A DNA stretch of 64,000 bases from Polyangium spumosum (GCF_009649845.1 NZ_WJIE01000004.1:620001-684000); one strand, 5' to 3'. Positions 1-64,000 are shown, numbered from the stretch's first letter. Notes: generated by a model from the letters alone, not told the origin. Made by a program: numbers and translations.

Positions 1-786
1 AAACGGTTTTGTGGCTGCCGCGCGGATGACCTCCCAGACGTCGATGCCGAGCTTGCGGCTCATCAACGCGACCTCGTTCACGAGGCCGATGTTCACCGCG
101 CGGAAGGTGTTCTCCAGGAGCTTGACCATCTCGGCCGCGTCCGTGCTCGAGACGGGAACCACGGTCTCGATGATCTTGCCATAAAGCGCCATCGCAGCTT
201 CGAGGCAACCAGGCGTCGCGCCGCCGAGGACCTTCGGCGTGTTGCGCGTGCCATAGGTCTTGTTGCCAGGGTCCACGCGCTCGGGGCTGAAGGCGATGAA
301 GACGTCCTTGCCGAGCTCGTAACGGCCCGCCGTCAGCTTGGGGACCAGGACCTCGCGCGTCGTGCCAGGGTACGTCGTCGATTCGAGCACGATGAGCATG
401 TTCGGGTGCTGGTGCTCCGCGATCTCGTCGCTCGCCGAAAGGATGAACCGCATGTCCGGGTCCTTCGTCTTGTTCAGCGGCGTCGGGACGCAGACGACGA
501 TCGCGTCGGCCGCGCTAAGGACCGCAGGGTCGGTCGTGGCCCGCAGGCGCCCTTCGGCGACGTGCGGGGCGAGCGCCGAGGACGGGATGTCGCCGATGTA
601 CGATTCGCCCTGGCCGAGCAGCCGAACCTTCTCGTGATCCTTGTCGTAGCCGGTGACGGAGAAGCCGGCCCGGGCGAACTCGACGACGAGCGGCAGCCCG
701 ACGTAGCCGATGCCCACGACGACGATGTGCGCGCTACGATCCTCGATCTTCTTGAGAAGCTCCTGCACGATGCGTGTCCCTTTCAC
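1..786 (-). CDS. Nucleotide-sugar dehydrogenase (UDP-sugar 6-dehydrogenase family), 3' end outside window
   Basis: The reverse strand reads open for 262 codons from a GTG to the window edge. The N-terminus has an NAD-binding Rossmann motif (VVVGIGYVGLP), followed by VCVPTPLNK, the LESTTYPGTT stretch and FSPERVDPGN. These are hallmarks of the UDP-glucose/GDP-mannose dehydrogenase family, and the last two resemble the WbpA/WecC branch that makes UDP-hexosaminuronic acids. The enzyme would oxidise C6 of a nucleotide sugar in the cytoplasm with two NAD+. The GTG start forms a GTGA overlap with the stop of the upstream phosphatase gene, so the two are translationally coupled. The C-terminal UDP-binding part lies outside the window, so substrate cannot be assigned. 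Family call is firm; exact sugar is inference. Confidence 0.93.
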   Translation of the reverse strand, partial: MKGTRIVQELLKKIEDRSAHIVVVGIGYVGLPLVVEFARAGFSVTGYDKDHEKVRLLGQGESYIGDIPSSALAPHVAEGRLRATTDPAVLSAADAIVVCVPTPLNKTKDPDMRFILSASDEIAEHQHPNMLIVLESTTYPGTTREVLVPKLTAGRYELGKDVFIAFSPERVDPGNKTYGTRNTPKVLGGATPGCLEAAMALYGKIIETVVPVSSTDAAEMVKLLENTFRAVNIGLVNEVALMSRKLGIDVWEVIRAAATKPF

Positions 787-1514
787 GAGTCGACCCGGCC
801 CTCCAGGATGGAAAGCGGTCCTTCAATCAGCATGTCGCGTGCCTCGGCCAGGCCGAGCGCGTGGTGGAGTCGTTCGATGCCCAAGGCGACGTCCTCGACG
901 TCCCGAGGAGCGTGCGCGTCGCTGCACGCCGCGTAGTAGTAGCCCTCTTCCAGCAAGAGCTCCGCGCACTTCTGCGTCGCGCGGCCGTACTTGCCGACGA
1001 GCGAGGCGACGTCGAGCAGGAGGACGGCGCCGCCGTCGAGCAGCGGATCGAGCACGGCGTGGTCGTCCCAGACAGGCGCATAACGCTCCGGATGCGCGAG
1101 GACGGGGCGGAGCTTTTTCTTGCGGCGGAGGTCGGCGAAGCGAGAGGCGAGGCGCGCCGGGAAGGCGCGGGTCGGCAGCTCGACGAGGACGGCGCGCTCG
1201 CCAGGGTAGGGGAGCGCGTCGCCACGCATGAGGCGCTCGTAGACGACGTCGTCGAAGAAATGCTCGGAGGAGAGCGCGAGCTCGGGCAAGCCAGGGGCGC
1301 CTTCGAGCGCCGCGCGGGTGGCCTCGTAGGCCGCGGCGAGGTCGCCCTTCGTGTTGTCGAACATCCCGGGGCGCATGTGCGGCGTGGCGATGACCTTGCC
1401 AAAACCAGCTCCCGCGAGGCCCGCGAGCAGGGCGCGGCTGTCCGCGGCGGTCCGGACGCCGTCGTCGATGCCGACCACCCAGTGGCAATGCAGGTCGATG
1501 TAACCAGTCATCAC
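783..1514 (-). CDS. CpsB/CapC-family PHP-domain protein-tyrosine phosphatase
   Basis: This 243-residue protein opens with the PHP metal motif DLHCH (about residues 7-11), then GIDDG, ATPHM, SSEHFFDD, LAHPERY and a late CSDAH. That is the ordered metal-ligand set of YwqE/CpsB manganese-dependent tyrosine phosphatases. These enzymes dephosphorylate the tyrosine autokinase that controls capsule or exopolysaccharide export. Length matches the family (about 240-260). The following nucleotide-sugar dehydrogenase overlaps its stop by four bases, consistent with a surface-polysaccharide operon. The start is GTG directly followed by ATG; either could be used. No cognate kinase lies in this window. Confidence 0.9.
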   Translation of the reverse strand: MMTGYIDLHCHWVVGIDDGVRTAADSRALLAGLAGAGFGKVIATPHMRPGMFDNTKGDLAAAYEATRAALEGAPGLPELALSSEHFFDDVVYERLMRGDALPYPGERAVLVELPTRAFPARLASRFADLRRKKKLRPVLAHPERYAPVWDDHAVLDPLLDGGAVLLLDVASLVGKYGRATQKCAELLLEEGYYYAACSDAHAPRDVEDVALGIERLHHALGLAEARDMLIEGPLSILEGRVDS

Positions 1515-1568
1515 GCGTGGCGCGCGAAGCTAGCAGTTTTTGAGCAGGATGGCGGAGCGGGCGTGTTT

Positions 1569-1958
1569 CTACAGGGCGCGTGTGATGACCTTGGCGATGT
1601 CGAGATCCCTGAGGCAACCGTCGGAGCCCTTGCCGAACACACACGCGAGGGTGACGACGCCGTCCTTCAGGCCCACGGAGGCGGTGCCGTCTTTCAGGTT
1701 CGTGACGACGATTCGCTTCACGCCGTCGCGGACGGCCTCCTTGCCGAGCTCGTCGACGCAGATGACGCGGAAGGCGTTGGCGAGCAGGCGGACGCCGAGG
1801 TGCTGGACGTTCTTCAGCGCGGCCTCGTCGGTCTCGAAGGTCGCCCAGTCGACATCCACGACGACGGGCGCGCCGGCGGCGTCCTGGATGGCTTTTTGCT
1901 CGTCCGGGAGCCAGGACTCCTTCGCTTCCTTGATGAGCCGCTTCTCGATGAGTCCCAT
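1569..1958 (-). CDS. Small conserved-looking protein of unknown function
   Basis: This is a 129-residue soluble protein starting MGLIEKRLIKEAKESWLP with no signal peptide or membrane segment. It reads like a compact alpha/beta domain: an N-terminal amphipathic helix, a strand PVVVDVDW, a central helix, VKRIVVTNLKDG and VVTLACVFGKG. It ends in a helix. I do not recognise a family. Its stop lies 54 bp upstream of the phosphatase gene on the same strand, so it may be co-transcribed with the polysaccharide genes. The ATG at 1958 is chosen because the longer in-frame extension upstream overlaps the divergent gene and has low-complexity composition. Confidence 0.65.
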   Translation of the reverse strand: MGLIEKRLIKEAKESWLPDEQKAIQDAAGAPVVVDVDWATFETDEAALKNVQHLGVRLLANAFRVICVDELGKEAVRDGVKRIVVTNLKDGTASVGLKDGVVTLACVFGKGSDGCLRDLDIAKVITRAL

Positions 1959-2099
1959 GAATACCGCCTCCGTTCGCAGCGTGACGATCACGCCGGGCGG
2001 CGGAGCATACAGGAAGGAGATCTCGCCGGAAAGTGGACCCCGCCGCGGCACACGGGCGACGATCCGCGGCGGTCCAGGAAGCCCCAAGGAGGTTGTCTC

Positions 2100-2516
2100 T
2101 TGTCGAGGAAGGATCCCAACGAGGCCCCGCCGCCGTCGCTCGGGGCCGAGCGTCGCAGGCGCCGGAGCGACGATCCGATCACGGCGCTGCACTATCAGCT
2201 CTCGGTCGCGCGCAGCGAGGGCAAGCTCGAGGCCCTCGTGCTCGTCGATGATCGAGGTTGCCTCGTCGCAGGCGCAGGCGCGTGGCCCGTCTGCGAGGAG
2301 CTCGCCGCCTACGCGCCCCTGCTCGCCGAGCCCGATCTGCCAAAAAACGCCGTCGTCGGGACGAGGATCGCCGATCTGTCGCGCGAGGTCGTCGTGAGCT
2401 CGCTCCCGCTCGGCGCCGCGGAGGCGCTGCTCGCGGTGCGCGGGGGTGGGGACGATCGCTCGGCGTTCGTCGCGCGGGCAGCGGCGGGGGTGCAGCGGAT
2501 CCTGCGGGCGGCCTGA
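2100..2516 (+). CDS. Small protein, possibly roadblock/LC7-like, TTG start
   Basis: The start is decided by a perfect Shine-Dalgarno AAGGAGG at 2086-2092, seven bases before a TTG at 2100. The 138-residue product has a short charged N-terminus, then DDPITALHYQLSVAR and KLEALVLVDDRGCLVAGAG. That helix-strand pattern, with a strand-turn-strand VLVDDRGCLVAG, resembles the roadblock/LC7 or profilin-like fold used by small GTPase partners in delta-proteobacteria. The fold assignment is tentative. It lies 49 bp before the ArsA-like ATPase and could be co-transcribed with it. It is divergent from the 1569-1958 gene. Confidence 0.6.
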   Translation: MSRKDPNEAPPPSLGAERRRRRSDDPITALHYQLSVARSEGKLEALVLVDDRGCLVAGAGAWPVCEELAAYAPLLAEPDLPKNAVVGTRIADLSREVVVSSLPLGAAEALLAVRGGGDDRSAFVARAAAGVQRILRAA

Positions 2517-2565
2517 GCGCTTTCCGTCATCCCCGAGGCTCCAGAGCCGTGCTAAAGCGCGGCCC

Positions 2566-3738
2566 GTGGTTGCCTCGGATCCTCGTTCGTCCACGCCCGG
2601 CGGGCTCGGCAAGCTGCTCGAATCCCGGCGAGTCCTGCTCGTCGTTGGTTGCGGCGGGGTCGGCAAGACGACCACGACGGCGGCCCTCGGCCTCGCCGCG
2701 GCGCGCCGAGGGAAACGTGTCCTCTGCTTGACGATCGATCCGGCGCGGCGCCTGTCGCAGAGCCTCGGCATCGAGGAGATGAAGACCGAGGCGCAGAGGA
2801 TCGATCCCGCCCTCTTCGCGCAGGCCGGCGTGTCCGTCACGGGCTCGATGACCGTGATGATGCTCGACACGAAGAGCACGTTCGACTCGCTCGTGCAGGA
2901 GCTCGCGCCCTCCGTCGAGCAGCGCGAGCGCATCCTGAACAACGTGCTCTACAAGTACATCTCGACCTCCCTCGCCGGCACGCAGGAGTACATGGCGATG
3001 GAGAAGCTCTACGCGACGAAGGGCGATCCGAGCTACGACCTCATCCTGCTCGACACGCCGCCGACGCCCAACGCGCTCGACTTTCTCGATGCGCCGGAGC
3101 GGCTCGTCGGCGCGATCGACAGCGCCGCGACGCGGTGGCTCGTGCAGGCCGTGCAGAGCTCGGGGAAGTTCTCGATCAACGTGCTCGCGAGGAGCGCAGC
3201 GGCGATCGTGCGCGGCATCGGGAAGGTGTCGGGCAGCGGGTTCCTGGAGCAGATGGCGGCGTTCATCGCGGAGATCAACTCGGTCTTCGGCGGATGGAAG
3301 AAACGCGCCGACGCGGTGAGCGCAGCGCTGCGCGGGCCCGACGTCGCGTACGTGCTCGTGACGACGCCGGATCCGCTCGCCGTGCGCGAGGTGATGTTCT
3401 TCGCGGACCGGCTGCGCGAGCAGGACATGCGGCGCGACGCGTTCGTGGTGAACCGGGTGCACCCGACGTACGGGCGGGTGCCGGACGCGGACGAGGTGGA
3501 GGCGGCGCTCGCGAGGAGCACGATCCCGCTCGGGCCAGGGGCGCCGGAGCGGCTGCGGCGCGCGGCGGAGGACGAGAGCCGCATGGGCAAGCTCGACGCG
3601 CTGCACCTCGTGGGGCTCGAGGCCGCGCTGGAGGACGAGGCGTCGGGCGGGAGCCTGCTCGCGCACGTGCCGGCGTTCCCGTACGACATCCACGATCTGG
3701 AGCGGCTGTCGCGGATCGCCGAGGTGCTCGCGCCGTAG
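2566..3738 (+). CDS. ArsA/GET3 (TRC40)-family P-loop ATPase
   Basis: The 390-residue protein has a deviant Walker A GCGGVGKT at about residues 28-35 followed by TTTAALGLAAARRGKRVL and LTIDPARR. It also has LILLDTPPTPNALDFL as switch II/Walker B, and VLVTTPDPLAVREV with FVVNRVHP later. This is the ArsA/GET3 arrangement. A single ATPase domain of this length fits the bacterial one-domain ArsA-like proteins common in myxobacteria. Their role is not arsenite export in most cases; membrane-protein targeting is a possibility. No arsenic genes are nearby. The GTG at 2566 places Walker A near the N-terminus as usual for the family; longer in-frame extensions read into the previous gene. Confidence 0.88.
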   Translation: MVASDPRSSTPGGLGKLLESRRVLLVVGCGGVGKTTTTAALGLAAARRGKRVLCLTIDPARRLSQSLGIEEMKTEAQRIDPALFAQAGVSVTGSMTVMMLDTKSTFDSLVQELAPSVEQRERILNNVLYKYISTSLAGTQEYMAMEKLYATKGDPSYDLILLDTPPTPNALDFLDAPERLVGAIDSAATRWLVQAVQSSGKFSINVLARSAAAIVRGIGKVSGSGFLEQMAAFIAEINSVFGGWKKRADAVSAALRGPDVAYVLVTTPDPLAVREVMFFADRLREQDMRRDAFVVNRVHPTYGRVPDADEVEAALARSTIPLGPGAPERLRRAAEDESRMGKLDALHLVGLEAALEDEASGGSLLAHVPAFPYDIHDLERLSRIAEVLAP

Positions 3739-3786
3739 ACCTTCTCTCCCGTTCCGCCCCGCGCGTCGTCGTGGCATGTTCAGGAC

Positions 3787-4569
3787 ATGAATCGAGGCGG
3801 TTCGAGCTTTTCCCGCCCGCGCATGCGGCTTCTGTTTCTTTCACTTTTCGGGGCGCCGCTGGTGCTCGCGTGGCTCTCGGGCGCGGCGGGTTGCACGGAG
3901 GAGACGGGCCTCGAGCCGCGGCCCGGCTTCCCCGGCGATAGCTGCACGAAGACGGACGACTGCGCGACGCCGCTGCGCTGCATCGGCAACGTGTGCGTGG
4001 AGCCTCCGGGCAGCGGGAACGACGCGGGCGTCACGCCGGACGGTTTTGGCCCCGGCCCCGGGCCGAGCGCCGACGCGGGGCCGTGGAGCCAGTGCGACGA
4101 GTGCCTGGAGGGGACGTGCGGGCAGGCCGAGAAGGCGTGCGGGCCCGATTGCCAGAGCATCGAGGCGTGTATCGAGACGCTCTGCGCGAACCTGAGCGCG
4201 ATGGGCTTGCCCGACGAGGCGGCGTGTTTCGTGTACTGCCAGGACCGCTTCCCGGCCGGCAAGGAGCAGCACCTCGCGGTGGTGAACTGCGCGCAGGAGG
4301 TGATGTGCTCGCCGCCCTGCACGTTCTACCCGCAGGACTACGAGCTCTGCCGCACGTTCATGAACAACGGCGATTGCACGGGCTACCAGAAGGCGTGTGA
4401 AGCGGACTCGCGCTGCACGACGTACCGCGACTGCGTGAAGTTCTGCGGATCGATCGCAACCTGCACGGCGTGTGACGACACGGCGGACGCGACCGAGGGG
4501 CGGAAGCTGCTCGAGGCCTACGAGCAGTGCGTCGCGGGGGAGTGTTTGACGGAGTCCTGGATTCCTTGA
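3787..4569 (+). CDS. Cysteine-rich secreted lipoprotein
   Basis: This 260-residue protein has a basic N-terminus, a hydrophobic helix and a lipobox ending SGAAGC at about residue 36. The mature part is Gly/Asp-linker rich and carries over twenty cysteines, many as CxxC pairs (CDECLEGTC, CGPDC, CTACD). These suggest disulfide-stabilised surface repeats. Similar Cys-rich lipoproteins of unknown function are typical of Polyangiales genomes. It faces another Cys-rich lipoprotein gene (4625-5200, reverse strand) across a strong hairpin, and both share the pattern SDC/DEC...C...CQ. They may be distant paralogues. Function unknown. Confidence 0.75.
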   Translation: MNRGGSSFSRPRMRLLFLSLFGAPLVLAWLSGAAGCTEETGLEPRPGFPGDSCTKTDDCATPLRCIGNVCVEPPGSGNDAGVTPDGFGPGPGPSADAGPWSQCDECLEGTCGQAEKACGPDCQSIEACIETLCANLSAMGLPDEAACFVYCQDRFPAGKEQHLAVVNCAQEVMCSPPCTFYPQDYELCRTFMNNGDCTGYQKACEADSRCTTYRDCVKFCGSIATCTACDDTADATEGRKLLEAYEQCVAGECLTESWIP

Positions 4570-4582
4570 CCTCACCCCCCAG

Positions 4583-4609
4583 CCCCCTCTCCGCGCGGCG
4601 GAGAGGGGG
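4583..4609. terminator. Bidirectional hairpin between convergent lipoprotein genes
   Basis: A perfect 12-bp inverted repeat, CCCCCTCTCCGC and its complement, flanks a 3-base loop and begins 14 bp after the upstream stop. There is no T tract. It is preceded by TCACCCCCCAGC, nearly the same lead as the palindrome at 11954-11977. Likely a bidirectional terminator or a REP-like element. Confidence 0.6.
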
Positions 4610-4624
4610 AGGGCGAGAGGAGGT

Positions 4625-5200
4625 TCAGGGGCAGTTCGGGTTCGCGGCCTCGACGACGGCGCAGTACTCGGGCGCGCCGGAGTCGCCGCAGATCGTCTTG
4701 CAGGTCTGGCAGAAGACGCAGGAGTCGAGGGCCTGGAACTTCTGGAGCGCGGCCGCGGGCGTCGCGAGGTCCTCGGCGCACTTGATCGTGCAGCAGCCGC
4801 CCTCCGTGCTGAGGACGCATTTGTCGTAGGAGCACGTGGCGAGGGCCTGGCAGTCGGGGTCGGCGACGCAGGCGTCGGCGAGCGCCTTGCACTCGTTCGC
4901 GTACGCGCCGGTCTGGTTGTCCGTGCAATCGCTGCAGACCGAGTAGCCGCTGCTGCCGCCCGTGCCGGAGGAGCTCGACGACGCGCCGCCGCCCATGCCG
5001 GAGGAGCTCGACGCGCCGCCGCCCATGCCGGAGGAGCTCGACGCGCCGCCGCCCATGCCAGACGAGCTCGACGAGCTCGAAGCCGGACCGTTGCCCGTCC
5101 CGCCGGCGCCGCCCGTGCCGCCCGTGTCATCGCCGCATCCCACGCTCACGAGCACAGCGCCGATCGCCGCGAGCCCGAGCGTATACAATCCAAGCCTCAT
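4625..5200 (-). CDS. Cysteine-rich lipoprotein with Ser/Gly tandem repeat linker
   Basis: This 191-residue protein begins MRLGLYTLGLAAIG and has a lipobox VSVGC near residue 22. A linker follows that is made of about three exact copies of GMGGGASSSS with flanking poly-Ser. The C-terminal 120 residues hold about fourteen cysteines in a small disulfide-rich domain (CSDCTDNQ, CVFCQTCKTICG). The tandem repeat is visible at DNA level as about 30-bp units around 4960-5075 and is prone to length variation. The mature domain resembles that of the 3787-4569 protein. Function unknown; probably cell-surface. Confidence 0.75.
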   Translation of the reverse strand: MRLGLYTLGLAAIGAVLVSVGCGDDTGGTGGAGGTGNGPASSSSSSSGMGGGASSSSGMGGGASSSSGMGGGASSSSSGTGGSSGYSVCSDCTDNQTGAYANECKALADACVADPDCQALATCSYDKCVLSTEGGCCTIKCAEDLATPAAALQKFQALDSCVFCQTCKTICGDSGAPEYCAVVEAANPNCP

Positions 5201-5259
5201 CGTGTGTCTCCCTTTCAAGCCTGAGCCAAGCGCGCCGCCGCGCGCTTCATGGAGACATC

Positions 5260-6264
5260 CTACCGCGGAGGTACCTTCTTCGCGCGAGCGAACTCGTCCG
5301 GGAGCGTGGGCCAAGGCGCAGGCTCGGCCGATTCCAGCAGAGCGTCGGACCTCGTGGCCTCGGGCGCTTCGCCGAGCGACCACGCCGTGAGCACGACGAG
5401 CGCCATCCACACGAGATCGGCGAGCAAGAGGTGCACGAGCTGCATCCACACGGGCGCGAGCAAGAAGAGGTTCAGAAAGCCCGCGCCGATCTGCAGGATC
5501 ACGAGCACCGAGAGGACACGCGCAGGCTCACGCAGGCGCGCGCGTTGCGAGGCGACGAAGCCCGTCGCGAAGAGCAGGTACGCGGCCACGACGCCAGCCA
5601 CGATCGGGTGGTAGACGCGGAGCTGCACGAAGGCATGCGCGGTCTGCGAGAGGTCGGCGGCGAGGCCCTCGCTCAAGGTCTTCGCAGGGAAGAGGGTGTC
5701 GCCGAGGGCCGCGATCGCGCCGGTCACGCCGACGAGCACGACGCCGAGCAGGCCGCCAAAGAGGACGTAGGTCGGCGCGCCCGCGCTGCCACGGCGAGGC
5801 AAGGGGCCACCCGAGGCCCAGAGCGCCGTGAGCGTCATCGACGCGACGAGGAGGAAGGTGTTGATGAGGTGCGCGCTCATCCAGTAGCCACGCGCGATCG
5901 AGGTGTCTCCCGCGACGCGCTCGAAGAGGACGATGCCCGCGCCGACGGCGGCCTCGGTGACCATGAAGAACATCGAGGCGGCCGCGCCGAAGCGCACGGC
6001 GTGCCGGCGCGGGAAGGCACGGAAGGCCCAGACGAGCTGGACCAGCGTGAGCAGGAAGGCGATCCCCGAGGTGATCCGGTGCGTGAACTCGATCAACGTC
6101 TTCACGCTGGGCGCGCGGGGGATCACGTCGCCGTTGCAGGTGGGCCAGTGGCTCCCGCAGCCAGCGCCGGCGCCGGTGGCCCGGACGTAGGCGCCCCAGA
6201 GGATCACGGCGAGCGTGACGGCGAGGGTCGCCCACGCGACCGTACGAAACCGACCTTGCGACAT
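5260..6264 (-). CDS. ctaA: Haem A synthase (COX15/CtaA family)
   Basis: A 334-residue polytopic membrane protein with eight hydrophobic helices. Diagnostic pieces include an N-terminal TM then GAYVRATGAGAGCGSHWPTC (the Cys pair in the first periplasmic loop), EFTHRITSG with a haem-ligand His, TEAAVGAGIV, and SQTAHAFVQ and VYHPIVAG later. The enzyme oxidises the C8 methyl of haem O to the formyl of haem A for aa3-type cytochrome c oxidase. No haem O synthase or oxidase subunit is adjacent, so the gene stands alone here. Start chosen at the ATG giving the short basic N-terminus before TM1; the upstream region shows a weak TAGAAC 10 bp from the ATG. Confidence 0.92.
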   Translation of the reverse strand: MSQGRFRTVAWATLAVTLAVILWGAYVRATGAGAGCGSHWPTCNGDVIPRAPSVKTLIEFTHRITSGIAFLLTLVQLVWAFRAFPRRHAVRFGAAASMFFMVTEAAVGAGIVLFERVAGDTSIARGYWMSAHLINTFLLVASMTLTALWASGGPLPRRGSAGAPTYVLFGGLLGVVLVGVTGAIAALGDTLFPAKTLSEGLAADLSQTAHAFVQLRVYHPIVAGVVAAYLLFATGFVASQRARLREPARVLSVLVILQIGAGFLNLFLLAPVWMQLVHLLLADLVWMALVVLTAWSLGEAPEATRSDALLESAEPAPWPTLPDEFARAKKVPPR

Positions 6265-6412
6265 GCCACCCGTTCTAGGGCCGGCGGCGGGTCGAGGCGA
6301 GCGACTTTCAGCCTCTCGACGCCCGCGCGGGGCCGCCGTATGCCTCCCATGAACCCCCGGTCGACGCTCGGGGGCTCCGCTCGGACGAACCGAGCTCCAC
6401 CCCCGAAGCCCC

Positions 6413-7234
6413 ATGAGCACCATCACCCTGAGCGGACTCTTCGTGTACCCCGTCAAGGGCGCGCGTGGCATCACCCTCGACCGGGCCCAGGCGACCAGCC
6501 TCGGCATCGAGCACGATCGGCGCTTCATGATCGTCGACCCGGACGGCGAGTTCCTCACGCAGCGCGAGCACCCGGAGATGGCGCTGATCGAGACCACGAT
6601 CGAGGGCGAGGCGCTGATCCTCGGCGCGAAGGGGCACGGGCCGCTGCGGCTGCCGCTCCGCCCCGAAGGGCCCACGAATCGGCGCGTCCGGGTCTGGAGC
6701 GACAAGTGCAGCGCGGTCTTCGTCGGCGACGAGGCCGCCGCGTACCTGAGCGATTACCTCGGTCGGCGCGTGGAGCTCGTGTACATGCCCGCGGACGCGG
6801 CGCGGCGCGTGGACGGTCGTTACGCGCGACGCAAGGAGCGGGTCGCGTTCGCCGATGGGTTCCCGTTCCTGCTCACGTCCGAGGGCTCGCTCGCGGACCT
6901 GAACGCGCGGCTCGCGGAGGGCGTGCCGATGGATCGATTCCGGCCGAACCTCGTGGTGCGCGGCGCGCCGCCGTGGGGCGAGGACGCGTGGACGAGCCTG
7001 TCCATCGGCTCGGTGGTGTTCCACTCGCGCAAGGCGTGCAGCCGCTGCAGCGTGATCACCGTGGATCAGGCGACGGGCGCGCGGGGCCAGGATCCGCTGG
7101 CGACGCTGGCGACGTTCCGGGCGCGGGCGAACCGGGTGTACTTCGGCTGGAACCTCGTCGCCGAAGAGGAAGGCGAGCTCCGCGTGGGGGACGCCGTGAC
7201 GCTGCTCGCGCGATCGTACGACGAGGCCCGCTGA
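6413..7234 (+). CDS. MOSC-domain protein (YcbX/mARC-like)
   Basis: A 273-residue protein with the MOSC N-terminal beta-barrel (LSGLFVYPVKGARGITL, DRRFMIVDPDGEFLTQRE) and a C-terminal MOSC domain. The latter has FRPNLVV, then KACSRCSVITVDQATG and DPLATLATFR. The RCxxxTVDxxTG segment carries the cysteine that binds the molybdenum cofactor in mARC/YcbX enzymes, which reduce N-hydroxylated compounds. Length matches YcbX-type proteins that lack the C-terminal ferredoxin. It must therefore take electrons from a separate partner, not visible here. The next gene starts 6 bp downstream but is broken. Confidence 0.9.
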   Translation: MSTITLSGLFVYPVKGARGITLDRAQATSLGIEHDRRFMIVDPDGEFLTQREHPEMALIETTIEGEALILGAKGHGPLRLPLRPEGPTNRRVRVWSDKCSAVFVGDEAAAYLSDYLGRRVELVYMPADAARRVDGRYARRKERVAFADGFPFLLTSEGSLADLNARLAEGVPMDRFRPNLVVRGAPPWGEDAWTSLSIGSVVFHSRKACSRCSVITVDQATGARGQDPLATLATFRARANRVYFGWNLVAEEEGELRVGDAVTLLARSYDEAR

Positions 7235-7239
7235 AGCCA

Positions 7240-7960
7240 ATGACGAGCCCCATGCAGAACGCAGCGCCGTGGGACGTGATCGTGATCGGCGGCGGGCCTG
7301 CGGGCTCGTCCGTCGCGACCTACCTCGCTCGGGAGGGGCGGCGCGTGCTCTTGCTCGAGCGGGAGCGGTTCCCGCGGGAGCACATCGGCGAGTCGCTCTT
7401 GCCGGGCGTCTTGCCGTACCTCGACGCGCTCGGCGCGCGCGAGGACGTGGAGAACGCGGGCTTCGAGCGCAAGGAGGGACAAACCTTCGTCTGGGCCGGG
7501 ATCGTACGCCGTGGGAGATCGACTTCCGCGAGCTCGACGTACACCCGTACGCGTACTTCGTGGACCGGGCGCGCTTCGACGAGATCCTCCTGGTCGTACC
7601 GCGCGCGTCGCCTCTCGGGGCCGGGGATCTTGCTCGCGGGGGACGCGGCCTGCTTCATCGATCCGATCCTCTCGACGGTTTTGCGACGTCTGGCTCCGGC
7701 CCGAGCGCGCGCGGGATGGCCGCCTCCTCGGCGAGGTGCCCGAGGCTGCGCGCCTCGTCGCCGACGCGTGCCGCGTGATCTGGGAGGCGACGCGGTCGGC
7801 GGCGACGCTCTCCGCGGCCTTCGCGGCGGCCGAGGCGGCGCTCCGGGGCCTCGAGCCGGCGGGGTACACGTTCGAGATCTCGGGTCGGCTCGGGATCACG
7901 GAGGATGGAGAGCCCGACCCGGCTGCGACGAGCGCCACGGCGAGCGCCACGATCGGTTGA
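7240..7960 (+). pseudogene. Remnant of an FAD-dependent halogenase/oxidoreductase
   Basis: The N-terminus is intact: ATG at 7240, then IVIGGGPAGSSVATYLA and the GESLLPG motif seen in tryptophan-halogenase-like flavoproteins. After KEGQTFVW (about 7497) the reading shifts to another frame that continues RTPWEIDFREL and FVDRARFDEILL. It then returns to the first frame for ILLAGDAACFIDPIL (about 7620-7670) and moves to the third frame for the C-terminal helices ending near 7960. The roughly 200 residues normally lying between FDEILL and LLAGDAA are missing. At least two frameshifts plus a large internal deletion mean it cannot make a working enzyme. The fold is clear; the original substrate is not. 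Confidence 0.8.
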
Positions 7961-8029
7961 TTTTTCTGCACGGGAGCGCGCCGTCCCGGGCGTGCACATC
8001 GGCCGGAGCTGGTTCAGCCTGCACGACGT

Positions 8030-8410
8030 ATGGCGATCACGTGCAGGGAAGAAGCGATGCGGTGGGTGCATCGGTATGCGATCGGCGGCGCGGCCTTCGC
8101 GGCGCTCCCGCTGCCGATCTCCACGAGCGCGGGCCTCGCCGCCCTCGAGGTCCACATGTTCAACTTCATCGGCGGCGTCTACGGCGAGTCCGTGGGCAAC
8201 CTGGCGAGCCTCGCGGCGGGCGGCGGGCTCGAGGTGATGGGCGCGGGCCTCAAGTTCGTCGCCACGCGCGCCGTCTCGTTCGTGCCCGGGCCCGTGGGCA
8301 TCGTCGTCCGGGCGAGCATCGCCGCGGTGGTGATCGAGACCCTCGGCCGCGCGATCATCGGACATTTCGAGCGCAAGCACCCCGGGAGGCTCTTTTCGCC
8401 CGCGGCTTAG
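8030..8410 (+). CDS. Small DUF697-like membrane-associated protein
   Basis: Up to 126 residues, with two long hydrophobic, Gly/Ala-rich stretches (AAFAALPLPISTSAGLAALE and a second VPGPVGIVVRASIAAVVIE). The segment LPLPISTSAGLAALEVHMFNFIGGVYG resembles the DUF697/YcjF-type domain (P-P-[IG]-D/S...Q/H-M...IA..YG). The more likely start is the ATG at 8057, preceded by GGGAAGAAG. It lies directly before the radical SAM pair on the same strand and may be co-transcribed with it. Role unknown. Confidence 0.6.
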   Translation: MAITCREEAMRWVHRYAIGGAAFAALPLPISTSAGLAALEVHMFNFIGGVYGESVGNLASLAAGGGLEVMGAGLKFVATRAVSFVPGPVGIVVRASIAAVVIETLGRAIIGHFERKHPGRLFSPAA

Positions 8411-8428
8411 GATAGGATCGCGCCGAAC

Positions 8429-10243
8429 GTGAAGGCGCTGATCAAAGTCGGCTACGCGTGCAACGAGAACTGCACGTTCTGCCACACCGCCGACATCCGG
8501 CACCTCGACGACACGGCCGAGCGGGTCGAGTGGAAGATCGACCGCGCCAAGCGGCTCGGCGCCTCGATGGTCGTCCTCTCCGGCGGCGAGCCCACGATGC
8601 GGCCCGAGCTCTCGCGCTGGGCGCGCCGCATCGCCGCGCACGGCCTCGATTTCGGTCTCGTCACGAACGGCCTGATGCTCTCCTACCCGCACGTCGTCGA
8701 CGAGCTCGTGGGCGAGTGCCGCCTCCGGTACGTCTACATGTCCCTGCACGGCGGCGAGCCCAAGGTGCACGGCTCCGTCGTCCGCGCCGACACGTTCCAC
8801 AAGGCCATGCAGGCCATCGAGAACCTGCACGGCCGGATCCCGGATCTCACGATCAACTGCGTCGTGACGACGGCGAACCTGAAGCACCTCCGAGGCCTCG
8901 TCGATCGGCTGCTCCCGCTCCCGGAGCTCTGCATCAAGCTCTCGATGACGCAGCCGAAGGGCGCGGCGAACCGCGCCTTCGACGTCATCGTGCCCGACGT
9001 CGCCGCCTGCGCCGCCCGCGTGAAAGAGGCCATCGAGCACGGGCTTTCGCGCCGGAGCGAGCGCGGGCCCCGCTTCGCGCACGACGGCCTGCCGTTTTGC
9101 CTGCTGCCCGGCCTCGAGCACCTCTACGACGACCTCAAGACGCACCGGTACGCCACGATGATCGAGGCCGACGAGGACGACTTCGTCCCCGTCGACGACG
9201 TGGCCAAGATCCAGCCCGAGGAGACCTGCGGCGACTGCGCGCTGCGCGGCGCGTGCCCGGGGCTGTATCGTGGTTACTTCGAGGTCCACGGCGCGAGCGC
9301 GCTCCGGCCCGTCACGGATCGCCCGCGGGCGAACTCGTACAACTTCGTCCCCGAGCGCGACATCGCGCGCCCGCCCGGCGCGCCTTGCCCGGTCCGCGCG
9401 GACGGCACGAGCCCCTACGATCGCGGCCGCACCTTGTTCTTGCGCCTCAAGGATCGCATGCGCCTCTTCCGCACCGAGACGCGTGATTTCTCCGACGAGG
9501 AGCTGCTCGGCTTCAAGGAAGGCGCCGGCCAGGTCTACCTCGACGTCTCGACGAAGCTCGCCCCGGATGACTTCGCGAAGGACTTACGGAAGTTGCGCCC
9601 CTCCGCCGAGTGTGAGGCTTGCCCCGAGCGCCCGCGTTGCACCGGCGCGTGGGAGCCCGTGCCCGTCGACGTCTTCACGCGCGACGATCGCGCCGTGCTC
9701 GACATGCTCGCGGAGCTCTCGGGGCGCGTGCTGGATCTCGGCTGCGGCGAGGGCCCGTACCTCGACGCGCTCGCGCGGCGCGCGGCGGAAGGGCACATCG
9801 AGTACGTCGGCGTGGATCCGGATCCGCAGCGGCTCGCCGTGCTCGCGTCGCGCCATCCGTTCGCGCGTTTCGTGGTCGGCCGCGCGGAGGAGCTCGGCGA
9901 GGAGCTCGGCACGTTCGACCACGTGCTCGTGCTCCGCAGCGTGAACCACCTCGAAGATCCGGCGCGCGCGTTCGGCGCGGCGATCACGCGGCTCCGGCCC
10001 GGGGGCACGCTCACGCTCGTGGACAACGTGGCGTTTGGGCTCGTGCGCAGCCGCGCGCACGCGGCCCGCGCGGAGGCCGCGCCCGGAAACCGGTTCGAGC
10101 ATTACCGCAACGACGACGCGGCGCGGGCCGCGCGGCGCCTCGAAGGCGAGCCCTTGCGCCTCCTCGAGCGCCGCGACGTCGGCCGCGCGACCAGCAACCA
10201 GTGGATGTTACGCTACGAGCGTTTGGTAGAGGTGCCATCGTGA
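8429..10243 (+). CDS. Radical SAM protein fused to a C-terminal SAM methyltransferase
   Basis: This 604-residue protein has the radical SAM cluster motif C-x3-C-x2-C at C11, C15 and C18 and SAM-binding GGEPT at residues 52-56. TNGLMLSY and MSLHGG follow, typical of MoaA/PqqE-like enzymes. Two further cysteine groups, CGDCALRGAC (about 266) and CEACPERPRC (about 394), suggest auxiliary Fe-S clusters. Residues about 425-590 form a class I methyltransferase (VLDLGCGEGPYLDAL, then GVDPDP, HVLVLRSVNHLED, LRPGGTL). The start is GTG. The stop overlaps the next radical SAM gene by four bases (GTGA). No precursor peptide was found nearby, so the substrate may be a peptide or a small molecule. The domain calls are firm; the reaction is unknown. 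Confidence 0.85.
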   Translation: MKALIKVGYACNENCTFCHTADIRHLDDTAERVEWKIDRAKRLGASMVVLSGGEPTMRPELSRWARRIAAHGLDFGLVTNGLMLSYPHVVDELVGECRLRYVYMSLHGGEPKVHGSVVRADTFHKAMQAIENLHGRIPDLTINCVVTTANLKHLRGLVDRLLPLPELCIKLSMTQPKGAANRAFDVIVPDVAACAARVKEAIEHGLSRRSERGPRFAHDGLPFCLLPGLEHLYDDLKTHRYATMIEADEDDFVPVDDVAKIQPEETCGDCALRGACPGLYRGYFEVHGASALRPVTDRPRANSYNFVPERDIARPPGAPCPVRADGTSPYDRGRTLFLRLKDRMRLFRTETRDFSDEELLGFKEGAGQVYLDVSTKLAPDDFAKDLRKLRPSAECEACPERPRCTGAWEPVPVDVFTRDDRAVLDMLAELSGRVLDLGCGEGPYLDALARRAAEGHIEYVGVDPDPQRLAVLASRHPFARFVVGRAEELGEELGTFDHVLVLRSVNHLEDPARAFGAAITRLRPGGTLTLVDNVAFGLVRSRAHAARAEAAPGNRFEHYRNDDAARAARRLEGEPLRLLERRDVGRATSNQWMLRYERLVEVPS

Positions 10244-11937
10244 CTGCTCCCGCCCCTCGACGACTCCCGATCGCCCCGGCGCAAGCGGAGACGGCGTTCG
10301 CCGACTTCCAGAACGAGGCCCTGCTCGCGGGCGCCGAGGGCGAGGGCAAGACGCTCGCGCACGAGGCGGCCGCGCACGAGAAGCGCAACTGGGTGCGCCT
10401 CTCCTACGACTGCAACAACCACTGCACGTTTTGCCTCGACTCGAACGCGCACGACGGCACGATGCGCGCGACGCAGGACATCAAGGTGCAGATCGTCGAG
10501 GGCCGCAGGCGCGGCGCCGATCGCCTGATCCTCTCGGGCGGCGAGCCGACGATGCACCCGAACTTCCTCGACTTCGTGAAGCTCGGTCGCCTCGCCGGGT
10601 ACCGGAAGGTCCAGACCGTGACGAACGGTCGCATGTTCCGCTACCCCGACTTCCTCGAGAAGGCCGCGGACAACGGGCTGCACGAGATCACCTTCTCTCT
10701 GCACGGCCACACGGCGAAGCTGCACGACGCGCTCGTCGGCACGCCCGGCGCGTTCGTCGAGGAGGTCGCGGGGCTGAAAGCCGCGCTCGCGTCGGAGAGG
10801 TTCATCGTCAACGTCGACATCGTCATCAACAAGCAGAACGTCCGGCACCTGCCGGAGATGCTCTCGACGTTCATCGGTTGGGGCGTGAAGGAGTTCGACC
10901 TGCTCCACGTGATCCCCTTCGGCAACGCGTGGAGCGACGCGCGGCACCACCTCTTCTACGACCTCGACGGCAACCTCGAGTACCTCCAGCAGGCCTTCGC
11001 GTACGCGCGCCGGCCCGACATCCACATCTGGCTGAACCGCTTCCCACCCCCGTACGCCGAGGGGTTCGAGGATCTCATCCAGGATCCTTACAAGCTGAAC
11101 GACGAGGTCCGCGGGCGGCGCGAGGAGTTCGATCGGTACCTCTCGCTCGGCAAGAAGCTCATGTGCCGCGAGCCCGAGCGGTGCAAGTACTGCTACCTCG
11201 AGAGCCTCTGCGACACGCTCGACGAGGTGATCGACGTGCGCAAGGCCGAGGAGGTCGACGTCCTGCGTTACGCCGGCGAGCCGCCGCGCGCGGGCAAGCT
11301 GCCCGAGGCGCGCGTGGCGCGGATCGTCGCGACGAACCTCGCGGAGGCCGCGGCGCTCGCGGCGAAGGCGGCGCCGGGCGCGATCACGCTCGAGCTCGCG
11401 TCGTACGAAGGTTTGTCGGGAGCGCTCTCGCCGGAGGGCCAGCTCTTCGGCAAGCAGCTCGTGGCTTGTTACACGGACGATCCCGCCGCGATCGAGCCCT
11501 TGCTCGGGATCGCTGGCCCCTTCGAGGTGCGCGCCTTCCTCACGAAGGCGACGGAAGCCGTGATCCGGAGGCTCGAGCCGCCGCCGAAGAACCTCGTGCT
11601 CGTCCAGAAAAACTACGACCTCGTCTCGGACGCCCACGCGAACGACGTCGACACGAAATCGTTTTTCGCGACGTACCCCCACATGATCCCGGTGGAGAAC
11701 GTGCCCGCGTGCCTGGCGGGCCGGCCCGTGCGGACGGCGCCGCGGACGCTGGATCTCGCGATGCTCGGCGCGGACGCGCGGATCGACATGACGGAGTTCA
11801 CGAAGCGGTACGTGGCCGACGGCTTCTACACGAAGGCGCTCCGCTGCAAGGACTGCCGCGAGAACGCCTCCTGCCGGGGCGTGCACGTGAACTGGGTTCG
11901 CGCCCACGGGTTCGGGGCGCTCGAGCCGATGGGGTAG
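10240..11937 (+). CDS. Second radical SAM protein with unknown C-terminal half
   Basis: A 565-residue protein starting GTG in a GTGA overlap with the preceding gene. The cluster motif is C58-x3-C62-x2-C65 (CNNHCTFC), with SGGEPTMH near residue 98, TNGRMF and SLHGHT. A cysteine group CREPERCKYCYLESLC near 308-323 resembles a SPASM/twitch-like auxiliary site. Residues about 335-530 match no domain I recognise. The end carries CKDCRENASCRGVHVNW (about 537-553), another possible Fe-S or metal site. The tight coupling with the rSAM-methyltransferase strongly suggests both act on the same substrate. A palindrome terminates the unit shortly after the stop. Confidence 0.85.
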   Translation: MTAPAPRRLPIAPAQAETAFADFQNEALLAGAEGEGKTLAHEAAAHEKRNWVRLSYDCNNHCTFCLDSNAHDGTMRATQDIKVQIVEGRRRGADRLILSGGEPTMHPNFLDFVKLGRLAGYRKVQTVTNGRMFRYPDFLEKAADNGLHEITFSLHGHTAKLHDALVGTPGAFVEEVAGLKAALASERFIVNVDIVINKQNVRHLPEMLSTFIGWGVKEFDLLHVIPFGNAWSDARHHLFYDLDGNLEYLQQAFAYARRPDIHIWLNRFPPPYAEGFEDLIQDPYKLNDEVRGRREEFDRYLSLGKKLMCREPERCKYCYLESLCDTLDEVIDVRKAEEVDVLRYAGEPPRAGKLPEARVARIVATNLAEAAALAAKAAPGAITLELASYEGLSGALSPEGQLFGKQLVACYTDDPAAIEPLLGIAGPFEVRAFLTKATEAVIRRLEPPPKNLVLVQKNYDLVSDAHANDVDTKSFFATYPHMIPVENVPACLAGRPVRTAPRTLDLAMLGADARIDMTEFTKRYVADGFYTKALRCKDCRENASCRGVHVNWVRAHGFGALEPMG

Positions 11938-11953
11938 AGGCCTTCACCCCCGG

Positions 11954-11977
11954 CCCCTCTCCCGCGCGGGAGAGGGG
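11954..11977. terminator. 24-bp perfect palindrome at a convergent junction
   Basis: CCCCTCTCCCGC is followed immediately by its exact complement. It lies between the convergent radical SAM and membrane-protein genes and is preceded by TCACCCCCGG, matching the element at 4583-4609. No T tract is present. Probably a bidirectional terminator belonging to a dispersed repeat family. Confidence 0.55.
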
Positions 11978-11989
11978 AGGAGAGGCGGG

Positions 11990-12742
11990 TCAGGGGACGA
12001 GGGTGCAGCCGCTGAGCAGGCCCGCGAGCATCTCGCCGCGCGGTTGACCTTCCCAGCCGCTCTCCCAGTGGAACGTCGGGCTCTTCAGCTTGCCCTCCAC
12101 CGTGTACTTGCACTTCACGCTGAAGCGCGTCGCCGGCAGGTTGCCCGCGAGCGCGGGCTCGCTCCACAGGCCCGCCGCGACGAACTGCACGTTGTCCGTC
12201 GACGTGTAGGGACGCAGCGTCTTCTTGTCGTCGCCGGGATCCCCCTTGCCCCACACCTTCTGCGGCGTCTCGAAGCTGCAGTGCCGGCCGTTGACCTCGT
12301 CCGTCGCCGCGCAGTTGAGCTCGCGTTTGTCGCCCGCCACCAGCGTGATCTCGACGTCCACCGTCTGACCCGGCTTCCACGCGGGCCCGCGCGGACCGCC
12401 GCCCCCGCGCTCCTGACCGAGCAGCGCGAAGCCCGCCGCCAGCGTGCCCACGACGACGACGAAGAGCACCATGCTCTTGCCGAGCGACGCGGAGCTCGGC
12501 GGCTGCGCGCGCTTCGGCCCGGCCTTGCCGACCTTCGCCGTCTTCTTCGCCGGCGCCTTCCCCTTCGCCGCCTCCGCCGCAGCCTGCTTCTCGGCAGCCG
12601 CGAGCTGCGCCTTCGACTTCGCCTCCGCCTCGGGCTCGGGCTCGGGCTCGGCCCCGCCCTCGGCCTCGTTCTCCGTCTCGCCCTCGTTCTCCGTCTCGCC
12701 CTCGTCCTCGTCCCTGTCGTCGTCGCGTTCTTTCTCGGCCAT
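11990..12742 (-). CDS. Single-pass membrane protein with acidic/Ala-Lys cytoplasmic tail
   Basis: A 250-residue protein. Residues 1-45 are extremely acidic with Glu/Asn/Thr repeats (ETENEGETENEAEGG), 45-80 are Ala/Lys rich, and one TM segment (MVLFVVVVGTLAAGFALL) sits near residue 90. The remaining 140 residues are probably periplasmic. They include two or three cysteines (ELNCAATDE, GRHCSFET, KCKYTVEG) and look beta-rich. I do not recognise the family. It is transcribed from a sigma-70-like promoter that overlaps the 60-bp gap shared with the divergent FabH-like gene. Confidence 0.7.
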   Translation of the reverse strand: MAEKERDDDRDEDEGETENEGETENEAEGGAEPEPEPEAEAKSKAQLAAAEKQAAAEAAKGKAPAKKTAKVGKAGPKRAQPPSSASLGKSMVLFVVVVGTLAAGFALLGQERGGGGPRGPAWKPGQTVDVEITLVAGDKRELNCAATDEVNGRHCSFETPQKVWGKGDPGDDKKTLRPYTSTDNVQFVAAGLWSEPALAGNLPATRFSVKCKYTVEGKLKSPTFHWESGWEGQPRGEMLAGLLSGCTLVP

Positions 12743-12751
12743 CGCGGGCGG

Positions 12752-12780
12752 ACTCTACCTTCGTCCGCCCCGCTTCTCAA
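12752..12780 (-). promoter_or_regulatory. Sigma-70-like promoter TTGAGA-N17-TAGAGT
   Basis: On the reverse strand a -35-like TTGAGA (12780-12775) is separated by 17 bases from a -10-like TAGAGT (12757-12752), about 10 bp before the ATG at 12742. The same GGTAGAGTC context recurs upstream of other genes in the window. A very short leader would result. Confidence 0.5.
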
Positions 12781-12802
12781 ACCTTCTGTTACCCTCCGCG
12801 CC

Positions 12803-13798
12803 ATGAGAGCGAGCCTCCCGCGCGCCCGGATTCTCGGCACTGGCCGCTACCTGCCCGCCCGCGTCGTGACGAACGACGAGCTCGCCGCGCGCGTCGGCAC
12901 CTCGGACGCCTGGCTCAAGGAGCACGTCGGCGTCGAGCGCCGTCACGTCGCAGCCGAAGGCGAGACGACGAGCGACATGGCCACGGCCGCGGCGCGCGCG
13001 GCGCTCGACGCGGCCCGGCTCTCGCCTGCGGATCTCGACCTCATCATCGTCGCGACCGTGAGCGGCGACAGCCCCATGCCGGCCACCGCGGCCACGGTCC
13101 AGCAGAAGCTCGGCACCGAGCTCGTCCCGTCCTTCGACCTCGCCGCCTCACACGCGGGTTTCCTCTACGGGCTCGCCGTGGCGGAGCAGTCGATCGCCTC
13201 GGGCGCGACGCGGACGGCGCTCGTGGTCGGCGCGGACATGCTCTCGCGCCGCGTGGATCCCGAGGATCGGACGACGGCGGCGCTCTTCGGCGACGGCGCG
13301 GGCGCGGTGGTGGTCGGCGTGGCGGGCGACGACGGGCGCGGGATCCTGTCGATGCGCCTCGGCGCCGACGGCGCGATGGCCTCGTTGCTCTCGATCCCGG
13401 GCGGCGGCACGGGCGAGCCGATGACGCCCGAGCGGCTCGCGGCGAAGCGGAACAAGATCCAGATGGACGGGCCCGACCTGTTCCAGGTCAGCGTGAAGAA
13501 GCTCCAGGTCACGAGCATGGAGGCGCTGAAGGCGGCGGGCCTGCTCTCGGACAAACTCGACTGGGTGATCCCGCAGCAGGCGAACCGGAGGATCGTGGAC
13601 AAGATCGCCGCGCGGCTCGGCTACTCGCGTGAAAAGTTCATCGAGAACCTCGCCGACGTGGGCAACACGGGCGCGGGGTCGATCCCGATCGCGCTCGACG
13701 AGGCGGTGCGGGATGGCCGCGTGAAGCCCGGGCAAAACGTGCTTTTGTGCGCGCTCGGCGCGGGCGTCACGTGGGCGGCGTCGATGGTGAGGATGTAG
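12803..13798 (+). CDS. FabH-fold (ketosynthase III-like) protein lacking catalytic Cys and His
   Basis: A 331-residue protein with full FabH architecture: ARILGTGRYLPARVVTN, GVERRHVA, LIIVATVSGD, LFGDGAGAVVV and NTGAGSIP near the end. In FabH the catalytic triad is Cys-His-Asn. Here the Cys position (DxxxxCxGF) is His117 (DLAASHAGF). The His of PHQAN is Gln258 (PQQAN). Only Asn288 remains. Both changes were read directly from the codons (cac, cag). The fold and cofactor-binding parts are otherwise well preserved, and there are no frameshifts. Decarboxylative condensation by the usual mechanism is unlikely; acyl transfer or a binding role is possible. It follows the radical SAM genes but is separated from them by a divergent gene. 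Confidence 0.88.
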   Translation: MRASLPRARILGTGRYLPARVVTNDELAARVGTSDAWLKEHVGVERRHVAAEGETTSDMATAAARAALDAARLSPADLDLIIVATVSGDSPMPATAATVQQKLGTELVPSFDLAASHAGFLYGLAVAEQSIASGATRTALVVGADMLSRRVDPEDRTTAALFGDGAGAVVVGVAGDDGRGILSMRLGADGAMASLLSIPGGGTGEPMTPERLAAKRNKIQMDGPDLFQVSVKKLQVTSMEALKAAGLLSDKLDWVIPQQANRRIVDKIAARLGYSREKFIENLADVGNTGAGSIPIALDEAVRDGRVKPGQNVLLCALGAGVTWAASMVRM

Positions 13799-13804
13799 GG
13801 CGGG

Positions 13805-16800
13805 TCAGGGCGCGACGTACCGCATCACGGACGTCGTGAAGTCGCTGAATACGACCGTCAGCTTGATGCAGCTCCCCGAGGGCAACGGCGCTCCGCCCGG
13901 CGGGGCGCCGCTGGCGGCGCTCGCGTCCGTCGCGCCCGCGGGCACCTCGCCGTAGCTGATCGGGCCGGCGAACCCGGCCGGGAAGCTCGCCGCCGAGAGG
14001 GCCCAGTACGTCGTTCCGCCCGTGACCGGGCCGGGGCCCATTGGCGTCATCGCGTCCGGGTCTGTCACGAAATACCCGAGCGCGTTCACGTTCGCCATCC
14101 AGCTCACGAGCGGGCCGCCCATGCCATTCATCGCCAGCGTGAGCTCGTGCGTGCCGGTCGCGCCGTCACACACGGGCGGGCCGACCGGGGGGCGCTTCAA
14201 GGTCCAGCGCACGTCGAGCGCCTCGAGCCCGGGGCTGCGCAGGAACAGCGTGCTCTCGCCCTCGTCCGCGACCCCGTCGCCGTCCGTGTCCACGAGATCG
14301 AGCGTGGTCGGGAAGCTCCGATTGAGGAAGCCCGGCCCCACCCGGAAGGGGAACGGCGGCCATACCGACTTCGAATCGGCGATCGTCACGTCGACGTCGG
14401 TCTGGAGCGTCGGAGACACCTGCGCCGAGATCACGGCGCCGTATGGCGTGGAGGTCGCCTTCACCGGCGTCTCGACGGGGATGATCTTGGTGGGATCGTA
14501 CTTCTTGTTCATGGAATCGAGCGTCGGGTGATCGACGGTCACGATGTAATCACCCTCGAGCGTGAGCTTCGGCGCGGCCGCCACCGTGAAGCCGATCTTT
14601 CGCTCGGCGACGAGCGCCCGCTCGCTCCAGGCCTCGAGCCCCGCGCCGACGACGATCTCGTATTTCCCGCCAAACGCGAGCGGCGCCGCGGGCGTGATGG
14701 CCACGTGGCGCTCGGCGGCCTTCACCGTGATCGGCACCTCGGCGCCGCCCTCGTCCGTGAGCCGGATCGACGCGAGGTTCTTCGGATCCTCGAAGACCGG
14801 GTGGGAGAAGGTCAACTGGAGATCACCTTCGCTCCGGACATCGACCGCGCCATTGCGGGGCGACGAGTTGAGCAGGAAGAACTCGCGCGCCGTGAGCTCC
14901 TCGAGGTACCGCGTGAGGTCCTTCTTCTCGGCGTCCGTGACGTTGCCGAGCGAGAGCTTCAGCATGGCGTCCACGGCCTCCTCCATCGTCCAGGCCGCGC
15001 CATTGACGAGCCAGAAGCCATGTCGATACGCGCCGACGAGCGGCGGCACGACGATCGGGTGCGTGGTCTGCGTGCCGCCCTCGGGCAAGCGGAGCCCTTC
15101 GGTGGTCAGCGGGCCGGCGTGGCAGCCCGCGCAGTTCGCCTTGCCGCGGAAGATCGCCTCGCCGCGGCGCGCCGCTTCGCTCATGCTCCCGTCCCGCGCG
15201 GTGGCCCCGTTCGCCGGGGGCGGGGGGACGAGGGCCGAGAGATAATCGTAAAATGCCTGATGCAGCTCGCCCGTGACGGTGGCGCCGATCGTGGGCCCGG
15301 GGCTGCCCCAGAGATACGAGTAGAGGTCGTAGGCGTCGCCCTCCCAGCCGATCATCGAGGGGCGCTCCATCCAGAACATCGGCCGGCTCGCCGACTCGGA
15401 GAAGCCACCCGCGGACCACACGTTCCCGTCCGAGAGCGCGTCGACGTGGCAATCGGCGCAGCTATGGTTTTCCCCCGCGCCGGCGCCGGTGCCCGTGTAC
15501 ATGTATTGCCCGGCGGCGACGCCCGCGCTCCGCGGATCGCCGGGGAGGTCGATTTCCTTGTCGGGCATGCCCGCGCTGCTCGCGACCGTGACGCGGAACG
15601 ATTGCGCGCCGTGGACGAAGAGCCGGTCCTCGCTCGCGAGGATCGTCCGCGGCCGCCCCTCGGCGGCGAAGCGCGTCTTCTCGGCGAGCGTCTCCGGGTC
15701 GAGGCCCACGACGGCGTCGCTGCCCTCGAACGACACCCACAACGTGCCGCCCGCGAGGGCCATCCCGAAGGGCCGAACCGCGAATCCCGTGGAGCTCGGC
15801 TGTCGGCCCACGTCGACCGCCGCGACCTCGGCGAGGCTCGTCGTATCGTAGGCCGCCACGGAATGGCGGAAGGCCGTCATTCCCGGCGTACCCGAGAGCT
15901 CCTCGAGCGCGACCCGCGTCGTCGCGACGTAGAGCCGGTCCTCGTCGAGGTAGAGCCCGCCGATCGTGGATCCGACGGCCTCGATGTATTTCGTCACCGC
16001 GAGCGTCTTCGTGTCGACGACGGCGATATCGTATTTATCGTTGCGCTCCTCGACCGGGAATTGCAGCCGCGCGCTCGTCCCCGAGAGGTACGAAGCGACA
16101 TACAGCGTCGCGCCGTCCTTGCTGAGCGCCATGGCCGTGGAGCTCTTGTTCGTCGCGACGCGCCCGATCACCTCGCGGCGGGCCACGTCGATCACGACCA
16201 CCGCGCCCTCCGTATTGAGCGAGACGTACGCCTTCGCGCCGTCGGGCGAGAGGACGACGTCGGCGGGCTCGTCGCCGACCCACACGGCGTCGACGAGGCG
16301 GCCCTTCGCGACGTCGACGAACCCCACGGTATCACCGGCCTTGTGCGCGACGAGCGCCAGGCCCTGCGCCTTCGCGAACGCGACGGCGACGGGCCACGGG
16401 CCGGACTGGATCGTGCCCTTCACCGCGCCGCTCGCCGGATCGACGCGCGTGATCTTCGGCTCGAACAGGTTCGCGACCCAGAGCTCGTCGTTCACCTGGG
16501 CGAGGGATCGGGTCTGGTAATAATTGAAGTGCTCGTAGGGCACGTCGTCCGTCACCGTCAACGTGCGGCGCAGCTCGCTGGTTTCGGCGCGGAACACGTA
16601 GGTCCCGGGCAGGACGGGCGTGAATCGATGAAAACCGTCGCTCCCGGCGACGACCTGGTTTTCGTTCCCGGCCGGCGCCTCCTCGAGCGTCCACCCGCCC
16701 GTCGCGGGGTTCGGCAGCCAGTAGGTCGAACCGACCGGAAATCGCTTGACTTGCTGGAGCTCGAGATCGGCGACCTCGGGCGTCGTCGGCGGAGTGCCCT

Positions 16801-16903
16801 CGTTTCCGTCTCCGCAACTCGCGCCAGCCGATACGGCGAGCGCCATCACGAGCATGACCGTACCCACGGATGATTTCGATAGAGACCAGGAGCGCTTCAT
16901 CAT
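13805..16903 (-). CDS. Large lipoprotein: beta-propeller, c-type cytochrome and Ig-like domains
   Basis: A 1032-residue protein with an N-terminal lipoprotein signal (MMKRSW..., lipobox SAGASC). Residues about 90-440 hold YVTN/lactonase-like propeller repeats (AYVSLNTEGAVVVIDVARREVIGRV is one unit). Two CxxCH haem sites follow: CADCH (about 481) and CAGCH (about 591), in a di-haem peroxidase-like region. Then comes an Ig-like domain (NSSPRNGAVDVRSEGDLQ) and a further beta-rich C-terminus. It is likely an outer-membrane or periplasmic redox protein. The first of two adjacent ATGs is used, since the signal peptide follows directly. It is convergent with the FabH-like gene, with only six bases between stops. 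Confidence 0.85.
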   Translation of the reverse strand: MMKRSWSLSKSSVGTVMLVMALAVSAGASCGDGNEGTPPTTPEVADLELQQVKRFPVGSTYWLPNPATGGWTLEEAPAGNENQVVAGSDGFHRFTPVLPGTYVFRAETSELRRTLTVTDDVPYEHFNYYQTRSLAQVNDELWVANLFEPKITRVDPASGAVKGTIQSGPWPVAVAFAKAQGLALVAHKAGDTVGFVDVAKGRLVDAVWVGDEPADVVLSPDGAKAYVSLNTEGAVVVIDVARREVIGRVATNKSSTAMALSKDGATLYVASYLSGTSARLQFPVEERNDKYDIAVVDTKTLAVTKYIEAVGSTIGGLYLDEDRLYVATTRVALEELSGTPGMTAFRHSVAAYDTTSLAEVAAVDVGRQPSSTGFAVRPFGMALAGGTLWVSFEGSDAVVGLDPETLAEKTRFAAEGRPRTILASEDRLFVHGAQSFRVTVASSAGMPDKEIDLPGDPRSAGVAAGQYMYTGTGAGAGENHSCADCHVDALSDGNVWSAGGFSESASRPMFWMERPSMIGWEGDAYDLYSYLWGSPGPTIGATVTGELHQAFYDYLSALVPPPPANGATARDGSMSEAARRGEAIFRGKANCAGCHAGPLTTEGLRLPEGGTQTTHPIVVPPLVGAYRHGFWLVNGAAWTMEEAVDAMLKLSLGNVTDAEKKDLTRYLEELTAREFFLLNSSPRNGAVDVRSEGDLQLTFSHPVFEDPKNLASIRLTDEGGAEVPITVKAAERHVAITPAAPLAFGGKYEIVVGAGLEAWSERALVAERKIGFTVAAAPKLTLEGDYIVTVDHPTLDSMNKKYDPTKIIPVETPVKATSTPYGAVISAQVSPTLQTDVDVTIADSKSVWPPFPFRVGPGFLNRSFPTTLDLVDTDGDGVADEGESTLFLRSPGLEALDVRWTLKRPPVGPPVCDGATGTHELTLAMNGMGGPLVSWMANVNALGYFVTDPDAMTPMGPGPVTGGTTYWALSAASFPAGFAGPISYGEVPAGATDASAASGAPPGGAPLPSGSCIKLTVVFSDFTTSVMRYVAP

Positions 16904-16939
16904 TTGGTTCCTTGCTGGAGCTGCTCTTCTAAGGGAAGC

Positions 16940-16987
16940 CGGCGCCGCGACAAGGTCACGAACGTACACGACGTTCGCGCGGCGCCG
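16940..16987. promoter_or_regulatory. Nested inverted repeats in a divergent promoter region
   Basis: Outer arms CGGCGCCGCG (16940-16949) and its complement (16978-16987) enclose inner arms CGAACGT (16959-16965) and ACGTTCG (16971-16977) with a 5-base loop. Nine unpaired bases lie on one side only. It is placed 37-84 bp before the ATG of the cytochrome lipoprotein, so it could fold in its leader RNA or bind a regulator shared with the divergent gene. Confidence 0.5.
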
Positions 16988-17124
16988 TATTTGATCGACC
17001 TGTGATTGCTCTCACGGTTGGCAGCGCGGTTCGCAGCCGCTTCACCACATTCATGGTTGCCCGGCACGACCATCGGCGCAATACGCGCGACCCGCTTGAC
17101 ATCACGAGGTTTCTCGAATCCATT

Positions 17125-18201
17125 GTGGCGGTGTTTTTACGTCGGTCTCGCGCGGGACGTACTCCGCTCGTGTTGATCTCGGTCCTCGGGCTTTTTGCGC
17201 TCGCGTCCCTCGACACGGGCTGCGGCGCGCCGCCGCGTGGCGTCGACTGGAACGGCAAGCGCCTGCCGGTCATCGATCTGCACCTGCACCCGGGCGACTG
17301 GGATCACGTCCCCGAGGACACGCGGAAGTTTCTCGCCTCGCGGTTTCCGTTCCCGCTCGGCCTCGACGCCGAGGCGGCGGCGAAGGGATCCCTCGAGCCC
17401 GAGAATGTCCTCCTGGAGATCGACGACGCGGGCATCTGGGGCGCGGGGCTCTTCGCCATCTATGCGCCGCGCACCGTGGGGATCGCCTCGAACGAGCTCG
17501 TCGCCGAGGCCCTCACCGTCGCGCCGGAGCGCTTCTTCGGCCTCGCCTCGCTTCGCGTCGATCGGTGGTCGACCGATCGCGACGCCGAGCTCGCGCAGCT
17601 CGAATCCACGCTCTCGCGGCCGGGGTTCGTCGGCATCAAGCTGGCGCACGCCCACCAGCATTTCCGGATGGACGACGCCGCCTACTATCCGATTTACGAG
17701 ATATCGGCCCGGATGGGCAAACCGCTCTACCTCCACACCGGGACGAGCCCGTTCCCCGGCACGTCGCAGGACGCGCCCTACACCGATCCGACGTACCTCG
17801 AGCCCGCCATTCAGCAATTTTCCGGCGCGAAGTTCATCCTCGGGCACCTCGGGTATGATTTCAAGGAGCAACGCAACGTCGGGCTCGAGACCTGCATTCG
17901 CCTCGCGAAGGCGTATCCGAACGTCTTCCTCGAACCCTCGGCGCTCGGCTCCGCGGGCTCGGATCCGACGGGCGCGAACCTGAAGGAGGCGATGCGGCGC
18001 ATGCGCGAGGAGGGCGTCGTGGACCGGATCATTTATGGCAGCGACGGCCCGCAGAGCCCGGGGTTCGTCAAGGGATACCTCGATCGAACCGTCGCCGCGA
18101 TGCAGGAGGCCGGATACACCGAGCAGGAGGCTACCGACGTCCTCGCGGGGAATTTCTCCCGTGTGTTCGGCGTGGCCATCCCGGCAGAGGCGGCGGAATG
18201 A
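17125..18201 (+). CDS. Lipid-anchored amidohydrolase (TIM-barrel metal hydrolase)
   Basis: A 358-residue protein with a lipoprotein signal (basic RRSRAGR, hydrophobic LVLISVLGLFALASL, lipobox DTGC). The enzyme part has VIDLHLHPGDW (metal-binding HxH), GIKLAHAHQHF, PLYLHTGT, FILGHLGYD and IIYGSDGP. This is the ordered ligand set of the amidohydrolase_2/ACMSD-like family. Substrate is unknown. The GTG at 17125 gives a sensible signal peptide; the GTG at 17131 is equally possible, and an extension to 17002 would bury the signal. It is coupled by ATGA overlap to an outer-membrane protein gene. A surface-anchored amidohydrolase is unusual. Confidence 0.8.
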   Translation: MAVFLRRSRAGRTPLVLISVLGLFALASLDTGCGAPPRGVDWNGKRLPVIDLHLHPGDWDHVPEDTRKFLASRFPFPLGLDAEAAAKGSLEPENVLLEIDDAGIWGAGLFAIYAPRTVGIASNELVAEALTVAPERFFGLASLRVDRWSTDRDAELAQLESTLSRPGFVGIKLAHAHQHFRMDDAAYYPIYEISARMGKPLYLHTGTSPFPGTSQDAPYTDPTYLEPAIQQFSGAKFILGHLGYDFKEQRNVGLETCIRLAKAYPNVFLEPSALGSAGSDPTGANLKEAMRRMREEGVVDRIIYGSDGPQSPGFVKGYLDRTVAAMQEAGYTEQEATDVLAGNFSRVFGVAIPAEAAE

Positions 18202-18860
18202 AATCGACCCTCGTCGTCGCCTCGGTCCTCGCCGCGTGGGTCTGGACACCCCAGGCGCTCGCCGCGGAGCCGCGTTCCCCCTTTCCCGAGCACGCCGCGC
18301 TCGACGCCGTGGGCGGGAGCCCGGCGAGGGGCGCGTACGTCCTCTCGGCGCAGGGCGGCTGGCCCTTCTCGTTCCTGCGCGCGCAGGTGGGTTTGTCGAA
18401 GCGCATCACGTTGCAGAGCGAGCTCGAGTCGGCCCTCGGGCGTCGGTATCGCCCCATGCTGGGGATCGGCGTGCGGATCGCGGACGCGAGGCACCTGCGG
18501 CTCTCGGGCGAGCTCCTCGGCGGATGGCTCTTCCAGCGCAGCGAGGAATATCGGCGCGGCCCCAATGGAGAGCTCCGGCTCCGCCTGGCCATTCCGGTGC
18601 GGAGGTTCGTCCCTTACCTCGTGCTCGGCACGCGCCACGCATTCCTGCCCGACCTCTTGACGATCGAGCGCGCCTCGGGCACGGAGACGAGCTGGTCTTT
18701 GCGGCACGAGTGGACGCCGTGGGCCACGCTGGGGCTCGGCTTCGCGATTTCACGCGCCGTCGGGCTCGATATCGGCATCAACTACGGCTGGGTCGGCGCG
18801 CCGGAGACGATCGCGCTGCCGGGGATCCACGCAGGCCTGCATTTCGGAGGGGATCGATGA
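18198..18860 (+). CDS. Predicted small outer-membrane beta-barrel protein
   Basis: A 220-residue protein with a cleavable signal (MKSTLVVASVLAAWVW...ALAAEP). Alternating hydrophobic/polar strands follow, ending in an aromatic-rich terminal strand (GIHAGLHFGG). Repeated patterns of the type LGIGVRIADARHLRLSGELLGGW and LGLGFAISRAVGLDIGINYGW are typical of 8-stranded barrels. No specific family recognised. It overlaps both neighbours by four bases, so it is translated with the lipid-anchored amidohydrolase before it and the small lipoprotein after it. The three probably sit together at the outer membrane. Confidence 0.7.
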   Translation: MKSTLVVASVLAAWVWTPQALAAEPRSPFPEHAALDAVGGSPARGAYVLSAQGGWPFSFLRAQVGLSKRITLQSELESALGRRYRPMLGIGVRIADARHLRLSGELLGGWLFQRSEEYRRGPNGELRLRLAIPVRRFVPYLVLGTRHAFLPDLLTIERASGTETSWSLRHEWTPWATLGLGFAISRAVGLDIGINYGWVGAPETIALPGIHAGLHFGGDR

Positions 18861-19306
18861 GCCGGGCCGCCCTGGGCTTCGCCTGCGCCCTCGCGCTTTC
18901 GCTCGCGGGGTGCATCAACGAGGAGACGCGCCTCTACGAGGTCGTGCTCGAGGGCGAGGTCGGCGTGGCGCCGGGCGCCCCGAGCGAGGGGGCCGTGCAC
19001 CTCCAATTCCACGTCGCGAGGACGTTCGGCGAAGGCGACCTCGCGCATCCGCTCGGCGAGTTCGATCGGCGCACGATCGCCGGCGTCGGGCCGGTGCGCG
19101 AGACGTTGCTCCATCCGCGCGATGTCGGGGAGGGGCTCGTCGTCTACGGCTGGCTCGACAGCGACGGCGACGGCATCCATTGCGCGCCCGGACAAACTGA
19201 GGAGCCCGCGGGCCTCGTGGAGGTCGCGGGGTTCCCGGCGCACGCGCTCTCCTTTTCGCTGACGTTGAGCGCGCCGTGTGTGGGGCCGGAGTCGTTGTAT
19301 CCTTGA
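18857..19306 (+). CDS. Small lipoprotein of a coupled three-gene unit
   Basis: A 149-residue protein with signal peptide and lipobox LSLAGC near residue 20. The rest is beta-rich, with the segment YGWLDSDGDGIHCAPG resembling a calcium-binding DxDxDG loop, and a C-terminal cysteine. It starts in an ATGA overlap with the barrel gene. Function unknown; the third member of the amidohydrolase/barrel/lipoprotein unit. Confidence 0.7.
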   Translation: MSRAALGFACALALSLAGCINEETRLYEVVLEGEVGVAPGAPSEGAVHLQFHVARTFGEGDLAHPLGEFDRRTIAGVGPVRETLLHPRDVGEGLVVYGWLDSDGDGIHCAPGQTEEPAGLVEVAGFPAHALSFSLTLSAPCVGPESLYP

Positions 19307-19312
19307 GAGACG

Positions 19313-21943
19313 ATGTCCGACGCACCCAAGCCGAAGCGTGACGTGCTCGATCCCGCGCTGGCTCTGCGCTTCGCCTGGCGCGTGGCGCCGCCGCCCGAGC
19401 CGTCGCCCCCGCCCCCGCAAGCCGACCCCCGAGCCGCGACGAACGTCGACCCCACGGCATCACGAGGCTTCGCCGAGCACGCGGCCGAGGTCTGCGAGGA
19501 GCTCGCGAGGGAGGTGCGCAAGGCATGGGCGCTCGTATCGCCGTCCGCGCAGGCCGCCGCCACGAAGCGGCTGAAGCGCTTCGCGTGCCGGATCGGCTTC
19601 GAGATCGTCGGCATGTCCCGGCATCCCCTGGAGGCCGTGCGGCTGCTCCGCCTCCTCGTCCGTCACGTCGAGGCCGCGCCGATCCGGCGTCACGAGATGT
19701 TCCAGCTCGCGTGGCTTTCCGTGCCGGATCGCCACCCCGAGGTGGTCGAGCTCCTCGTCGAGGCCGCGCGCACCGGCGACGAGAACCTCGCGTTTGTCCT
19801 CGATCGCACCGTGGCCGACAAGGAGCTCGGAGGACGTTATCCCGAGCTCGGCGCGCGGCTCGCCCAGGTCGCCGACGAGGCGCGCGCCTGGCCCGCGCGC
19901 GCGCTCGCGATCCGGTGGCTCTCGCTCGACGATTTCCCGGCGGCGATCCCCTCGCTGCGGCGCGCGCTCCGGGGGAGGCACGCGCGGATTCGATATTATG
20001 CGCTCTTCATCCTCTCGCAGATGAAGGGAGGGGCGCTGCGCGAGGAGGACGTCCTCTGGCTGCTCGAGGACGCCGTGCCCCACCCGCTCGACGGCGACCC
20101 CGGGATGAGCAGGTACGAGCGCATCGCCGACTACGAGAAGGCGCTGATCGACGCGCTCCGGGTGGCGTGTCCACCCGAAGGATGGAAGCCGCTCGAGGTC
20201 ATCCTCGAGGGCGGCGGCGCGTACATCTTTCGTGATCGTCCCGGGCTCGACTCCGACTGGGCGCTGGAGGCGCTCGCGGCCGGATATCCGGAGCGGGCCA
20301 TCCACCGCATCGATCGCGCGCTCGTCGAGCCGGGCAGCCTCGACAGGTACGCCGCCCTCCGCGCGATCGGGCGCTTGCCGGAGGAGCTGGCGCGCCCGCG
20401 GCTCCTTCAGGTGGCAGGGGCCTCCGAGCACGACCTCGTCGAGCGCGCGAAGCAGATCTGGTTCTCTCGGTTCGGGAGTGAGCTTCCGACCTCGCCGCTC
20501 GCCGGGGTGCCCGTGTCTCTGCTCGAAGGTCCGCCGAGCGAGCGCTTCTTCGCGTGCCTGACCGTGCTCCGCGGCGCGTCGCAGCCGGCGATCTTCACGA
20601 TGGTCGACGCGCTGCTCGCCGAGGCGCCCGAGGGGGACGCTCCGCCCGAGCGTCTCTCTCCCGCGCAGCGTGAGGCGCTCGTGTTGCTGCTCTTCACGCT
20701 GCGCACGACCGGCAGGCTCTACAAGCACCCGACGCGGGGCGATCTGAACGAGGCCCGCTGGGCCAAGCTCTTGCTTCGCCGGTTCGGCGCGCCCGCGTTC
20801 GAGGGGCTCGTGGTGTTCGCGGAGGCGGGGGCCGTCGCCGGGGTGCTCTTCGGCTGGCTCGACGCGCTCACCTCCTTGGCGCGGGAAGAGATGCTCGGCC
20901 CGGAGCAACGTGAGCGCCTGCGGGACATCGCGCGCGCCGCGCTCGCGTCACCCGCGTGGGACAACGCGATCGCGCCGCTCAACGCGCTCTCGGTCGTCGG
21001 CGCGCCGGAGGACTGCCTCGAGCGGCTCTGGTCGATCCTGATGGTGCCGGAGGAGCCCACGGAGAAGCGGAGGGGTGGCGTGCGTTCGAACGCGGACGCG
21101 GCGCGGTGGGCTTCGATGGCCCTGCGCGGGATGGAGTCCCCCGAGCTCGACGCGCGGATCGCGGCGGCGGCGGGCGAGGCGCTCCGGCAGAGGGACTTCG
21201 AACTCTTCGATCGGCTGATGTTCCTCGGATCGGCTCGAAAGACGCTCGGGGTGCTGGACGTCGCGATGGCCGCCCTCTCGTCGTATGACGGTGATCCTGC
21301 CACGTACGGCCCGGTGTCCCACGCGGCCTCCGTGCTCGCGCGGGCCGAACGCCTCGACGACGCGTGGATCCTGTCCATGCTCGAGCGGCCCGAGGCGTCG
21401 CAGTTCCCGATCGCCGCTGGGCTCGTCCGGAGCGACTCGCCCGCGCCGATGCTCGAAGCGCTCACGCGCGCGCTCGGCTCACCCGCGCGAGGCGGCGCGG
21501 CCGCGGCCGAGGCGGCGCAGGTGCTCGTGTTGCAGGAGGTGATCGCGGGGGACGACCCGCGGCTCCCTGGCATCCTCGAACGAGCGCCGGACCTCGCGCG
21601 CGCCGAGCTGTGCGGCGCGCTCATCGACGTCAAGGTGCCACTCGCGAGCTACCGGGAGCACGTCGCGGCCTGCCTTCTCTCGCCCGATCCACGCGTCACG
21701 CGGGAGCTGCACGATCCCTTGTGGTGCCGGGAGCCGGAGGGGAGGGACGAGCTGTTCGAGGAGCTCTTGCCTCGGGTGCAGGTCGAGGACACGCGCGACT
21801 TCATGCGCCATCACCTCCGCGCGCCGAACGAGGCCGCGACGTACTGGGTCGACGGCGCCGAAGAGGACGAGGACGAGGACGACTGGGACGACGACGACTT
21901 CGACGACGACGACGACGAAGGCGACGAGGACGCCCCGTCCTGA
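19313..21943 (+). CDS. HEAT-like alpha-helical repeat protein with acidic tail
   Basis: An 876-residue, Ala/Leu/Arg-rich, all-helical protein without signal or TM segment. Paired helices recur about every 35-45 residues (ARALAIRWLSLDDFPAAIPSL, then ARIRYYALFILSQMKGGALREEDVL), the look of HEAT or Armadillo repeats. Residues about 845-876 are nearly all Asp/Glu (EEDEDEDDWDDDDFDDDDDE). Such proteins are usually protein-interaction scaffolds. It begins six bases after the previous stop and so may be in the same transcript, and it ends six bases from the convergent mfd stop. Function unknown. Confidence 0.75.
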   Translation: MSDAPKPKRDVLDPALALRFAWRVAPPPEPSPPPPQADPRAATNVDPTASRGFAEHAAEVCEELAREVRKAWALVSPSAQAAATKRLKRFACRIGFEIVGMSRHPLEAVRLLRLLVRHVEAAPIRRHEMFQLAWLSVPDRHPEVVELLVEAARTGDENLAFVLDRTVADKELGGRYPELGARLAQVADEARAWPARALAIRWLSLDDFPAAIPSLRRALRGRHARIRYYALFILSQMKGGALREEDVLWLLEDAVPHPLDGDPGMSRYERIADYEKALIDALRVACPPEGWKPLEVILEGGGAYIFRDRPGLDSDWALEALAAGYPERAIHRIDRALVEPGSLDRYAALRAIGRLPEELARPRLLQVAGASEHDLVERAKQIWFSRFGSELPTSPLAGVPVSLLEGPPSERFFACLTVLRGASQPAIFTMVDALLAEAPEGDAPPERLSPAQREALVLLLFTLRTTGRLYKHPTRGDLNEARWAKLLLRRFGAPAFEGLVVFAEAGAVAGVLFGWLDALTSLAREEMLGPEQRERLRDIARAALASPAWDNAIAPLNALSVVGAPEDCLERLWSILMVPEEPTEKRRGGVRSNADAARWASMALRGMESPELDARIAAAAGEALRQRDFELFDRLMFLGSARKTLGVLDVAMAALSSYDGDPATYGPVSHAASVLARAERLDDAWILSMLERPEASQFPIAAGLVRSDSPAPMLEALTRALGSPARGGAAAAEAAQVLVLQEVIAGDDPRLPGILERAPDLARAELCGALIDVKVPLASYREHVAACLLSPDPRVTRELHDPLWCREPEGRDELFEELLPRVQVEDTRDFMRHHLRAPNEAATYWVDGAEEDEDEDDWDDDDFDDDDDEGDEDAPS

Positions 21944-21949
21944 CGCGGG

Positions 21950-24900
21950 CTACGCCTCTGCCTTCATGCAGCCTGCGAGCTCCGCGAGCAGTTTGTCCGT
22001 CGCCTCGAGCCCGCTCGCGAACGGCTCGGTGTCGCGGCTTCGTCGTGACAGTCGCATGTCCGGCGACAGCTTGTACGGCGAGCCCTTCGGCTGCACGAGC
22101 TTCATCACCTTCGCCGGATCGAGCGGCGTGTCGTCGCGCAGGTGCAAGGTCACGCCCTTCGCCGTCGCCTCGCAGGCGAGGGCGCGGAGCTTCCGGAGCT
22201 CGGTCTTCAGGCTCATGAGGTGCACGAGCCGCCGCGCCTCGATCGGGGGCGCGCCGAATCGATCCTCCATCTCGTTCGCGAGATCCTGCACCTCGTCCGG
22301 GCTCGAAGCGCTGGCGAGCCGCTTGTAGAACGACAGACGCACGCCGACGTCGGACACGTACTCCTCGGGCAGGAGCGCGTCGGCGTCGAAGGCGAGCTCG
22401 GGGTCGACCTCGTGCACGACGGGCTCGCCTTGCAGCTCGTGCACCGCCTCGTCGAGCATCTGGCAGAAGAGCTCGAAGCCGACCTGCGCCACGTTGCCGC
22501 TCTGCTCGGCGCCGAGGATGTCGCCCGAGCCGCGCAGCTCGAGGTCCAGCGAGGCGATCTGGAAGCCCGAGCCGAGCTCCGTGTGGCGCTCGAGCGCCTC
22601 GATCCGCGAGCGTGACTCGTCGGTCATCGCGTTCGCCGGCGGCACGACGAGGTAACAATACGCGCGCTCCTTCGAGCGGCCCACGCGGCCGCGGAGCTGG
22701 TAGAGCTGCGAGAGGCCGAACATGTCGGCGCGATCGACGATCATCGTGTTCGCCCGCGGGATGTCGAGGCCGCTCTCGATGATCGCGGTCGAGCAGAGGA
22801 TGTCGTAGCGACCCTCGACGAAATCGAGCATCGCCTGCTCCAGCGCGGTCTCGCTCATCTGCCCGTGCGCGACCGTGATCCGCGCCGAGGGCACGAGCTC
22901 CTGCAGCCGCGCGGCCCGCTCGTAGAGGCCCTCGACGCGGTTGTACACGTAAAACACCTGCCCACCGCGACCGAGCTCGCGCAGGGTGGCCTCGCGCAGG
23001 ACGTTCTCGTCGTGACGCGTGACGATCGTCCGGATCGCGCGCCTCTCCGCGGGTGGCGTGGTGATGATGGACATGTCGCGTAGCCCCGTGACGGCCATCT
23101 GCAGCGTGCGCGGGATGGGCGTCGCCGTGAGCGTGAGGACGTCGACGTTCGTCTTCAGCGCCTTGATGCGCTCCTTGTGCGTGACGCCGAAGCGCTGCTC
23201 CTCGTCCACCACGAGCAGGCCGAGCTTCTTGAAGTGCACATCCTTGGAGAGCAAACGATGTGTGCCGATGACGACGTCGACCTTGCCCTCGCGCAGGCCC
23301 CGGGTGACCTCGTCCTGCTCCTTGTTCGACTGGAAGCGCGACATGGCCCGGACCTCGAGCGCGTACGGGCTCATGCGGGCCTTGAAGTTCAGGTAGTGCT
23401 GCTGCGCGAGCACGGTCGTCGGGCAGAGGACGGCGACCTGGCGGCCGGAGGCCGCGACGCGGAAGGCCGCGCGGATCGCGACCTCGGTCTTGCCGAAGCC
23501 CACGTCGCCGCAGACGAGCCGATCCATCGGGCGCGCGGCCTCGAGATCCGACGAGACCTCGCCGATCGCGCGGGCCTGATCGGGCGTCTCGTCGAAGGGG
23601 AAGGTGGCCTCGAAGGCGGCGTAGTCGTCGTCGGGCAGAGGCGTCGGCTCGCCGACGGCGCTCTTGCGCTCGGCGTAGAGGCGGAGCAGCTCGTCCGCCA
23701 TCTTGCGCAGGCTCTTCTCGACGCGGGCCTTCGTCTTGGCGAACGTCTGCCCGCCGAGGCGGTCGAGCTTCGGCGCGCCCTCGCCGCCCTGGAACTTCTG
23801 GATCTGGTTGAGGCGATAGACGGGCAGGTAGAGTTTGTCCCCGCCCGCGTACTCGACCGTGATGAGGTCGACGACCATGCCGCCGACCTGCTTGTGCACG
23901 AGGCCCTGGTAGCGGCCGATGCCGTGATCGGCATGGACGACGAAATCACCGACGGAGAGGTTGCGCAGGTCCTCGAGGAAGGGGCGCGCGGAGGCCTTCG
24001 TGTCCTTGCCGGCGCGCGCGGCGCGGCGATGCGCGCGGGCGCCGAAGATCTCCTCCTCCGTGACGAGCGCGACGAGCTCCGCGGGGGCGACGACGCCACG
24101 CGCGAGGGCGCCTCGCACGACGAGCGCGGTGCGCGCGGCCTCGGGATCGGACGCGTCGAGGAGCGCGGGATCGAAGGCGCCGAGGCGGGCTTTGACGCGG
24201 ACGCCCTGGTGGCGCAGCAGCGTGACGAGGCGCTCGACCTGGGTCTCGGCGCGGGCGGCGATCACGACCCGCATGCCGTGCTCCTGCCAGGCGAGGATGC
24301 GGCGCACGAGCGGATCGAGCGCGCCTGTCTTGCCGCGGGAGGCGCGCGCGGCCTTGATGGCGCGCTCGAGGTCGCCTTGATCGAAGGTCGCGAGGGAAGG
24401 CGCGTCCTCGGGCGCGACCTCGAAGCGCTCGAGCGAGGCGGGCTCCGGCGCGTCGCCCGCGATGCCGGTCCGGTGCAGCGCGACGTGCGTGCGGCCCGCG
24501 ATCCACGAGGCGACGCCGCCTTCGGTCTCGTAGAACGCTTCGAGCGGGAAGTGCGCCTCGCGCGACTTGTGGGCGAGATCGGCCATGGCGCGGCCGACCT
24601 CGTCGCGGAGCGAGCGCGTGATCGCCGCGGGATCTTCGAGCACGACGATGGCGTCGTCGGGCAGGTACGAGGCGAGCGGCGCGAGGTCGAGGTACGCCGG
24701 GAGAAACCCCTCCGCGCCGAAGAACGTGCGCCCGCTCGTCACGTCGTCCACGAGGGCGCGCGCCTTGATCGAGGGCAGATCCACGGCGTCGCACGCGCTG
24801 CGCACGCGCTCTCTGGCGCGCGCCTCGTTCTCGGGCGTGAGCACGGCCTCGCGCGCCTGCGGGAGCCAGACCTCCTTGATGTCGGCGATCGTCTTCTGTC

Positions 24901-25693
24901 CCTCGGGATCGAAGGATTTGATCGCCATGACGAGGTCGCCGTAGAACTCGATCCGAGCGGGGAAACTCGCGTTCGGCGGCCAGACGTCGAGCAGGGCGCC
25001 GCGCACGGCGAAGGTGCCCGGGTCCTCGACGAGCGGGCTTCGGACGTAGCCGGCCTGCGCGAGCCTGCGGATCAGGGCATCGCGCTCGATCTCCTGCTCG
25101 GTGACGACGAGCTCGGCGTGCTCGAGGACCTCGGGCTGCGGTACGACCTTCCGCGCGAGGGCGGAGACGGGACACACGAGCGCGCGCCAAGGCAGATCCA
25201 CGGCCAGGTGGAAGAGCGCGGCGAGGCGGGCTTCGGCGCCGCGGCGATCGGGGTTCACGTCGGCGTAGGGGCTCGACTCGTTCGGCGGGAAGAGCAGCAC
25301 CTCGCCGAGCGTGGTTTTTCCCGCGTCCGGCTCCTCGGCGTCGACGCCGGCGAGCAAAAACGATGCGTCGGCGTGGAGGGCGCGGGCGGACTCGAGATCC
25401 GCGGTGACCACGATGATCTTCCGGCGCGTGTTCTTCGCGAGCGCGCGGACGACGAGGGCGGTCGCGCCGCCCGCGACGGAGACGACGTGGATCGTGGGGC
25501 CCTTGTGGGCGTTGATCCGCGTGGCGAGGTCGCGCGTGGTGGTGATCGGGCGATCGAGCGGGAGCTCGTAAGAGGGCAGGGGCTCTACCGGTGCCGCTTC
25601 CGGGCGATCGAGCTCGAGCTCTTCGATTCCGGCGATCTCGCCGAGGGGAGCGCGCAGCTCTGCGGCTCTGTTTGCCTTTTCGGTCGCGGGCAT
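21950..25693 (-). CDS. mfd: Transcription-repair coupling factor Mfd
   Basis: A 1247-residue protein, close to the family norm (about 1150-1200). Domains in order: UvrB-homology N-terminus (GEVLLFPPNESSPYADVNPDR; VRGALLDVWPPN) and a CarD-like RNA polymerase interaction domain (FVVHADHGIGRYQGL, about 576-635). The RecG-like translocase has Walker A CGDVGFGKTE (about 726), VVDEEQRFGV (about 830), LTATPIPRTLQM, GLDIPRANT and QLRGRVGRS. A C-terminal TRCF domain follows. Mfd removes RNA polymerase stalled at lesions and recruits UvrA. The first about 35 residues are an Ala/Glu/Pro extension. All helicase motifs look intact. Confidence 0.98.
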   Translation of the reverse strand: MPATEKANRAAELRAPLGEIAGIEELELDRPEAAPVEPLPSYELPLDRPITTTRDLATRINAHKGPTIHVVSVAGGATALVVRALAKNTRRKIIVVTADLESARALHADASFLLAGVDAEEPDAGKTTLGEVLLFPPNESSPYADVNPDRRGAEARLAALFHLAVDLPWRALVCPVSALARKVVPQPEVLEHAELVVTEQEIERDALIRRLAQAGYVRSPLVEDPGTFAVRGALLDVWPPNASFPARIEFYGDLVMAIKSFDPEGQKTIADIKEVWLPQAREAVLTPENEARARERVRSACDAVDLPSIKARALVDDVTSGRTFFGAEGFLPAYLDLAPLASYLPDDAIVVLEDPAAITRSLRDEVGRAMADLAHKSREAHFPLEAFYETEGGVASWIAGRTHVALHRTGIAGDAPEPASLERFEVAPEDAPSLATFDQGDLERAIKAARASRGKTGALDPLVRRILAWQEHGMRVVIAARAETQVERLVTLLRHQGVRVKARLGAFDPALLDASDPEAARTALVVRGALARGVVAPAELVALVTEEEIFGARAHRRAARAGKDTKASARPFLEDLRNLSVGDFVVHADHGIGRYQGLVHKQVGGMVVDLITVEYAGGDKLYLPVYRLNQIQKFQGGEGAPKLDRLGGQTFAKTKARVEKSLRKMADELLRLYAERKSAVGEPTPLPDDDYAAFEATFPFDETPDQARAIGEVSSDLEAARPMDRLVCGDVGFGKTEVAIRAAFRVAASGRQVAVLCPTTVLAQQHYLNFKARMSPYALEVRAMSRFQSNKEQDEVTRGLREGKVDVVIGTHRLLSKDVHFKKLGLLVVDEEQRFGVTHKERIKALKTNVDVLTLTATPIPRTLQMAVTGLRDMSIITTPPAERRAIRTIVTRHDENVLREATLRELGRGGQVFYVYNRVEGLYERAARLQELVPSARITVAHGQMSETALEQAMLDFVEGRYDILCSTAIIESGLDIPRANTMIVDRADMFGLSQLYQLRGRVGRSKERAYCYLVVPPANAMTDESRSRIEALERHTELGSGFQIASLDLELRGSGDILGAEQSGNVAQVGFELFCQMLDEAVHELQGEPVVHEVDPELAFDADALLPEEYVSDVGVRLSFYKRLASASSPDEVQDLANEMEDRFGAPPIEARRLVHLMSLKTELRKLRALACEATAKGVTLHLRDDTPLDPAKVMKLVQPKGSPYKLSPDMRLSRRSRDTEPFASGLEATDKLLAELAGCMKAEA

Positions 25694-25730
25694 CGTTCGC
25701 CCGCGCTCTGTAGCACGAAGCGTGCGGGAG

Positions 25731-26663
25731 CTACGGGGCCGAGATGTACTGCTCGGCCACCCAGAGCTGCGTGCCGTTGCTCATGGTGACGAAGTACTGA
25801 CCTTGCGCGACTTGCGCGACCGTCCCGGGGTACTTGTTTCCGTCCGACCACGCGACGAGCACGGCCGAGCCGACGCCCGGCTTCGACAGGCTCTTGCCGA
25901 ACGAATCGAGCGCGTGGCCGAGCTTGTCGAAGCCCGACTTGAGCGCGCCGCCGACGACCTTGGCCGCCTCGGCTGCGTCTTGCTCGATGCCCTTCGGCTG
26001 CTGGGGCTGCGGGGCGGGAGCGGGCGCGGGAACGGAGGCGGGAGCGGGCGCGGGCGCGGGCGCGGGAACGGAGGCGGGAGAGGGAGAGGGCGCGGGCGCG
26101 GCGGCCTCAGCCACGGCGGCTGCGGCTTCCTCGGGTGCTGCGAAGGCCGTGGCTTGCGTGCCGATCAACGTGGCGAGGGTGGTGATGGGGCGACGCTCGC
26201 CGCCGCGGTGGAGGCGCAAGAGCTCCTGCTCGACGGCGCACACGTACGCGACGAACTTCTGCATGTCGCGCGACATGGCGGCGTTCCAGTGGAAGGCGAT
26301 CTGCTGGTACCGGAAGAGATCCAGGTCTTGCCGCGCGAGCGTGGACGAGAGGCCGGCGTGCATGATCTGGGCAGAGAGCTCGACGTACTCCTCGAACGTG
26401 AGCGTGGGGGCGGCGCCCTTCGCGCGGCCGAGCGCGGCCTGATACGCGGGGACGAACCGCGCGGCGATCGCGCCGCCGAGCGCGGGATCCTCGAGCCGCG
26501 CGAGCCAGCCCGCATGCGCGGCGAGCCAGTCCTCGCGGGAGACGTCCTTCGACTGCGCGACGCGCGCGCAGGCGTCGGTGTCGTCGGGGTGATCGGCGCA
26601 GAGGGCGCGGAGCTCGGCGTATTGCTCGAGCGAGAGGCCGGCGATGGGCGCGAGGGGATCCAT
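25731..26663 (-). CDS. Protein with Ala-Pro repeat linker and C-terminal SH3/Tudor-like domain
   Basis: A 310-residue soluble protein in three parts. Residues 1-165 are helical and unrecognised (LSLEQYAELRALCADHPDD...). Residues about 165-225 are an Ala/Pro/Ser repeat (APAPAPASVPAPAP, with a repeated GTTCCCGC-type unit at DNA level). The final about 50 residues read VLVAWSDGNKYPGTVAQVAQGQ...WVAEQYI, resembling an Agenet/Tudor or SH3-like barrel. Function unknown. It sits 37 bp upstream of the mfd start on the same strand; no relation to repair is evident. Confidence 0.7.
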   Translation of the reverse strand: MDPLAPIAGLSLEQYAELRALCADHPDDTDACARVAQSKDVSREDWLAAHAGWLARLEDPALGGAIAARFVPAYQAALGRAKGAAPTLTFEEYVELSAQIMHAGLSSTLARQDLDLFRYQQIAFHWNAAMSRDMQKFVAYVCAVEQELLRLHRGGERRPITTLATLIGTQATAFAAPEEAAAAVAEAAAPAPSPSPASVPAPAPAPAPASVPAPAPAPQPQQPKGIEQDAAEAAKVVGGALKSGFDKLGHALDSFGKSLSKPGVGSAVLVAWSDGNKYPGTVAQVAQGQYFVTMSNGTQLWVAEQYISAP

Positions 26664-26731
26664 GCGGGGCGAGGGAAGCCGGGGTGCGGTGAGGGGTCAA
26701 GGGGGAGGCAAGGGAAGGGCAGGGCGAGGGA

Positions 26732-27373
26732 TCAGACGCCCAGCGTCCGGAGGAGCTTGTCGAGGCTGCGGGAGCCGTGCTGCCCGGGTTTGCACTTGCG
26801 GGCGTCGGGGAAGTTCAGCTTCGTGAAGAGGTCCTTCCCGTCGCGGATCTTGTCGTACTCGCGGCCGAGCAAGCGGGTGAGCTCCAGGACGCCCCTGCGG
26901 CCTTGTTCGCCCATGTTTCCTTCGAAGGAGTGGAACTTGGGGGCCGTCTTGAAGACGCGCCGCTGGTGCAGTCCCCGTGCGTCCGCGAGGAGCCAGGCTT
27001 CGAAGGTTCGATCGGCGATGACGACGTACGCCTCGTGATGGGCGTAGCCCTTCGCGCAGAGTTCCTTGGAGAGCTCGTGATGGACGGTTTGCGCAAACTG
27101 GCCCGTGCAGTCCTGCCGGCTCTCGCGATCGATGCAGATGACGACGCGGGTGCGCCCCGCGACGATGTGCCCGATGACCTTGGGCGCGACCATCTTGGCG
27201 ATGGCGGTGGGCGTCATGTGCGAGCCGACGCCATGCAGGTTTGTCGGTTTGAGCGGAGGGCAGCCGGGGATCAGGCGGGGCAGCTCGGCGAGCGCGTGGA
27301 ACTCGGTCTCGCCCTCGACGATGAGGCCGATCGTGGAGAGGGCCTTCGGACCATCCGCGCGCGCTCGGCTCAT
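26732..27373 (-). CDS. DUF4276-family TOPRIM-like protein, partner of the upstream ATPase
   Basis: A 213-residue protein starting at an ATG that overlaps the ATPase stop by ATGA. Near the N-terminus is IGLIVEGETEFHAL, then VVICIDRESRQDC, VVIADRTFEAWLLAD and KCKPGQHGSRSLDKLL at the end. VEGxTE with a following acidic D-x-E strand is the arrangement of TOPRIM-like nuclease folds, and this reads as DUF4276. DUF4276 genes are often found beside OLD/AAA_15-type ATPases. By analogy with OLD, Gabija and PARIS systems, it could be an effector activated by the ATPase. That role is inference. Nothing looks truncated. Confidence 0.8.
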   Translation of the reverse strand: MSRARADGPKALSTIGLIVEGETEFHALAELPRLIPGCPPLKPTNLHGVGSHMTPTAIAKMVAPKVIGHIVAGRTRVVICIDRESRQDCTGQFAQTVHHELSKELCAKGYAHHEAYVVIADRTFEAWLLADARGLHQRRVFKTAPKFHSFEGNMGEQGRRGVLELTRLLGREYDKIRDGKDLFTKLNFPDARKCKPGQHGSRSLDKLLRTLGV

Positions 27374-28572
27374 TCCGCTGCGTCCGGCACGCCGCCGAGG
27401 GTTCCATCGAGCCACACGTCGCCGAGCTTCTGTCCGCTGTTGGCGAGGATGGTCCGGAGGGCGCGCTCTTTTTCGAGGGCAGGGGTCACGATCGTGCCGT
27501 GCTTGTCGTGGTTCTCCACGATGTAGAGCGAGGCGGGATCCCGCACGGAGTCGACGACGACGGGCGAGTGTGTGGAGATGAGGAGGGGCTCAGCGAACGG
27601 CAGTCGATCCTGCGCGCGGTCGAGGATTTGCTGAAGCGCCCACGGGTGGAGCGCGTTCTCCGGTTCCTCGATGGCAAGCACGTTTCGCTCATTGCCTTCG
27701 AGCGCCACGAGCAACGCAAGCGCGTGGATGACACCGTCGGACACGTTGGCTTCGGAGAGCTCTCCTTCGATCCCTCGTTCTTTGAAAGAGAGCGCGATAC
27801 GGCCGGGTTGGTAGTGGATCGTCGAGACGTCTTCGATACGAGGGTAGACGGCCTGGAGCCCGGTGAGGACACGCTGGAATGCCTTGGTCGGCGCCTTGCC
27901 GCGGGGCCGTATCCGCTCGAGGGCAAGCGGCAACCCCTCGCCTGTCGAATGGAGCAAAGGAGCGCGGCGGCGCGCACCGCCGACGTTCGACTCGGCCCGC
28001 AGAGCAGAGGCATCGAGCCGGATACGAGCGGCCCTCGGAGGCCGGTAGGAGAGCGCCCACTGCAACAGCCAAGGAGAGGCCAAGAGCCGAGGCTCCGAGG
28101 CGACATGATGGAAAGACGAAAGCCAGTTCCGTGTCTCGTGGTTCAGAATTTCCCCAGCATCGAGATCCGTGGGAGTCCCCTCGGACCACACGGCTCGAAA
28201 CGGGCGGAGAGCGGCCTGCTGGATCTGCATTTCCTCATGGCTGACGCGCACCTCGCGATGATCGCCCGCGTGCTTCAGCGTCAGATCCACGCGCAAGCCG
28301 AACCGCGTCTTTCCAGACGAGAACGGCATTTCGACCGCAAACCGCATGCTTTGCGCGGGCCTTTTTCCCCGTCGGACGAGCTGCTCGTAGCCTCCGTACA
28401 GATCGATCGGCTCTGTGGACCTGGCGGCCAGCATGTCCAAAAACAACGCCAGCGCCTGCAGAATGTTCGTCTTCCCGGCCCCGTTCGGCCCCACGAACAC
28501 CATGAGCGGCGACAGCTCGAGACGGAGCTTCTTGATGGACTTGAAGTTCTCGACCTCGAACCAGCTCAGCAT
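27370..28572 (-). CDS. OLD/RecF-like AAA ATPase (AAA_15/AAA_21 type)
   Basis: A 400-residue ABC-class ATPase. It has FEVENFKSIKKLRLEL, Walker A GPNGAGKTN (about residue 30), a long mid-region inserted between the lobes, and a signature-like LSEANVSDGVIHALAL. Walker B is LAIEEPENALHP, with the switch histidine in LLISTHSPVVVDSV. This is the predicted-ATPase family that pairs with TOPRIM or HNH effectors in defence cassettes. It lacks a TOPRIM domain of its own; that function would come from the overlapping DUF4276 gene. A GGTAGAGTCC motif lies about 30 bp upstream of the ATG. Confidence 0.85.
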   Translation of the reverse strand: MLSWFEVENFKSIKKLRLELSPLMVFVGPNGAGKTNILQALALFLDMLAARSTEPIDLYGGYEQLVRRGKRPAQSMRFAVEMPFSSGKTRFGLRVDLTLKHAGDHREVRVSHEEMQIQQAALRPFRAVWSEGTPTDLDAGEILNHETRNWLSSFHHVASEPRLLASPWLLQWALSYRPPRAARIRLDASALRAESNVGGARRRAPLLHSTGEGLPLALERIRPRGKAPTKAFQRVLTGLQAVYPRIEDVSTIHYQPGRIALSFKERGIEGELSEANVSDGVIHALALLVALEGNERNVLAIEEPENALHPWALQQILDRAQDRLPFAEPLLISTHSPVVVDSVRDPASLYIVENHDKHGTIVTPALEKERALRTILANSGQKLGDVWLDGTLGGVPDAAE

Positions 28573-28719
28573 GACGTCCTCTGCGCGCTCGCCTCGCCCC
28601 GGACTCTACCGCGCTCGCCCGCGCCTGCGACGTGGAAAAACGAAGCCCTTGCAAGGCAGCCCGCGTCTCTGCCATCGTTCCGCCCGCCCGATCCACCCCC
28701 CCCAAAAGGAGCCTCCCCC

Positions 28720-29421
28720 ATGGCCGACCCGTACATCGATCCCTACGAAACCAAGCCCTACGGCAAGTTCGCGCGGGAGCAGATGGCGGCCGTGCTCCTC
28801 GGGAAAAACCCCGTCTTCGACGACCTCGTCGACTGGATGATCGGAAAACAACTCACCGCCGATCAGGCGATGAGCGACGTCCTCGACAAACAACCCAAGC
28901 CCGCGCCTCTCCTCGACAGCGCCGCCGTCCTCGAAGACGCGCGCGACACCATCGTTCGCTTCGGCGCCCACCTCGACTCCCTCAAGGGCCGACCCGTCGA
29001 TCCCAAGGTCTTCTTCCGGAACGATCCCCCGAGCGTCATCGCTCGCCGCAGGCTCACCAAGCTCACCGCCGCCTTCGGCCACATCCTCGACGAGTTCGGC
29101 AAACACAAGGCCAAGATCCGCGACGCCGACCACTGGTACGCCGAGATCGCCGAGGTGCACCTGAAGCTCGGCCACCTCGAGAAGCAACAACGCGCCGCGC
29201 GTGTCGAGAAGGTCGAGGTCGGTCCCGAGGTCTCCGCCGCGCGCGAGGCGTGGCTCGACGTGTACACCGCCAACAAACACCTCGTCCGCGGAATGCTCGC
29301 GCACCTCGGCAAGCCCGAGCTGCTCCCGCTCATCTTCGACGACCTCGCCGAGGTGCACCGCGCCGGCGGCGTCAGCGACGCCCTGCCCGCCGGCAACGAG
29401 GCCCCCGCATCCGAGGGCTGA
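28720..29421 (+). CDS. Soluble helical protein of unknown function
   Basis: A 233-residue protein with strong AAAAGGAG ribosome site (28704-28711) eight bases from the ATG. It begins MADPYIDPYETKPYGKFARE, is helical throughout and shows a potential coiled-coil region (VHLKLGHLEKQQRAARVEKVEV). No signal, TM or known motif. It is divergent from the ATPase/DUF4276 pair (147 bp between starts), so it could be an extra component or simply a neighbour. Its 3' end abuts the periodic inverted-repeat array. Confidence 0.7.
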   Translation: MADPYIDPYETKPYGKFAREQMAAVLLGKNPVFDDLVDWMIGKQLTADQAMSDVLDKQPKPAPLLDSAAVLEDARDTIVRFGAHLDSLKGRPVDPKVFFRNDPPSVIARRRLTKLTAAFGHILDEFGKHKAKIRDADHWYAEIAEVHLKLGHLEKQQRAARVEKVEVGPEVSAAREAWLDVYTANKHLVRGMLAHLGKPELLPLIFDDLAEVHRAGGVSDALPAGNEAPASEG

Positions 29422-29446
29422 CGCCACGCCCCCGCCGCAAGACTCG

Positions 29447-29628
29447 TCTCAACGCTTGAAACGCGCCCCCGTCCGCCCAGGCGCCGACTTCAAGTGTTGA
29501 AACGACGACTCGCCCGCCGAGCGGCGCGCTTCAACGCTTGCAGTCGTCGACCCCGTCGGGCCCCCCGCGCACTTCAACGCTTGTTTTGCAAGCGCTCGAT
29601 CCCCGAGGCGCCCGCTTCAACGCTTGAA
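29447..29628. repeat. Five-unit array of a 13-bp inverted repeat, 41-43 bp period
   Basis: Five copies of a motif with consensus TTCAACGCTTGAA (5-bp arms, 3-base centre). Core TCAACGCTTG copies begin at 29449, 29490 (variant TCAAGTGTTG, best read as the opposite orientation with one mismatch), 29531, 29574 and 29617. Spacing is 41, 41, 43 and 43 bp, close to four helical turns, with unique C/G-rich spacers. It fills the gap between two convergent genes (29421 and 29640). The unit is too short for a CRISPR repeat and there are no cas genes. Likely a multi-site protein-binding array; role unknown. Confidence 0.85.
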
Positions 29629-29639
29629 GTCGACCCCCG

Positions 29640-30023
29640 TCAGTTCAGCGACCCGCCGTCGCCCTTCGCGCGCCCCGCCCCAAAAATCGCCTCCCAGTTC
29701 GCCCTGTACGCGTCCGTCGCCACCTGCGCCGGCCCGGTGCGCGCGGGCTCCGGGGCCTTCGGGCTCTTCACGAGCACCTCCACGTCGTAGAGACGCTCGT
29801 GCTCCTTGCGCGGCGACAGCTTCACCACGTCGCCGTGCACCGGCGCGCCTTCGCGCATGTTGCGGATCGCGCCGAGCTCCACGTTGCCCTCGCGAAGGCG
29901 GAGCACGTGATACCCCTCCCCGTCGGTCATGGGGCTGTGGATCATCACCACGTCCTCGGCCTTCGTCTCCAGCGCTTCGCTCGGCTTTGGCGGCGCCTCG
30001 GGCGGATCGGGCTCGTCACTCAC
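29640..30023 (-). CDS. Small conserved-type protein of unknown function
   Basis: A 127-residue protein: acidic/proline N-terminus (MSDEPDPPEAPPKPSEALE), then a beta-rich core (DVVMIHSPMTDGEGYHVLRLREG; VELGAIRNMREGAPVHGDVVKLSPR). The C-terminus ends YRANWEAIFG. No signal or TM. It lies 44 bp downstream of the DUF2325 gene on the same strand and probably shares its operator-controlled promoter. Not recognised as a known family with confidence. Confidence 0.65.
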   Translation of the reverse strand: MSDEPDPPEAPPKPSEALETKAEDVVMIHSPMTDGEGYHVLRLREGNVELGAIRNMREGAPVHGDVVKLSPRKEHERLYDVEVLVKSPKAPEPARTGPAQVATDAYRANWEAIFGAGRAKGDGGSLN

Positions 30024-30067
30024 ACGGCAAGCTTGTCACGTTTCGGGCGGATCGCAGGCGTCGATCC

Positions 30068-30436
30068 TCAAGCCCCGAGCAGCGCCGCCTCGTAACCCGT
30101 GCGCATCGAGCCGTCGGCCCGGAAGAAGCCCTGCGCCGTCGCCTGGTCGATGGCCTCGAGCAGGCGCCCGAAGCGGGCGATGCCGCTCTTGCGCAGCAAA
30201 AGTGTCCCGCGGCCACGCTGACGCGCGAGCTTGCGCGCGAGCTGGACGGCGCCGTGGCTGTTCGTCTCGGTCACGATCACGATGAGCTGGCAACGCTCCA
30301 CGAGCCCCTCGAGCGTCTGCGCGCCGCGGCCTCGGACGTCGCCGCGGTGATACTCGAGCTCGTGACCGGCCGCCTTCGCCAGCCGCTCGAGCTGCACCTC
30401 GTATCGCTCGACTCCCCCAATCCATCCAATACGCAT
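30068..30436 (-). CDS. DUF2325-type protein
   Basis: A 122-residue single-domain protein: MRIGWIGGVERYEVQLERLAKAAGHELEYHRGD opens it, followed by LEGLVERCQLIVIVTETNSHGAVQLARKLAR. The last part is GTLLLRKSGIARFGRLLEAI. The GG-x-ER, HxGD and [TN]SH pattern fits the DUF2325 family, a Rossmann-like domain of unknown role. The ATG at 30436 places the first strand at the N-terminus; an extension to 30472 adds an unlikely Arg-rich segment. The leader of about 65 bases carries a palindrome at the predicted transcription start. Confidence 0.7.
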   Translation of the reverse strand: MRIGWIGGVERYEVQLERLAKAAGHELEYHRGDVRGRGAQTLEGLVERCQLIVIVTETNSHGAVQLARKLARQRGRGTLLLRKSGIARFGRLLEAIDQATAQGFFRADGSMRTGYEAALLGA

Positions 30437-30493
30437 GGGGCCTCCGTGACGGCGCACCCCGCGCGCGCTCAAAGCGCCGCCGGTGGCCGATTG

Positions 30494-30537
30494 TCCGCTA
30501 TAGCGGATGATATAAGGTTCCGTAGCGGAACTGTCCA
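30494..30537 (-). promoter_or_regulatory. Operator-embedded promoter for the DUF2325 operon
   Basis: On the reverse strand TGGACA (30537-30532) and TATATC (30514-30509) are 17 bases apart, a good sigma-70 layout. The spacer holds GTTCCG-CTA-CGGAAC (30531-30517), and the expected start site lies in the perfect palindrome TCCGCTATAGCGGA (30507-30494). Both palindromes share a TCCG...CGGA core with a central TA, as expected for two sites of one repressor. Confidence 0.6.
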
Positions 30538-30566
30538 GGGCTTCACGGCGCGATCACGGAAAAATG

Positions 30567-30580
30567 TCCGCGATGACGGA
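30567..30580. promoter_or_regulatory. Third, degenerate copy of the TCCG...CGGA palindrome
   Basis: TCCGCGATGACGGA matches 11 of 14 positions of the palindrome at 30494-30507 and starts 73 bp (about seven helical turns) from it. It may be an auxiliary operator. The rest of the 352-bp gap (30437-30788) shows nothing else clear apart from the ribosome site GGAGGATTG of the PilZ gene. Confidence 0.4.
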
Positions 30581-30788
30581 GCCTGGACCGGACCCCCGCG
30601 CCCTTCCCATGGCGTCGGCGTCGTCCGCTCCTCCCGACAACCGGCGCGGGGGCCGTTTCTTCCCGGTCAACGCTCCGCCACCAAACTTGGCCCTCTTCTT
30701 CGAGGTGCCTTAGTCGGGGCGAAAGCGAGAGAGCCGCGGGGGCGCGGCGGGGACGGGGTCTGTCCAGTCCCTACCCTGGAGGATTGTC

Positions 30789-32924
30789 ATGAGCATGCGA
30801 GGCGCAGAAGACTCGGCGACGAACACGACGGCCACCAGCGGGACGCCGGAGAGGCGCGCGGGCCACCACCGGGTTCACTTCGAGGCGCTGGTGGCCGTGG
30901 GCGAGGCCAAGGGGAGCGGCGGCTTCGAAGCCGAGTCGATCGACGTCTCGCCCGAAGGCATGCGCCTGCGCACGGCCTACCTCCCGCAGATCGGCGACAA
31001 GCTCGTCTGCCGGTTCGAAGGAGACGCCGGCGAGGTCGTCGCCGACGGTGAGGTGATCTGGCGACGCGAGGCGCCCCGCGGCGGCGAGTTCGGCCTGCGC
31101 TTCGTGAGCTTCGACAGCCCGGACGCGGAGGCGACGCTGCGCAGCCTGTGCCAGGAGCTCGGCGGCCCGGACGAAGCGAGCGCGGGCGTCGGCGCGATGG
31201 GGATCCCCGGGACACGCGTGCGGCTGCACATCGAGGGGCTCGGCTCGCCCATGAAGGCGCGGGTGCGGGAAGCGACGGGCGGCGAGGTGCTGGTGGGCTC
31301 GAACCTGGAGTTCCTCAAGGTGGGCCGCTCGCTCGAGCTCGAAGACATGGACCACGGCGACAAACGCGCCGCGACGGTCGACGCCGTGAAGGTGGAGGTC
31401 GACCCGTCGACGAAGGTGCCGCAGCTCGTGGTGTCGCTGCGCTTCGGCGAGGCGAAGGAGTCGAAGAAGGTCGCCGCCCCGGCGAAGGCGCCCGAGAAGG
31501 AGACGAGCAAGGAGACGGGCAAGGAGAGCTCGTCCCTCGCGCTCGGCGCGCTGATCAAGCGCACGACGCCGGGCGTGGGCGCGGTCGGGAAGACCGAGAT
31601 CAGCCCGAGCGGAGGCGAGGCGAAGGAGGCGCGCGCAGAGGAGCCGTCGTCGCCGCCGGCGCCGTCGCTCGCGAGCGGGCAGAAGAAGGAGTCGCGATCG
31701 ATGCCGCCCGTCACGCGGCCGAGCGCGTCGGAAGCGTCGGCCGCGCTGCGCGAGGAGGCGAAGGCGGAGGACGAGGACGTGAGCGAGGCGAACGATCCGT
31801 CGCTGGACTCGCCGGCGGTGGGCGGCGCGAAGAAGGATTTCTCCGCGGCGCTGCGCGGGGCGACCGAGAAGGCGAAGGGCGCGACGAAGGCCGCGTTCGG
31901 CGCCATCGGGCCGGCAGCCGCCGGGCTCGGGACGAAGGCGAAGGGCGCGATGTCGGGGCTCTTCGCGTCGATCCGGAAGCGGCGCGGGGCGGAGGCGGCC
32001 GAGCCGGAGGAAGCTCGCGCGACACGAAGGACGACGGCCGCGCCGCCGACGGGCGCGCTCCGCGCAGCAGGCAAGAGGCTCGTGCGCGACAAGGAGGAGG
32101 TCGAGACGACCGAGGCCACGCAGAAGCCGCGCTCGAGCACGAAGGCCGCGCTCATGGGAAGCGCGCTCGGGCTCGCGTCGGTGCTCGTGCTGGTGGGCGC
32201 GATCCGGCTGATCGGCGCGTGGCGTTCGCCGGACGCGGCGCCGCAAGGGACCGAGGCGAACGCGGCCGCAGCGACGGCAGCGCTGCCCGCGCCTACGGTC
32301 GCGAACACGGCGGCCGGAGATCCGAACGCCGTGCCGAGCGTGAACGTGCCGCTCTTCGGGGCGACGCCGCTCTCGACGACGGAGCCGGTGCCAGCGATGC
32401 CGACCGAGCCCGATGGAACGGTCGCAGAGGCGCCGCCCGAGGGAGGCGCCCAGCTCGCCGCAGCGGGAGACGAAGGGGAAGGCGAGGACGACGCCGAAGC
32501 GACGGAGACCCAAGGCGACGGCAAGCAGTTCGGCAAGGGCACGGTGCGGAGCCCGATCATGCTGCGGCTGAAGGTGGACGGGCCGATCGAGACGGTGAAC
32601 GGCGCGTCGGGCGCGATGGGCTTCACGGTCTCGCTGCCGGGGCGGCGCGCGCTCTCGTCGGCGACGGAGCTCGCCCGGAAGGACAAGCGCATCGCCGCGA
32701 TCAACGTGGTGAACACCGCCGCCGGCGCGGAGATCAGCCTGCAGTTCAAGGACGGCGTGCCGGCCTATCTCGCGAAGGCGAAGGGGAACCGGCTCGACAT
32801 CGCGCTCGGCACCGACGCGAAGAAGAAGGTCGCGAAGGCAGGCGAGAGCAAGAAGAAGAAGAAGGGCACGCTCAAGAAGAAGGTCGCCGCCAAGAAGAAG
32901 GCCGGCGACAAGAAGAAGCCCTGA
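30789..32924 (+). CDS. PilZ-domain membrane protein with AMIN-like C-terminus
   Basis: A 711-residue protein. The N-terminus (about 25-125) is a PilZ domain, with HRVHFEALVAVG, ESIDVSPEGMRLRT and GEFGLRFVSFD. A second, similar beta-barrel may lie at about 135-215. Residues 215-450 are a long Lys/Ala/Glu/Ser-rich disordered linker. One TM segment follows (LMGSALGLASVLVLVGAIRL, about 455-475), then another linker. A C-terminal beta domain (IMLRLKVDGPIETVNG; AEISLQFKDGVPAYLAKAKGNRLDIAL) resembles AMIN-type periplasmic domains, and the protein ends in a Lys-rich tail. The canonical c-di-GMP RxxxR box is not obvious, so ligand binding is uncertain. GGAGG ribosome site present. Confidence 0.8.
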   Translation: MSMRGAEDSATNTTATSGTPERRAGHHRVHFEALVAVGEAKGSGGFEAESIDVSPEGMRLRTAYLPQIGDKLVCRFEGDAGEVVADGEVIWRREAPRGGEFGLRFVSFDSPDAEATLRSLCQELGGPDEASAGVGAMGIPGTRVRLHIEGLGSPMKARVREATGGEVLVGSNLEFLKVGRSLELEDMDHGDKRAATVDAVKVEVDPSTKVPQLVVSLRFGEAKESKKVAAPAKAPEKETSKETGKESSSLALGALIKRTTPGVGAVGKTEISPSGGEAKEARAEEPSSPPAPSLASGQKKESRSMPPVTRPSASEASAALREEAKAEDEDVSEANDPSLDSPAVGGAKKDFSAALRGATEKAKGATKAAFGAIGPAAAGLGTKAKGAMSGLFASIRKRRGAEAAEPEEARATRRTTAAPPTGALRAAGKRLVRDKEEVETTEATQKPRSSTKAALMGSALGLASVLVLVGAIRLIGAWRSPDAAPQGTEANAAAATAALPAPTVANTAAGDPNAVPSVNVPLFGATPLSTTEPVPAMPTEPDGTVAEAPPEGGAQLAAAGDEGEGEDDAEATETQGDGKQFGKGTVRSPIMLRLKVDGPIETVNGASGAMGFTVSLPGRRALSSATELARKDKRIAAINVVNTAAGAEISLQFKDGVPAYLAKAKGNRLDIALGTDAKKKVAKAGESKKKKKGTLKKKVAAKKKAGDKKKP

Positions 32925-32945
32925 GCGAACGGACGGGTTCGAAGA

Positions 32946-34541
32946 TCAGCGCGGCGCCGGACGGGTTTCGGCGCCGCTTTTTTTTTCGTAGATGCACCAG
33001 GCCCCGCCGCCGCGCAGGCGGATCGTCTCGGCCACGGCGAACTCGGCGCGGAACTTCGGGTGACCGTGGAGCACGCGCGAGGAGGGGACCGTGGGGTTCT
33101 TGCAGTCGACGCTCGAGGAGATGATCACGGCGTAGCGCGGGGCGCGCGCGAAGATCGCGGCGGCGTAACCCGCGCCCGTCTTGTTCGTGTAGCCGCCCGG
33201 GAGGCGCGCGATCTCGGGCGCGAGCAGGCCGAGCATGTCGACGATGGGGAAGTTCGTCGCGTAGCCGACGTAGCCGATGTCGGCGATGGCCACGGGGCCG
33301 GGTTTGTCGTGCCCGGAGAGCCACGCGGCGGTGCGGCCCGCGGCGTCGTCCCAGAAGGCCTTGTCCTTGTCGAGGATGTCGCGTTGCGCCTGGCGGAGCG
33401 AGCCGACGCGGGTGAAGGCGACGAGGACCATGAAGAGCGCGATCGCGACCGCCGCGGCGCGCTCGCGTCGCTCGGCGATCGTGCGCGCGGCGGCGTCGAC
33501 GAGCAGGAAGGCGAAGGGCTCGGCGGGCGCGAGGAAGCGGTAGTAGGGCATCCAGTCGCCACCGACGAGGACCACGTAGAGGCCGAAGGTGAGGGCGATG
33601 GAAGCGATCGCGAGGCCCTCACGCCGCTTGCGGACGAAGGCGATCGCGACGGCGGCGATCCCGAGCCAGAGCGCGGGGCCGGCGTGCACGACGTAGCGGC
33701 GCAGGTAGTCGACGCCGCCGTTCCACTGCTGCTCGAGGTTGCCGGTCTTGGCGGTGAGCGTGTTGGGGAAGAAGCCGCCGTAGTAGGCGCGCCGGAAGGC
33801 GAGGTGCGCGATCACGGGCAGGGCGAAGGTGGCGAGGCGGAGGAGGCTGCGGCGGGAGAAGGGCCTGTCCGGATGCCAGACGTAGAGCAGGAGCAAGAAG
33901 AGCGGCGCCTCGGGGCGGGTGAGGGCAGCGAGCGCGAAGAGCGGGCCGGACCAGGGGAAGACTTCGGCGTCGTCGTGCTCCTCGACGAGGAAACGGTCGG
34001 TGCCGAGCAGGACGAGCAGGACGAAGAGCGGCGACTCCAGGCCGAAGACGGCGTACCCCGTCTGGAGGAAGCTCGAGGCGAAGAGCCAGGTGGCGAGGCA
34101 CGGCGCCCATCCGAGCGGCGCGAGCCTCTTCGCGATGCGGTAGAGGGGGACGAGCGCGGCGCACGCGCAGACGACGCCGAGGACCTTCGCCGTCATCTCG
34201 GGGCGCGCGCCGAGCGCCGCGAAGACGCCGAGCAGCACGGTCCAGAGGAAGTTCGTGTAGCCCTCGACGCGCTCGCCGAGGTTGTAGACGAGGCCGTGGC
34301 CCTCCGCGAAGTTCCGGGCGTAGCGGAAGGAAATGTACGCGTCGTCGATCGTGAAGCTCGCGACGCGGTAGGCGTTCGTGGCGACGAGCATCATCGGCAA
34401 GACGAGCCCGAGCACGAGGTGCGCGCGTGAAGAGAGCGGCGCGCCGCCGAGCCAAGCGCGGAGGGAGGAAAGCGCGCCGCCGAGCCAAGCGCGGAGGGAG
34501 ACGAGCGCGCTCGGCGGAGCGGCGGGAGGGCGGGTCGACAT
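32946..34541 (-). CDS. GT-C-type polytopic glycosyltransferase (paralogue A)
   Basis: A 531-residue protein with about ten TM helices. The first periplasmic loop carries FTIDDAYISFRYARNFAEGH and then LVYNLGERVEGYTNFLW. The acidic pair after TM1 and the GERVEGYT motif are typical of lipid-phospho-sugar-dependent GT-C enzymes, resembling mycobacterial AftB-like arabinofuranosyltransferases. It probably transfers a sugar from a polyprenyl carrier outside the membrane; the sugar is unknown. The N-terminus has a near-exact tandem repeat (LRAWLGGA twice, about 30-bp DNA units at 34437-34505). An ATG at 34556 is an alternative start. Divergent from its paralogue. Confidence 0.82.
   Translation of the reverse strand: MSTRPPAAPPSALVSLRAWLGGALSSLRAWLGGAPLSSRAHLVLGLVLPMMLVATNAYRVASFTIDDAYISFRYARNFAEGHGLVYNLGERVEGYTNFLWTVLLGVFAALGARPEMTAKVLGVVCACAALVPLYRIAKRLAPLGWAPCLATWLFASSFLQTGYAVFGLESPLFVLLVLLGTDRFLVEEHDDAEVFPWSGPLFALAALTRPEAPLFLLLLYVWHPDRPFSRRSLLRLATFALPVIAHLAFRRAYYGGFFPNTLTAKTGNLEQQWNGGVDYLRRYVVHAGPALWLGIAAVAIAFVRKRREGLAIASIALTFGLYVVLVGGDWMPYYRFLAPAEPFAFLLVDAAARTIAERRERAAAVAIALFMVLVAFTRVGSLRQAQRDILDKDKAFWDDAAGRTAAWLSGHDKPGPVAIADIGYVGYATNFPIVDMLGLLAPEIARLPGGYTNKTGAGYAAAIFARAPRYAVIISSSVDCKNPTVPSSRVLHGHPKFRAEFAVAETIRLRGGGAWCIYEKKSGAETRPAPR
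32951..32986 (+). terminator. Rho-independent terminator of the PilZ gene
   Basis: GCGGCGCCG (32951-32959) pairs with CGGCGCCGC (32969-32977) across a 9-base loop, followed by nine T's. It begins 27 bp after the PilZ stop and lies inside the last codons of the convergent glycosyltransferase gene. Confidence 0.88.
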
Positions 34542-34629
34542 CGCGGAGCGGCCCATACCCGGCCTTTGTCGTGGCGGAAAGCGCGGCGACGCTTGCCAAC
34601 CCCGGGGCCTGCGATGTTATGGCCGTTTC

Positions 34630-36345
34630 GTGAAGAGGACGCCCGAGGGCCAGGAACGAGACAGCGACGCGGACGCGGAAGCCGAAGCGGAAGAAGCGGA
34701 CGCCGACGACGATCGCGGCGAGCCCGATCCCGACGCCGCCGATCCGCCCTGGAGACGCCCGCCCGCCGAGACGCTGCGCGACTGGCTCGCGGGTGCGCCT
34801 CTGCCGCGGCCCGTGCACCTCGTGCTCGGCCTCGTGCTTCCGGCGGTCGTGCTGCTCGTGAACGCGGGGCGCGTCCTGTCGTTCACCATCGACGACGCGT
34901 ACATCTCCTATCGATACGCCCGGAACCTCGCGCGGGGGCTCGGCCTCGTCTACAACGCCGGCGAGCGCATCGAGGGCTACACGAACTTCCTCTGGACCGT
35001 GATCCTCGCGGGCGCGATCAAGATCGGCCTCGATCCCGACGTCACGGCGAAGGTCCTCGGCGCGGGCTCCGCGCTCGGCGCGCTCGTCATGATGTACCGC
35101 CTCTCCGATCGGCTCCGACCGCTCGCGGCGGCGCCTTGCCTCGCGACCTGGCTCGCCGCGACGACCGTCGTCTTCTCGGGGTACGCCGTCTTCGGCCTCG
35201 AAACCGCGTTTTTCGTCTTCCTCCTGCTCGCGGGTACGTGGCTCTTCCTCCGCGAGATCGAGCCGGGGTCGACGAGAGCGCTGCCCTGGTCGGGCCTGGT
35301 CTTTGGCCTCGCGGGCATCACGCGGCCCGAGGCGCCTGCCTTCGTCGGGTTGCTGATGCTCGTCCTGCTCTTCGGGCGCGAGACGTTCGGCACGAAGAAC
35401 GGCCTCTTGCACGTCCTGCGCGCGCCGGGTGGCTTCTTCGGCAAGCAGAACCTCTTGCGCGGCGCGGCGTTCGTCCTGCCCGTCGGCGCGCACCTCGCCT
35501 TCCGGCGCGCCTACTACGGTACGTTCGTGCCGAACACGTTCTCGGCCAAGACGGGCAACTGGTCGGCGCAGCTCGACGGGGGCAGCGCGTACGTCAGGGA
35601 CTACGTGTTTCACGCGGGGCCGGTGCTCTACCTCGGGATCTTCGCCATCGCGATCGGCCTGGTCGCGCGGCGCCGTGACCTGCTCGCCGTCTCCGCGATC
35701 GCGCTCTTCGTGCTCGGCTACGTGATCGCCGTCGGCGGCGACTGGATGCCGTTTTATCGCTTCATGGCGCCGTTCGAGCCCTTCGCCTTCCTGCTCGTCT
35801 GCGTCTCGGCGCGCGTGATCGTCGACCGCAGGAGCCAGGCCGCGAACGTCGCGCTCGCCGCCTTCCTGACGGTCGCCTTCTCCTTGCGGATCGGGAACAT
35901 GCACGTCGCGCAGCGCCAGATCGTCGAGAAGGAGGAGCGGTTCTGGAAGATGGCCGCGGGCGGCACCACGAAGTGGCTGCTCGAGAACGGGCAGCCCGGC
36001 GAGATCGCGATCGGCGACATCGGGTACGTCGGGTACGCGACGGACTACCCCATCCTCGATCTGCTCGGCCTCGTCGATCCGGTCATCAGCAAGCTCGAGG
36101 GCGGCTACACGCGCAAGCTCGGCCCGGGCTTCACCGATCGGCTCTTCGACAAACGCCCGCCCTACGTTCTGATCATCTCCTCGAACATCGACTGCAAGCA
36201 CCCGTCTGTCCCGGGATCGCAGGTGATCTACCGCGATCGGCGCTTCCTCCCGGCCTACGAGATCGCGGGCCGCGTGCCGCTCGACGCGGGCTTCGCCTGG
36301 TGCATCTACCGTCGCAAATCGACGCCCGGCACGCGGGCGCCCTGA
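34630..36345 (+). CDS. GT-C-type polytopic glycosyltransferase (paralogue B)
   Basis: A 571-residue protein, GTG start, with a very acidic cytoplasmic N-terminus (DSDADAEAEAEEADADDD). The rest is collinear with the divergent neighbour: FTIDDAYISYRYARNLARG, GERIEGYTNFLW, TRPEAPAF, FRRAYYGTFVPNTFSAKTGN, VGGDWMPFYRFMAPFEPF and GDIGYVGYATDYPI. About ten TM helices. Same predicted chemistry as paralogue A; the two differ mainly at the N-terminus. The gene pair looks like a duplication followed by, or accompanied by, inversion. Confidence 0.82.
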   Translation: MKRTPEGQERDSDADAEAEAEEADADDDRGEPDPDAADPPWRRPPAETLRDWLAGAPLPRPVHLVLGLVLPAVVLLVNAGRVLSFTIDDAYISYRYARNLARGLGLVYNAGERIEGYTNFLWTVILAGAIKIGLDPDVTAKVLGAGSALGALVMMYRLSDRLRPLAAAPCLATWLAATTVVFSGYAVFGLETAFFVFLLLAGTWLFLREIEPGSTRALPWSGLVFGLAGITRPEAPAFVGLLMLVLLFGRETFGTKNGLLHVLRAPGGFFGKQNLLRGAAFVLPVGAHLAFRRAYYGTFVPNTFSAKTGNWSAQLDGGSAYVRDYVFHAGPVLYLGIFAIAIGLVARRRDLLAVSAIALFVLGYVIAVGGDWMPFYRFMAPFEPFAFLLVCVSARVIVDRRSQAANVALAAFLTVAFSLRIGNMHVAQRQIVEKEERFWKMAAGGTTKWLLENGQPGEIAIGDIGYVGYATDYPILDLLGLVDPVISKLEGGYTRKLGPGFTDRLFDKRPPYVLIISSNIDCKHPSVPGSQVIYRDRRFLPAYEIAGRVPLDAGFAWCIYRRKSTPGTRAP

Positions 36346-36565
36346 TGCATTCCGTACGAGCGTCCAGGCCGTACCCGACACGGCCCTCCGGAGATCGTGA
36401 CACCCGAACGAGGGGGATCCTGAATTGATCCCGGCGGGTGGCGTGAGCGAACCTCTTCGCTAGAGTTCCTTCACCGAAAGCGTGGAGGCGCCGCGTAGAT
36501 CACGCGGAAAACCTCCGGGGAGGAAAAGCTTGGGAGCGAGCGCTTCAGTGCATGCGAGGGGATCG

Positions 36566-38380
36566 ATGCTCCGCGCGCACCGGGCGGCCGGGCACCATAC
36601 GGGGCGGGTCCTGCTCGTCGAGGACGAGCCGGATCAGGCTGCGATCTTGGAGGCCGTGCTGCGGCACGAGGGGCTGGACGTCCTCGTCGCTTCGAGCGGC
36701 GAGCAGGCCCTCGAGATCCAGCACCGGACGCCCGCGGACGTGCTCGTGACCGATCTGAACCTCCCCGGGATGACCGGCATGGATCTCATGCGTCGGCTCA
36801 CGCCTCCGACGGACGACGAGGCGCACAAGACGACCACGCCCGCGCCCGCCGTCGTGGTCGTCACGGGGTCGGGCTCGGTCTCGAGCGCGGTCGACGCGCT
36901 CAAGCTGGGCGCGGCCGACTATCTGCAGAAGCCGCTCGATCCCGCGCGGCTCGTGTCGCTCGTGCGTGAGCTCCTGTCCTCGGACAACGTCCGCGAGGCC
37001 GAGGGCGAGGACGACGACGCGACGGCCGGGCCGCTCGTGTTCGAGGGCATGGTGGGCGGATCGCGCGGCATGCGCGAGGTCTTCGCCCGGATCGACCGGG
37101 TCGCGTCGACGATGGCGCCGGTCTTGATCGTGGGCGAGAGCGGCACGGGCAAGGAGCTCGTGGCGCGCGCGATCCACAACCGCAGCCCGCGCAAGAACGG
37201 CCCGTTCATCCCCGTGCACACGGGCGCCATCCCGCGCGAGCTCATCGGCAGCGAGCTCTTCGGCCACGAGAAGGGCTCCTTCACCGGCGCCTTCTCCTCG
37301 GCCGAGGGCAAGTTCGAGGCGGCCACGGGCGGCACCGTCTTCCTCGACGAGGTCGGCACGATGGACAGCGCCGTGCAAGTGAGCCTCTTGCGCGTCCTCG
37401 AGACCTACCGCTTCACGCGCGTCGGCGGCCGCAAGGAGATCGAGGCCGACGTCCGCATCGTCGCCGCGACGAACAAGGACCTGCTCGATCTGGTGGACGA
37501 CAACGTCTTCCGCGAGGATCTCTACTACCGCCTCAACGTCTTCACGATCACGCTGCCCCCGCTGCGCGAGCGCGTGGAGGACATCCTGCCGATCGCCGAG
37601 CGCTTCCTCGTGAAGTTCGCGAAGCGGTACGGCACGCCCGCGCGTCGCTTCTCGGAGGGCGCGATCCAGCGGCTCTACGTGCACGACTGGCCGGGCAACG
37701 TGCGCGAGCTTCGCAACGTCGTCGAGCAGACGGCGCTGTTCGCCGCGGGCGAGATCGTCGCGCCGGAGGAGGTCCAGATCGGCCAGGGCCGCATCGAGCG
37801 GCGCACGGGCCGTCGCTCGCACCACGACCTCCAGGTGCAGCCGAGCCAGCCGCACCCGGAGCCGGAGCATCCCACGCCGCCCGCGCCGATCACGACCACG
37901 CCGCCGCCGGCGCTCGCCGAGGCCGAGGGGCGCGAGCCGCCGCCTTCGCTCGTCGAGCCGCCGCCGACGTCCGTGTCCCCGTCGTTCGCCCAGCCGCCGA
38001 TCCGCGCGACGGCGCCCTCGTCGCCGCACGACCTCGAGGCGCGGGAAGGCGGCGAGCGCGGCGAGCACCCGCTCGTCCTGCGTTTGCCCGTGGGCACGCG
38101 CCTCGCCGACGCCGAGCGCAAGTTGATCCTGCTGACGCTCGAGGCCGTGCGCGGCAACAAGCAGCGGGCGGCGCGCGTGCTCGGGATCAGCCGGCGTGGC
38201 CTCTACTCGAAGCTCCAGGCGTACGGCGAGCACGTGGGCAGCCACGAGGCCCCCGAGGCGCAAGAGGCCGAGGGCCCGCAAGACAGCGCCGAGGAGACAC
38301 CCGCGCCCGCCTCGGAAGAAGCCCCGAGCGTGCCGAGCGCCCCGGCCGACGCGCTCGACGCGGGCCGCTGTCTCTCCTGA
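36566..38380 (+). CDS. Sigma-54-dependent response regulator (NtrC type)
   Basis: A 604-residue protein. The receiver domain (about 13-140) has acidic pocket ED20, phospho-acceptor D63 (LVTDLNLPG) and KPLDPARL. The AAA+ domain has GESGTGKE, the sigma-54 loop as GSFTGA (usually GAFTGA), FLDEVGTMD and DWPGNVREL. A Pro/Glu-rich linker leads to a Fis-type HTH (RGNKQRAARVLGISRRGLYSKL), followed by an acidic tail. The ATG at 36566 follows AGGGGATCG; an upstream ATG at 36482 in frame is possible. No sensor kinase gene is adjacent, so it is an orphan here. Confidence 0.93.
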   Translation: MLRAHRAAGHHTGRVLLVEDEPDQAAILEAVLRHEGLDVLVASSGEQALEIQHRTPADVLVTDLNLPGMTGMDLMRRLTPPTDDEAHKTTTPAPAVVVVTGSGSVSSAVDALKLGAADYLQKPLDPARLVSLVRELLSSDNVREAEGEDDDATAGPLVFEGMVGGSRGMREVFARIDRVASTMAPVLIVGESGTGKELVARAIHNRSPRKNGPFIPVHTGAIPRELIGSELFGHEKGSFTGAFSSAEGKFEAATGGTVFLDEVGTMDSAVQVSLLRVLETYRFTRVGGRKEIEADVRIVAATNKDLLDLVDDNVFREDLYYRLNVFTITLPPLRERVEDILPIAERFLVKFAKRYGTPARRFSEGAIQRLYVHDWPGNVRELRNVVEQTALFAAGEIVAPEEVQIGQGRIERRTGRRSHHDLQVQPSQPHPEPEHPTPPAPITTTPPPALAEAEGREPPPSLVEPPPTSVSPSFAQPPIRATAPSSPHDLEAREGGERGEHPLVLRLPVGTRLADAERKLILLTLEAVRGNKQRAARVLGISRRGLYSKLQAYGEHVGSHEAPEAQEAEGPQDSAEETPAPASEEAPSVPSAPADALDAGRCLS

Positions 38381-38608
38381 GCCTGCCCTCGACGTCTCGC
38401 GAGCCTGCCCGGCGGGGGTCCACCTCGTCGGCCGGGCTCGCTCGCCGTTTTGCGCGCTCCCTTCCTTGGGCGGGTTGCTTTTGACGCTCTTGCAAGCGCT
38501 TTTTTGGGTTGGACCTCAAGAAATTGCACGTGGAGACGAATTTTTGGCAAATTCGAGTCTTCCTCGTGGCTGATACGTCAGGAAAGGTCCGAAACGACGG
38601 GGCGCCCT

Positions 38609-38630
38609 GGTAGAGTCTTCTACCGAAGAC
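38609..38630 (+). promoter_or_regulatory. Two overlapping, mutually exclusive inverted repeats
   Basis: GGTAGA-GTCT-TCTACC (38609-38624) overlaps GTCTTC-TACC-GAAGAC (38615-38630), so only one hairpin can form at a time. It lies 42 bp upstream of the zinc-ribbon/GYF gene and contains TAGAGT, the -10-like element seen elsewhere in the window. Confidence 0.4.
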
Positions 38631-38671
38631 CGACCGCGGGTAAACAGTCGACCCTCCGAACCAGACGCGAC

Positions 38672-39961
38672 ATGAAGATCACCTGCCAATCTTGCCAGTC
38701 GAAGTACACGGTTTCGGACGAGAAGGTCCAAGGCAAGACCGTCAAGATCAAGTGCCGTAAGTGCGGCGCGACGATCCTCGTCAACAGCAGCGGGGCGACC
38801 ACGACGAACGCCGACGCCGCCTCGGCCGCCGGAGCCGAAGAGGCCGCGGCGACGGACGGCGGGTCGTACCAGGTCAACGTGGCCGAGGGCGATCAGCGAA
38901 CGATGTCGCTGCAAGAGATCGTCCAGGCCTACAACAGCTCGGTCATCACCGCAGACACGTACGTCTGGGCCGATGGCATGGGCGACTGGCAGCCCCTCGG
39001 CCAGGTGCCGGCGATCGTGGACGCGCTCAACGCGGCCGCGCAAGGCGCGAGCGCGCCGCCGCCTGCCCCCGAGCCCGCGCGAGCCGCCGTCAAGAAGGAC
39101 GCAGCGCGCGGCGGAGCGCGGGACCTCTTCGGCACCGACGGGTCCAGCCAGGACGTGTCGACGAGCGCCTCGAGCTTCGGCGGCTCCTCCCGCGCAGCCG
39201 CGCCCGTGCGCATCGGCGCCGGGCCCAAGGAGGAGCAGTCGGCGCTCTTCTCGCTCAGCGCCCTGACGAACCGCGCCGCCTCGTCGTCGTCGTCGGCCGC
39301 GAGCAGCCTCGGCAGCCTCGGCGCGCTGGCGTCGTCGCCGGCGAAGTCGATGAACACCGAGGACTCCGGCCTCATCGACCTGAAGGCCCTCGCAGCCGGC
39401 GCGGCCGCGCCTCCGGCGGCGAGCGCCGCGGCGAGCTTGCTCGGCGACTCGGGTGGCTTGTTCGAGCTCGCGGCGCCGCCCGTCACGGCGCCCGCCGCGG
39501 CGCCGATCCCGATGCCCGAGGAGGCCAAGCCCCAGAAGAACCGCACGCCGCTCTTCATCGGCATCGGCGCGCTCGTCGCGGTGGGCGCGATCGTCGGCGC
39601 GTTCATGGTCATGAAGGGTGATCCGCCGCCGGAGCAGCCGGTGGCGACCTCGGCCGCGCCGGTGAACACGCCGCCTCCGCTCGAGACCGCGCCGCCGGCC
39701 CCGACGCCGTCGGTGGCCGACACCGCGACGCCCGAGGCCAGCGCGTCCGCGGTCGCCGCGACGACGAAGACGGGCGGCACGACGAAGACGGGCGGCACGA
39801 CGAAGACGGGCGGCACGACGACGAAGACAGGCGGCACGACGAAGACGGGCGGCGGCACGGCGCCGCCGGCCACGGCCAAACCCACGCCCAAGCCGAGCTC
39901 CTGCGGCTGCGCGCCGGGTGATCTCATGTGCGCCATGCGCTGCTCTGCCAAGGGCAAGTGA
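38672..39961 (+). CDS. MJ0042 zinc-ribbon plus GYF-domain protein with TM segment
   Basis: A 429-residue protein. Residues 1-38 form an MJ0042-type zinc ribbon (CQSCQSKY ... KCRKCGATI). About residues 65-120 are a GYF_2 domain (MSLQEIVQAYNSSVITADTYVWADGMGDWQPL). A Ser/Ala-rich linker precedes one TM (LFIGIGALVAVGAIVGAFMVM, about 290). A Pro/Ala linker with TKTGG repeats follows, ending CGCAPGDLMCAMRC. The N-terminal pair matches the regulatory end of the myxobacterial motility protein GltJ/AgmX, where these domains bind MglA. This protein lacks the TonB-like C-terminus, so it is a short relative at best. Confidence 0.82.
   Translation: MKITCQSCQSKYTVSDEKVQGKTVKIKCRKCGATILVNSSGATTTNADAASAAGAEEAAATDGGSYQVNVAEGDQRTMSLQEIVQAYNSSVITADTYVWADGMGDWQPLGQVPAIVDALNAAAQGASAPPPAPEPARAAVKKDAARGGARDLFGTDGSSQDVSTSASSFGGSSRAAAPVRIGAGPKEEQSALFSLSALTNRAASSSSSAASSLGSLGALASSPAKSMNTEDSGLIDLKALAAGAAAPPAASAAASLLGDSGGLFELAAPPVTAPAAAPIPMPEEAKPQKNRTPLFIGIGALVAVGAIVGAFMVMKGDPPPEQPVATSAAPVNTPPPLETAPPAPTPSVADTATPEASASAVAATTKTGGTTKTGGTTKTGGTTTKTGGTTKTGGGTAPPATAKPTPKPSSCGCAPGDLMCAMRCSAKGK
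39764..39852 (+). repeat. Coding tandem repeat, 15-bp units
   Basis: Five copies of a 15-bp unit (ACGAAGACGGGCGGC and near variants, one with an extra ACG) encode the TKTGG repeats near the end of the GYF protein. Likely to vary in copy number between strains. Confidence 0.8.
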
Positions 39962-39972
39962 ACCCGAAGGGA

Positions 39973-40006
39973 GGGGGCTCCCGACGCCCGGACAAACGGA
40001 GCCCCC
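39973..40006 (+). terminator. Possible factor-dependent hairpin after the GYF gene
   Basis: GGGGGCTCC (39973-39981) pairs with GGAGCCCCC (39998-40006) across 16 bases, starting 12 bp after the stop. No T tract follows. It separates the GYF gene from the thioredoxin-like gene. Confidence 0.4.
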
Positions 40007-40038
40007 CTCAACGTCTCCTCGTTCGTCTCTCCAAACAT

Positions 40039-40554
40039 TTGATCCACAACCGCGCGTTTTTCCTCGCGGCTTGCCTCGTCGCGTGCGGAGCGCGTCCGCC
40101 GGAGGCGCCTCCGGTCGTGGCGATCCCCGGCGACGCGCCGGCCCCGGTCGCCGCCGCCGCGCCGCGCGACGACCCGAAGCCTCCGCCTCGGATTCGGCCG
40201 TGGGTGTGGGAGACGGACGAGCCGCGGGCCCGCGCGCGTGCTTCGCGGGAAGGTTTGCCGCTGCTCGTCCACCTCTCGGCCGACTGGTCCGCGGCTTCGC
40301 TCATGATGGCGCGCGAGGTCTGGTCCGATCCGCGTATCCTTCTTCAGCGCACGCCCCTCGTGGCGCTGCGCATCGATCTGACGGACGGGTCGGCGTCACC
40401 CGACGCCGAGCTCTGGGCCGAGCGGTACGGCGCGCGCGTCGTGCCGACGACGATCGTGTTCGACGCCGAGGGGCGCGAGGTCGCGCGTATCGACGGCGCC
40501 TGCACCGTGGAGGACGTCCTCGCGGCGATCGGGCGCGCCGCGGCCGATCCCTGA
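40039..40554 (+). CDS. Thioredoxin-fold lipoprotein lacking redox cysteines
   Basis: From a TTG at 40039 the product is 171 residues with a lipoprotein signal (IHNRAFFLAACLVAC). The body matches the DsbD-gamma/thioredoxin_7 pattern: PLLVHLSADW, then the active-site position, EVWSDPRI, and a cis-Pro region VVPTTIVFDAEGREV. The expected WCxxC is WSAAS: both cysteines are Ser (S84, S87), read from codons tcc and tcg. It cannot do thiol chemistry at that site. No ATG/GTG fits the signal; a longer in-frame reading from 39928 would overlap the previous gene. It precedes the DUF3570 cassette. Confidence 0.72.
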   Translation: MIHNRAFFLAACLVACGARPPEAPPVVAIPGDAPAPVAAAAPRDDPKPPPRIRPWVWETDEPRARARASREGLPLLVHLSADWSAASLMMAREVWSDPRILLQRTPLVALRIDLTDGSASPDAELWAERYGARVVPTTIVFDAEGREVARIDGACTVEDVLAAIGRAAADP

Positions 40555-40562
40555 AGGAGAGC

Positions 40563-40592
40563 TTGTCCCTGTTTCCCGGGCCCGGTTATGAT
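40563..40592 (+). promoter_or_regulatory. Sigma-70-like promoter TTGTCC-N18-TATGAT
   Basis: TTGTCC (40563-40568) and TATGAT (40587-40592) are 18 bases apart, 20 bp before the ATG at 40612. The -10 overlaps the alternative ATG at 40588, which argues that 40612 is the real start of the haem lipoprotein gene. Confidence 0.55.
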
Positions 40593-40611
40593 GGCGAGCC
40601 TCCCCGGTACC

Positions 40612-41148
40612 ATGCTCGATCGCTCATCCATCCTCCTTCTCGCCGCGCTTGCGGCGCTCCCCATGGCGGTCGCCGGATGCGCCACCGAGGAGATCCCGCC
40701 CTACGGCGATCCGGCGAAGGTCGTGGGGGGCTCCGGGCCTTCCTCCTCGGCGGCAGGCGGCAGTTGCATGGCCGATCCCAATTGCGGGGTCAGCTTCGCG
40801 ATGCAGGTCGCGCCGCTGCTCGACGGAGCCCCGGGCCGGTGCACCGACGCCGCGTGTCACGGTGCCGGGGTCGAGCCGCCGCAGCTCACGCCGAACGACC
40901 CGAAGAAGCTCCGCGAAGAGCTGCTCGCGATCACGTTGCCCGCGGGGCCGTACGTCGCGTGTGGTGATCTCCCGAGCTCGTCGCTGCTCTGCAGCATCCG
41001 GACGGAGATGGGTGTGACGAAACCTCCGAACTGCTTCCCGCTCATGCCGAAGGTCGACGAGGACGACGCGGTCGCCGACGCGCGGCTCACGCAGGCGCAG
41101 TACGACATCATCGAGGAGTGGATCCTGTGCGGCGCGCCCGACAACTGA
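40612..41148 (+). CDS. Lipoprotein with a C-x4-CH haem-type motif
   Basis: A 178-residue protein with lipobox MAVAGC near residue 20 and a Ser/Gly linker. CTDAACHGAG follows near residue 78. C-x4-C-H sites of this type are common in secreted cytochrome-like lipoproteins of Myxococcota and Planctomycetes. The second half (ITLPAGPYVACGDLPSS...YDIIEEWILCGAPDN) is the usual C-terminal capping region. Its 3' end overlaps the next gene by about 22 bp. First gene of the coupled DUF3570 cassette. Confidence 0.75.
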   Translation: MLDRSSILLLAALAALPMAVAGCATEEIPPYGDPAKVVGGSGPSSSAAGGSCMADPNCGVSFAMQVAPLLDGAPGRCTDAACHGAGVEPPQLTPNDPKKLREELLAITLPAGPYVACGDLPSSSLLCSIRTEMGVTKPPNCFPLMPKVDEDDAVADARLTQAQYDIIEEWILCGAPDN

Positions 41149-43232
41149 TCCGCGCGTTCTTGTTGCCGGCGGCCGTCTTCGCGCTCGTCGGGCTCACGGA
41201 CGCAGGGCCCTCGTTCGCGGGGGACAAGGACGCCGACGGCCTCGTCGCGGTCGCCGAGGCGATGAACGAGTTCGTCGAGGGCAAGTACGACAAGGCCCTC
41301 CAGCGGCTCGGTGCGGCGCTCAGGGCGTGCAAGGGCAAGGCCTGCGAGCCGAGCGTGCGCGCCGAGATCCACATGGCGATGGGCGTCGTGCACGGCGCGG
41401 GCAAGAAGAAGCTCGACGCGGCGAAGCAGTCGTTCGAGGCGGCCCTCCAGGAAGACCCCAAGGTCAAGCTCGACAAGCAGTGGGCGACGAAGGACCTCGA
41501 GAAGACCTACGCCGAAGCGCGGCAGATCCTCGGCCCTTCGCGCCCGCCGCCGACGAAGCAGCAGATGGCCTCGGTCAGCGCCGCGGAGGCCGCGCTCGCC
41601 CAGAAGGACTGGAGCGGGTGCATGCAGACGCTCATCGCCGAGATGGCGACGTCGAGCGAGTTCGCCGCGGGCAAGCTGATGCTCGCGAAGTGCCAGGACG
41701 TCGGTGGCCTCCTGCTCGAGGCCGCGGCGGACGCGCAGATCGCGTCGAAGTACGCGGAAGAAGAGAACAACCCCGGCGTCGTCGACGAGGCCAAGGCGCT
41801 GCTCGAGAAGCTCAAACTCGACACGCCCACGATCACCTTGCAGATCCCGAGCTCGTGGAGCGACGTCGAGATCAAGATCGACGGCGTCGCCATCCCGAAG
41901 GAGAAGGTCAAGCAGCCGATCCCGCACAACCCGGGCAAGGCCACGATCGAGGCCAAGGGCAAGCGCGGCAAGTTCCCCGCGCAGTACAAGACGACCGAGG
42001 CGTTCGATCGCGGCGAGCAGATCACCGTCAACGTCGATCAGGGCGGCGCGGGCGGGAACAACAGCGCCGTCTTCCAGTGCATGCAGGCCGCGCGCACGCC
42101 GGCCGACATGCAGCGCTGCATCGACACCGGCGGCAAGGGGCGCGGCTTCACGCTGAGGGCCGGCCTCGAGACGATGTTCTACACCGACACGCTGAACACC
42201 ACGGTCGTGTCGCCGGCCGCGTACGTCTCCGGCGAGAACCCGACCGCGGGCTGGCAGGTGGGCGGCAGCTTCGTCGTCGACGTCGTCAGCACGGCCTCGC
42301 CCGACATCGTGGCGACGGCGTCGCGGCGCTGGAACGAGACACGTTACGCGGGCTCGCTCTCGGGTGACTTCAAGGTCAAGACGGTGAAGGTCGGCTTGAA
42401 CGGCGCGGTCTCGGTCGAGCCGGACTACCTCGCGCGCAGCGTCGGCGTCGCGTTGAGCACGGACCTCAAGAGCAAGATGGTCACGCCGACCCTCGCCTAC
42501 AACCTCGGCTTCGACGTGCTCAGCCGCGCGGGCACGCCGTTCGAGGTCTTCTCCGAGGACATCATGCGGCACACGATCGACGCGGGCGTCTCGCTCGTGA
42601 TCGATCCGAGCACGATCGTCGTCGTCGGCGGCACGGCCGAGCTCGTCTTCGGCGACACCTCGAAGCCCTACCGTCACATCCCGATGTTCACGCAGGCGGT
42701 CGCCTCGCGCGTCCCGCTCGGCGCGACGCGCCAGGTCGTGAGCTCGAACCGCTTGCCCTTCGCGCCGCTCGAGCAGCTCCCCACCGAGCGCAGCCGCTTC
42801 GCGCTCGTCGGCCGCGCGGCCAAGCGCTTCGACAAGACCACGATCCGCGGCGACGAGCGGGTCTACGTCGACACGTGGGGGCAGATGGCGAGCACCACCG
42901 ACGCGCGCTTTTTCTTCGACGTCAACGACGACCTGCGCGTCGGCAGCCACCTGCGCTTCAACATCCAGTCGTCGGTCGACTTCTGGAAACGCGCCTACAT
43001 CGCGGAGCAGACGGCGGCGGGGTGGAACGTCCCCCAGTACCGCACGAGTGATCGCGAGCTCGGCGCGCTCATGGGCTTCACGCTCGGCGCGAACGTGAGG
43101 TACGCGCTCGCCCGGGTGCTCTCGGCGCAGCTCCAGGTCGAGGGCCTCTACAACCAGTACTTCGACCACATCTACGTCTTCAACCGGTTCGGTTTGTTCA
43201 CCGCCGCGACCCTGGAGCTGGAGGTCGATTGA
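41127..43232 (+). CDS. TPR-like periplasmic domain fused to a DUF3570 outer-membrane barrel
   Basis: A 701-residue protein (GTG at 41127, GAGGAG eight bases upstream; GTG 41118 also possible). Signal peptide, then TPR-like helices (AEAMNEFVEGKYDKALQRLGAAL; AAKQSFEAALQEDPKVKL) to about residue 220. A PEGA-like beta segment follows (VEIKIDGVAIPKEKVKQ). From about 330 the protein is a beta-barrel: LETMFYTDTLNTTVVSPAAYVSGEN, VDVVSTASPDIVATASRRWNETRY and repeated amphipathic strands to the end. The VDVVSTASPD..SASxRWxETR motif is that of DUF3570 barrels. It overlaps haem lipoprotein genes at both ends. Confidence 0.82.
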   Translation: MRRARQLIRAFLLPAAVFALVGLTDAGPSFAGDKDADGLVAVAEAMNEFVEGKYDKALQRLGAALRACKGKACEPSVRAEIHMAMGVVHGAGKKKLDAAKQSFEAALQEDPKVKLDKQWATKDLEKTYAEARQILGPSRPPPTKQQMASVSAAEAALAQKDWSGCMQTLIAEMATSSEFAAGKLMLAKCQDVGGLLLEAAADAQIASKYAEEENNPGVVDEAKALLEKLKLDTPTITLQIPSSWSDVEIKIDGVAIPKEKVKQPIPHNPGKATIEAKGKRGKFPAQYKTTEAFDRGEQITVNVDQGGAGGNNSAVFQCMQAARTPADMQRCIDTGGKGRGFTLRAGLETMFYTDTLNTTVVSPAAYVSGENPTAGWQVGGSFVVDVVSTASPDIVATASRRWNETRYAGSLSGDFKVKTVKVGLNGAVSVEPDYLARSVGVALSTDLKSKMVTPTLAYNLGFDVLSRAGTPFEVFSEDIMRHTIDAGVSLVIDPSTIVVVGGTAELVFGDTSKPYRHIPMFTQAVASRVPLGATRQVVSSNRLPFAPLEQLPTERSRFALVGRAAKRFDKTTIRGDERVYVDTWGQMASTTDARFFFDVNDDLRVGSHLRFNIQSSVDFWKRAYIAEQTAAGWNVPQYRTSDRELGALMGFTLGANVRYALARVLSAQLQVEGLYNQYFDHIYVFNRFGLFTAATLELEVD

Positions 43233-43789
43233 TGGTCCCCGTATCGAAGGGACGAACGGCCCTCGCGCTCGCGTTCGCCGCGCTCGGCGCCGTGGCCTGC
43301 AACGGTAACGATCCCCTCCCGCAGGAGGTGATCGACGGTTTGCCCGCGGAGACGGGCTCGCCGAGCGCGACGCACAGGCCGGGTCAGCCCTGTTTGTCCT
43401 GCCACTCGACGTACGGCGGGGCCGCGCCGGCGTTCGCGATCGCGGGCACCGTGTACAAGGAAGACGCCATGACGGGCGCGCTCGCGGCGGCGCCCAACGT
43501 GAAGGTCGAGATCTTCGACTCGGCCGGGCCCTCGCGGTTCGCCTGCACGAACGCGGCCGGCAACTTCTTCATCGAGAAGGAGAAATGGGCCGACCTCACG
43601 TTCCCCCTCAAGGTGAGGGCCGGGTCGCGGAACATGAACTCGATCATCGGCCGGGATGGCTCTTGCGCGACGTGCCACAAGTTGCCCTCGGACGACAGGC
43701 CGGGCACGGGCGCCGGGCGTGACTCGGCCGGCGTGGTGATCGTGGACGACGGAGACACGGATCCGATCTGTGGTGGAGGTGCGCCGTGA
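43232..43789 (+). CDS. Di-haem c-type lipoprotein
   Basis: A 185-residue protein starting in a TGATG overlap with the barrel gene. Signal with lipobox GAVAC near residue 23. Two classical CxxCH haem sites: CLSCH (about 54) and CATCH (about 146). Between them lies a beta-rich segment (AFAIAGTVYKEDAMTG...VKVEIFDSAG) that reads like a carboxypeptidase-regulatory/transthyretin-like fold inserted between haems. The stop overlaps the next start by GTGA. Probably an electron carrier held near the barrel. Confidence 0.8.
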   Translation: MVPVSKGRTALALAFAALGAVACNGNDPLPQEVIDGLPAETGSPSATHRPGQPCLSCHSTYGGAAPAFAIAGTVYKEDAMTGALAAAPNVKVEIFDSAGPSRFACTNAAGNFFIEKEKWADLTFPLKVRAGSRNMNSIIGRDGSCATCHKLPSDDRPGTGAGRDSAGVVIVDDGDTDPICGGGAP

Positions 43790-44343
43790 CGCGAAACCTG
43801 CGTGAGCGGCTGTTCGGCCGGCGGGGCCTCGCGGCGCTCGGCGTCGTCTCGGCGGGGCTTCTGGCCATCGGCTTCGGGGCTTCGAGCTGCGTGGGCGAGG
43901 AGGGGCTCGAGGCGTACGCGTGCCCGAACCCCGCGGTCTTCACGGCGAGCGTCTCGCCCTACCTCGAGCGCCGCTGCGGCACGCTCGATTGCCACGGCCA
44001 GGCCACGCGGCCGATGCGGATCTACGGCCAGCTCGGCCTGCGCCACCCGCTGGAGAGCAACGTCTCCGGCGGGGCGGCGACGACGCAGCTCGAGCTCGAG
44101 TCGAACTTCGCGGCCGTGTGCAACCTCGATCCTGCTGCGATGCAGCAGGTGGTCGACGATCTCGGCTCCACGGCCGACAAGCTCCTGCTCGTCAACAAGG
44201 CGCGGGGGCTCGAGCGGCACAAGGGCGGCAAGATCGTGAACGAGCAGGATCCCGGCGACCTCTGCATCCTCGGCTGGCTCGGCTTCAAGGACGCTGCCAC
44301 CGTGGACGCGGCCTGCACCGCGGCGATCGAGCCCCTGAAGTAG
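43786..44343 (+). CDS. Lipoprotein with a C-x4-CH haem-type motif
   Basis: A 185-residue protein, GTG start in a GTGA overlap. Signal with lipobox GASSC near residue 35. CGTLDCHG (about 65) is a C-x4-C-H site in a context (VSPYLERRCGTLDCHGQATRPMRIYG) common to secreted myxobacterial cytochrome-like proteins. The remaining helical domain ends LGWLGFKDAATVDAAC. Last gene of the cassette. Confidence 0.78.
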   Translation: MTRNLRERLFGRRGLAALGVVSAGLLAIGFGASSCVGEEGLEAYACPNPAVFTASVSPYLERRCGTLDCHGQATRPMRIYGQLGLRHPLESNVSGGAATTQLELESNFAAVCNLDPAAMQQVVDDLGSTADKLLLVNKARGLERHKGGKIVNEQDPGDLCILGWLGFKDAATVDAACTAAIEPLK

Positions 44344-44438
44344 GGGCTCCTTCAAAGGATCGCGGGAAGTACCCACCGAGGCCCGAGACGTGCAAGAATG
44401 CCCCCGCGGCTTTCCTCGACGCCGCCACGATCCGAAAC

Positions 44439-46424
44439 ATGCGACCTGACGAAATTCGCCCGGGCGGCCTCGTGGCCGGGAAGTACCGCATCCGGACCAT
44501 CCTGGGCCGGGGGCACGGCGTCCTCGTCGAGGCCTTCAACACGGAGTTCGACCAACGTGTCGCGATCCGCCTCCTGCTCGCCGGCCAGACCGACGACAAG
44601 GAGCTCGAGCGGTTCCGGCGCGAGGCGCGCACGCTCGCCAAGCTCGAATCCGAGCACGTCGCCCGCATCATCGACGTGGGGACCCAGCAGGACGGGACGT
44701 TTTACCTCGTCCGCCAGTTCCTCGAAGGGACCGACCTCGCCACGCACGTGAAGACCCGCGGCCCCTTGCCTTTGCAGGAGGCTTGCCTGCTCGTCCTGCA
44801 GGCGGCGGAGGCCGTCGCCGAGACGCACGGGCACGGCATCATTTTCCGCGAACTCCAGCCGCAACACCTCTTCGTGACCACGCGTGTCGGCGGCGCGCCT
44901 TTCCTGAAGGTCATCGACTTCGGCACCGCGAAGCTCATGCGGGACGTGGCCGCGCCCATGGCGGGCGAGATGACGGCCACGACGATGCTTGGCCTCTCGC
45001 CTTACTCCTCGCCGGAGATCGTGCGCAAGGCGAAGACGGTCGACGTGCGGGCCGACGTGTGGTCGCTCGGCGCGATCCTCTATTTCCTGCTCACGGCGCG
45101 CCCGCCCTTCGAGGGCGAGATGGCGATGCTCATGCTGCAGATCACGAAGGAGGAGCCGCGGCCCGTGAGCCAGCTCCGCCGCGATCTGCCGCCCGAGATC
45201 GAGCAGATCCTCGGCTGGGCGATGGCCAAGGACGTCGACGGCCGCTTCGCCAACGTGCACGGCTTCGCGCACGCGCTCCGGCCCTACGTGACGGCCGAGG
45301 GGCAGGTGATCATCGATCGCATCGGCGCGATCACGCACGCGGCCAAGCAACGCAAGAAGACTGGCTCCGTGCCGCCGCCGCCCCTGCCCACGCCTCTCCC
45401 CTCGCCGCGCACACCTGCGGGCAGCCAGCCGGGGATCGAGGACGAGGAGTCCGTCACGCGGATGATCCCCACGGCCCAGGCCATCGGCGAGATGGAGCGG
45501 ACGATGTTCCTCGCGGGTGATTTCGTCCCGCAGCCGCCCGGGCCGCCCAAGGACCTGAAGCCCCCGACGCCGGGGACCGTGCCTTTCCCGCCTGGCGGAG
45601 GAGCGGGCCCTGTCTTCGGGGGCGCGGCGAGTGGCATGGCCGGGCCCTCCGGGCTCGGGCCTTCGGGGGCGCCCGATACGGCGCAGTCCGCGTGGGCTGC
45701 GGGGCGCGTGGATCCGGCGACGCCGCCGGGCACCGGCCCGATGGGCGGTGCGGTCGAGCCGAACCCCTTCGCGCCGAAGAAAGATCGACGGGTCCTCATC
45801 GGAGGGCTCGCGGCTGCGGCCGTGCTCGTGCCCGTGATCCTCGTGCTCCTGCTCGTCGGGGGCGACAAGAAGGAGGAGGCGGGTACGACGGCGGACAGCG
45901 CCGCGCCGGTGGCCGTCGCGCCCCCGCCGGCGACGACCGGCGCGCCGGAGGCCACGGCGGCGCCGCCTGCGGAGACGGCCGAACCTGCGGAGACGGCGCC
46001 TGCCGCGACGGGAGAGCCTGTCGCGGTGAACACGCCTCCGGCGGGGGATCCCAATGCGGGCAAACCGGCGGCGGGCGGCAACGTGGGTGGTGGGAGCGCG
46101 CCTGTGGGCACCGCCCCGAGCGGCGGCGGGACGTCGAAGCCCATCCCGACGCCCACGAGCACGGCGAAGGCGCCGCCGACGGCCACGGCGACGGCGGCAC
46201 CTGCGGCCGGCGGCGGCAACGGCACGCTGGTCGCGGTCGCGGTCGGCGGGACGTGTGCGTTTTCGGTGAACGGCGCCTCGAAGGGGACGACGTCGACGCT
46301 CAAGCTCTCGCTCTCGCCCGGCACCTATTCGGTGAGCTGCAAGCCCGCGAGCGGCGCCACGAAATCGAGGAGCGTGGCCATCAAGAGCGGCGCGACCGCG
46401 ATGGCGATGTTCAAGCTCCAGTAA
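44439..46424 (+). CDS. Membrane-anchored Ser/Thr kinase homologue, predicted pseudokinase
   Basis: A 661-residue protein with an N-terminal kinase fold (about 12-290), Pro-rich linker, one TM (about 450-470), and an Ala/Pro/Thr linker. A small PEGA-like C-terminal domain follows (VAVGGTCAFSVNGASKG...SVSCKPASG). In the kinase part the VAIK lysine is R44 (VAIR). The HRD motif is F136-R137-E138, followed by Q140 instead of Lys and H143 instead of Asn. The glycine loop is atypical (GRGHGVLVE). DFG is kept (VIDFGTAK), as are the APE-like YSSPE and the DVWSLG helix. The changes were read from codons. Loss of the lysine, catalytic Asp and Asn makes phosphotransfer unlikely. Confidence 0.9.
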   Translation: MRPDEIRPGGLVAGKYRIRTILGRGHGVLVEAFNTEFDQRVAIRLLLAGQTDDKELERFRREARTLAKLESEHVARIIDVGTQQDGTFYLVRQFLEGTDLATHVKTRGPLPLQEACLLVLQAAEAVAETHGHGIIFRELQPQHLFVTTRVGGAPFLKVIDFGTAKLMRDVAAPMAGEMTATTMLGLSPYSSPEIVRKAKTVDVRADVWSLGAILYFLLTARPPFEGEMAMLMLQITKEEPRPVSQLRRDLPPEIEQILGWAMAKDVDGRFANVHGFAHALRPYVTAEGQVIIDRIGAITHAAKQRKKTGSVPPPPLPTPLPSPRTPAGSQPGIEDEESVTRMIPTAQAIGEMERTMFLAGDFVPQPPGPPKDLKPPTPGTVPFPPGGGAGPVFGGAASGMAGPSGLGPSGAPDTAQSAWAAGRVDPATPPGTGPMGGAVEPNPFAPKKDRRVLIGGLAAAAVLVPVILVLLLVGGDKKEEAGTTADSAAPVAVAPPPATTGAPEATAAPPAETAEPAETAPAATGEPVAVNTPPAGDPNAGKPAAGGNVGGGSAPVGTAPSGGGTSKPIPTPTSTAKAPPTATATAAPAAGGGNGTLVAVAVGGTCAFSVNGASKGTTSTLKLSLSPGTYSVSCKPASGATKSRSVAIKSGATAMAMFKLQ

Positions 46425-46627
46425 ATGCAGGAAAGGGCAGCCGAAAATGGCGCGCTGCCCGCCTATTTCGCCCTCCCTCGAGCGCACCCTCCCCGCGCCT
46501 TCGGTTCTGCGACGCATTGCGATGCGACCATACCCGCGCCGCGGGCCGCGTCCTTTGGGATGCGAATGGATGTACGCGATCCGCGTCGGCGAGACCTCCG
46601 GGCCGGGTTTTTAGCGAAAGTTATGTG

Positions 46628-46656
46628 TTGACCCACCGAAGCTGGCTTGTTTAAAT
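46628..46656 (+). promoter_or_regulatory. Sigma-70-like promoter TTGACC-N17-TTAAAT
   Basis: TTGACC (46628-46633) and TTAAAT (46651-46656) with 17-base spacing, about 55 bp before the ATG at 46712. This is the most canonical promoter seen here and would drive the four-gene operon 46712-52194. The preceding 200 bp contain a weak hairpin (GGGCAGC at 46435, GCTGCCC at 46454) that may terminate the pseudokinase gene. Confidence 0.65.
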
Positions 46657-46711
46657 AGCCGGCTGGTCTCATCGGGTCACCGCGTCGTGGGGGAAGCACC
46701 GGGAGTGGAGC

Positions 46712-47731
46712 ATGCGCAATAGCTTTATCAAATCGATTCTCGTTCCGTTGACCGCGCTCGGCCTGGCGGCGTTTTTCGCCCAGGCGTGCAGCGGAGGGGA
46801 CAACACGAACTCCGGCGGGTCGGGCTCGACCGCCTGTGTTCCCGGGCAGACCGCCGCGTGTGTCTGCGCAGGTGGGGGCGAGGGCGTCCAGGTCTGCAAC
46901 GTGTCCGGCAATGCTTTCGGGCCGTGTGATTGCGGCGGCGGCGGCGGCATGGGCGGCGCGGGCGGCGGCGCCCCGACCTGCGTCCCCGGCGGCGGCTCGA
47001 CGGCGCCCGTCTGCGGCAATGGCAACGTCGATCCGGGCGAGGAGTGCGACGACGGCAACTGCGTGCCCGACGATTCTTGCACCGACAAGTGCAAGCTCCC
47101 GTTCTGCGGCGACAAGATCGTGCAGGCGGGCGAGGACTGCGACGACGGCCAGAACGAGGTCGGCGACGTGTGCCCCGACGACTGCCAGCTCGACGGCGGC
47201 ACGGACGCCCCCGTCGATCCCTGCGAGGGCAAGCTCATCTTCAGCGACTTCACGGCTGCGCCGCAGGCGGCGCAGTGGAGCTTCATGGGCAGCCTCGGCT
47301 ACGAGGCCGGCACGAAGATGTGCCAGGCGATCGGCGCGGCCGGCGTCTGCGATTACCTGCAGCTCAAGGAGGTCCTCGACAACCCCGCCGCGCACCCGGC
47401 CGACGTCACGAAGATGCTCACGAAGGTCCCCGCCGGTGGCATGATCACCGTGTGGGTCAACCGCAGCACGGTCGAGACGGTGGGCGGCGTCGCGTCGCAG
47501 CCCGGCGCCGGCGCCACGTGCAACAACTGGACGTACATCACGAACCACATCGGCGACGGCGAGTACCTCACGCTGAACAACACGGCCGGCGCGCTCTCGG
47601 GCACGTTCACGCTCGACGCGGACACGGTCTTCTCCGGCGATCCCGGGGACGGTCATGCGCAGCCCGGCCTCGATTGCGGCGGCGTCACGCGCTACATCCC
47701 CTGCTGCTTCCCCGTCTGCGCGCCGCAATGA
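46712..47731 (+). CDS. Cys-rich lipoprotein with DUF4215-like repeats
   Basis: A 339-residue protein with signal and lipobox FAQAC near residue 26. A Gly/Ser linker with several Cys follows. Two repeats of the form CGNGNVDPGEECDDGN and CGDKIVQAGEDCDDGQ come next, matching the DUF4215 myxobacterial Cys-rich repeat. The C-terminal about 170 residues form an unrecognised beta-rich domain (TAAPQAAQWSFMGSLGYEAG...) with paired cysteines at the end (CCFPVC). First gene of a four-gene operon with two di-haem oxidoreductases, 16 bp before the next start. Confidence 0.8.
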   Translation: MRNSFIKSILVPLTALGLAAFFAQACSGGDNTNSGGSGSTACVPGQTAACVCAGGGEGVQVCNVSGNAFGPCDCGGGGGMGGAGGGAPTCVPGGGSTAPVCGNGNVDPGEECDDGNCVPDDSCTDKCKLPFCGDKIVQAGEDCDDGQNEVGDVCPDDCQLDGGTDAPVDPCEGKLIFSDFTAAPQAAQWSFMGSLGYEAGTKMCQAIGAAGVCDYLQLKEVLDNPAAHPADVTKMLTKVPAGGMITVWVNRSTVETVGGVASQPGAGATCNNWTYITNHIGDGEYLTLNNTAGALSGTFTLDADTVFSGDPGDGHAQPGLDCGGVTRYIPCCFPVCAPQ

Positions 47732-47747
47732 CGCGGAGCCTCGCGGC

Positions 47748-49226
47748 ATGAGCGCTCTCCGTCGGCTCGGACTCGCGCTCCTCCTCCCCCTGGCGGCCGG
47801 CCTCGTGGTCGCCGCCGGGGGCGAGGGGCCCGTCCCCTGGCCACACGGCGAGGCGCCCTCCGCGGTCGAGCTCGATGAAATGGTCGGCGGCGCCCTCGAC
47901 CTCGCCAAACGCGAGCGCTTCGAGGAGTACCTCGAGGCCGCGGAGAAGGGCGAGGATCGCGAGCACATCTTCGCGCTGCAGTCGACGATCGATCTCGGCG
48001 CTTACGATCTCGATCGGCTCTTCCAGTTCGGCGACGCGCTCTTCGCGCACGAGTTCCGCAAGGAAGACGGCTACGGCGACGCGCCGTATCCCGGGCTCAT
48101 GCGCGTGCACACGGGCGTGCGCGGCGGGCTCGACACGTATTCGTGCGCCGGTTGCCATTCGGTCGGCGGTCCCGACGGCGCGGGCGCGCCGACGCAAAAC
48201 GCTTTCCTGCTGGGCGACGGCGATCGGGCCTCGTCGGCGAACCAGCGAAACGCGCCGCACGTGCTCGGCCTCGGGTTCGTCCAGGCGCTCGCCGCGGAGA
48301 TGACCTACGAGCTCGGCCTTGCGCGCACGAACGCGCTCGCCGAGGCCGCGGCGAGCGGGGCCGACGTGACCGTGGCGCTCGAATCGAAGGGCGTCTCGTT
48401 CGGCAGCCTCACGGCGCGCCCCGACGGCTCGCTCGAGACGTCGGCCGTCGTCGGGGTGGATCGGGATCTCGTGGTCAAACCCTTCGGCTGGAAGGGCGAC
48501 ATCGCGCGGCTCAGGCGCTTCACCGAGGACGCGGCGCGGATCCATTTCGGCGTGCAGTCGCACGTGCTCGCGCTCGGGTGGCAGGTCGAGCCGGACGTGC
48601 CGAAGCTCGGCGCCGGGCCGAGCTGGTGGGACCCCGATGACGACGGCGTGCAGCGCGAGATCGAGGAGGGCATCCTCACGGCGACCGCGGTGTACATGGC
48701 GATGCTGGAGTCGCCGGTGATCCTGCCGCCGCACGATCCGGCGCTGCGCGCGCGCTGGTCGAATGGAATGGCCGTGTTCGAGGAGGCCGGCTGCGCGGGC
48801 TGCCACCGCCCGGAGCTGCCGCTCTCGAGCGTGCGCTGGTACGAGTGGCCCGATACGACGGGCGGGCCGCCGGTGGAGCTCAACCTGATGCGCGACGGCG
48901 ACAAACCACGCGGCACGAGCCTGGTGAAGCTCTACAGCGATCTCAAGCGGCACGACATGGGCGAGGCGCTCGCCGATCCCCACGACGGGACCGGGGAGAT
49001 CCCGCGCGGCGTCTTTCTGACCCGCCCGCTCTGGGGCCTCGCCGAGACCGCGCCTTACCTGCACGACGGCCGCGCCGCGACGATCCCCGAGGCCATCGAG
49101 GCCCACGGCGGCGAGGCCGAGCCGGCGCGCGACGCCTTCCGCGCGCTCGATCCCGAGGACCGGAAGGACCTCCACGTCTTTTTGCTCTCGCTCACGCGGG
49201 AGCCGAAGGTCCACGTGTTGCAATGA
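47748..49226 (+). CDS. MauG-like di-haem oxidoreductase (DHOR family), copy 1
   Basis: A 492-residue protein with a signal peptide (LGLALLLPLAAGLVVAAGG). Two CxxCH sites: CAGCHSVGG near residue 133 and CAGCHRPEL near 348. Signature stretches shared with the DHOR (thiol oxidoreductase-like) family are VKPFGWKGDIARLRRF, LKRHDMGEAL, TRPLWGLAETAPYLHDGRA and EAIEAHGGEA. These proteins use two haems c in the periplasm, by analogy with MauG and cytochrome c peroxidases. Substrate unknown. Its stop overlaps the start of a close paralogue (ATGA). Confidence 0.9.
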   Translation: MSALRRLGLALLLPLAAGLVVAAGGEGPVPWPHGEAPSAVELDEMVGGALDLAKRERFEEYLEAAEKGEDREHIFALQSTIDLGAYDLDRLFQFGDALFAHEFRKEDGYGDAPYPGLMRVHTGVRGGLDTYSCAGCHSVGGPDGAGAPTQNAFLLGDGDRASSANQRNAPHVLGLGFVQALAAEMTYELGLARTNALAEAAASGADVTVALESKGVSFGSLTARPDGSLETSAVVGVDRDLVVKPFGWKGDIARLRRFTEDAARIHFGVQSHVLALGWQVEPDVPKLGAGPSWWDPDDDGVQREIEEGILTATAVYMAMLESPVILPPHDPALRARWSNGMAVFEEAGCAGCHRPELPLSSVRWYEWPDTTGGPPVELNLMRDGDKPRGTSLVKLYSDLKRHDMGEALADPHDGTGEIPRGVFLTRPLWGLAETAPYLHDGRAATIPEAIEAHGGEAEPARDAFRALDPEDRKDLHVFLLSLTREPKVHVLQ

Positions 49227-50710
49227 AGCGCGCGCTCTCCTTCACGCTCGTGGCCACCACGCTCGCTGCGTGCGCGCTCGAGCCCACGCCCATCCCGACC
49301 GCGCAAAAAGGATCGGCGCGCGCGCTCGGGGTGTACACGACGAACCTCGATCCGGACCTCGAGCGTCAAGCGTACGACGCCCTCGCGCGGGACGCGCGGC
49401 GGCGCGAGCACCGCTTCCTCGACGCCGTCGATCCCGAGCACCTCGCTCGCTCGATCCGCGTCGAGCAGTCCGATCTCGAGGCGGGCCTCCATCCGCCCGA
49501 GGAGATCTTCCAGCTCGGCGCGCAGCTCTTCCACGCCACGTTCACGCCTCCGATGGGGTACGGCGGCGAGGATCGTCCGCACCTCTCGCGCTTCCACCAG
49601 GGCCGCCGCGGCGGGCCGGACGCCATGCGTTGCGCTTCGTGCCACTGGCGCGGCGGTCCCGGCGGCGCGGGCGACGCCGCGGACAACAGCTACCTCGCGG
49701 GCGACGGCGATCGGCAGTCGAGCGCGCTCGCGCGGAACCCGCCTTCGCTCGCGGGCGCGGGCCTCGTCGAGCTCGTCGCGCGCGAGATGAGCGCCGAGCT
49801 CGCCCACGCGCGTGCGTCGCTCGTCGCGGCGGCGAAGGCCGCGGGCAAACCCGCGCGCGGGCCGCTCGTGGCCAAGGGCGTCGATTTCGGCGAGCTCGAG
49901 GCCCGGCCCGACGGCGGCCTCGACGGCACGAGCCTGCTCGGGGTCGACGCCGATCTCGTGGTCAAACCTTTCGGCTGGAAGGGGCATTTCGCCTCGCTGC
50001 GCGACGTCGTCGAGGACGAGCTCAACGTCCACCACGGCATGCAATCCACCTGGCTCGTGGCGCACGCGGACCCCGCGCGGATCGGGCCGTTTGGCGGGAC
50101 GGACCCCGACGGCGACGGCGTCACGGACGAGATCACCGAGGGCCAGGTGACCGCGCTCGCGCTTTTCCTCGCGATGCAGGAGGTGCCAATCTCGGATCTC
50201 CCCGAGGAGCAGGACCACATCGTGCGGCTCGGCGCGGGCGAGGCGCGTTTCCAGGCCCTCGGCTGCGCGGGTTGCCATGTCCCGTCGTTATCCCTCGAGA
50301 GCGCGGTGTTCACGCTCCCGAGCCGCGAGGGCGGGGCCTCCGTCTCCGTGGATCTCGCGCGGGACGCGGCCATGCCGCGGATCACGCCGCCGGCGGAGGG
50401 AGGCTCGCTGCGGGTCTGGCTCTACAGCGATCTCAAGCGGCACGACATGGGCCCTGCGCTCGCGGAGAACCAGGCGGATCGGGGGGTTCGTCCGGGCACC
50501 TTCCTGACCCGCCCGCTCTGGGGCCTCGCGCGGAGCCGCCCCTACCTGCACGACGCCCGCGCCCCGACCCTCGAGGATGCGATCCTGCTCCACGGCGGCG
50601 AGGCGCAGGCCGCGCGGGACGCGTTCGCCGCGCTCTCGGAGCCCGAGCGCGCCGACCTCCGCGTCTTCCTCACCTCGCTCACCCGGGCTCGCCGGCTCTC
50701 GGTTCCATGA
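49223..50710 (+). CDS. MauG-like di-haem oxidoreductase (DHOR family), copy 2, lipoprotein
   Basis: A 495-residue paralogue of the preceding gene, with a lipoprotein signal (lipobox LAAC near residue 17) instead of a cleaved one. Haem sites are CASCHWRGG (about 138) and CAGCHVPSL (about 348), at the same spacing as in copy 1. VKPFGWKGHFASLRD, LKRHDMGPAL and TRPLWGLARSRPYLHDARA are all kept. One copy is probably soluble and the other membrane-anchored, possibly forming a pair. ATGA overlaps at both ends. Confidence 0.9.
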   Translation: MKRALSFTLVATTLAACALEPTPIPTAQKGSARALGVYTTNLDPDLERQAYDALARDARRREHRFLDAVDPEHLARSIRVEQSDLEAGLHPPEEIFQLGAQLFHATFTPPMGYGGEDRPHLSRFHQGRRGGPDAMRCASCHWRGGPGGAGDAADNSYLAGDGDRQSSALARNPPSLAGAGLVELVAREMSAELAHARASLVAAAKAAGKPARGPLVAKGVDFGELEARPDGGLDGTSLLGVDADLVVKPFGWKGHFASLRDVVEDELNVHHGMQSTWLVAHADPARIGPFGGTDPDGDGVTDEITEGQVTALALFLAMQEVPISDLPEEQDHIVRLGAGEARFQALGCAGCHVPSLSLESAVFTLPSREGGASVSVDLARDAAMPRITPPAEGGSLRVWLYSDLKRHDMGPALAENQADRGVRPGTFLTRPLWGLARSRPYLHDARAPTLEDAILLHGGEAQAARDAFAALSEPERADLRVFLTSLTRARRLSVP

Positions 50711-52194
50711 CACGTTCGCTCGTCGTTTTGCTCCTCTTCGGCCTCGGCGCGCTCGGCTGCGGCGAGGTCGAGGTCGCCTGTGACGACCCCGTCGCCTGCA
50801 CCTGCGGCCCCGCCCGCGCCTTGCCCGACGGAGGCTGCTGCCCCGCGTGGACCGTGGCCGAGGCGGGCGGGGTTTGTCGCCCGCGCGCCTTCGTGTACCC
50901 CGCGCCTTCCCATGCGATCGGCAGCCCCGGGGCGCGCCGCGTCTCCGCGTCGATCGACGGCAGGGGCCGCGTGATCTTCGTCTGGGACGAGGCCGCTCTG
51001 CCCGGGCACGACGTCGTCGTCGTCGCCGAGGAGACGGACGCGGGTTTGTCCCTTCGCGAGCCGAGCGCCGCGTTGCCCGGGTTCGCCGGCATGGGCGTGG
51101 TCGTCGGATGCGAGGCGGGCGACGCGGTGGTCTCGTGGCGCCAGTCGATCTCCGGCAGCGAGGGCGACGTCTTCCGCAGCGAACGCGCGCCGGACGGGAC
51201 GTGGACCGATCCGACGTCCGTCGCGGATCGGGCCTCGCTCGGGGAGAAGGCGTACGAGCCGAGGCTCGCGACGGCGCCCTCGGGCGAGGTCCTGCATGTG
51301 TGGAACCAGTGGTACGACGGTTCCCACTACGGCGTCGCGGTCGCGCGCCGGAAGGGCCCGGGCGAGGCGTGGGAAGGGCCTGCGGCCGAGGACGACGTGC
51401 TCTCGCCGCCCTCGTTTTTTTCGAACGCGCCGCAGATCGCCGTGAACGGCCGGGGCGACGCGGTCGTGTCCTGGTACCAGTCCGCGGGCGGCGCGCTCAT
51501 GGCGTTCATGAGCGAGCGGATGGGCGAAGGAGGCGCGTTCACGCGGCCCGGCGTGGACGATTTCGTCTCCGCGGACGGCGCGACCGTCGACAACGATCCC
51601 ATCTCGAACCCGAAGCCCGCGGTCGCCGAGGATGGGCGCGCGGTCGTGGTGTGGACGCAGGAGACGGGGCAGGGCGGCGTCGCGGTGTACCTCGCCGCGC
51701 GGGACACGAAGGGCACGTGGACGCGGCCCGCGGATCTCGGAGATACGTTCTCGCGGCCGGAGGGCAAACGTCGGGACGTCCGCGCGGCGTTCGACGCGCA
51801 GGGGTTCCTCTACGTGGTCTGGTCCGAGGACGTGGGGACCGGGCCTGTCGTCAACCTCGCCCTGCGCAGGCCCGACGACACCTGGATCCACCCGGGTGAT
51901 CAACCACTCGTGCTCTCGAGCGACGAGGCGACCGAGGCGATCACGCCGGTCGTCGCCGTCGGCCGGGACGGCGGGGTGCTCGTCGCGTGGAGCGAGCAGG
52001 TCGGCGGGCGCTTCCGCGTCGCTGCGCGGCGTGGCAGCGCGGCTGGCTTCGGGCTGATCGAGGTCCTCTCGCCGGCCGGGGATCACGCGCTCGCGCCGCA
52101 CGTGGCCATCGGCGGCCCGGGTGATCGCGCCGTCGTCGCGTGGATCCAGGGTGATCCGAGCGTCGGCCGCGTCCTCTTCGCGACGCTCGATTGA
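50707..52194 (+). CDS. Secreted lipoprotein with exo-sialidase/BNR-like repeats
   Basis: A 495-residue protein with lipobox GALGC near residue 18. A Cys-rich segment (CDDPVACTCGPARALPDGGCCPAW) precedes a long beta-repeat region. Motifs recur about every 50-60 residues: DGRGRVIFVWDE, NGRGDAVVSWYQS, DGRAVVVWTQE, DAQGFLYVVWSED, DGGVLVAWSEQ. This G-x-x-x-V-x-W pattern suggests a beta-propeller of five or more blades, without sialidase catalytic Asp boxes. Fourth gene of the operon; its stop is 10 bp from the convergent Kelch gene stop. Confidence 0.8.
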   Translation: MTRSLVVLLLFGLGALGCGEVEVACDDPVACTCGPARALPDGGCCPAWTVAEAGGVCRPRAFVYPAPSHAIGSPGARRVSASIDGRGRVIFVWDEAALPGHDVVVVAEETDAGLSLREPSAALPGFAGMGVVVGCEAGDAVVSWRQSISGSEGDVFRSERAPDGTWTDPTSVADRASLGEKAYEPRLATAPSGEVLHVWNQWYDGSHYGVAVARRKGPGEAWEGPAAEDDVLSPPSFFSNAPQIAVNGRGDAVVSWYQSAGGALMAFMSERMGEGGAFTRPGVDDFVSADGATVDNDPISNPKPAVAEDGRAVVVWTQETGQGGVAVYLAARDTKGTWTRPADLGDTFSRPEGKRRDVRAAFDAQGFLYVVWSEDVGTGPVVNLALRRPDDTWIHPGDQPLVLSSDEATEAITPVVAVGRDGGVLVAWSEQVGGRFRVAARRGSAAGFGLIEVLSPAGDHALAPHVAIGGPGDRAVVAWIQGDPSVGRVLFATLD

Positions 52195-52204
52195 CGAGGG
52201 TTTG

Positions 52205-53683
52205 TCAGGGCTGCGCTTCGGCGCCCGTGCCGATCGCGCCGCTCGCGTCGCGTCCGCCCCACACCAGCATCCGCGTGCCGGTCCACGTCGCCGTCGCGTC
52301 GCGGCGCGCGCTCAGCTCGGGCACCTCGGGGATGGGCTCCCACGTCCCGCCGTTCATGCCGGGCGTGTACCGGCCGCCGTCGCCGAGGGCTCCGGTGCAG
52401 ACCAGGTCCCCGCAGCCTCCCCAGACGATCATCGACGACCCCGTCCAGACGGCCACGTGTGAGCGGCGCGCGCTCGGCGCGCCCGTCGTGGTCATGGGCG
52501 TCCACGTGCCCTGCGCGCCGTTGTTCGGCGCGAAGATCGCGCCCGTGTCGAGGTACGGCCCGCCGTTCCAGCCGCCCCACACGTAGATCTCCGAGCCCGT
52601 CCACACGGCCGTGTGTGACTCGCGGAACGAGGCCGCGTTCGTGTTCGAGGTCTTCGCCGTCCACTGGTTGTTCTGCGGCGAGTAAAACGCGCCGTCGCCG
52701 AACCAGTCGAAGAAGTCCATGCCTCCCCACACGACCACGCGATCGCCCGTCCACGTCGCGGCGTGCTGCGTGCGCGGGCTCGGGGCGCCGCTCGTGGCCG
52801 TCGCGGACCAGGTCTGCGTCTGGACGTGGTAACGGCCGCCCGAGCTCAAGGGCTGGTTCGTCCCCGAGGTGCCACCCCAGACGACCATGTACCCGTCGGC
52901 GAAGACCGCCGTGTGGCGGATGCGCGGCGAAGGCTCGCCGGTGGTGGAAAGCGGCGTCCAGGCGTTCGTGTTCGGGTTGTAGATCGCGCCCGAGCCGACG
53001 AGGCCGTCCGTCGAATAACCGCCCCACACGACCATGACCTCGCCCGTCCAGACCGCCGTGTGGCCGAAGCGCGGCGAGGGCGCGCCCGTGGTGCTCATCG
53101 GCGTCCACGTCTTCCCGACCGGATCGTAGACCGCGCCGTCGCCGAGCAGCGGATCGGGGCCGCCGCGCTCGCCGCCCCAGAGGATCCACTTCGTGCCCGT
53201 CCAGACCGCGGAGTGGTTGAAGCGCGGCGAGGGCGCGTTCTCCGTCGGCAGGGCCACCCACGACAGGCAACTGCTGCCGAGCGGCGTGTGCGAGATCATG
53301 CCCGTCTGCGGATCGCAGGAATCGGTCGTGCACGGATCGCCGTCCTCCGTGCTCACCGGCGTCGCGACACACGCGCCGGCCGCGTCGCAGACGAGGCTCT
53401 CCACGCAGGGCTCGGGGGCGCCGCACGCCGTGCCTGCGGCGAGGGGCGTGGACATGCAGGCGCCCGACATGCACGTGTCGGTGGTGCAGGGGTTTTGGTC
53501 GTCGCAGGCCGTGTCGTCGGCGCAGCCTGCATCGGACGTGCTCCCGCCGCTGCCGGCGTCCGGGGCGTTCGTGTCGTCGGGGATCAGATCGTAATCGATC
53601 TCGGCGATGAGCACGCAGCTCGTGGCCGACGACGCGACGAGGAGCGCGCTCGCGAGGGCGAGCGGCGCACGGCGGGGAGACAT
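52205..53683 (-). CDS. Kelch-repeat lipoprotein
   Basis: A 492-residue protein. ATG at 53683, signal with lipobox SSATSC near residue 23. A Cys-rich EGF-like spacer follows (CADDTACDDQNPCTTDTCMSGAC). Seven or so Kelch units then repeat with the pattern APSPRxxHxAVWTGxxxxVWGG. They form a beta-propeller of about 350 residues. Myxobacteria have many such proteins, usually of unknown ligand. Divergent from the 53908 operon with a 224-bp gap. Confidence 0.88.
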   Translation of the reverse strand: MSPRRAPLALASALLVASSATSCVLIAEIDYDLIPDDTNAPDAGSGGSTSDAGCADDTACDDQNPCTTDTCMSGACMSTPLAAGTACGAPEPCVESLVCDAAGACVATPVSTEDGDPCTTDSCDPQTGMISHTPLGSSCLSWVALPTENAPSPRFNHSAVWTGTKWILWGGERGGPDPLLGDGAVYDPVGKTWTPMSTTGAPSPRFGHTAVWTGEVMVVWGGYSTDGLVGSGAIYNPNTNAWTPLSTTGEPSPRIRHTAVFADGYMVVWGGTSGTNQPLSSGGRYHVQTQTWSATATSGAPSPRTQHAATWTGDRVVVWGGMDFFDWFGDGAFYSPQNNQWTAKTSNTNAASFRESHTAVWTGSEIYVWGGWNGGPYLDTGAIFAPNNGAQGTWTPMTTTGAPSARRSHVAVWTGSSMIVWGGCGDLVCTGALGDGGRYTPGMNGGTWEPIPEVPELSARRDATATWTGTRMLVWGGRDASGAIGTGAEAQP

Positions 53684-53907
53684 CCTTTTCCGGTACCAAG
53701 GATGTTGCCGAGCATCAAGAACTCCTTCCCATGAGGTGCAAGGGGACGCATAATCTGGATCTGATCCGGCTCGTCCTCGATCTTCGAGGCGAGGCGAATC
53801 GAGGCGAGGGTCGCGCCGATCGATGCAAGGACAAGGCGTGGCCCTCGGTTTCCCGGCCTCCTCGGGTGGACCTGCATCGATCCACCTGCTCATCCTCGAT
53901 CCTTGTT

Positions 53908-55137
53908 ATGGCAGTGAAAACTTCTCGTGAAATCGGATCGTCACGCCGCTCCATTGCGGGGGTGGCCTTGTCGCTCGGCGTCATGGTCACGGTCGCGGTG
54001 GGGATCTCTGCGTGTTCGGGCGGGGGCGCCGGGGACTCGGGGGCCGGCGCGTCCGGCGGCGGGGGCGTGGGTGGCATGGGCGGCGGGCCTTCGGGGCCTT
54101 CGGCGTACGAGCTTTTCCTGGAGGTCGAGCCCGACCTCGTCACGAATTGCAACATCTGCCACAAGAAGGGCGGCTCGGCGCCGGCGCCGTTCCTCGCGGG
54201 GGAGACGCCCGAGGAGCGGTACCAGACGATAACGTTCTGGCCGGGCATCGTGGTCTCGGCGCCCGAGCAGAGCATTCTGATGACGCACCCGGAGTCGCCG
54301 AACCACGGCGACGGTGAGGCGCCGAAGATCCCGGACGCCGTCAAGCCCAAGGTGCTCGCGTGGTTGACGGCCGAGTCGGACAACCTGCCTTCGACCGACC
54401 CTGCGGACATCGGGCCGAGCGTTCGACCGTTCCGGCCTCTGCCCGGCGGCGCGCTGAACACCGTCTACCTCGACGATCTCGGCCCCGAATTCGAATACAT
54501 GTCGATCTCCTTCTTCGCGGAGGCGCTCGGCGGCTCGAGCGACGCGCCCACGATGCTGCGGCTGACGAACATCACGGTCCACCCCGTGGTCGACAGGCCG
54601 CTCCACATCGTGCACCCGCTCTTCACCGTCTATGTGCCTGGACAGAAGGGTGATCCGGATCCGGTCGACAGCTTCTCCAATCTCGACCAGACCTTCACGC
54701 TCGGCGGCGAGAACACCCTCGGCACGGGCGAGCTCGTCCTGACGAACTGGCAGAAGGGCGCGTACGTCGGGATCGCGTTCGAGCTCATCGAGGTCTACGG
54801 CGGCAACGCCGGGCCGGGGACCGGCTGCAAGGACCTCGCGATGTTCAAGGCGAACGTCGCGCCGGCCATGCAGACCTGCATGATGAAATGTCACGGTGGG
54901 ACGAACCCGCAGGCGAAGGGCACGATGGATCTCTCGGAGCTCAACGCGATGATGCCCGATGCGGCTTGCCAGGAGGTGCGAGCGCGCATCAAGCCCGGGG
55001 ATCCGGCGACGAGCCAGATCCTGCAGGTGACCGATCCGGTGCAGCCGATCGTGCACATGTACAAATTCGATGGTGATCTGAACGCATACAACGCTTTCAA
55101 AGCCAAGGTGGAGCCTTGGATCATGGCGGAGCAATGA
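53908..55137 (+). CDS. Secreted lipoprotein with two haem-type motifs
   Basis: A 409-residue protein with lipobox GISAC near residue 36 and a Gly-rich linker. CNICHKKGG (about residue 81) is a classical CxxCH site in a region (LVTNCNICHKKGGSAPAPF) like planctomycete-type cytochromes. The centre is beta-rich and resembles the copper-type monooxygenase-like or jelly-roll domains that accompany such cytochromes. CMMKCHGG (about 324) is a second, C-x3-CH-type motif. The start is the ATG giving a compact signal peptide. First gene of a four-gene operon with ATGA coupling to the next. Confidence 0.78.
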   Translation: MAVKTSREIGSSRRSIAGVALSLGVMVTVAVGISACSGGGAGDSGAGASGGGGVGGMGGGPSGPSAYELFLEVEPDLVTNCNICHKKGGSAPAPFLAGETPEERYQTITFWPGIVVSAPEQSILMTHPESPNHGDGEAPKIPDAVKPKVLAWLTAESDNLPSTDPADIGPSVRPFRPLPGGALNTVYLDDLGPEFEYMSISFFAEALGGSSDAPTMLRLTNITVHPVVDRPLHIVHPLFTVYVPGQKGDPDPVDSFSNLDQTFTLGGENTLGTGELVLTNWQKGAYVGIAFELIEVYGGNAGPGTGCKDLAMFKANVAPAMQTCMMKCHGGTNPQAKGTMDLSELNAMMPDAACQEVRARIKPGDPATSQILQVTDPVQPIVHMYKFDGDLNAYNAFKAKVEPWIMAEQ

Positions 55138-56441
55138 CAATGAAATGGGGCAAGAGAGCGTGGACGGGGCCCGCGCTGATGGGACTTTCTTTGGTCCTTT
55201 CTGCGTGTAACCCCGACGATCCGAACAAGCTCCTCGGCGGGTCGCCCGCCAATGGAGGAAAGCCCTGCCCGCCCTCCGCGGGCGGCGAGGGCGGCCAGGC
55301 GCCGACGACCGTCGGGAACGGCGGCGGGAGCAGCACGGGGACGACCACCGGCGGCGGCAACGGCGGCCCGAAGACGGTGCTCGACGAGCGCGTCGTCTCG
55401 TATAGCGAAGCGCTGCGCACCGCGAGCCTCAAGCTCGCGGGCAAGCTGCCGAAGAACGACGAAATCGAGGGCATCCGCAGCGCCGAGGACCCGAAGAAGG
55501 TCTACGAGACGTTCGTCGACCAGTACATGGCGTCGCCGCGGTTCGCCTCGGCGATGATCGATTTCTGGAAGAACACGTTCCGCTCGGGCGCGATGGCGCC
55601 GGGTGAGACGCCGAACCGGGACACGGCGCCGCTCTTCGCCGCGAAGATCACCGTCGAAGGCGCGGATTTCCGGCAGATGTTCACCGCGACGGCCGGCACC
55701 TGCCCCACGTACGACGCGGCGACGGGCACGTTCACGCCCGGCGATTGCGCGAACGGCCCGACCGCCGCGCCCGCGGCCGGCGTGCTCACGGACGCGGGCC
55801 TCATGGCCCAGTATGCGAGCGCGCTCGCGTTCCGGCGCGTCCGGTTCATCCAGGAGACGTTCTCCTGCAGCAAGATGCCGGCCGAATACACGAGCAAGCC
55901 GGAGCCGAAGGGCCAGGGCTTCTACACCTCGCCGTGGCCTTTCGAGTCGATCGCCGGCGCGGCGAACGGCGGTCGCGTCGACTTCCTCGATTACTCCTCG
56001 ACGATCTGCGCGAACTGCCATGGCACGATGAACCACCGCGCCCCGCTCTTCGCGGCCTTCGACGACAGCGGCACGTACGTCGAGCCGGTGGTGGGCGGCG
56101 ACGGCTTCCTCGAGTTCTCGGCCACGGTGCCCATCGACGGCAACCCGAAGGTCAAGATGAGCGATTACCTCCCGCCCGGGGAGACGACGGGCTTCAAGTT
56201 CGGCGCGCCGGCCGCGAACATGCTCGAGTTCGGCCAGAGGATGGCGGCCGACGACGAGGTCGCGCGTTGCGCGGTCGTCCGCGTCTGGAACTTCGCCATG
56301 TCGAAGGGCGACGCGGTCTACGATCTCGCCGACGTGCCCGAGAGCGTCATCGGCCCGCTCCTGACGCAATTCAAGACCAACTACAACCTGCGCGATGTCA
56401 TCCGCGCCGCGTTCGTCCACGACGACTTCGTGAGGTATTGA
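55134..56441 (+). CDS. Secreted lipoprotein related to DUF1549/DUF1592-type cytochrome proteins
   Basis: A 435-residue protein with lipobox LVLSAC near residue 25, a Gly/Thr linker, and a helical region (SEALRTASLKLAGKLPKNDEIEGIR, VYETFVDQYMASPRFASAMIDFWKNTF). This resembles the helical domains of planctomycete/myxobacterial DUF1549/DUF1592 proteins. CANCHGTMNHRAPLF (about 294) is a CxxCH haem site followed by the typical D-x-G-x-Y stretch. Substrate unknown. Coupled by ATGA to the previous gene and three bases before the next. Confidence 0.72.
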   Translation: MTMKWGKRAWTGPALMGLSLVLSACNPDDPNKLLGGSPANGGKPCPPSAGGEGGQAPTTVGNGGGSSTGTTTGGGNGGPKTVLDERVVSYSEALRTASLKLAGKLPKNDEIEGIRSAEDPKKVYETFVDQYMASPRFASAMIDFWKNTFRSGAMAPGETPNRDTAPLFAAKITVEGADFRQMFTATAGTCPTYDAATGTFTPGDCANGPTAAPAAGVLTDAGLMAQYASALAFRRVRFIQETFSCSKMPAEYTSKPEPKGQGFYTSPWPFESIAGAANGGRVDFLDYSSTICANCHGTMNHRAPLFAAFDDSGTYVEPVVGGDGFLEFSATVPIDGNPKVKMSDYLPPGETTGFKFGAPAANMLEFGQRMAADDEVARCAVVRVWNFAMSKGDAVYDLADVPESVIGPLLTQFKTNYNLRDVIRAAFVHDDFVRY

Positions 56442-56443
56442 TC

Positions 56444-57280
56444 ATGGCGCGAAGTTTCTTCGGCTGGGCGCTGCCCGGCCTCTTCTTCACGATCGGCTTC
56501 GGGTTCGCGGCGTGCCTCGGCACGGAGGATCCGATGGGCGAGGACTGCGTGCCGTCGGCGACGGGCCCCGGCGGGGGCGGCGGCGACGATGGCACCGGCG
56601 GGACGGGCGGCGCGGGCGGCGGCACGACCGGCGCGGGCGCGCAATCGGCCGGCGACCCCGAGACGAGCCAGAATGGGGAGAACAACTTCCACCACCCGAT
56701 GGATCCGACACAATCGGGCCAGGAGGATCCCTTCGAGATCCTGAAGAAGCGCGCGTCCGAGGGGCCGCCCGAGATCCGCACGCGGCTGCACTCCTGCAGC
56801 AAGCTCACGTATGCGGCGCTCGGCGATCTGCTCTCCTCGCGCGGCGTGGATCTCAACAAGGTGGCCGCGGCGGGGCAACCGCCGACGGCGGGCCAGCTCT
56901 ACAAGTCCGCGGCGACGAGGGACTCGCTCGGCGTGGCGAACTTCGACGCGCGCATGGGCGAGTCGTATTTCTACACGATCTCGGCGGCGGCGAAGGTGCT
57001 CGACATCTTCGTGCAGGCCGCGCCCGAGATCATCCAGAACATCCAGAACGCCGAGGAGTGCAAGGTCAACGGCGTGGGGTATCCGATGTTCTCTCCGTCC
57101 GACGGTGAATGCGTTTATTACGCCCTGAGCTGCATCATGGGGCGCCCGGCGACCGAGGACGACATGGATCTCTGCAACCTGATGGTCGCGCAGGCGAACC
57201 AGGCCAGCCCTCAGGATCTGGCGAACAAGCGCGCGCTCACCGTCGCTGCGTTCATGAGCGCGGCGCATACCTGCGAGTAG
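56444..57280 (+). CDS. Lipoprotein of the haem/Tat operon, unknown function
   Basis: A 278-residue protein with signal and lipobox GFAAC near residue 24, then a Gly/Thr linker. The C-terminal 190 residues are helical with four or five cysteines (LHSCSKLTYAALGDLL, EECKVNG, GECVYYALSCIMGRPA, AHTCE). No haem motif and no family that I recognise. Conserved-looking features suggest a structural partner of the neighbouring proteins rather than an enzyme. It starts two bases after the previous stop and is followed after 11 bp by the Tat-type gene. Confidence 0.65.
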   Translation: MARSFFGWALPGLFFTIGFGFAACLGTEDPMGEDCVPSATGPGGGGGDDGTGGTGGAGGGTTGAGAQSAGDPETSQNGENNFHHPMDPTQSGQEDPFEILKKRASEGPPEIRTRLHSCSKLTYAALGDLLSSRGVDLNKVAAAGQPPTAGQLYKSAATRDSLGVANFDARMGESYFYTISAAAKVLDIFVQAAPEIIQNIQNAEECKVNGVGYPMFSPSDGECVYYALSCIMGRPATEDDMDLCNLMVAQANQASPQDLANKRALTVAAFMSAAHTCE

Positions 57281-57291
57281 GAGAACGGGCC

Positions 57292-58815
57292 ATGGCAAAC
57301 TATAAACTCAAGGATTTGCGCGGCCCCCAGCGCCGGAATTTCCTCCGGCTCATGGCCGCCGCGGGCGCGGGCTTCGCGCTCGAACGGTCGAGGCTCCTCA
57401 ACTTCATCGCCGACGAGGGCGGCACGGCGCTCGCCGCCGAGGCGTGTGGCGAGACGAACCGCCACGTCGGCATCGTCTCCGGCGGCGGCAACTTCTGCCT
57501 CTGGCACCTCATCTGGCCGCTGCCCGACGTGGCGGCCGCGATGAACCCGGTCTTCTCGTACGACGCGGTCGGCCAGGGGTTCATGACGAACCACGTCGAC
57601 GCGACCTCGTATTTCAAGTCGGGCCCCGCCGACAGGCCGTTTTATTACGGGCCGGACTCGCCGTTCGTCGACCAGGCGACGCAGCAGGTGCTCCGGCCGA
57701 TGACCGCGTACCTCGTCGCGGACACGGCCGTGCATCATCGCAAGCCGCTCCGCCAGATCACGATCGACGGCGCGCTCCCGGGCAACACGAACAACAGCGG
57801 CGACGGCATCGTCGGCAACAGCGTGACGCTCTTCGCCGCCATTGGCGCGCTGCAGCGCACGACGACGTCGATCCTGCCCTCCATCGGCGTCGCGCCTGCC
57901 TCCATTGGCTCCGCGCCGGGCGCGCCCACGCTCTCGGTCGTGCCGAGCGCGGACTCGATGGTCGACCTGTTCAACAGCGCCGCTTCGAAGGCGATCCTGC
58001 TCGCGCAGGAGGACAAGTCGATGTTCGAGACCTATTACAAGGCGATCCTCGGCCTGCGCGAGGCCGCTGGTCGCCCGACCTGGGCCCGCGAGCTCGACAT
58101 CGCCAAGAAGGCGTCGAACCTCATCGGCCGGAACCTCGCCTCGCAGCTCATGCCCACGGCCGCGGACCTCGCGTTTTATGGCGCGACCGAGGTCGAGGGA
58201 ATGGCGGCGGCCTCGTTCTTCGGCGGTCAGAACGGCAAGGACAGGCTGCTCAACCTGGCGAAGGCCCTCATCATCACGAAGAAGGCGTTCGCGCTCGGGT
58301 TGACGAACCAGGTGATCATCGGCGTCGTGCCGGAGACGGGCGGCGGCATCTTCACCGATCCGCACGAGACCTTCGCGCAGCTCCCCGGCGCGCGGAACGT
58401 GGTCAAGTACTACGGCATGTTCCTCGACCGGTTCTATCAGGACCTCGCGAATTCGGCGGATCCCGCCTGCACCGCGAAGAACCTCGACAAGACCGTCATC
58501 ACCACGATCCACGGCGATCACCCGCATGATCCGCTCCGTCGGCCGGCGTGGCCCGACTCGACGCCGGGCGGCGCGAACTGGATCTACGTGATGGGCAACG
58601 GCTACCTCCCGGCCGGCTGGCACGGGCATCCGAAGACCGACAACACCGCGATGGGCATCGACCCGACGACGGGCATGTCCGTCGATTACAACGGCACGAG
58701 GTCCGTGCACGCCGCGAGCGCCGCGATCCTCTACGCGATCGCGAACGGCGACATGAAGAAGGTGACGGAGTTCTACAAGGGCCCCGCCATCAGCGCGCTC
58801 GTCAACCCCGTCTGA
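57292..58815 (+). CDS. Tat-signal secreted protein, DUF1501/DUF1552-like
   Basis: A 507-residue protein with a twin-arginine signal (GPQRRNFLRLMAAAGAGFAL). The body has alpha/beta segments (HVGIVSGGGNFCLWHLIWPL; LIITKKAFALGLTNQVIIGVVPETGG; TVITTIHGDHPHDPL; IYVMGNGYLP). Tat-exported DUF1501/DUF1552 proteins are regularly encoded next to DUF1549/DUF1592-type cytochrome proteins in Planctomycetes and Myxococcota. This operon shows the same pairing. Those families are thought to be alkaline-phosphatase-superfamily-like, but their activity is unknown. Twin-Arg export implies folding with a cofactor before export. Last gene before a strong terminator. Confidence 0.75.
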   Translation: MANYKLKDLRGPQRRNFLRLMAAAGAGFALERSRLLNFIADEGGTALAAEACGETNRHVGIVSGGGNFCLWHLIWPLPDVAAAMNPVFSYDAVGQGFMTNHVDATSYFKSGPADRPFYYGPDSPFVDQATQQVLRPMTAYLVADTAVHHRKPLRQITIDGALPGNTNNSGDGIVGNSVTLFAAIGALQRTTTSILPSIGVAPASIGSAPGAPTLSVVPSADSMVDLFNSAASKAILLAQEDKSMFETYYKAILGLREAAGRPTWARELDIAKKASNLIGRNLASQLMPTAADLAFYGATEVEGMAAASFFGGQNGKDRLLNLAKALIITKKAFALGLTNQVIIGVVPETGGGIFTDPHETFAQLPGARNVVKYYGMFLDRFYQDLANSADPACTAKNLDKTVITTIHGDHPHDPLRRPAWPDSTPGGANWIYVMGNGYLPAGWHGHPKTDNTAMGIDPTTGMSVDYNGTRSVHAASAAILYAIANGDMKKVTEFYKGPAISALVNPV

Positions 58816-58843
58816 CAGAGCCCCTCGGGGCCTTCACCTGACC

Positions 58844-58877
58844 TCGGCCGCGGAGTGATCCGCGGCCGAAGTCTTTT
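58844..58877 (+). terminator. Rho-independent terminator of the haem/Tat operon
   Basis: Perfect 11-bp stem TCGGCCGCGGA / TCCGCGGCCGA with loop GTGA, followed by AGTCTTTT. It begins 28 bp after the stop at 58815. Confidence 0.88.
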
Positions 58878-58963
58878 GGGGGGCACGAACGTCGAAGGCC
58901 CGTTCGCCGAAAGGTGTAGGGTCTTTGCGGGCTCGAACGTTCCCGGGAGGCGAGGAGGATCAA

Positions 58964-60409
58964 ATGAAGCGGAGCATGGTGGGTGTTGCGGCGTTTTTCG
59001 CCACGGGGATCGGGCTCGCGGCTGGCTGCGCGGGGGGTCCGACCGTCGTGCACAGCAGCGACGAGGCCGCGACGCCGAAGGCCACGCAGGCAGAGGCGCA
59101 AGCTGTCGCGCCCACGGCCGAGCCGACGTCGAAGCCCGTCACGACCGGCACGGCGGCCGAGGTGGCGGGAGGCCCGTCCGAATGGGGCATCCTCGGCCCC
59201 ACGCCCGCGGCGAACGTGGATTACCCGAGCGTCGTCCGGAAGGTCGAGTCGATGGTCGGCGACCGCAACGTCATGGCGGGGGCGCAGCGCCGTGGTTTGT
59301 CGGTCATGAACGTGATGTGGGAGGATACCGGCAGGGCGCAAGGCTCGTCGCTTGGCCCGAACATCTCGGATCTGACGCTGCAGGTGCGCTTCCGCGAGGA
59401 CGCGCGCGGCGGCTTCCGCACGGCGCTGATGCCCGTGATTCGTTTCCCGAACTTCACGGATCGCACGGGCGACATCCCCTCGGATCGGTTCTTCGTGCGG
59501 GTCGGCAACCAGAAGGCGGCGGGAGGCTCGATCGAGTCGGTGCCGCTCAAGGACGTGCTCCGGGACATCCGCGCCTTCGCCAGCGTACCGGGCTCGATCC
59601 TCGGCAGCGGCAACCTGCTCGCGCCGCGGGACACGCATTTCCTCGTGAGCGCGCAGGCCGTGTTCCTGCCGATCCCGAAATCGGGCAAGGCCGAGTTCAA
59701 CCCGGTGATCTTCAACTACCAGTCGGCGCCGAGATCGCCGGCGGTGCTCACGCTGCTCGTCACGCGTGAGGGCACGAGCATCAGCGTGATCGAGAACCGC
59801 GGCGAGGAGATGGGCGCGCGCGGGATGGGGCAGGAGCTCTATTTCAACAACAAGGGCCAGCGCGCCTCGTTCACGGCCGAGCGCCGGAGCGACGTGAAGG
59901 CGCGGATCGAGGCGCAAGGTGGGCCGAAGACGGAGGCCGATCAGAGCGCGCTCGCGAAGGGAGCCGACGTGCTCTTCCTCGTGCAGGTGCCGCTCGTGCA
60001 CGCGCAACGTGGCAGGCTCGGCGGGTCCTTGCCGCCCTCGGCGCCGATGGCCGCCGGCGCCGCGCCGATGCCCGCGCCCATGCCGAAGAAGTCGGCCGCC
60101 AAGGCCGCCGACGAGGAGAGCGACGTCGAGCAAGCGGTGCTCGGCCACGGCCCGAACCTCGGGCCCTACAACGAGGGGCGCAACCTCAAGCTCGTGCGGG
60201 ATCCCAAGTTCCCGATCCGGATCACGGTGCAGTTCTACAAGGCGACGAGCAACGGCGTCGTCGACGCGTCGGACCTCGACGGCATCGCGCGCTCGATCGG
60301 CAGCGTGTACGAGCACGCCGAGTTCGTCGGCTCGCTCGTGGTGCCGGAGGGGGATCCGCGGCGGCCGACGGCCTGGCAGAAGATCCCGGGCGAGTGGTTC
60401 CCGTGGTGA
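58964..60409 (+). CDS. Secreted lipoprotein of unknown function
   Basis: A 481-residue protein with GAGGAGG ribosome site (58952-58958) before the ATG. Signal and lipobox LAAGC near residue 22. An Ala/Thr linker to about residue 70 precedes a beta-rich domain (LTLQVRFREDARGGFRTALMPVIRFPNF; HFLVSAQAVFLPIPKSGKAEFNPVIFNYQS; LTLLVTREGTSISVIENR). An Ala/Pro/Met linker then leads to a helical C-terminus (FPIRITVQFYKATSNGVVDASDLDGIARSIGSVYEHAEFVGSLVV). I do not recognise the family. The stop is two bases from the convergent stop at 60412. Confidence 0.72.
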   Translation: MKRSMVGVAAFFATGIGLAAGCAGGPTVVHSSDEAATPKATQAEAQAVAPTAEPTSKPVTTGTAAEVAGGPSEWGILGPTPAANVDYPSVVRKVESMVGDRNVMAGAQRRGLSVMNVMWEDTGRAQGSSLGPNISDLTLQVRFREDARGGFRTALMPVIRFPNFTDRTGDIPSDRFFVRVGNQKAAGGSIESVPLKDVLRDIRAFASVPGSILGSGNLLAPRDTHFLVSAQAVFLPIPKSGKAEFNPVIFNYQSAPRSPAVLTLLVTREGTSISVIENRGEEMGARGMGQELYFNNKGQRASFTAERRSDVKARIEAQGGPKTEADQSALAKGADVLFLVQVPLVHAQRGRLGGSLPPSAPMAAGAAPMPAPMPKKSAAKAADEESDVEQAVLGHGPNLGPYNEGRNLKLVRDPKFPIRITVQFYKATSNGVVDASDLDGIARSIGSVYEHAEFVGSLVVPEGDPRRPTAWQKIPGEWFPW

Positions 60410-60411
60410 GG

Positions 60412-63400
60412 TCAGGCGGGGAGGGAGAGCGCGCGTTCCACCCACGCGCGCGCCTTCTCCGCGAGCGCCCCGAGCCGCTCGGCGTCCCACGTCGCGCGGG
60501 GTAGGGGCATCTCGCGGCGGCTCACGGTGTTCCTCGTGTCGAAGAGCTCGCAGAAGGACAGGAGCGCGAGGGCCTTGCGGAATCGATCCACCGGCGCGCT
60601 CTCGGGTTCTTCGTGGAGATACGCGGCCGCGAGCCGCGCCATGCTCTGGAGCTCGTTGGCTTCCCAGAGGAGCGGGACGTCGAGGATACGTCGCGCGCCC
60701 TCCGCGTCCCCTCGCGCGAGGGCCTCGTCGGCCGTGAGGACGATACGCAGGTAGTCGCGTATCACGGCTTGCTCGCGCGTCCATGACCGCTCCTCCGAGA
60801 GCGGCACGCAGAGCGGGATGAGCTCCTCGGGCTTGCACTTGCCTTCCTCGTATGCGGCCGAGCGATCGAGCTCGACGAGCGCCGCCTCGGGTTCGTCGAG
60901 CATCATCAGCAAGATCCCGCGCATGTGGTGGAGGTGCTTGGCCTCCGCGGGCTCGCGGAAGCTCGAGGGATCGATGTTCGCGAGTCGATCCAGCGCCTCG
61001 CGCCACCGTCCGGCGACGGCGAGCGTCCGGCTGTATCCCAGCCGGAACCTTGGATGATCGGGGAATCGTTCGCACCCGAACGCGTCGACGAACCCGGCGC
61101 TCGTGTTCTCGCGGAGGCGAAGGAGCGCGTGCTCGAGCGCGAGGACCTCGTCGGGGCCTGCCTTCCGCCGTGCCCACTCGATGCGCCGAGTGATCCCTTG
61201 CTTGCTTTCCCGCCGGAGCAGGCGCTCCTCCGCGACGGCCGCGGCGAGGTTCTTTCCCGTGGGCTTGTGGCAGTCGAGGTGCTTCGCGTGCACCGTGCTC
61301 CTGGGCAAACTCGGGAGGTCGAAAGCGGCGAGGTCTTCGCCCTCGGCGGCGGCCTTCGGGGGCACCGGGCCGAGCGGCACGGTCTCGTGGTGATCGGCGT
61401 GCGTCACGAGCAGCGCCGCGTGCCTCCCGTCGGCGGTCCCTGTGACGAGCGCCCGCCGGGGCACCCGCACCTCGTACTTGATCATGAGCCCGTCCTCGCC
61501 GTCCTCCAGGCCGAACAGCAAGCGCCCGTTCTGGTCGAGGTCGAACAGCACGAAGCACATCCCCGTGTCGAGGCTCCCGACCGCCGTCACTTCGCGCACG
61601 GCGTGTACACCTTCGAACAGACGCATGGGCCGCGCGCCGCGCGCGTCGATGTCGTAGAACCCCCACCGTGCGGCGTGAGGCTCCTTCGGGCCTTCGGGAT
61701 CGCTGGTGACGCCGATGATACGTTCACCGTCCGGGGCCGCGACGACCGAGCGCGCGAGGAGCGCGTCCTTCGGCAACGTGGGGCCAGGGGGCGACCCACG
61801 GGAGCCGTAGAAGGTCGTGCGGCCCTCGTCCTTGTCGTCGTCGAACTGGCAGACGACCACGCGAGGTACCTTCGATCCGACGACCGCGCCGACGTGGACG
61901 CGCGAGGCGCGATGCTCGCGGAGCTCGCGCGCGAGCCGCAGATCCGCGAGGTCGTAGATGCCGAGGGTCCGGCGAAGGCTGCGTTTTTCGTTGCTCGAAA
62001 GCGTGTTGAGCCAGAGCCACCGCCCATCCGCGGTGACGGTCGCCTCATCGACGTGCACCTCGGGCAGGACGATCCCGTCGACGTCCTCGTTCTCGAGCTT
62101 CGGCACGACCGCGTCGCCGTTGCCGAGGACGTTCGAGCACCACCGCTCGACCGTCCAGTCGTTCGTGTTGATCTCGAGCAGGCTCGCGCGCTTGCCGACG
62201 AGGAGCAGGCGTCCGTCGCGGAGCGCGGCGGTCAGGAACTCGATCGGGTTCGGCGTGCGGAGGGTGACGCGCGTGAGGAGCGCCCCCGTCGCCACGTCGA
62301 TCACGCGGATGAACACCCACGCGTCTCTCGTCTGCGGGACGATCAGGACGATCTCCTCGTGATCGTCGCGCGTCCGCGCGAGCATCGTCTCCCACTTCCA
62401 CCGCGACGGGAGGCGCGCGTCGTGGAGCGTCGCCGCCGGGGCTTCGCCCTCCTCGAACGTCTCGACGCGCACCGAGAATCGTCGCCGCACCTCCGCGCGG
62501 ATCTCCCCGCGCAGCGCTGCGACCCGCGCCGCATCCTCGCCCTCCACGCGCGCCGAGAGCTCCTCGCACACCGCGAGCGCGCGCAGCGTATCGCCCTCGC
62601 GCCGTAGCTGATCCAGCGACGTCCACAACGTCCGCCGCTCCACGACCCGCTGCACCTCCGCGTGGAGCACGTCGACCGCCGCGGCCTCCTCCTCCGGCAG
62701 ATCCTTGCGCTGCACGTCGCCGAGGATCTTGTTCGCTTGCGCGGCGTCGCCCTCCGCCATGACCCGCCGCGCCGCCTCGACGCGCCCCCGCGCCACGCGC
62801 CTTCGCTCCTCCACGAGCGCCGCCTGCGCCCTGCCGCGCACCTCCTCGGCGGGCCCGAAGCCGTGCAGGACCTTTCCGTGTGTATCGACGAGCTCCATCG
62901 CCGCCTCCGGCGCTCGCTCGGCGATCTCCTCGGCGCGATGTAGCGCCACGATCGCGGCCACCGCGGCTTTCACCTTCGCCCCCTCGCCGGGCGGCGCGAC
63001 GACATCGATCCACGCGAAGAGCTTCGTCGACTCCGCGTGCTCCTTCACCTTCACGCGCCCCGCGGCGGGCAGCGCCGCGTACGCCGCGAGCCCCTCGGCG
63101 AGCGCGCCCGCGGCGACCTTCTCGGCGATCGCCGCCGCGTGTGCTTCTTCTTCCCGCGCGCGCGCCTCTGCGACCTGCGCGGCGATCCTTTGCTCCGCAG
63201 ACGTAGCCTCGTGCGACGGCAGCCCGAGGATCTTCGCCGCTTCGAGCAACGACGCGGCGCGCACCGTCTCTCCACGATCGAGCGCGTCGTGCGCGTCGTC
63301 GAGCTTCCTCCGCGCCTCGTCGAGCTTCTTCTGCTCCTCGATGGATCGCAGGATCCTCCGCGCGACCTCGCTCTCCGGGTGGTCCACGAGGATCTCACGC

Positions 63401-64000
63401 GCGCGCGCCTCCGCGCCGTGGAGGTCTCCTTCTGCGTGGAGCCGCGAGACTTCCGCCTCCGCGGGCCCTCGCGCCCCTGCGCGTGCCTTCGCGAGCGCGG
63501 CCGTGAGGCTGACGAGCTCCGCGTGTGTCGCGTCGAGCGCGCGTGCTCGCGCGAGATCGTCCGCGGCCGAGGCGAGGTCTCCCGCTGCGAGCGCGCCTTT
63601 GGCGAGCGCGACGAAGACCTCGGCGACACGTGTTGGTTGTGCCTTCGAGGTGGACGTCGTGAGCAGGCGGAGGGCGCGCGCGCGCTCGTCGAGGCGCGCG
63701 GCGGCGAGCGCGAGCAGGAGGCGCACGTGTACGTCGGCGAGCGCCTCCGCGGCGATCTTCTCCTCCAGGGCGAGCGCCGCTGCCGAGGCGCCGAGCGTGT
63801 CCACGAGCAGCAAGAGCAGCGCCTTCGTGGCCTCCGCGCCGCCGCCGCTCCTCTCGAGTGCTGCTTCGAGGTGTGTCTGCGCGAGCTCGTAGTCGTACGC
63901 GGCGAGCGCCTCGTCCGCCGCGCGGAGCAGCTCCGGGACCTCGCGCGGCGCATCCTCGTCTCGCTCGACGCGCGGGCCTTCTCCCTTCGGGGGCGTGGTG
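60412..64000 (-). CDS. Very large helical/TPR-like protein with WD-like middle, 5' end outside window
   Basis: The reverse strand is open from the window edge to 60412, at least 1195 codons, so the start is outside. The N-terminal about 500 residues in view are helical with TPR-like pairs (ARALRLLTTSTSKAQPTRVAEVF; AAGDLASAADDLARARALDATHAE). There is also heavy Ala/Glu coiled-coil content. The middle (about 600-900) is beta-rich with propeller-like strands (VFIRVIDVATGALLTRVTLRTPN; GRLLLVGKRASLLEINTNDWTVERW). The end returns to TPR-like helices (GRWREALDRLANIDPSSFREPAEAKHLHHMRG). No catalytic motif was found. Probably a cytoplasmic scaffold; function unknown. Confidence 0.78.
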   Translation of the reverse strand, partial: TTPPKGEGPRVERDEDAPREVPELLRAADEALAAYDYELAQTHLEAALERSGGGAEATKALLLLLVDTLGASAAALALEEKIAAEALADVHVRLLLALAAARLDERARALRLLTTSTSKAQPTRVAEVFVALAKGALAAGDLASAADDLARARALDATHAELVSLTAALAKARAGARGPAEAEVSRLHAEGDLHGAEARAREILVDHPESEVARRILRSIEEQKKLDEARRKLDDAHDALDRGETVRAASLLEAAKILGLPSHEATSAEQRIAAQVAEARAREEEAHAAAIAEKVAAGALAEGLAAYAALPAAGRVKVKEHAESTKLFAWIDVVAPPGEGAKVKAAVAAIVALHRAEEIAERAPEAAMELVDTHGKVLHGFGPAEEVRGRAQAALVEERRRVARGRVEAARRVMAEGDAAQANKILGDVQRKDLPEEEAAAVDVLHAEVQRVVERRTLWTSLDQLRREGDTLRALAVCEELSARVEGEDAARVAALRGEIRAEVRRRFSVRVETFEEGEAPAATLHDARLPSRWKWETMLARTRDDHEEIVLIVPQTRDAWVFIRVIDVATGALLTRVTLRTPNPIEFLTAALRDGRLLLVGKRASLLEINTNDWTVERWCSNVLGNGDAVVPKLENEDVDGIVLPEVHVDEATVTADGRWLWLNTLSSNEKRSLRRTLGIYDLADLRLARELREHRASRVHVGAVVGSKVPRVVVCQFDDDKDEGRTTFYGSRGSPPGPTLPKDALLARSVVAAPDGERIIGVTSDPEGPKEPHAARWGFYDIDARGARPMRLFEGVHAVREVTAVGSLDTGMCFVLFDLDQNGRLLFGLEDGEDGLMIKYEVRVPRRALVTGTADGRHAALLVTHADHHETVPLGPVPPKAAAEGEDLAAFDLPSLPRSTVHAKHLDCHKPTGKNLAAAVAEERLLRRESKQGITRRIEWARRKAGPDEVLALEHALLRLRENTSAGFVDAFGCERFPDHPRFRLGYSRTLAVAGRWREALDRLANIDPSSFREPAEAKHLHHMRGILLMMLDEPEAALVELDRSAAYEEGKCKPEELIPLCVPLSEERSWTREQAVIRDYLRIVLTADEALARGDAEGARRILDVPLLWEANELQSMARLAAAYLHEEPESAPVDRFRKALALLSFCELFDTRNTVSRREMPLPRATWDAERLGALAEKARAWVERALSLPA

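Follow-up and report, generated by a model that had tools for sequence, protein, structure and literature searches.

The overlapping genes referred to here as rSAM1 and rSAM2 of Polyangium spumosum (genome G000, 10.8 Mb) most probably encode a pair of accessory maturases that belong to a dispersed Myxococcota system for the modification of proteins or peptides, a variant of the His-Xaa-Ser (Hxs) system. We assign a probability of about 0.7 to this reading, in which we infer the type of substrate, the order of the steps and the chemistry; it builds on what was observed of the structure and domains of the genes, the selection acting on them, their co-occurrence, their linkage in operons and their fusions. 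The pair is found in a 64,000-nucleotide stretch of DNA (the window).

Hxs-type systems are in silico predictions. The HxsABCD system was reportedly described by Haft and Basu in 2011. No paper on the chemistry of Hxs-type systems was found in the open literature searched; for the Hxs system, Haft and Basu 2011 is cited in PMC9062424.

Architecture of the gene pair

Both reading frames are intact and overlap by the four bases GTGA (10240-10243, + strand), which comprise the start codon of rSAM2 and the stop codon of rSAM1; the overlap of two radical SAM genes was already recognized in the first-pass annotation. It recurs in 8 of the 12 relatives checked, i.e., in G001, G003, G004, G005, G034 and G036, as well as in G011 and G025, where only the methyltransferase half of rSAM1 is involved. 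The Pfam Radical_SAM profile matches rSAM1 with 79.9 bits and rSAM2 with 61.5 bits (cut-off 29.5), and the CX3CX2C motif is found in both proteins. These properties, together with the partial TIM barrel of the rSAM2 model and of its fold matches, place the pair in the radical SAM superfamily. In alignments of 14 orthologues per protein, the CX3CX2C motif, the auxiliary Cys triplets and the residues of methyltransferase motif I are invariant.

The rSAM1 protein is composed of an HxsC-type radical SAM domain followed by a Cys-containing linker and, as annotated earlier, a class I SAM-dependent methyltransferase at the end of the gene. Residues 423-563 match Methyltransf_23 with 57.7 bits, the Methyltransf_25 and Methyltransf_11 profiles also score above their cut-offs, and motif I reads VLDLGCGEG (~9728-9748) with D436, G438 and G440 invariant. 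The first auxiliary Cys triplet appears twitch-like by its pattern, and the linker matches the first-triplet region of rSAM1 itself (hhalign, E 2e-5). Judged by sequence, the invariant CX2CX5C triplets of rSAM1 and rSAM2 are putative cluster ligands. The combination of a radical SAM barrel and auxiliary Cys motifs is shared with SPASM/twitch RiPP maturases such as SkfB, SuiB and PqqE (structural Z 16.7-19.7 for rSAM2), but the pair differs from these enzymes in the second, seemingly degenerate half of rSAM2 and in the fusion of rSAM1 to a methyltransferase. The two modules of rSAM1 can occur apart: the half with linker and methyltransferase is free-standing in G011, G018, G025 and G032, and in other relatives the radical SAM half is fused to rSAM2. 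The predicted model of rSAM1 is only moderate (pLDDT 76, pTM 0.56) and poor around the CX3CX2C motif; fold searches were done with the rSAM2 model only.

The AlphaFold model of rSAM2 is confident (pLDDT 88.9, pTM 0.86) and matches the folds of SkfB, BlsE, SuiB and viperins, all of which are radical SAM proteins. The long C-terminal region of rSAM2, initially described as unknown, has indeed no Pfam match, and a search with the whole model revealed no fold for the C-terminal half beyond those of known radical SAM proteins. The region does, however, resemble other parts of the system, as hhalign pairs it with residues 125-291 of rSAM1 (probability 71, E 3.8e-5) and with the tail of HxsC4 (probability 88, E 3.2e-6). 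In the light of these profile matches, the C-terminal half appears to be a second half-barrel of the HxsC type, degenerate and devoid of the CX3CX2C motif, rather than a novel domain. An anti-phage function, as in viperin, was rejected because the PADLOC matches, at 42-50 bits, indicate no more than the superfamily in general.

The best NCBIfam profile for both proteins is HxsC4 (NF038332), with HxsC (TIGR03977) close behind, and all of these scores are far below the cut-offs. They amount to 87 bits for rSAM1 and 120.5 bits for rSAM2 with HxsC4 (cut-off 500), and to 58.6 and 89.3 bits, respectively, with HxsC (cut-off 267.9). In a small tree, the two proteins group with HxsC-type enzymes, apart from HxsB, and rSAM1, rSAM2 and HxsC4 form separate, fully supported clades.

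Table 1. Features of the gene pair, its surroundings in the window, and related genes on other contigs of the same genome (residue numbers are marked aa; contig positions carry the contig name).
Feature	Position	Strand	Description and basis
Decayed FAD-dependent halogenase-like gene	7252..7960	+	tblastn with intact congener proteins; Trp_halogenase in congener copy
Small hydrophobic 117-aa protein	8057..8410	+	18 bases upstream of rSAM1; cluster c8, weak DUF697 similarity
rSAM1	8429..10243	+	604 aa; Pfam/NCBIfam, orthologue alignment
rSAM1 HxsC-type radical SAM domain	aa 1-~290		Pfam/NCBIfam
rSAM1 CX3CX2C motif (C11, C15, C18)	8459..8482	+	invariant in orthologue alignment
rSAM1 first auxiliary Cys triplet (C267, C270, C276)	9227..9256	+	invariant in alignment
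rSAM1 second module, Cys-containing linker and class I methyltransferase	aa ~293-604		orthologue alignment
rSAM1 second auxiliary Cys triplet (C395, C398, C404)	9611..9640	+	directly before methyltransferase; invariant in two alignments
rSAM1 class I SAM-dependent methyltransferase domain	9689..10240	+	Methyltransf_23/25/11 above cut-offs
rSAM2	10240..11937	+	565 aa, GTG start; HxsC-type radical SAM enzyme with long C-terminal region; Pfam/NCBIfam, AlphaFold, alignments
rSAM2 CX3CX2C motif (C58, C62, C65)	10411..10434	+	invariant in two alignments
rSAM2 auxiliary cysteines (C309, C315, C318, C324)	11164..11211	+	invariant in two alignments
rSAM2 C-terminal region, ending in Cys triplet C536, C539, C545	11242..11874	+	hhalign; Cys invariant
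HxsB	C6:142787-144298		TIGR03978, 550 bits
HxsD	C6:144537-145022		TIGR03976, 60.3 bits
HxsD_rel	within C6:142787-145022		75.9 bits
HxsC4	contig C12		599.5 bits
Tandem radical SAM protein	C6:597317-599671		

Hxs components in the genome and in relatives

The genes for HxsB, HxsD and HxsD_rel are found on contig C6 and that for HxsC4 on contig C12 (NCBIfam cut-offs: HxsB TIGR03978, 370; HxsD TIGR03976, 50; HxsD_rel NF038315, 41; HxsC4 as above). Because of this distribution, the pair, which in Polyangium lies apart from the core, is regarded as a detached part of a multi-locus system. The dispersal would also account for the missing precursor: as stated in the earlier annotation, none is seen within the window, and the partner genes reside on other contigs. 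Beside the C6 core are found a MopE-repeat protein (c37), an HxsC-like radical SAM protein of 284 aa (rS284), c38 and a ClpB paralogue. The genome harbors at least six radical SAM genes of the system type, i.e., rSAM1, rSAM2, HxsB, HxsC4, rS284 and the tandem radical SAM protein.

The system resembles HxsABCD in that HxsB and HxsD score above the NCBIfam cut-offs elsewhere in the genome of the pair, and in the placement of rSAM1 and rSAM2 among HxsC-type enzymes. It differs from HxsABCD by the lack of HxsA and of His-Xaa-Ser repeats, by an extra HxsD_rel, a tailed HxsD, several HxsC paralogues and rSAM1/rSAM2, and by the dispersion of its genes. The HxsA profile (TIGR03979) gave no match above cut-off in this genome, where a single weak match lies on contig C1, far from the core, and HxsA was therefore rejected as the substrate here; no His-Xaa-Ser repeats were found near the core.

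Co-occurrence was analyzed in 59 related genomes, 30 with HxsD_rel and 29 without, where rSAM2 orthologues were called at E below 1e-90, with a wide gap to the next radical SAM proteins. An rSAM2 orthologue is found in 30/30 genomes with HxsD_rel and in 2/29 without it (G044 and G055), and rSAM1, whole or as one half, in 29/30 and 0/29, respectively; G035 has the core without rSAM1. The linkage of the two genes, which the first-pass annotation had proposed, is borne out by the 32 genomes with rSAM2, 29 of which also contain rSAM1. When one genome per genus is counted, the numbers are 25/25 for rSAM2 and 24/25 for rSAM1 (Fisher p below 1e-12, relatedness uncorrected). HxsC4 and HxsD_rel accompany the pair in nearly all relatives, and HxsD, HxsD_rel, HxsB and HxsC4 track it across the order. 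HxsB alone is not the predictor of the pair. Three genomes (G023, G024 and G041) harbor a classical Hxs locus without HxsD_rel, rSAM1, rSAM2 and HxsC4, and because the pair is absent from these classical-Hxs genomes, it is assigned to the variant system.

Operon structures link the same genes. In the Nannocystaceae MAG L158, the genes rSAM1-HxsD-HxsD_rel-HxsB form a run with three four-base overlaps, and the products of the last three all score above the NCBIfam cut-offs. HxsD and HxsD_rel are followed by the methyltransferase half of rSAM1 in G011, G018, G025 and G032, with rSAM2 adjoining or, in G018, nearby; the gene order in G025/L153 is HxsD, HxsD_rel, methyltransferase half, rSAM2, and that in G021 is HxsD-HxsD_rel-HxsB-rSAM2. 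A single locus holds HxsB, HxsD, rSAM1 and rSAM2 in L191 and in the Elusimicrobia MAG L176. In G020 and G027 the radical SAM half of rSAM1 is fused to rSAM2 as a single ORF, and in G019 both parts match one 835-aa frame, such that these fusions are known from three genera. Among 48 distant loci with a relative of rSAM2, HxsB or HxsD is present within the fetched stretch in only 16, and any system partner in 34; many of these contigs are short. These distant loci are mostly MAG contigs. This limited linkage counts against the preferred reading, as do the lack of HxsA and of His-Xaa-Ser repeats near the core, the separation of pair and core in Polyangium, the HxsC and HxsC4 scores below cut-off, and the exceptions G044, G055 and G035.

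Proposed mechanism and candidate substrates

In the proposed mechanism, HxsD-type proteins would bind and present the substrate, most likely a ribosomally made protein, i.e., HxsD would be the substrate carrier. HxsB and the HxsC-type enzymes, including rSAM2 and the radical SAM half of rSAM1, would then modify several sites of this substrate by radical chemistry, and a group created in this way would be methylated by the methyltransferase half of rSAM1. The two proteins rSAM1 and rSAM2 would cooperate, probably within one complex, and this would explain both their translational coupling and the natural fusions. A relationship of HxsD to a solved PqqD/RRE-type protein was rejected because no significant sequence match was found in the PDB.

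Candidates for the substrate are c38, the MopE-repeat protein and the tail of HxsD. One version of the preferred reading, possible though on the doubtful side, is that the modified protein is encoded beside the C6 core and is either c38, which belongs to a family of small proteins, or c37 with its MopE repeats. The c38 protein is probably secreted, with a Tat-like signal in several relatives, and has a conserved NxGDG...T.E..GL region. In L173 and L174 its gene closely precedes HxsD-HxsD_rel-HxsB, and in L201 it precedes HxsD-HxsB; this is the position of HxsA in the classical locus. However, homology of c38 to HxsA is undetectable (hhalign probability 0.2, the value that led us to reject c38 as an HxsA homologue), the protein has no HxS repeats, and its gene is often found beside that of a separate HxsC-like enzyme (rS284) and not beside the pair.

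In a second version, which we consider unlikely, the C-terminal tail of HxsD is the core modified by rSAM1, rSAM2 and the other radical SAM enzymes, and HxsD is a carrier-precursor fusion. The HxsD of the variant has a C-terminal extension that ends in F[ED]DPLGIAMSWE[ED]KY, is missing from the classical HxsD of relatives, and is retained in the Nannocystaceae copy as FDDPLGIAQSWEDKY. Within the variant system this tail is nearly invariant across families, including the Trp and Tyr residues, and the HxsD gene adjoins rSAM1 in L158 and is near the methyltransferase half in several relatives. A docking tail would, however, explain the conservation equally well, more distant variants retain only DDPL...W, and the tail displays neither a recognizable protease site nor core-like variability. 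The tail may serve for docking or may itself be modified.

Neighboring genes, selection and significance

It is improbable that the pair belongs to a small-molecule or cofactor pathway, where BlsE- or MoaA-like chemistry would be followed by O-, N- or C-methylation and the FabH-like protein or the halogenase would supply or tailor the substrate. Among solved proteins, the nucleoside decarboxylase BlsE (cytosylglucuronate decarboxylase; best PDB sequence match, E 1e-16 for rSAM2) is nearest in sequence, but the BlsE score of 70.4 bits is to be compared with a cut-off of 400, and the pair differs in genomic context and by its extra domains. In G008, G038 and G050, flavoproteins of the halogenase type are encoded close to rSAM2 or to Hxs-like loci. 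The FabH-like neighbor is a full FabH-family protein in which, upon inspection of the ORF, His takes the place of the active-site Cys (FDLAASHAGF) and Gln that of the His (VIPQQAN), consistent with the catalytic alteration annotated earlier, and this altered FabH is conserved in the genus as well as in G034 and G036. The upstream flavin halogenase is broken, as had been reported, by two large internal deletions and frame changes (tblastn); it is intact, with 724-751 aa, in three congeners and absent from two.

Against a small-molecule pathway argue this decay and the tight co-occurrence and operons of the pair with HxsD, HxsD_rel, HxsB and HxsC4, whereas the halogenase and FabH accompany it no further than Polyangium and one or two closely related genera. 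Because neither tracks the pair across the order, both are probably incidental to its system; they were rejected as pathway partners, and the association implied at first is not supported. What persists of the original suggestion of a remnant or unusual specialized-metabolism or cofactor pathway is an unusual, uncharacterized pathway. The 117-aa protein upstream of rSAM1 is kept only in the genus and in G036; its annotation as DUF697-like reflects some similarity, albeit a weak one (14.3 bits, E 0.034; cut-off 27.7).

Comparison with five Polyangium congeners gave dN/dS values of 0.14-0.21 for rSAM1 and 0.11-0.19 for rSAM2, similar to those of neighboring genes. Both genes are under purifying selection within Polyangium and, judging from their sequences, look functional. 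That the pair is a decaying remnant, no longer working in this genome, is highly improbable: its separation from the core and the pseudogene upstream would fit, but purifying selection on both genes (dN/dS 0.11-0.21), the intact frames and the retained catalytic and auxiliary cysteines and methyltransferase motif I speak against decay, and we reject this reading.

While HxsB, HxsD, HxsC4 and HxsD_rel are already named families, the variant is set apart by the pair itself and its coupling to the Hxs families, by the fusions, by an HxsD that has a tail, and by its lack of HxsA. As probable accessory maturases, rSAM1 and rSAM2 define a larger Hxs variant that is spread through an order and lacks an HxS-repeat substrate. 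The natural fusions indicate which enzymes cooperate, and the compact L158 operon offers a testable four-gene starting set. More tentatively, this dispersed multi-radical-SAM system of Myxococcota, also seen in MAGs of Elusimicrobia and other phyla, might yield ribosomal products of a new, heavily modified class. In such a system, the tailed HxsD would either carry the substrate or be the substrate itself, and the coupled pair would introduce methyl groups or radical crosslinks into a secreted protein. A "precursor-less" radical SAM operon can be a fragment of a dispersed pathway, which cluster-based genome mining would miss.

Genes neighbouring the radical SAM pair

The gene directly preceding the overlapping radical SAM pair (rSAM1 and rSAM2) encodes a hydrophobic protein of 117 residues, which is kept in the genus and in the related genome G036; its only similarity, to DUF697, falls below threshold. 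The halogenase-like protein is, in its undecayed form, 724-751 residues long with an additional C-terminal region, and an intact copy of its gene is present in three congeners and absent from two. In the FabH-family protein, the active-site Cys is replaced by His (in FDLAASHAGF) and the catalytic His by Gln (in VIPQQAN), while the Asn is retained. This altered protein is kept across the genus and also in G034 and G036, and a dN/dS of 0.12-0.15 indicates purifying selection on its gene.

Coordinates of genes near the radical SAM pair and of the ClpB paralogue
Feature	Sequence	Coordinates	Position
Decayed FAD-dependent halogenase-like gene	window	7252-7960	
Hydrophobic 117-aa protein gene	window	8057-8410	18 bases upstream of rSAM1
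FabH-family protein gene	window	12803-13798	
ClpB paralogue gene	L125	14636-17260	

Related clusters and islands

The ClpB paralogue scores 930 bits, below the ClpB cut-off of 1232; several genera keep its gene next to that of the small protein c38. A second radical SAM cluster of the window's own genome (G000 C6:797000-821605; L110-L111) also holds proteins that, judged by eye, resemble oxygenases and carbamoyltransferases. In the order-level relatives G050 (L069-L071), G038 (L072-L073) and G048 (L075-L076), HxsB/HxsD lie amid many radical SAM genes, in islands of tens of kb, among which a tandem rSAM ORF of 1439 residues was found.

Distribution in metagenome-assembled genomes

Among the loci L175-L190, relatives of rSAM2 are accompanied by HxsB/HxsD where the MAG belongs to Elusimicrobia or Verrucomicrobia, and by other HxsC-like genes where it belongs to Omnitrophota or Cloacimonadota. 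These occurrences may reflect a broad spread or horizontal transfer, or possibly MAG contamination.
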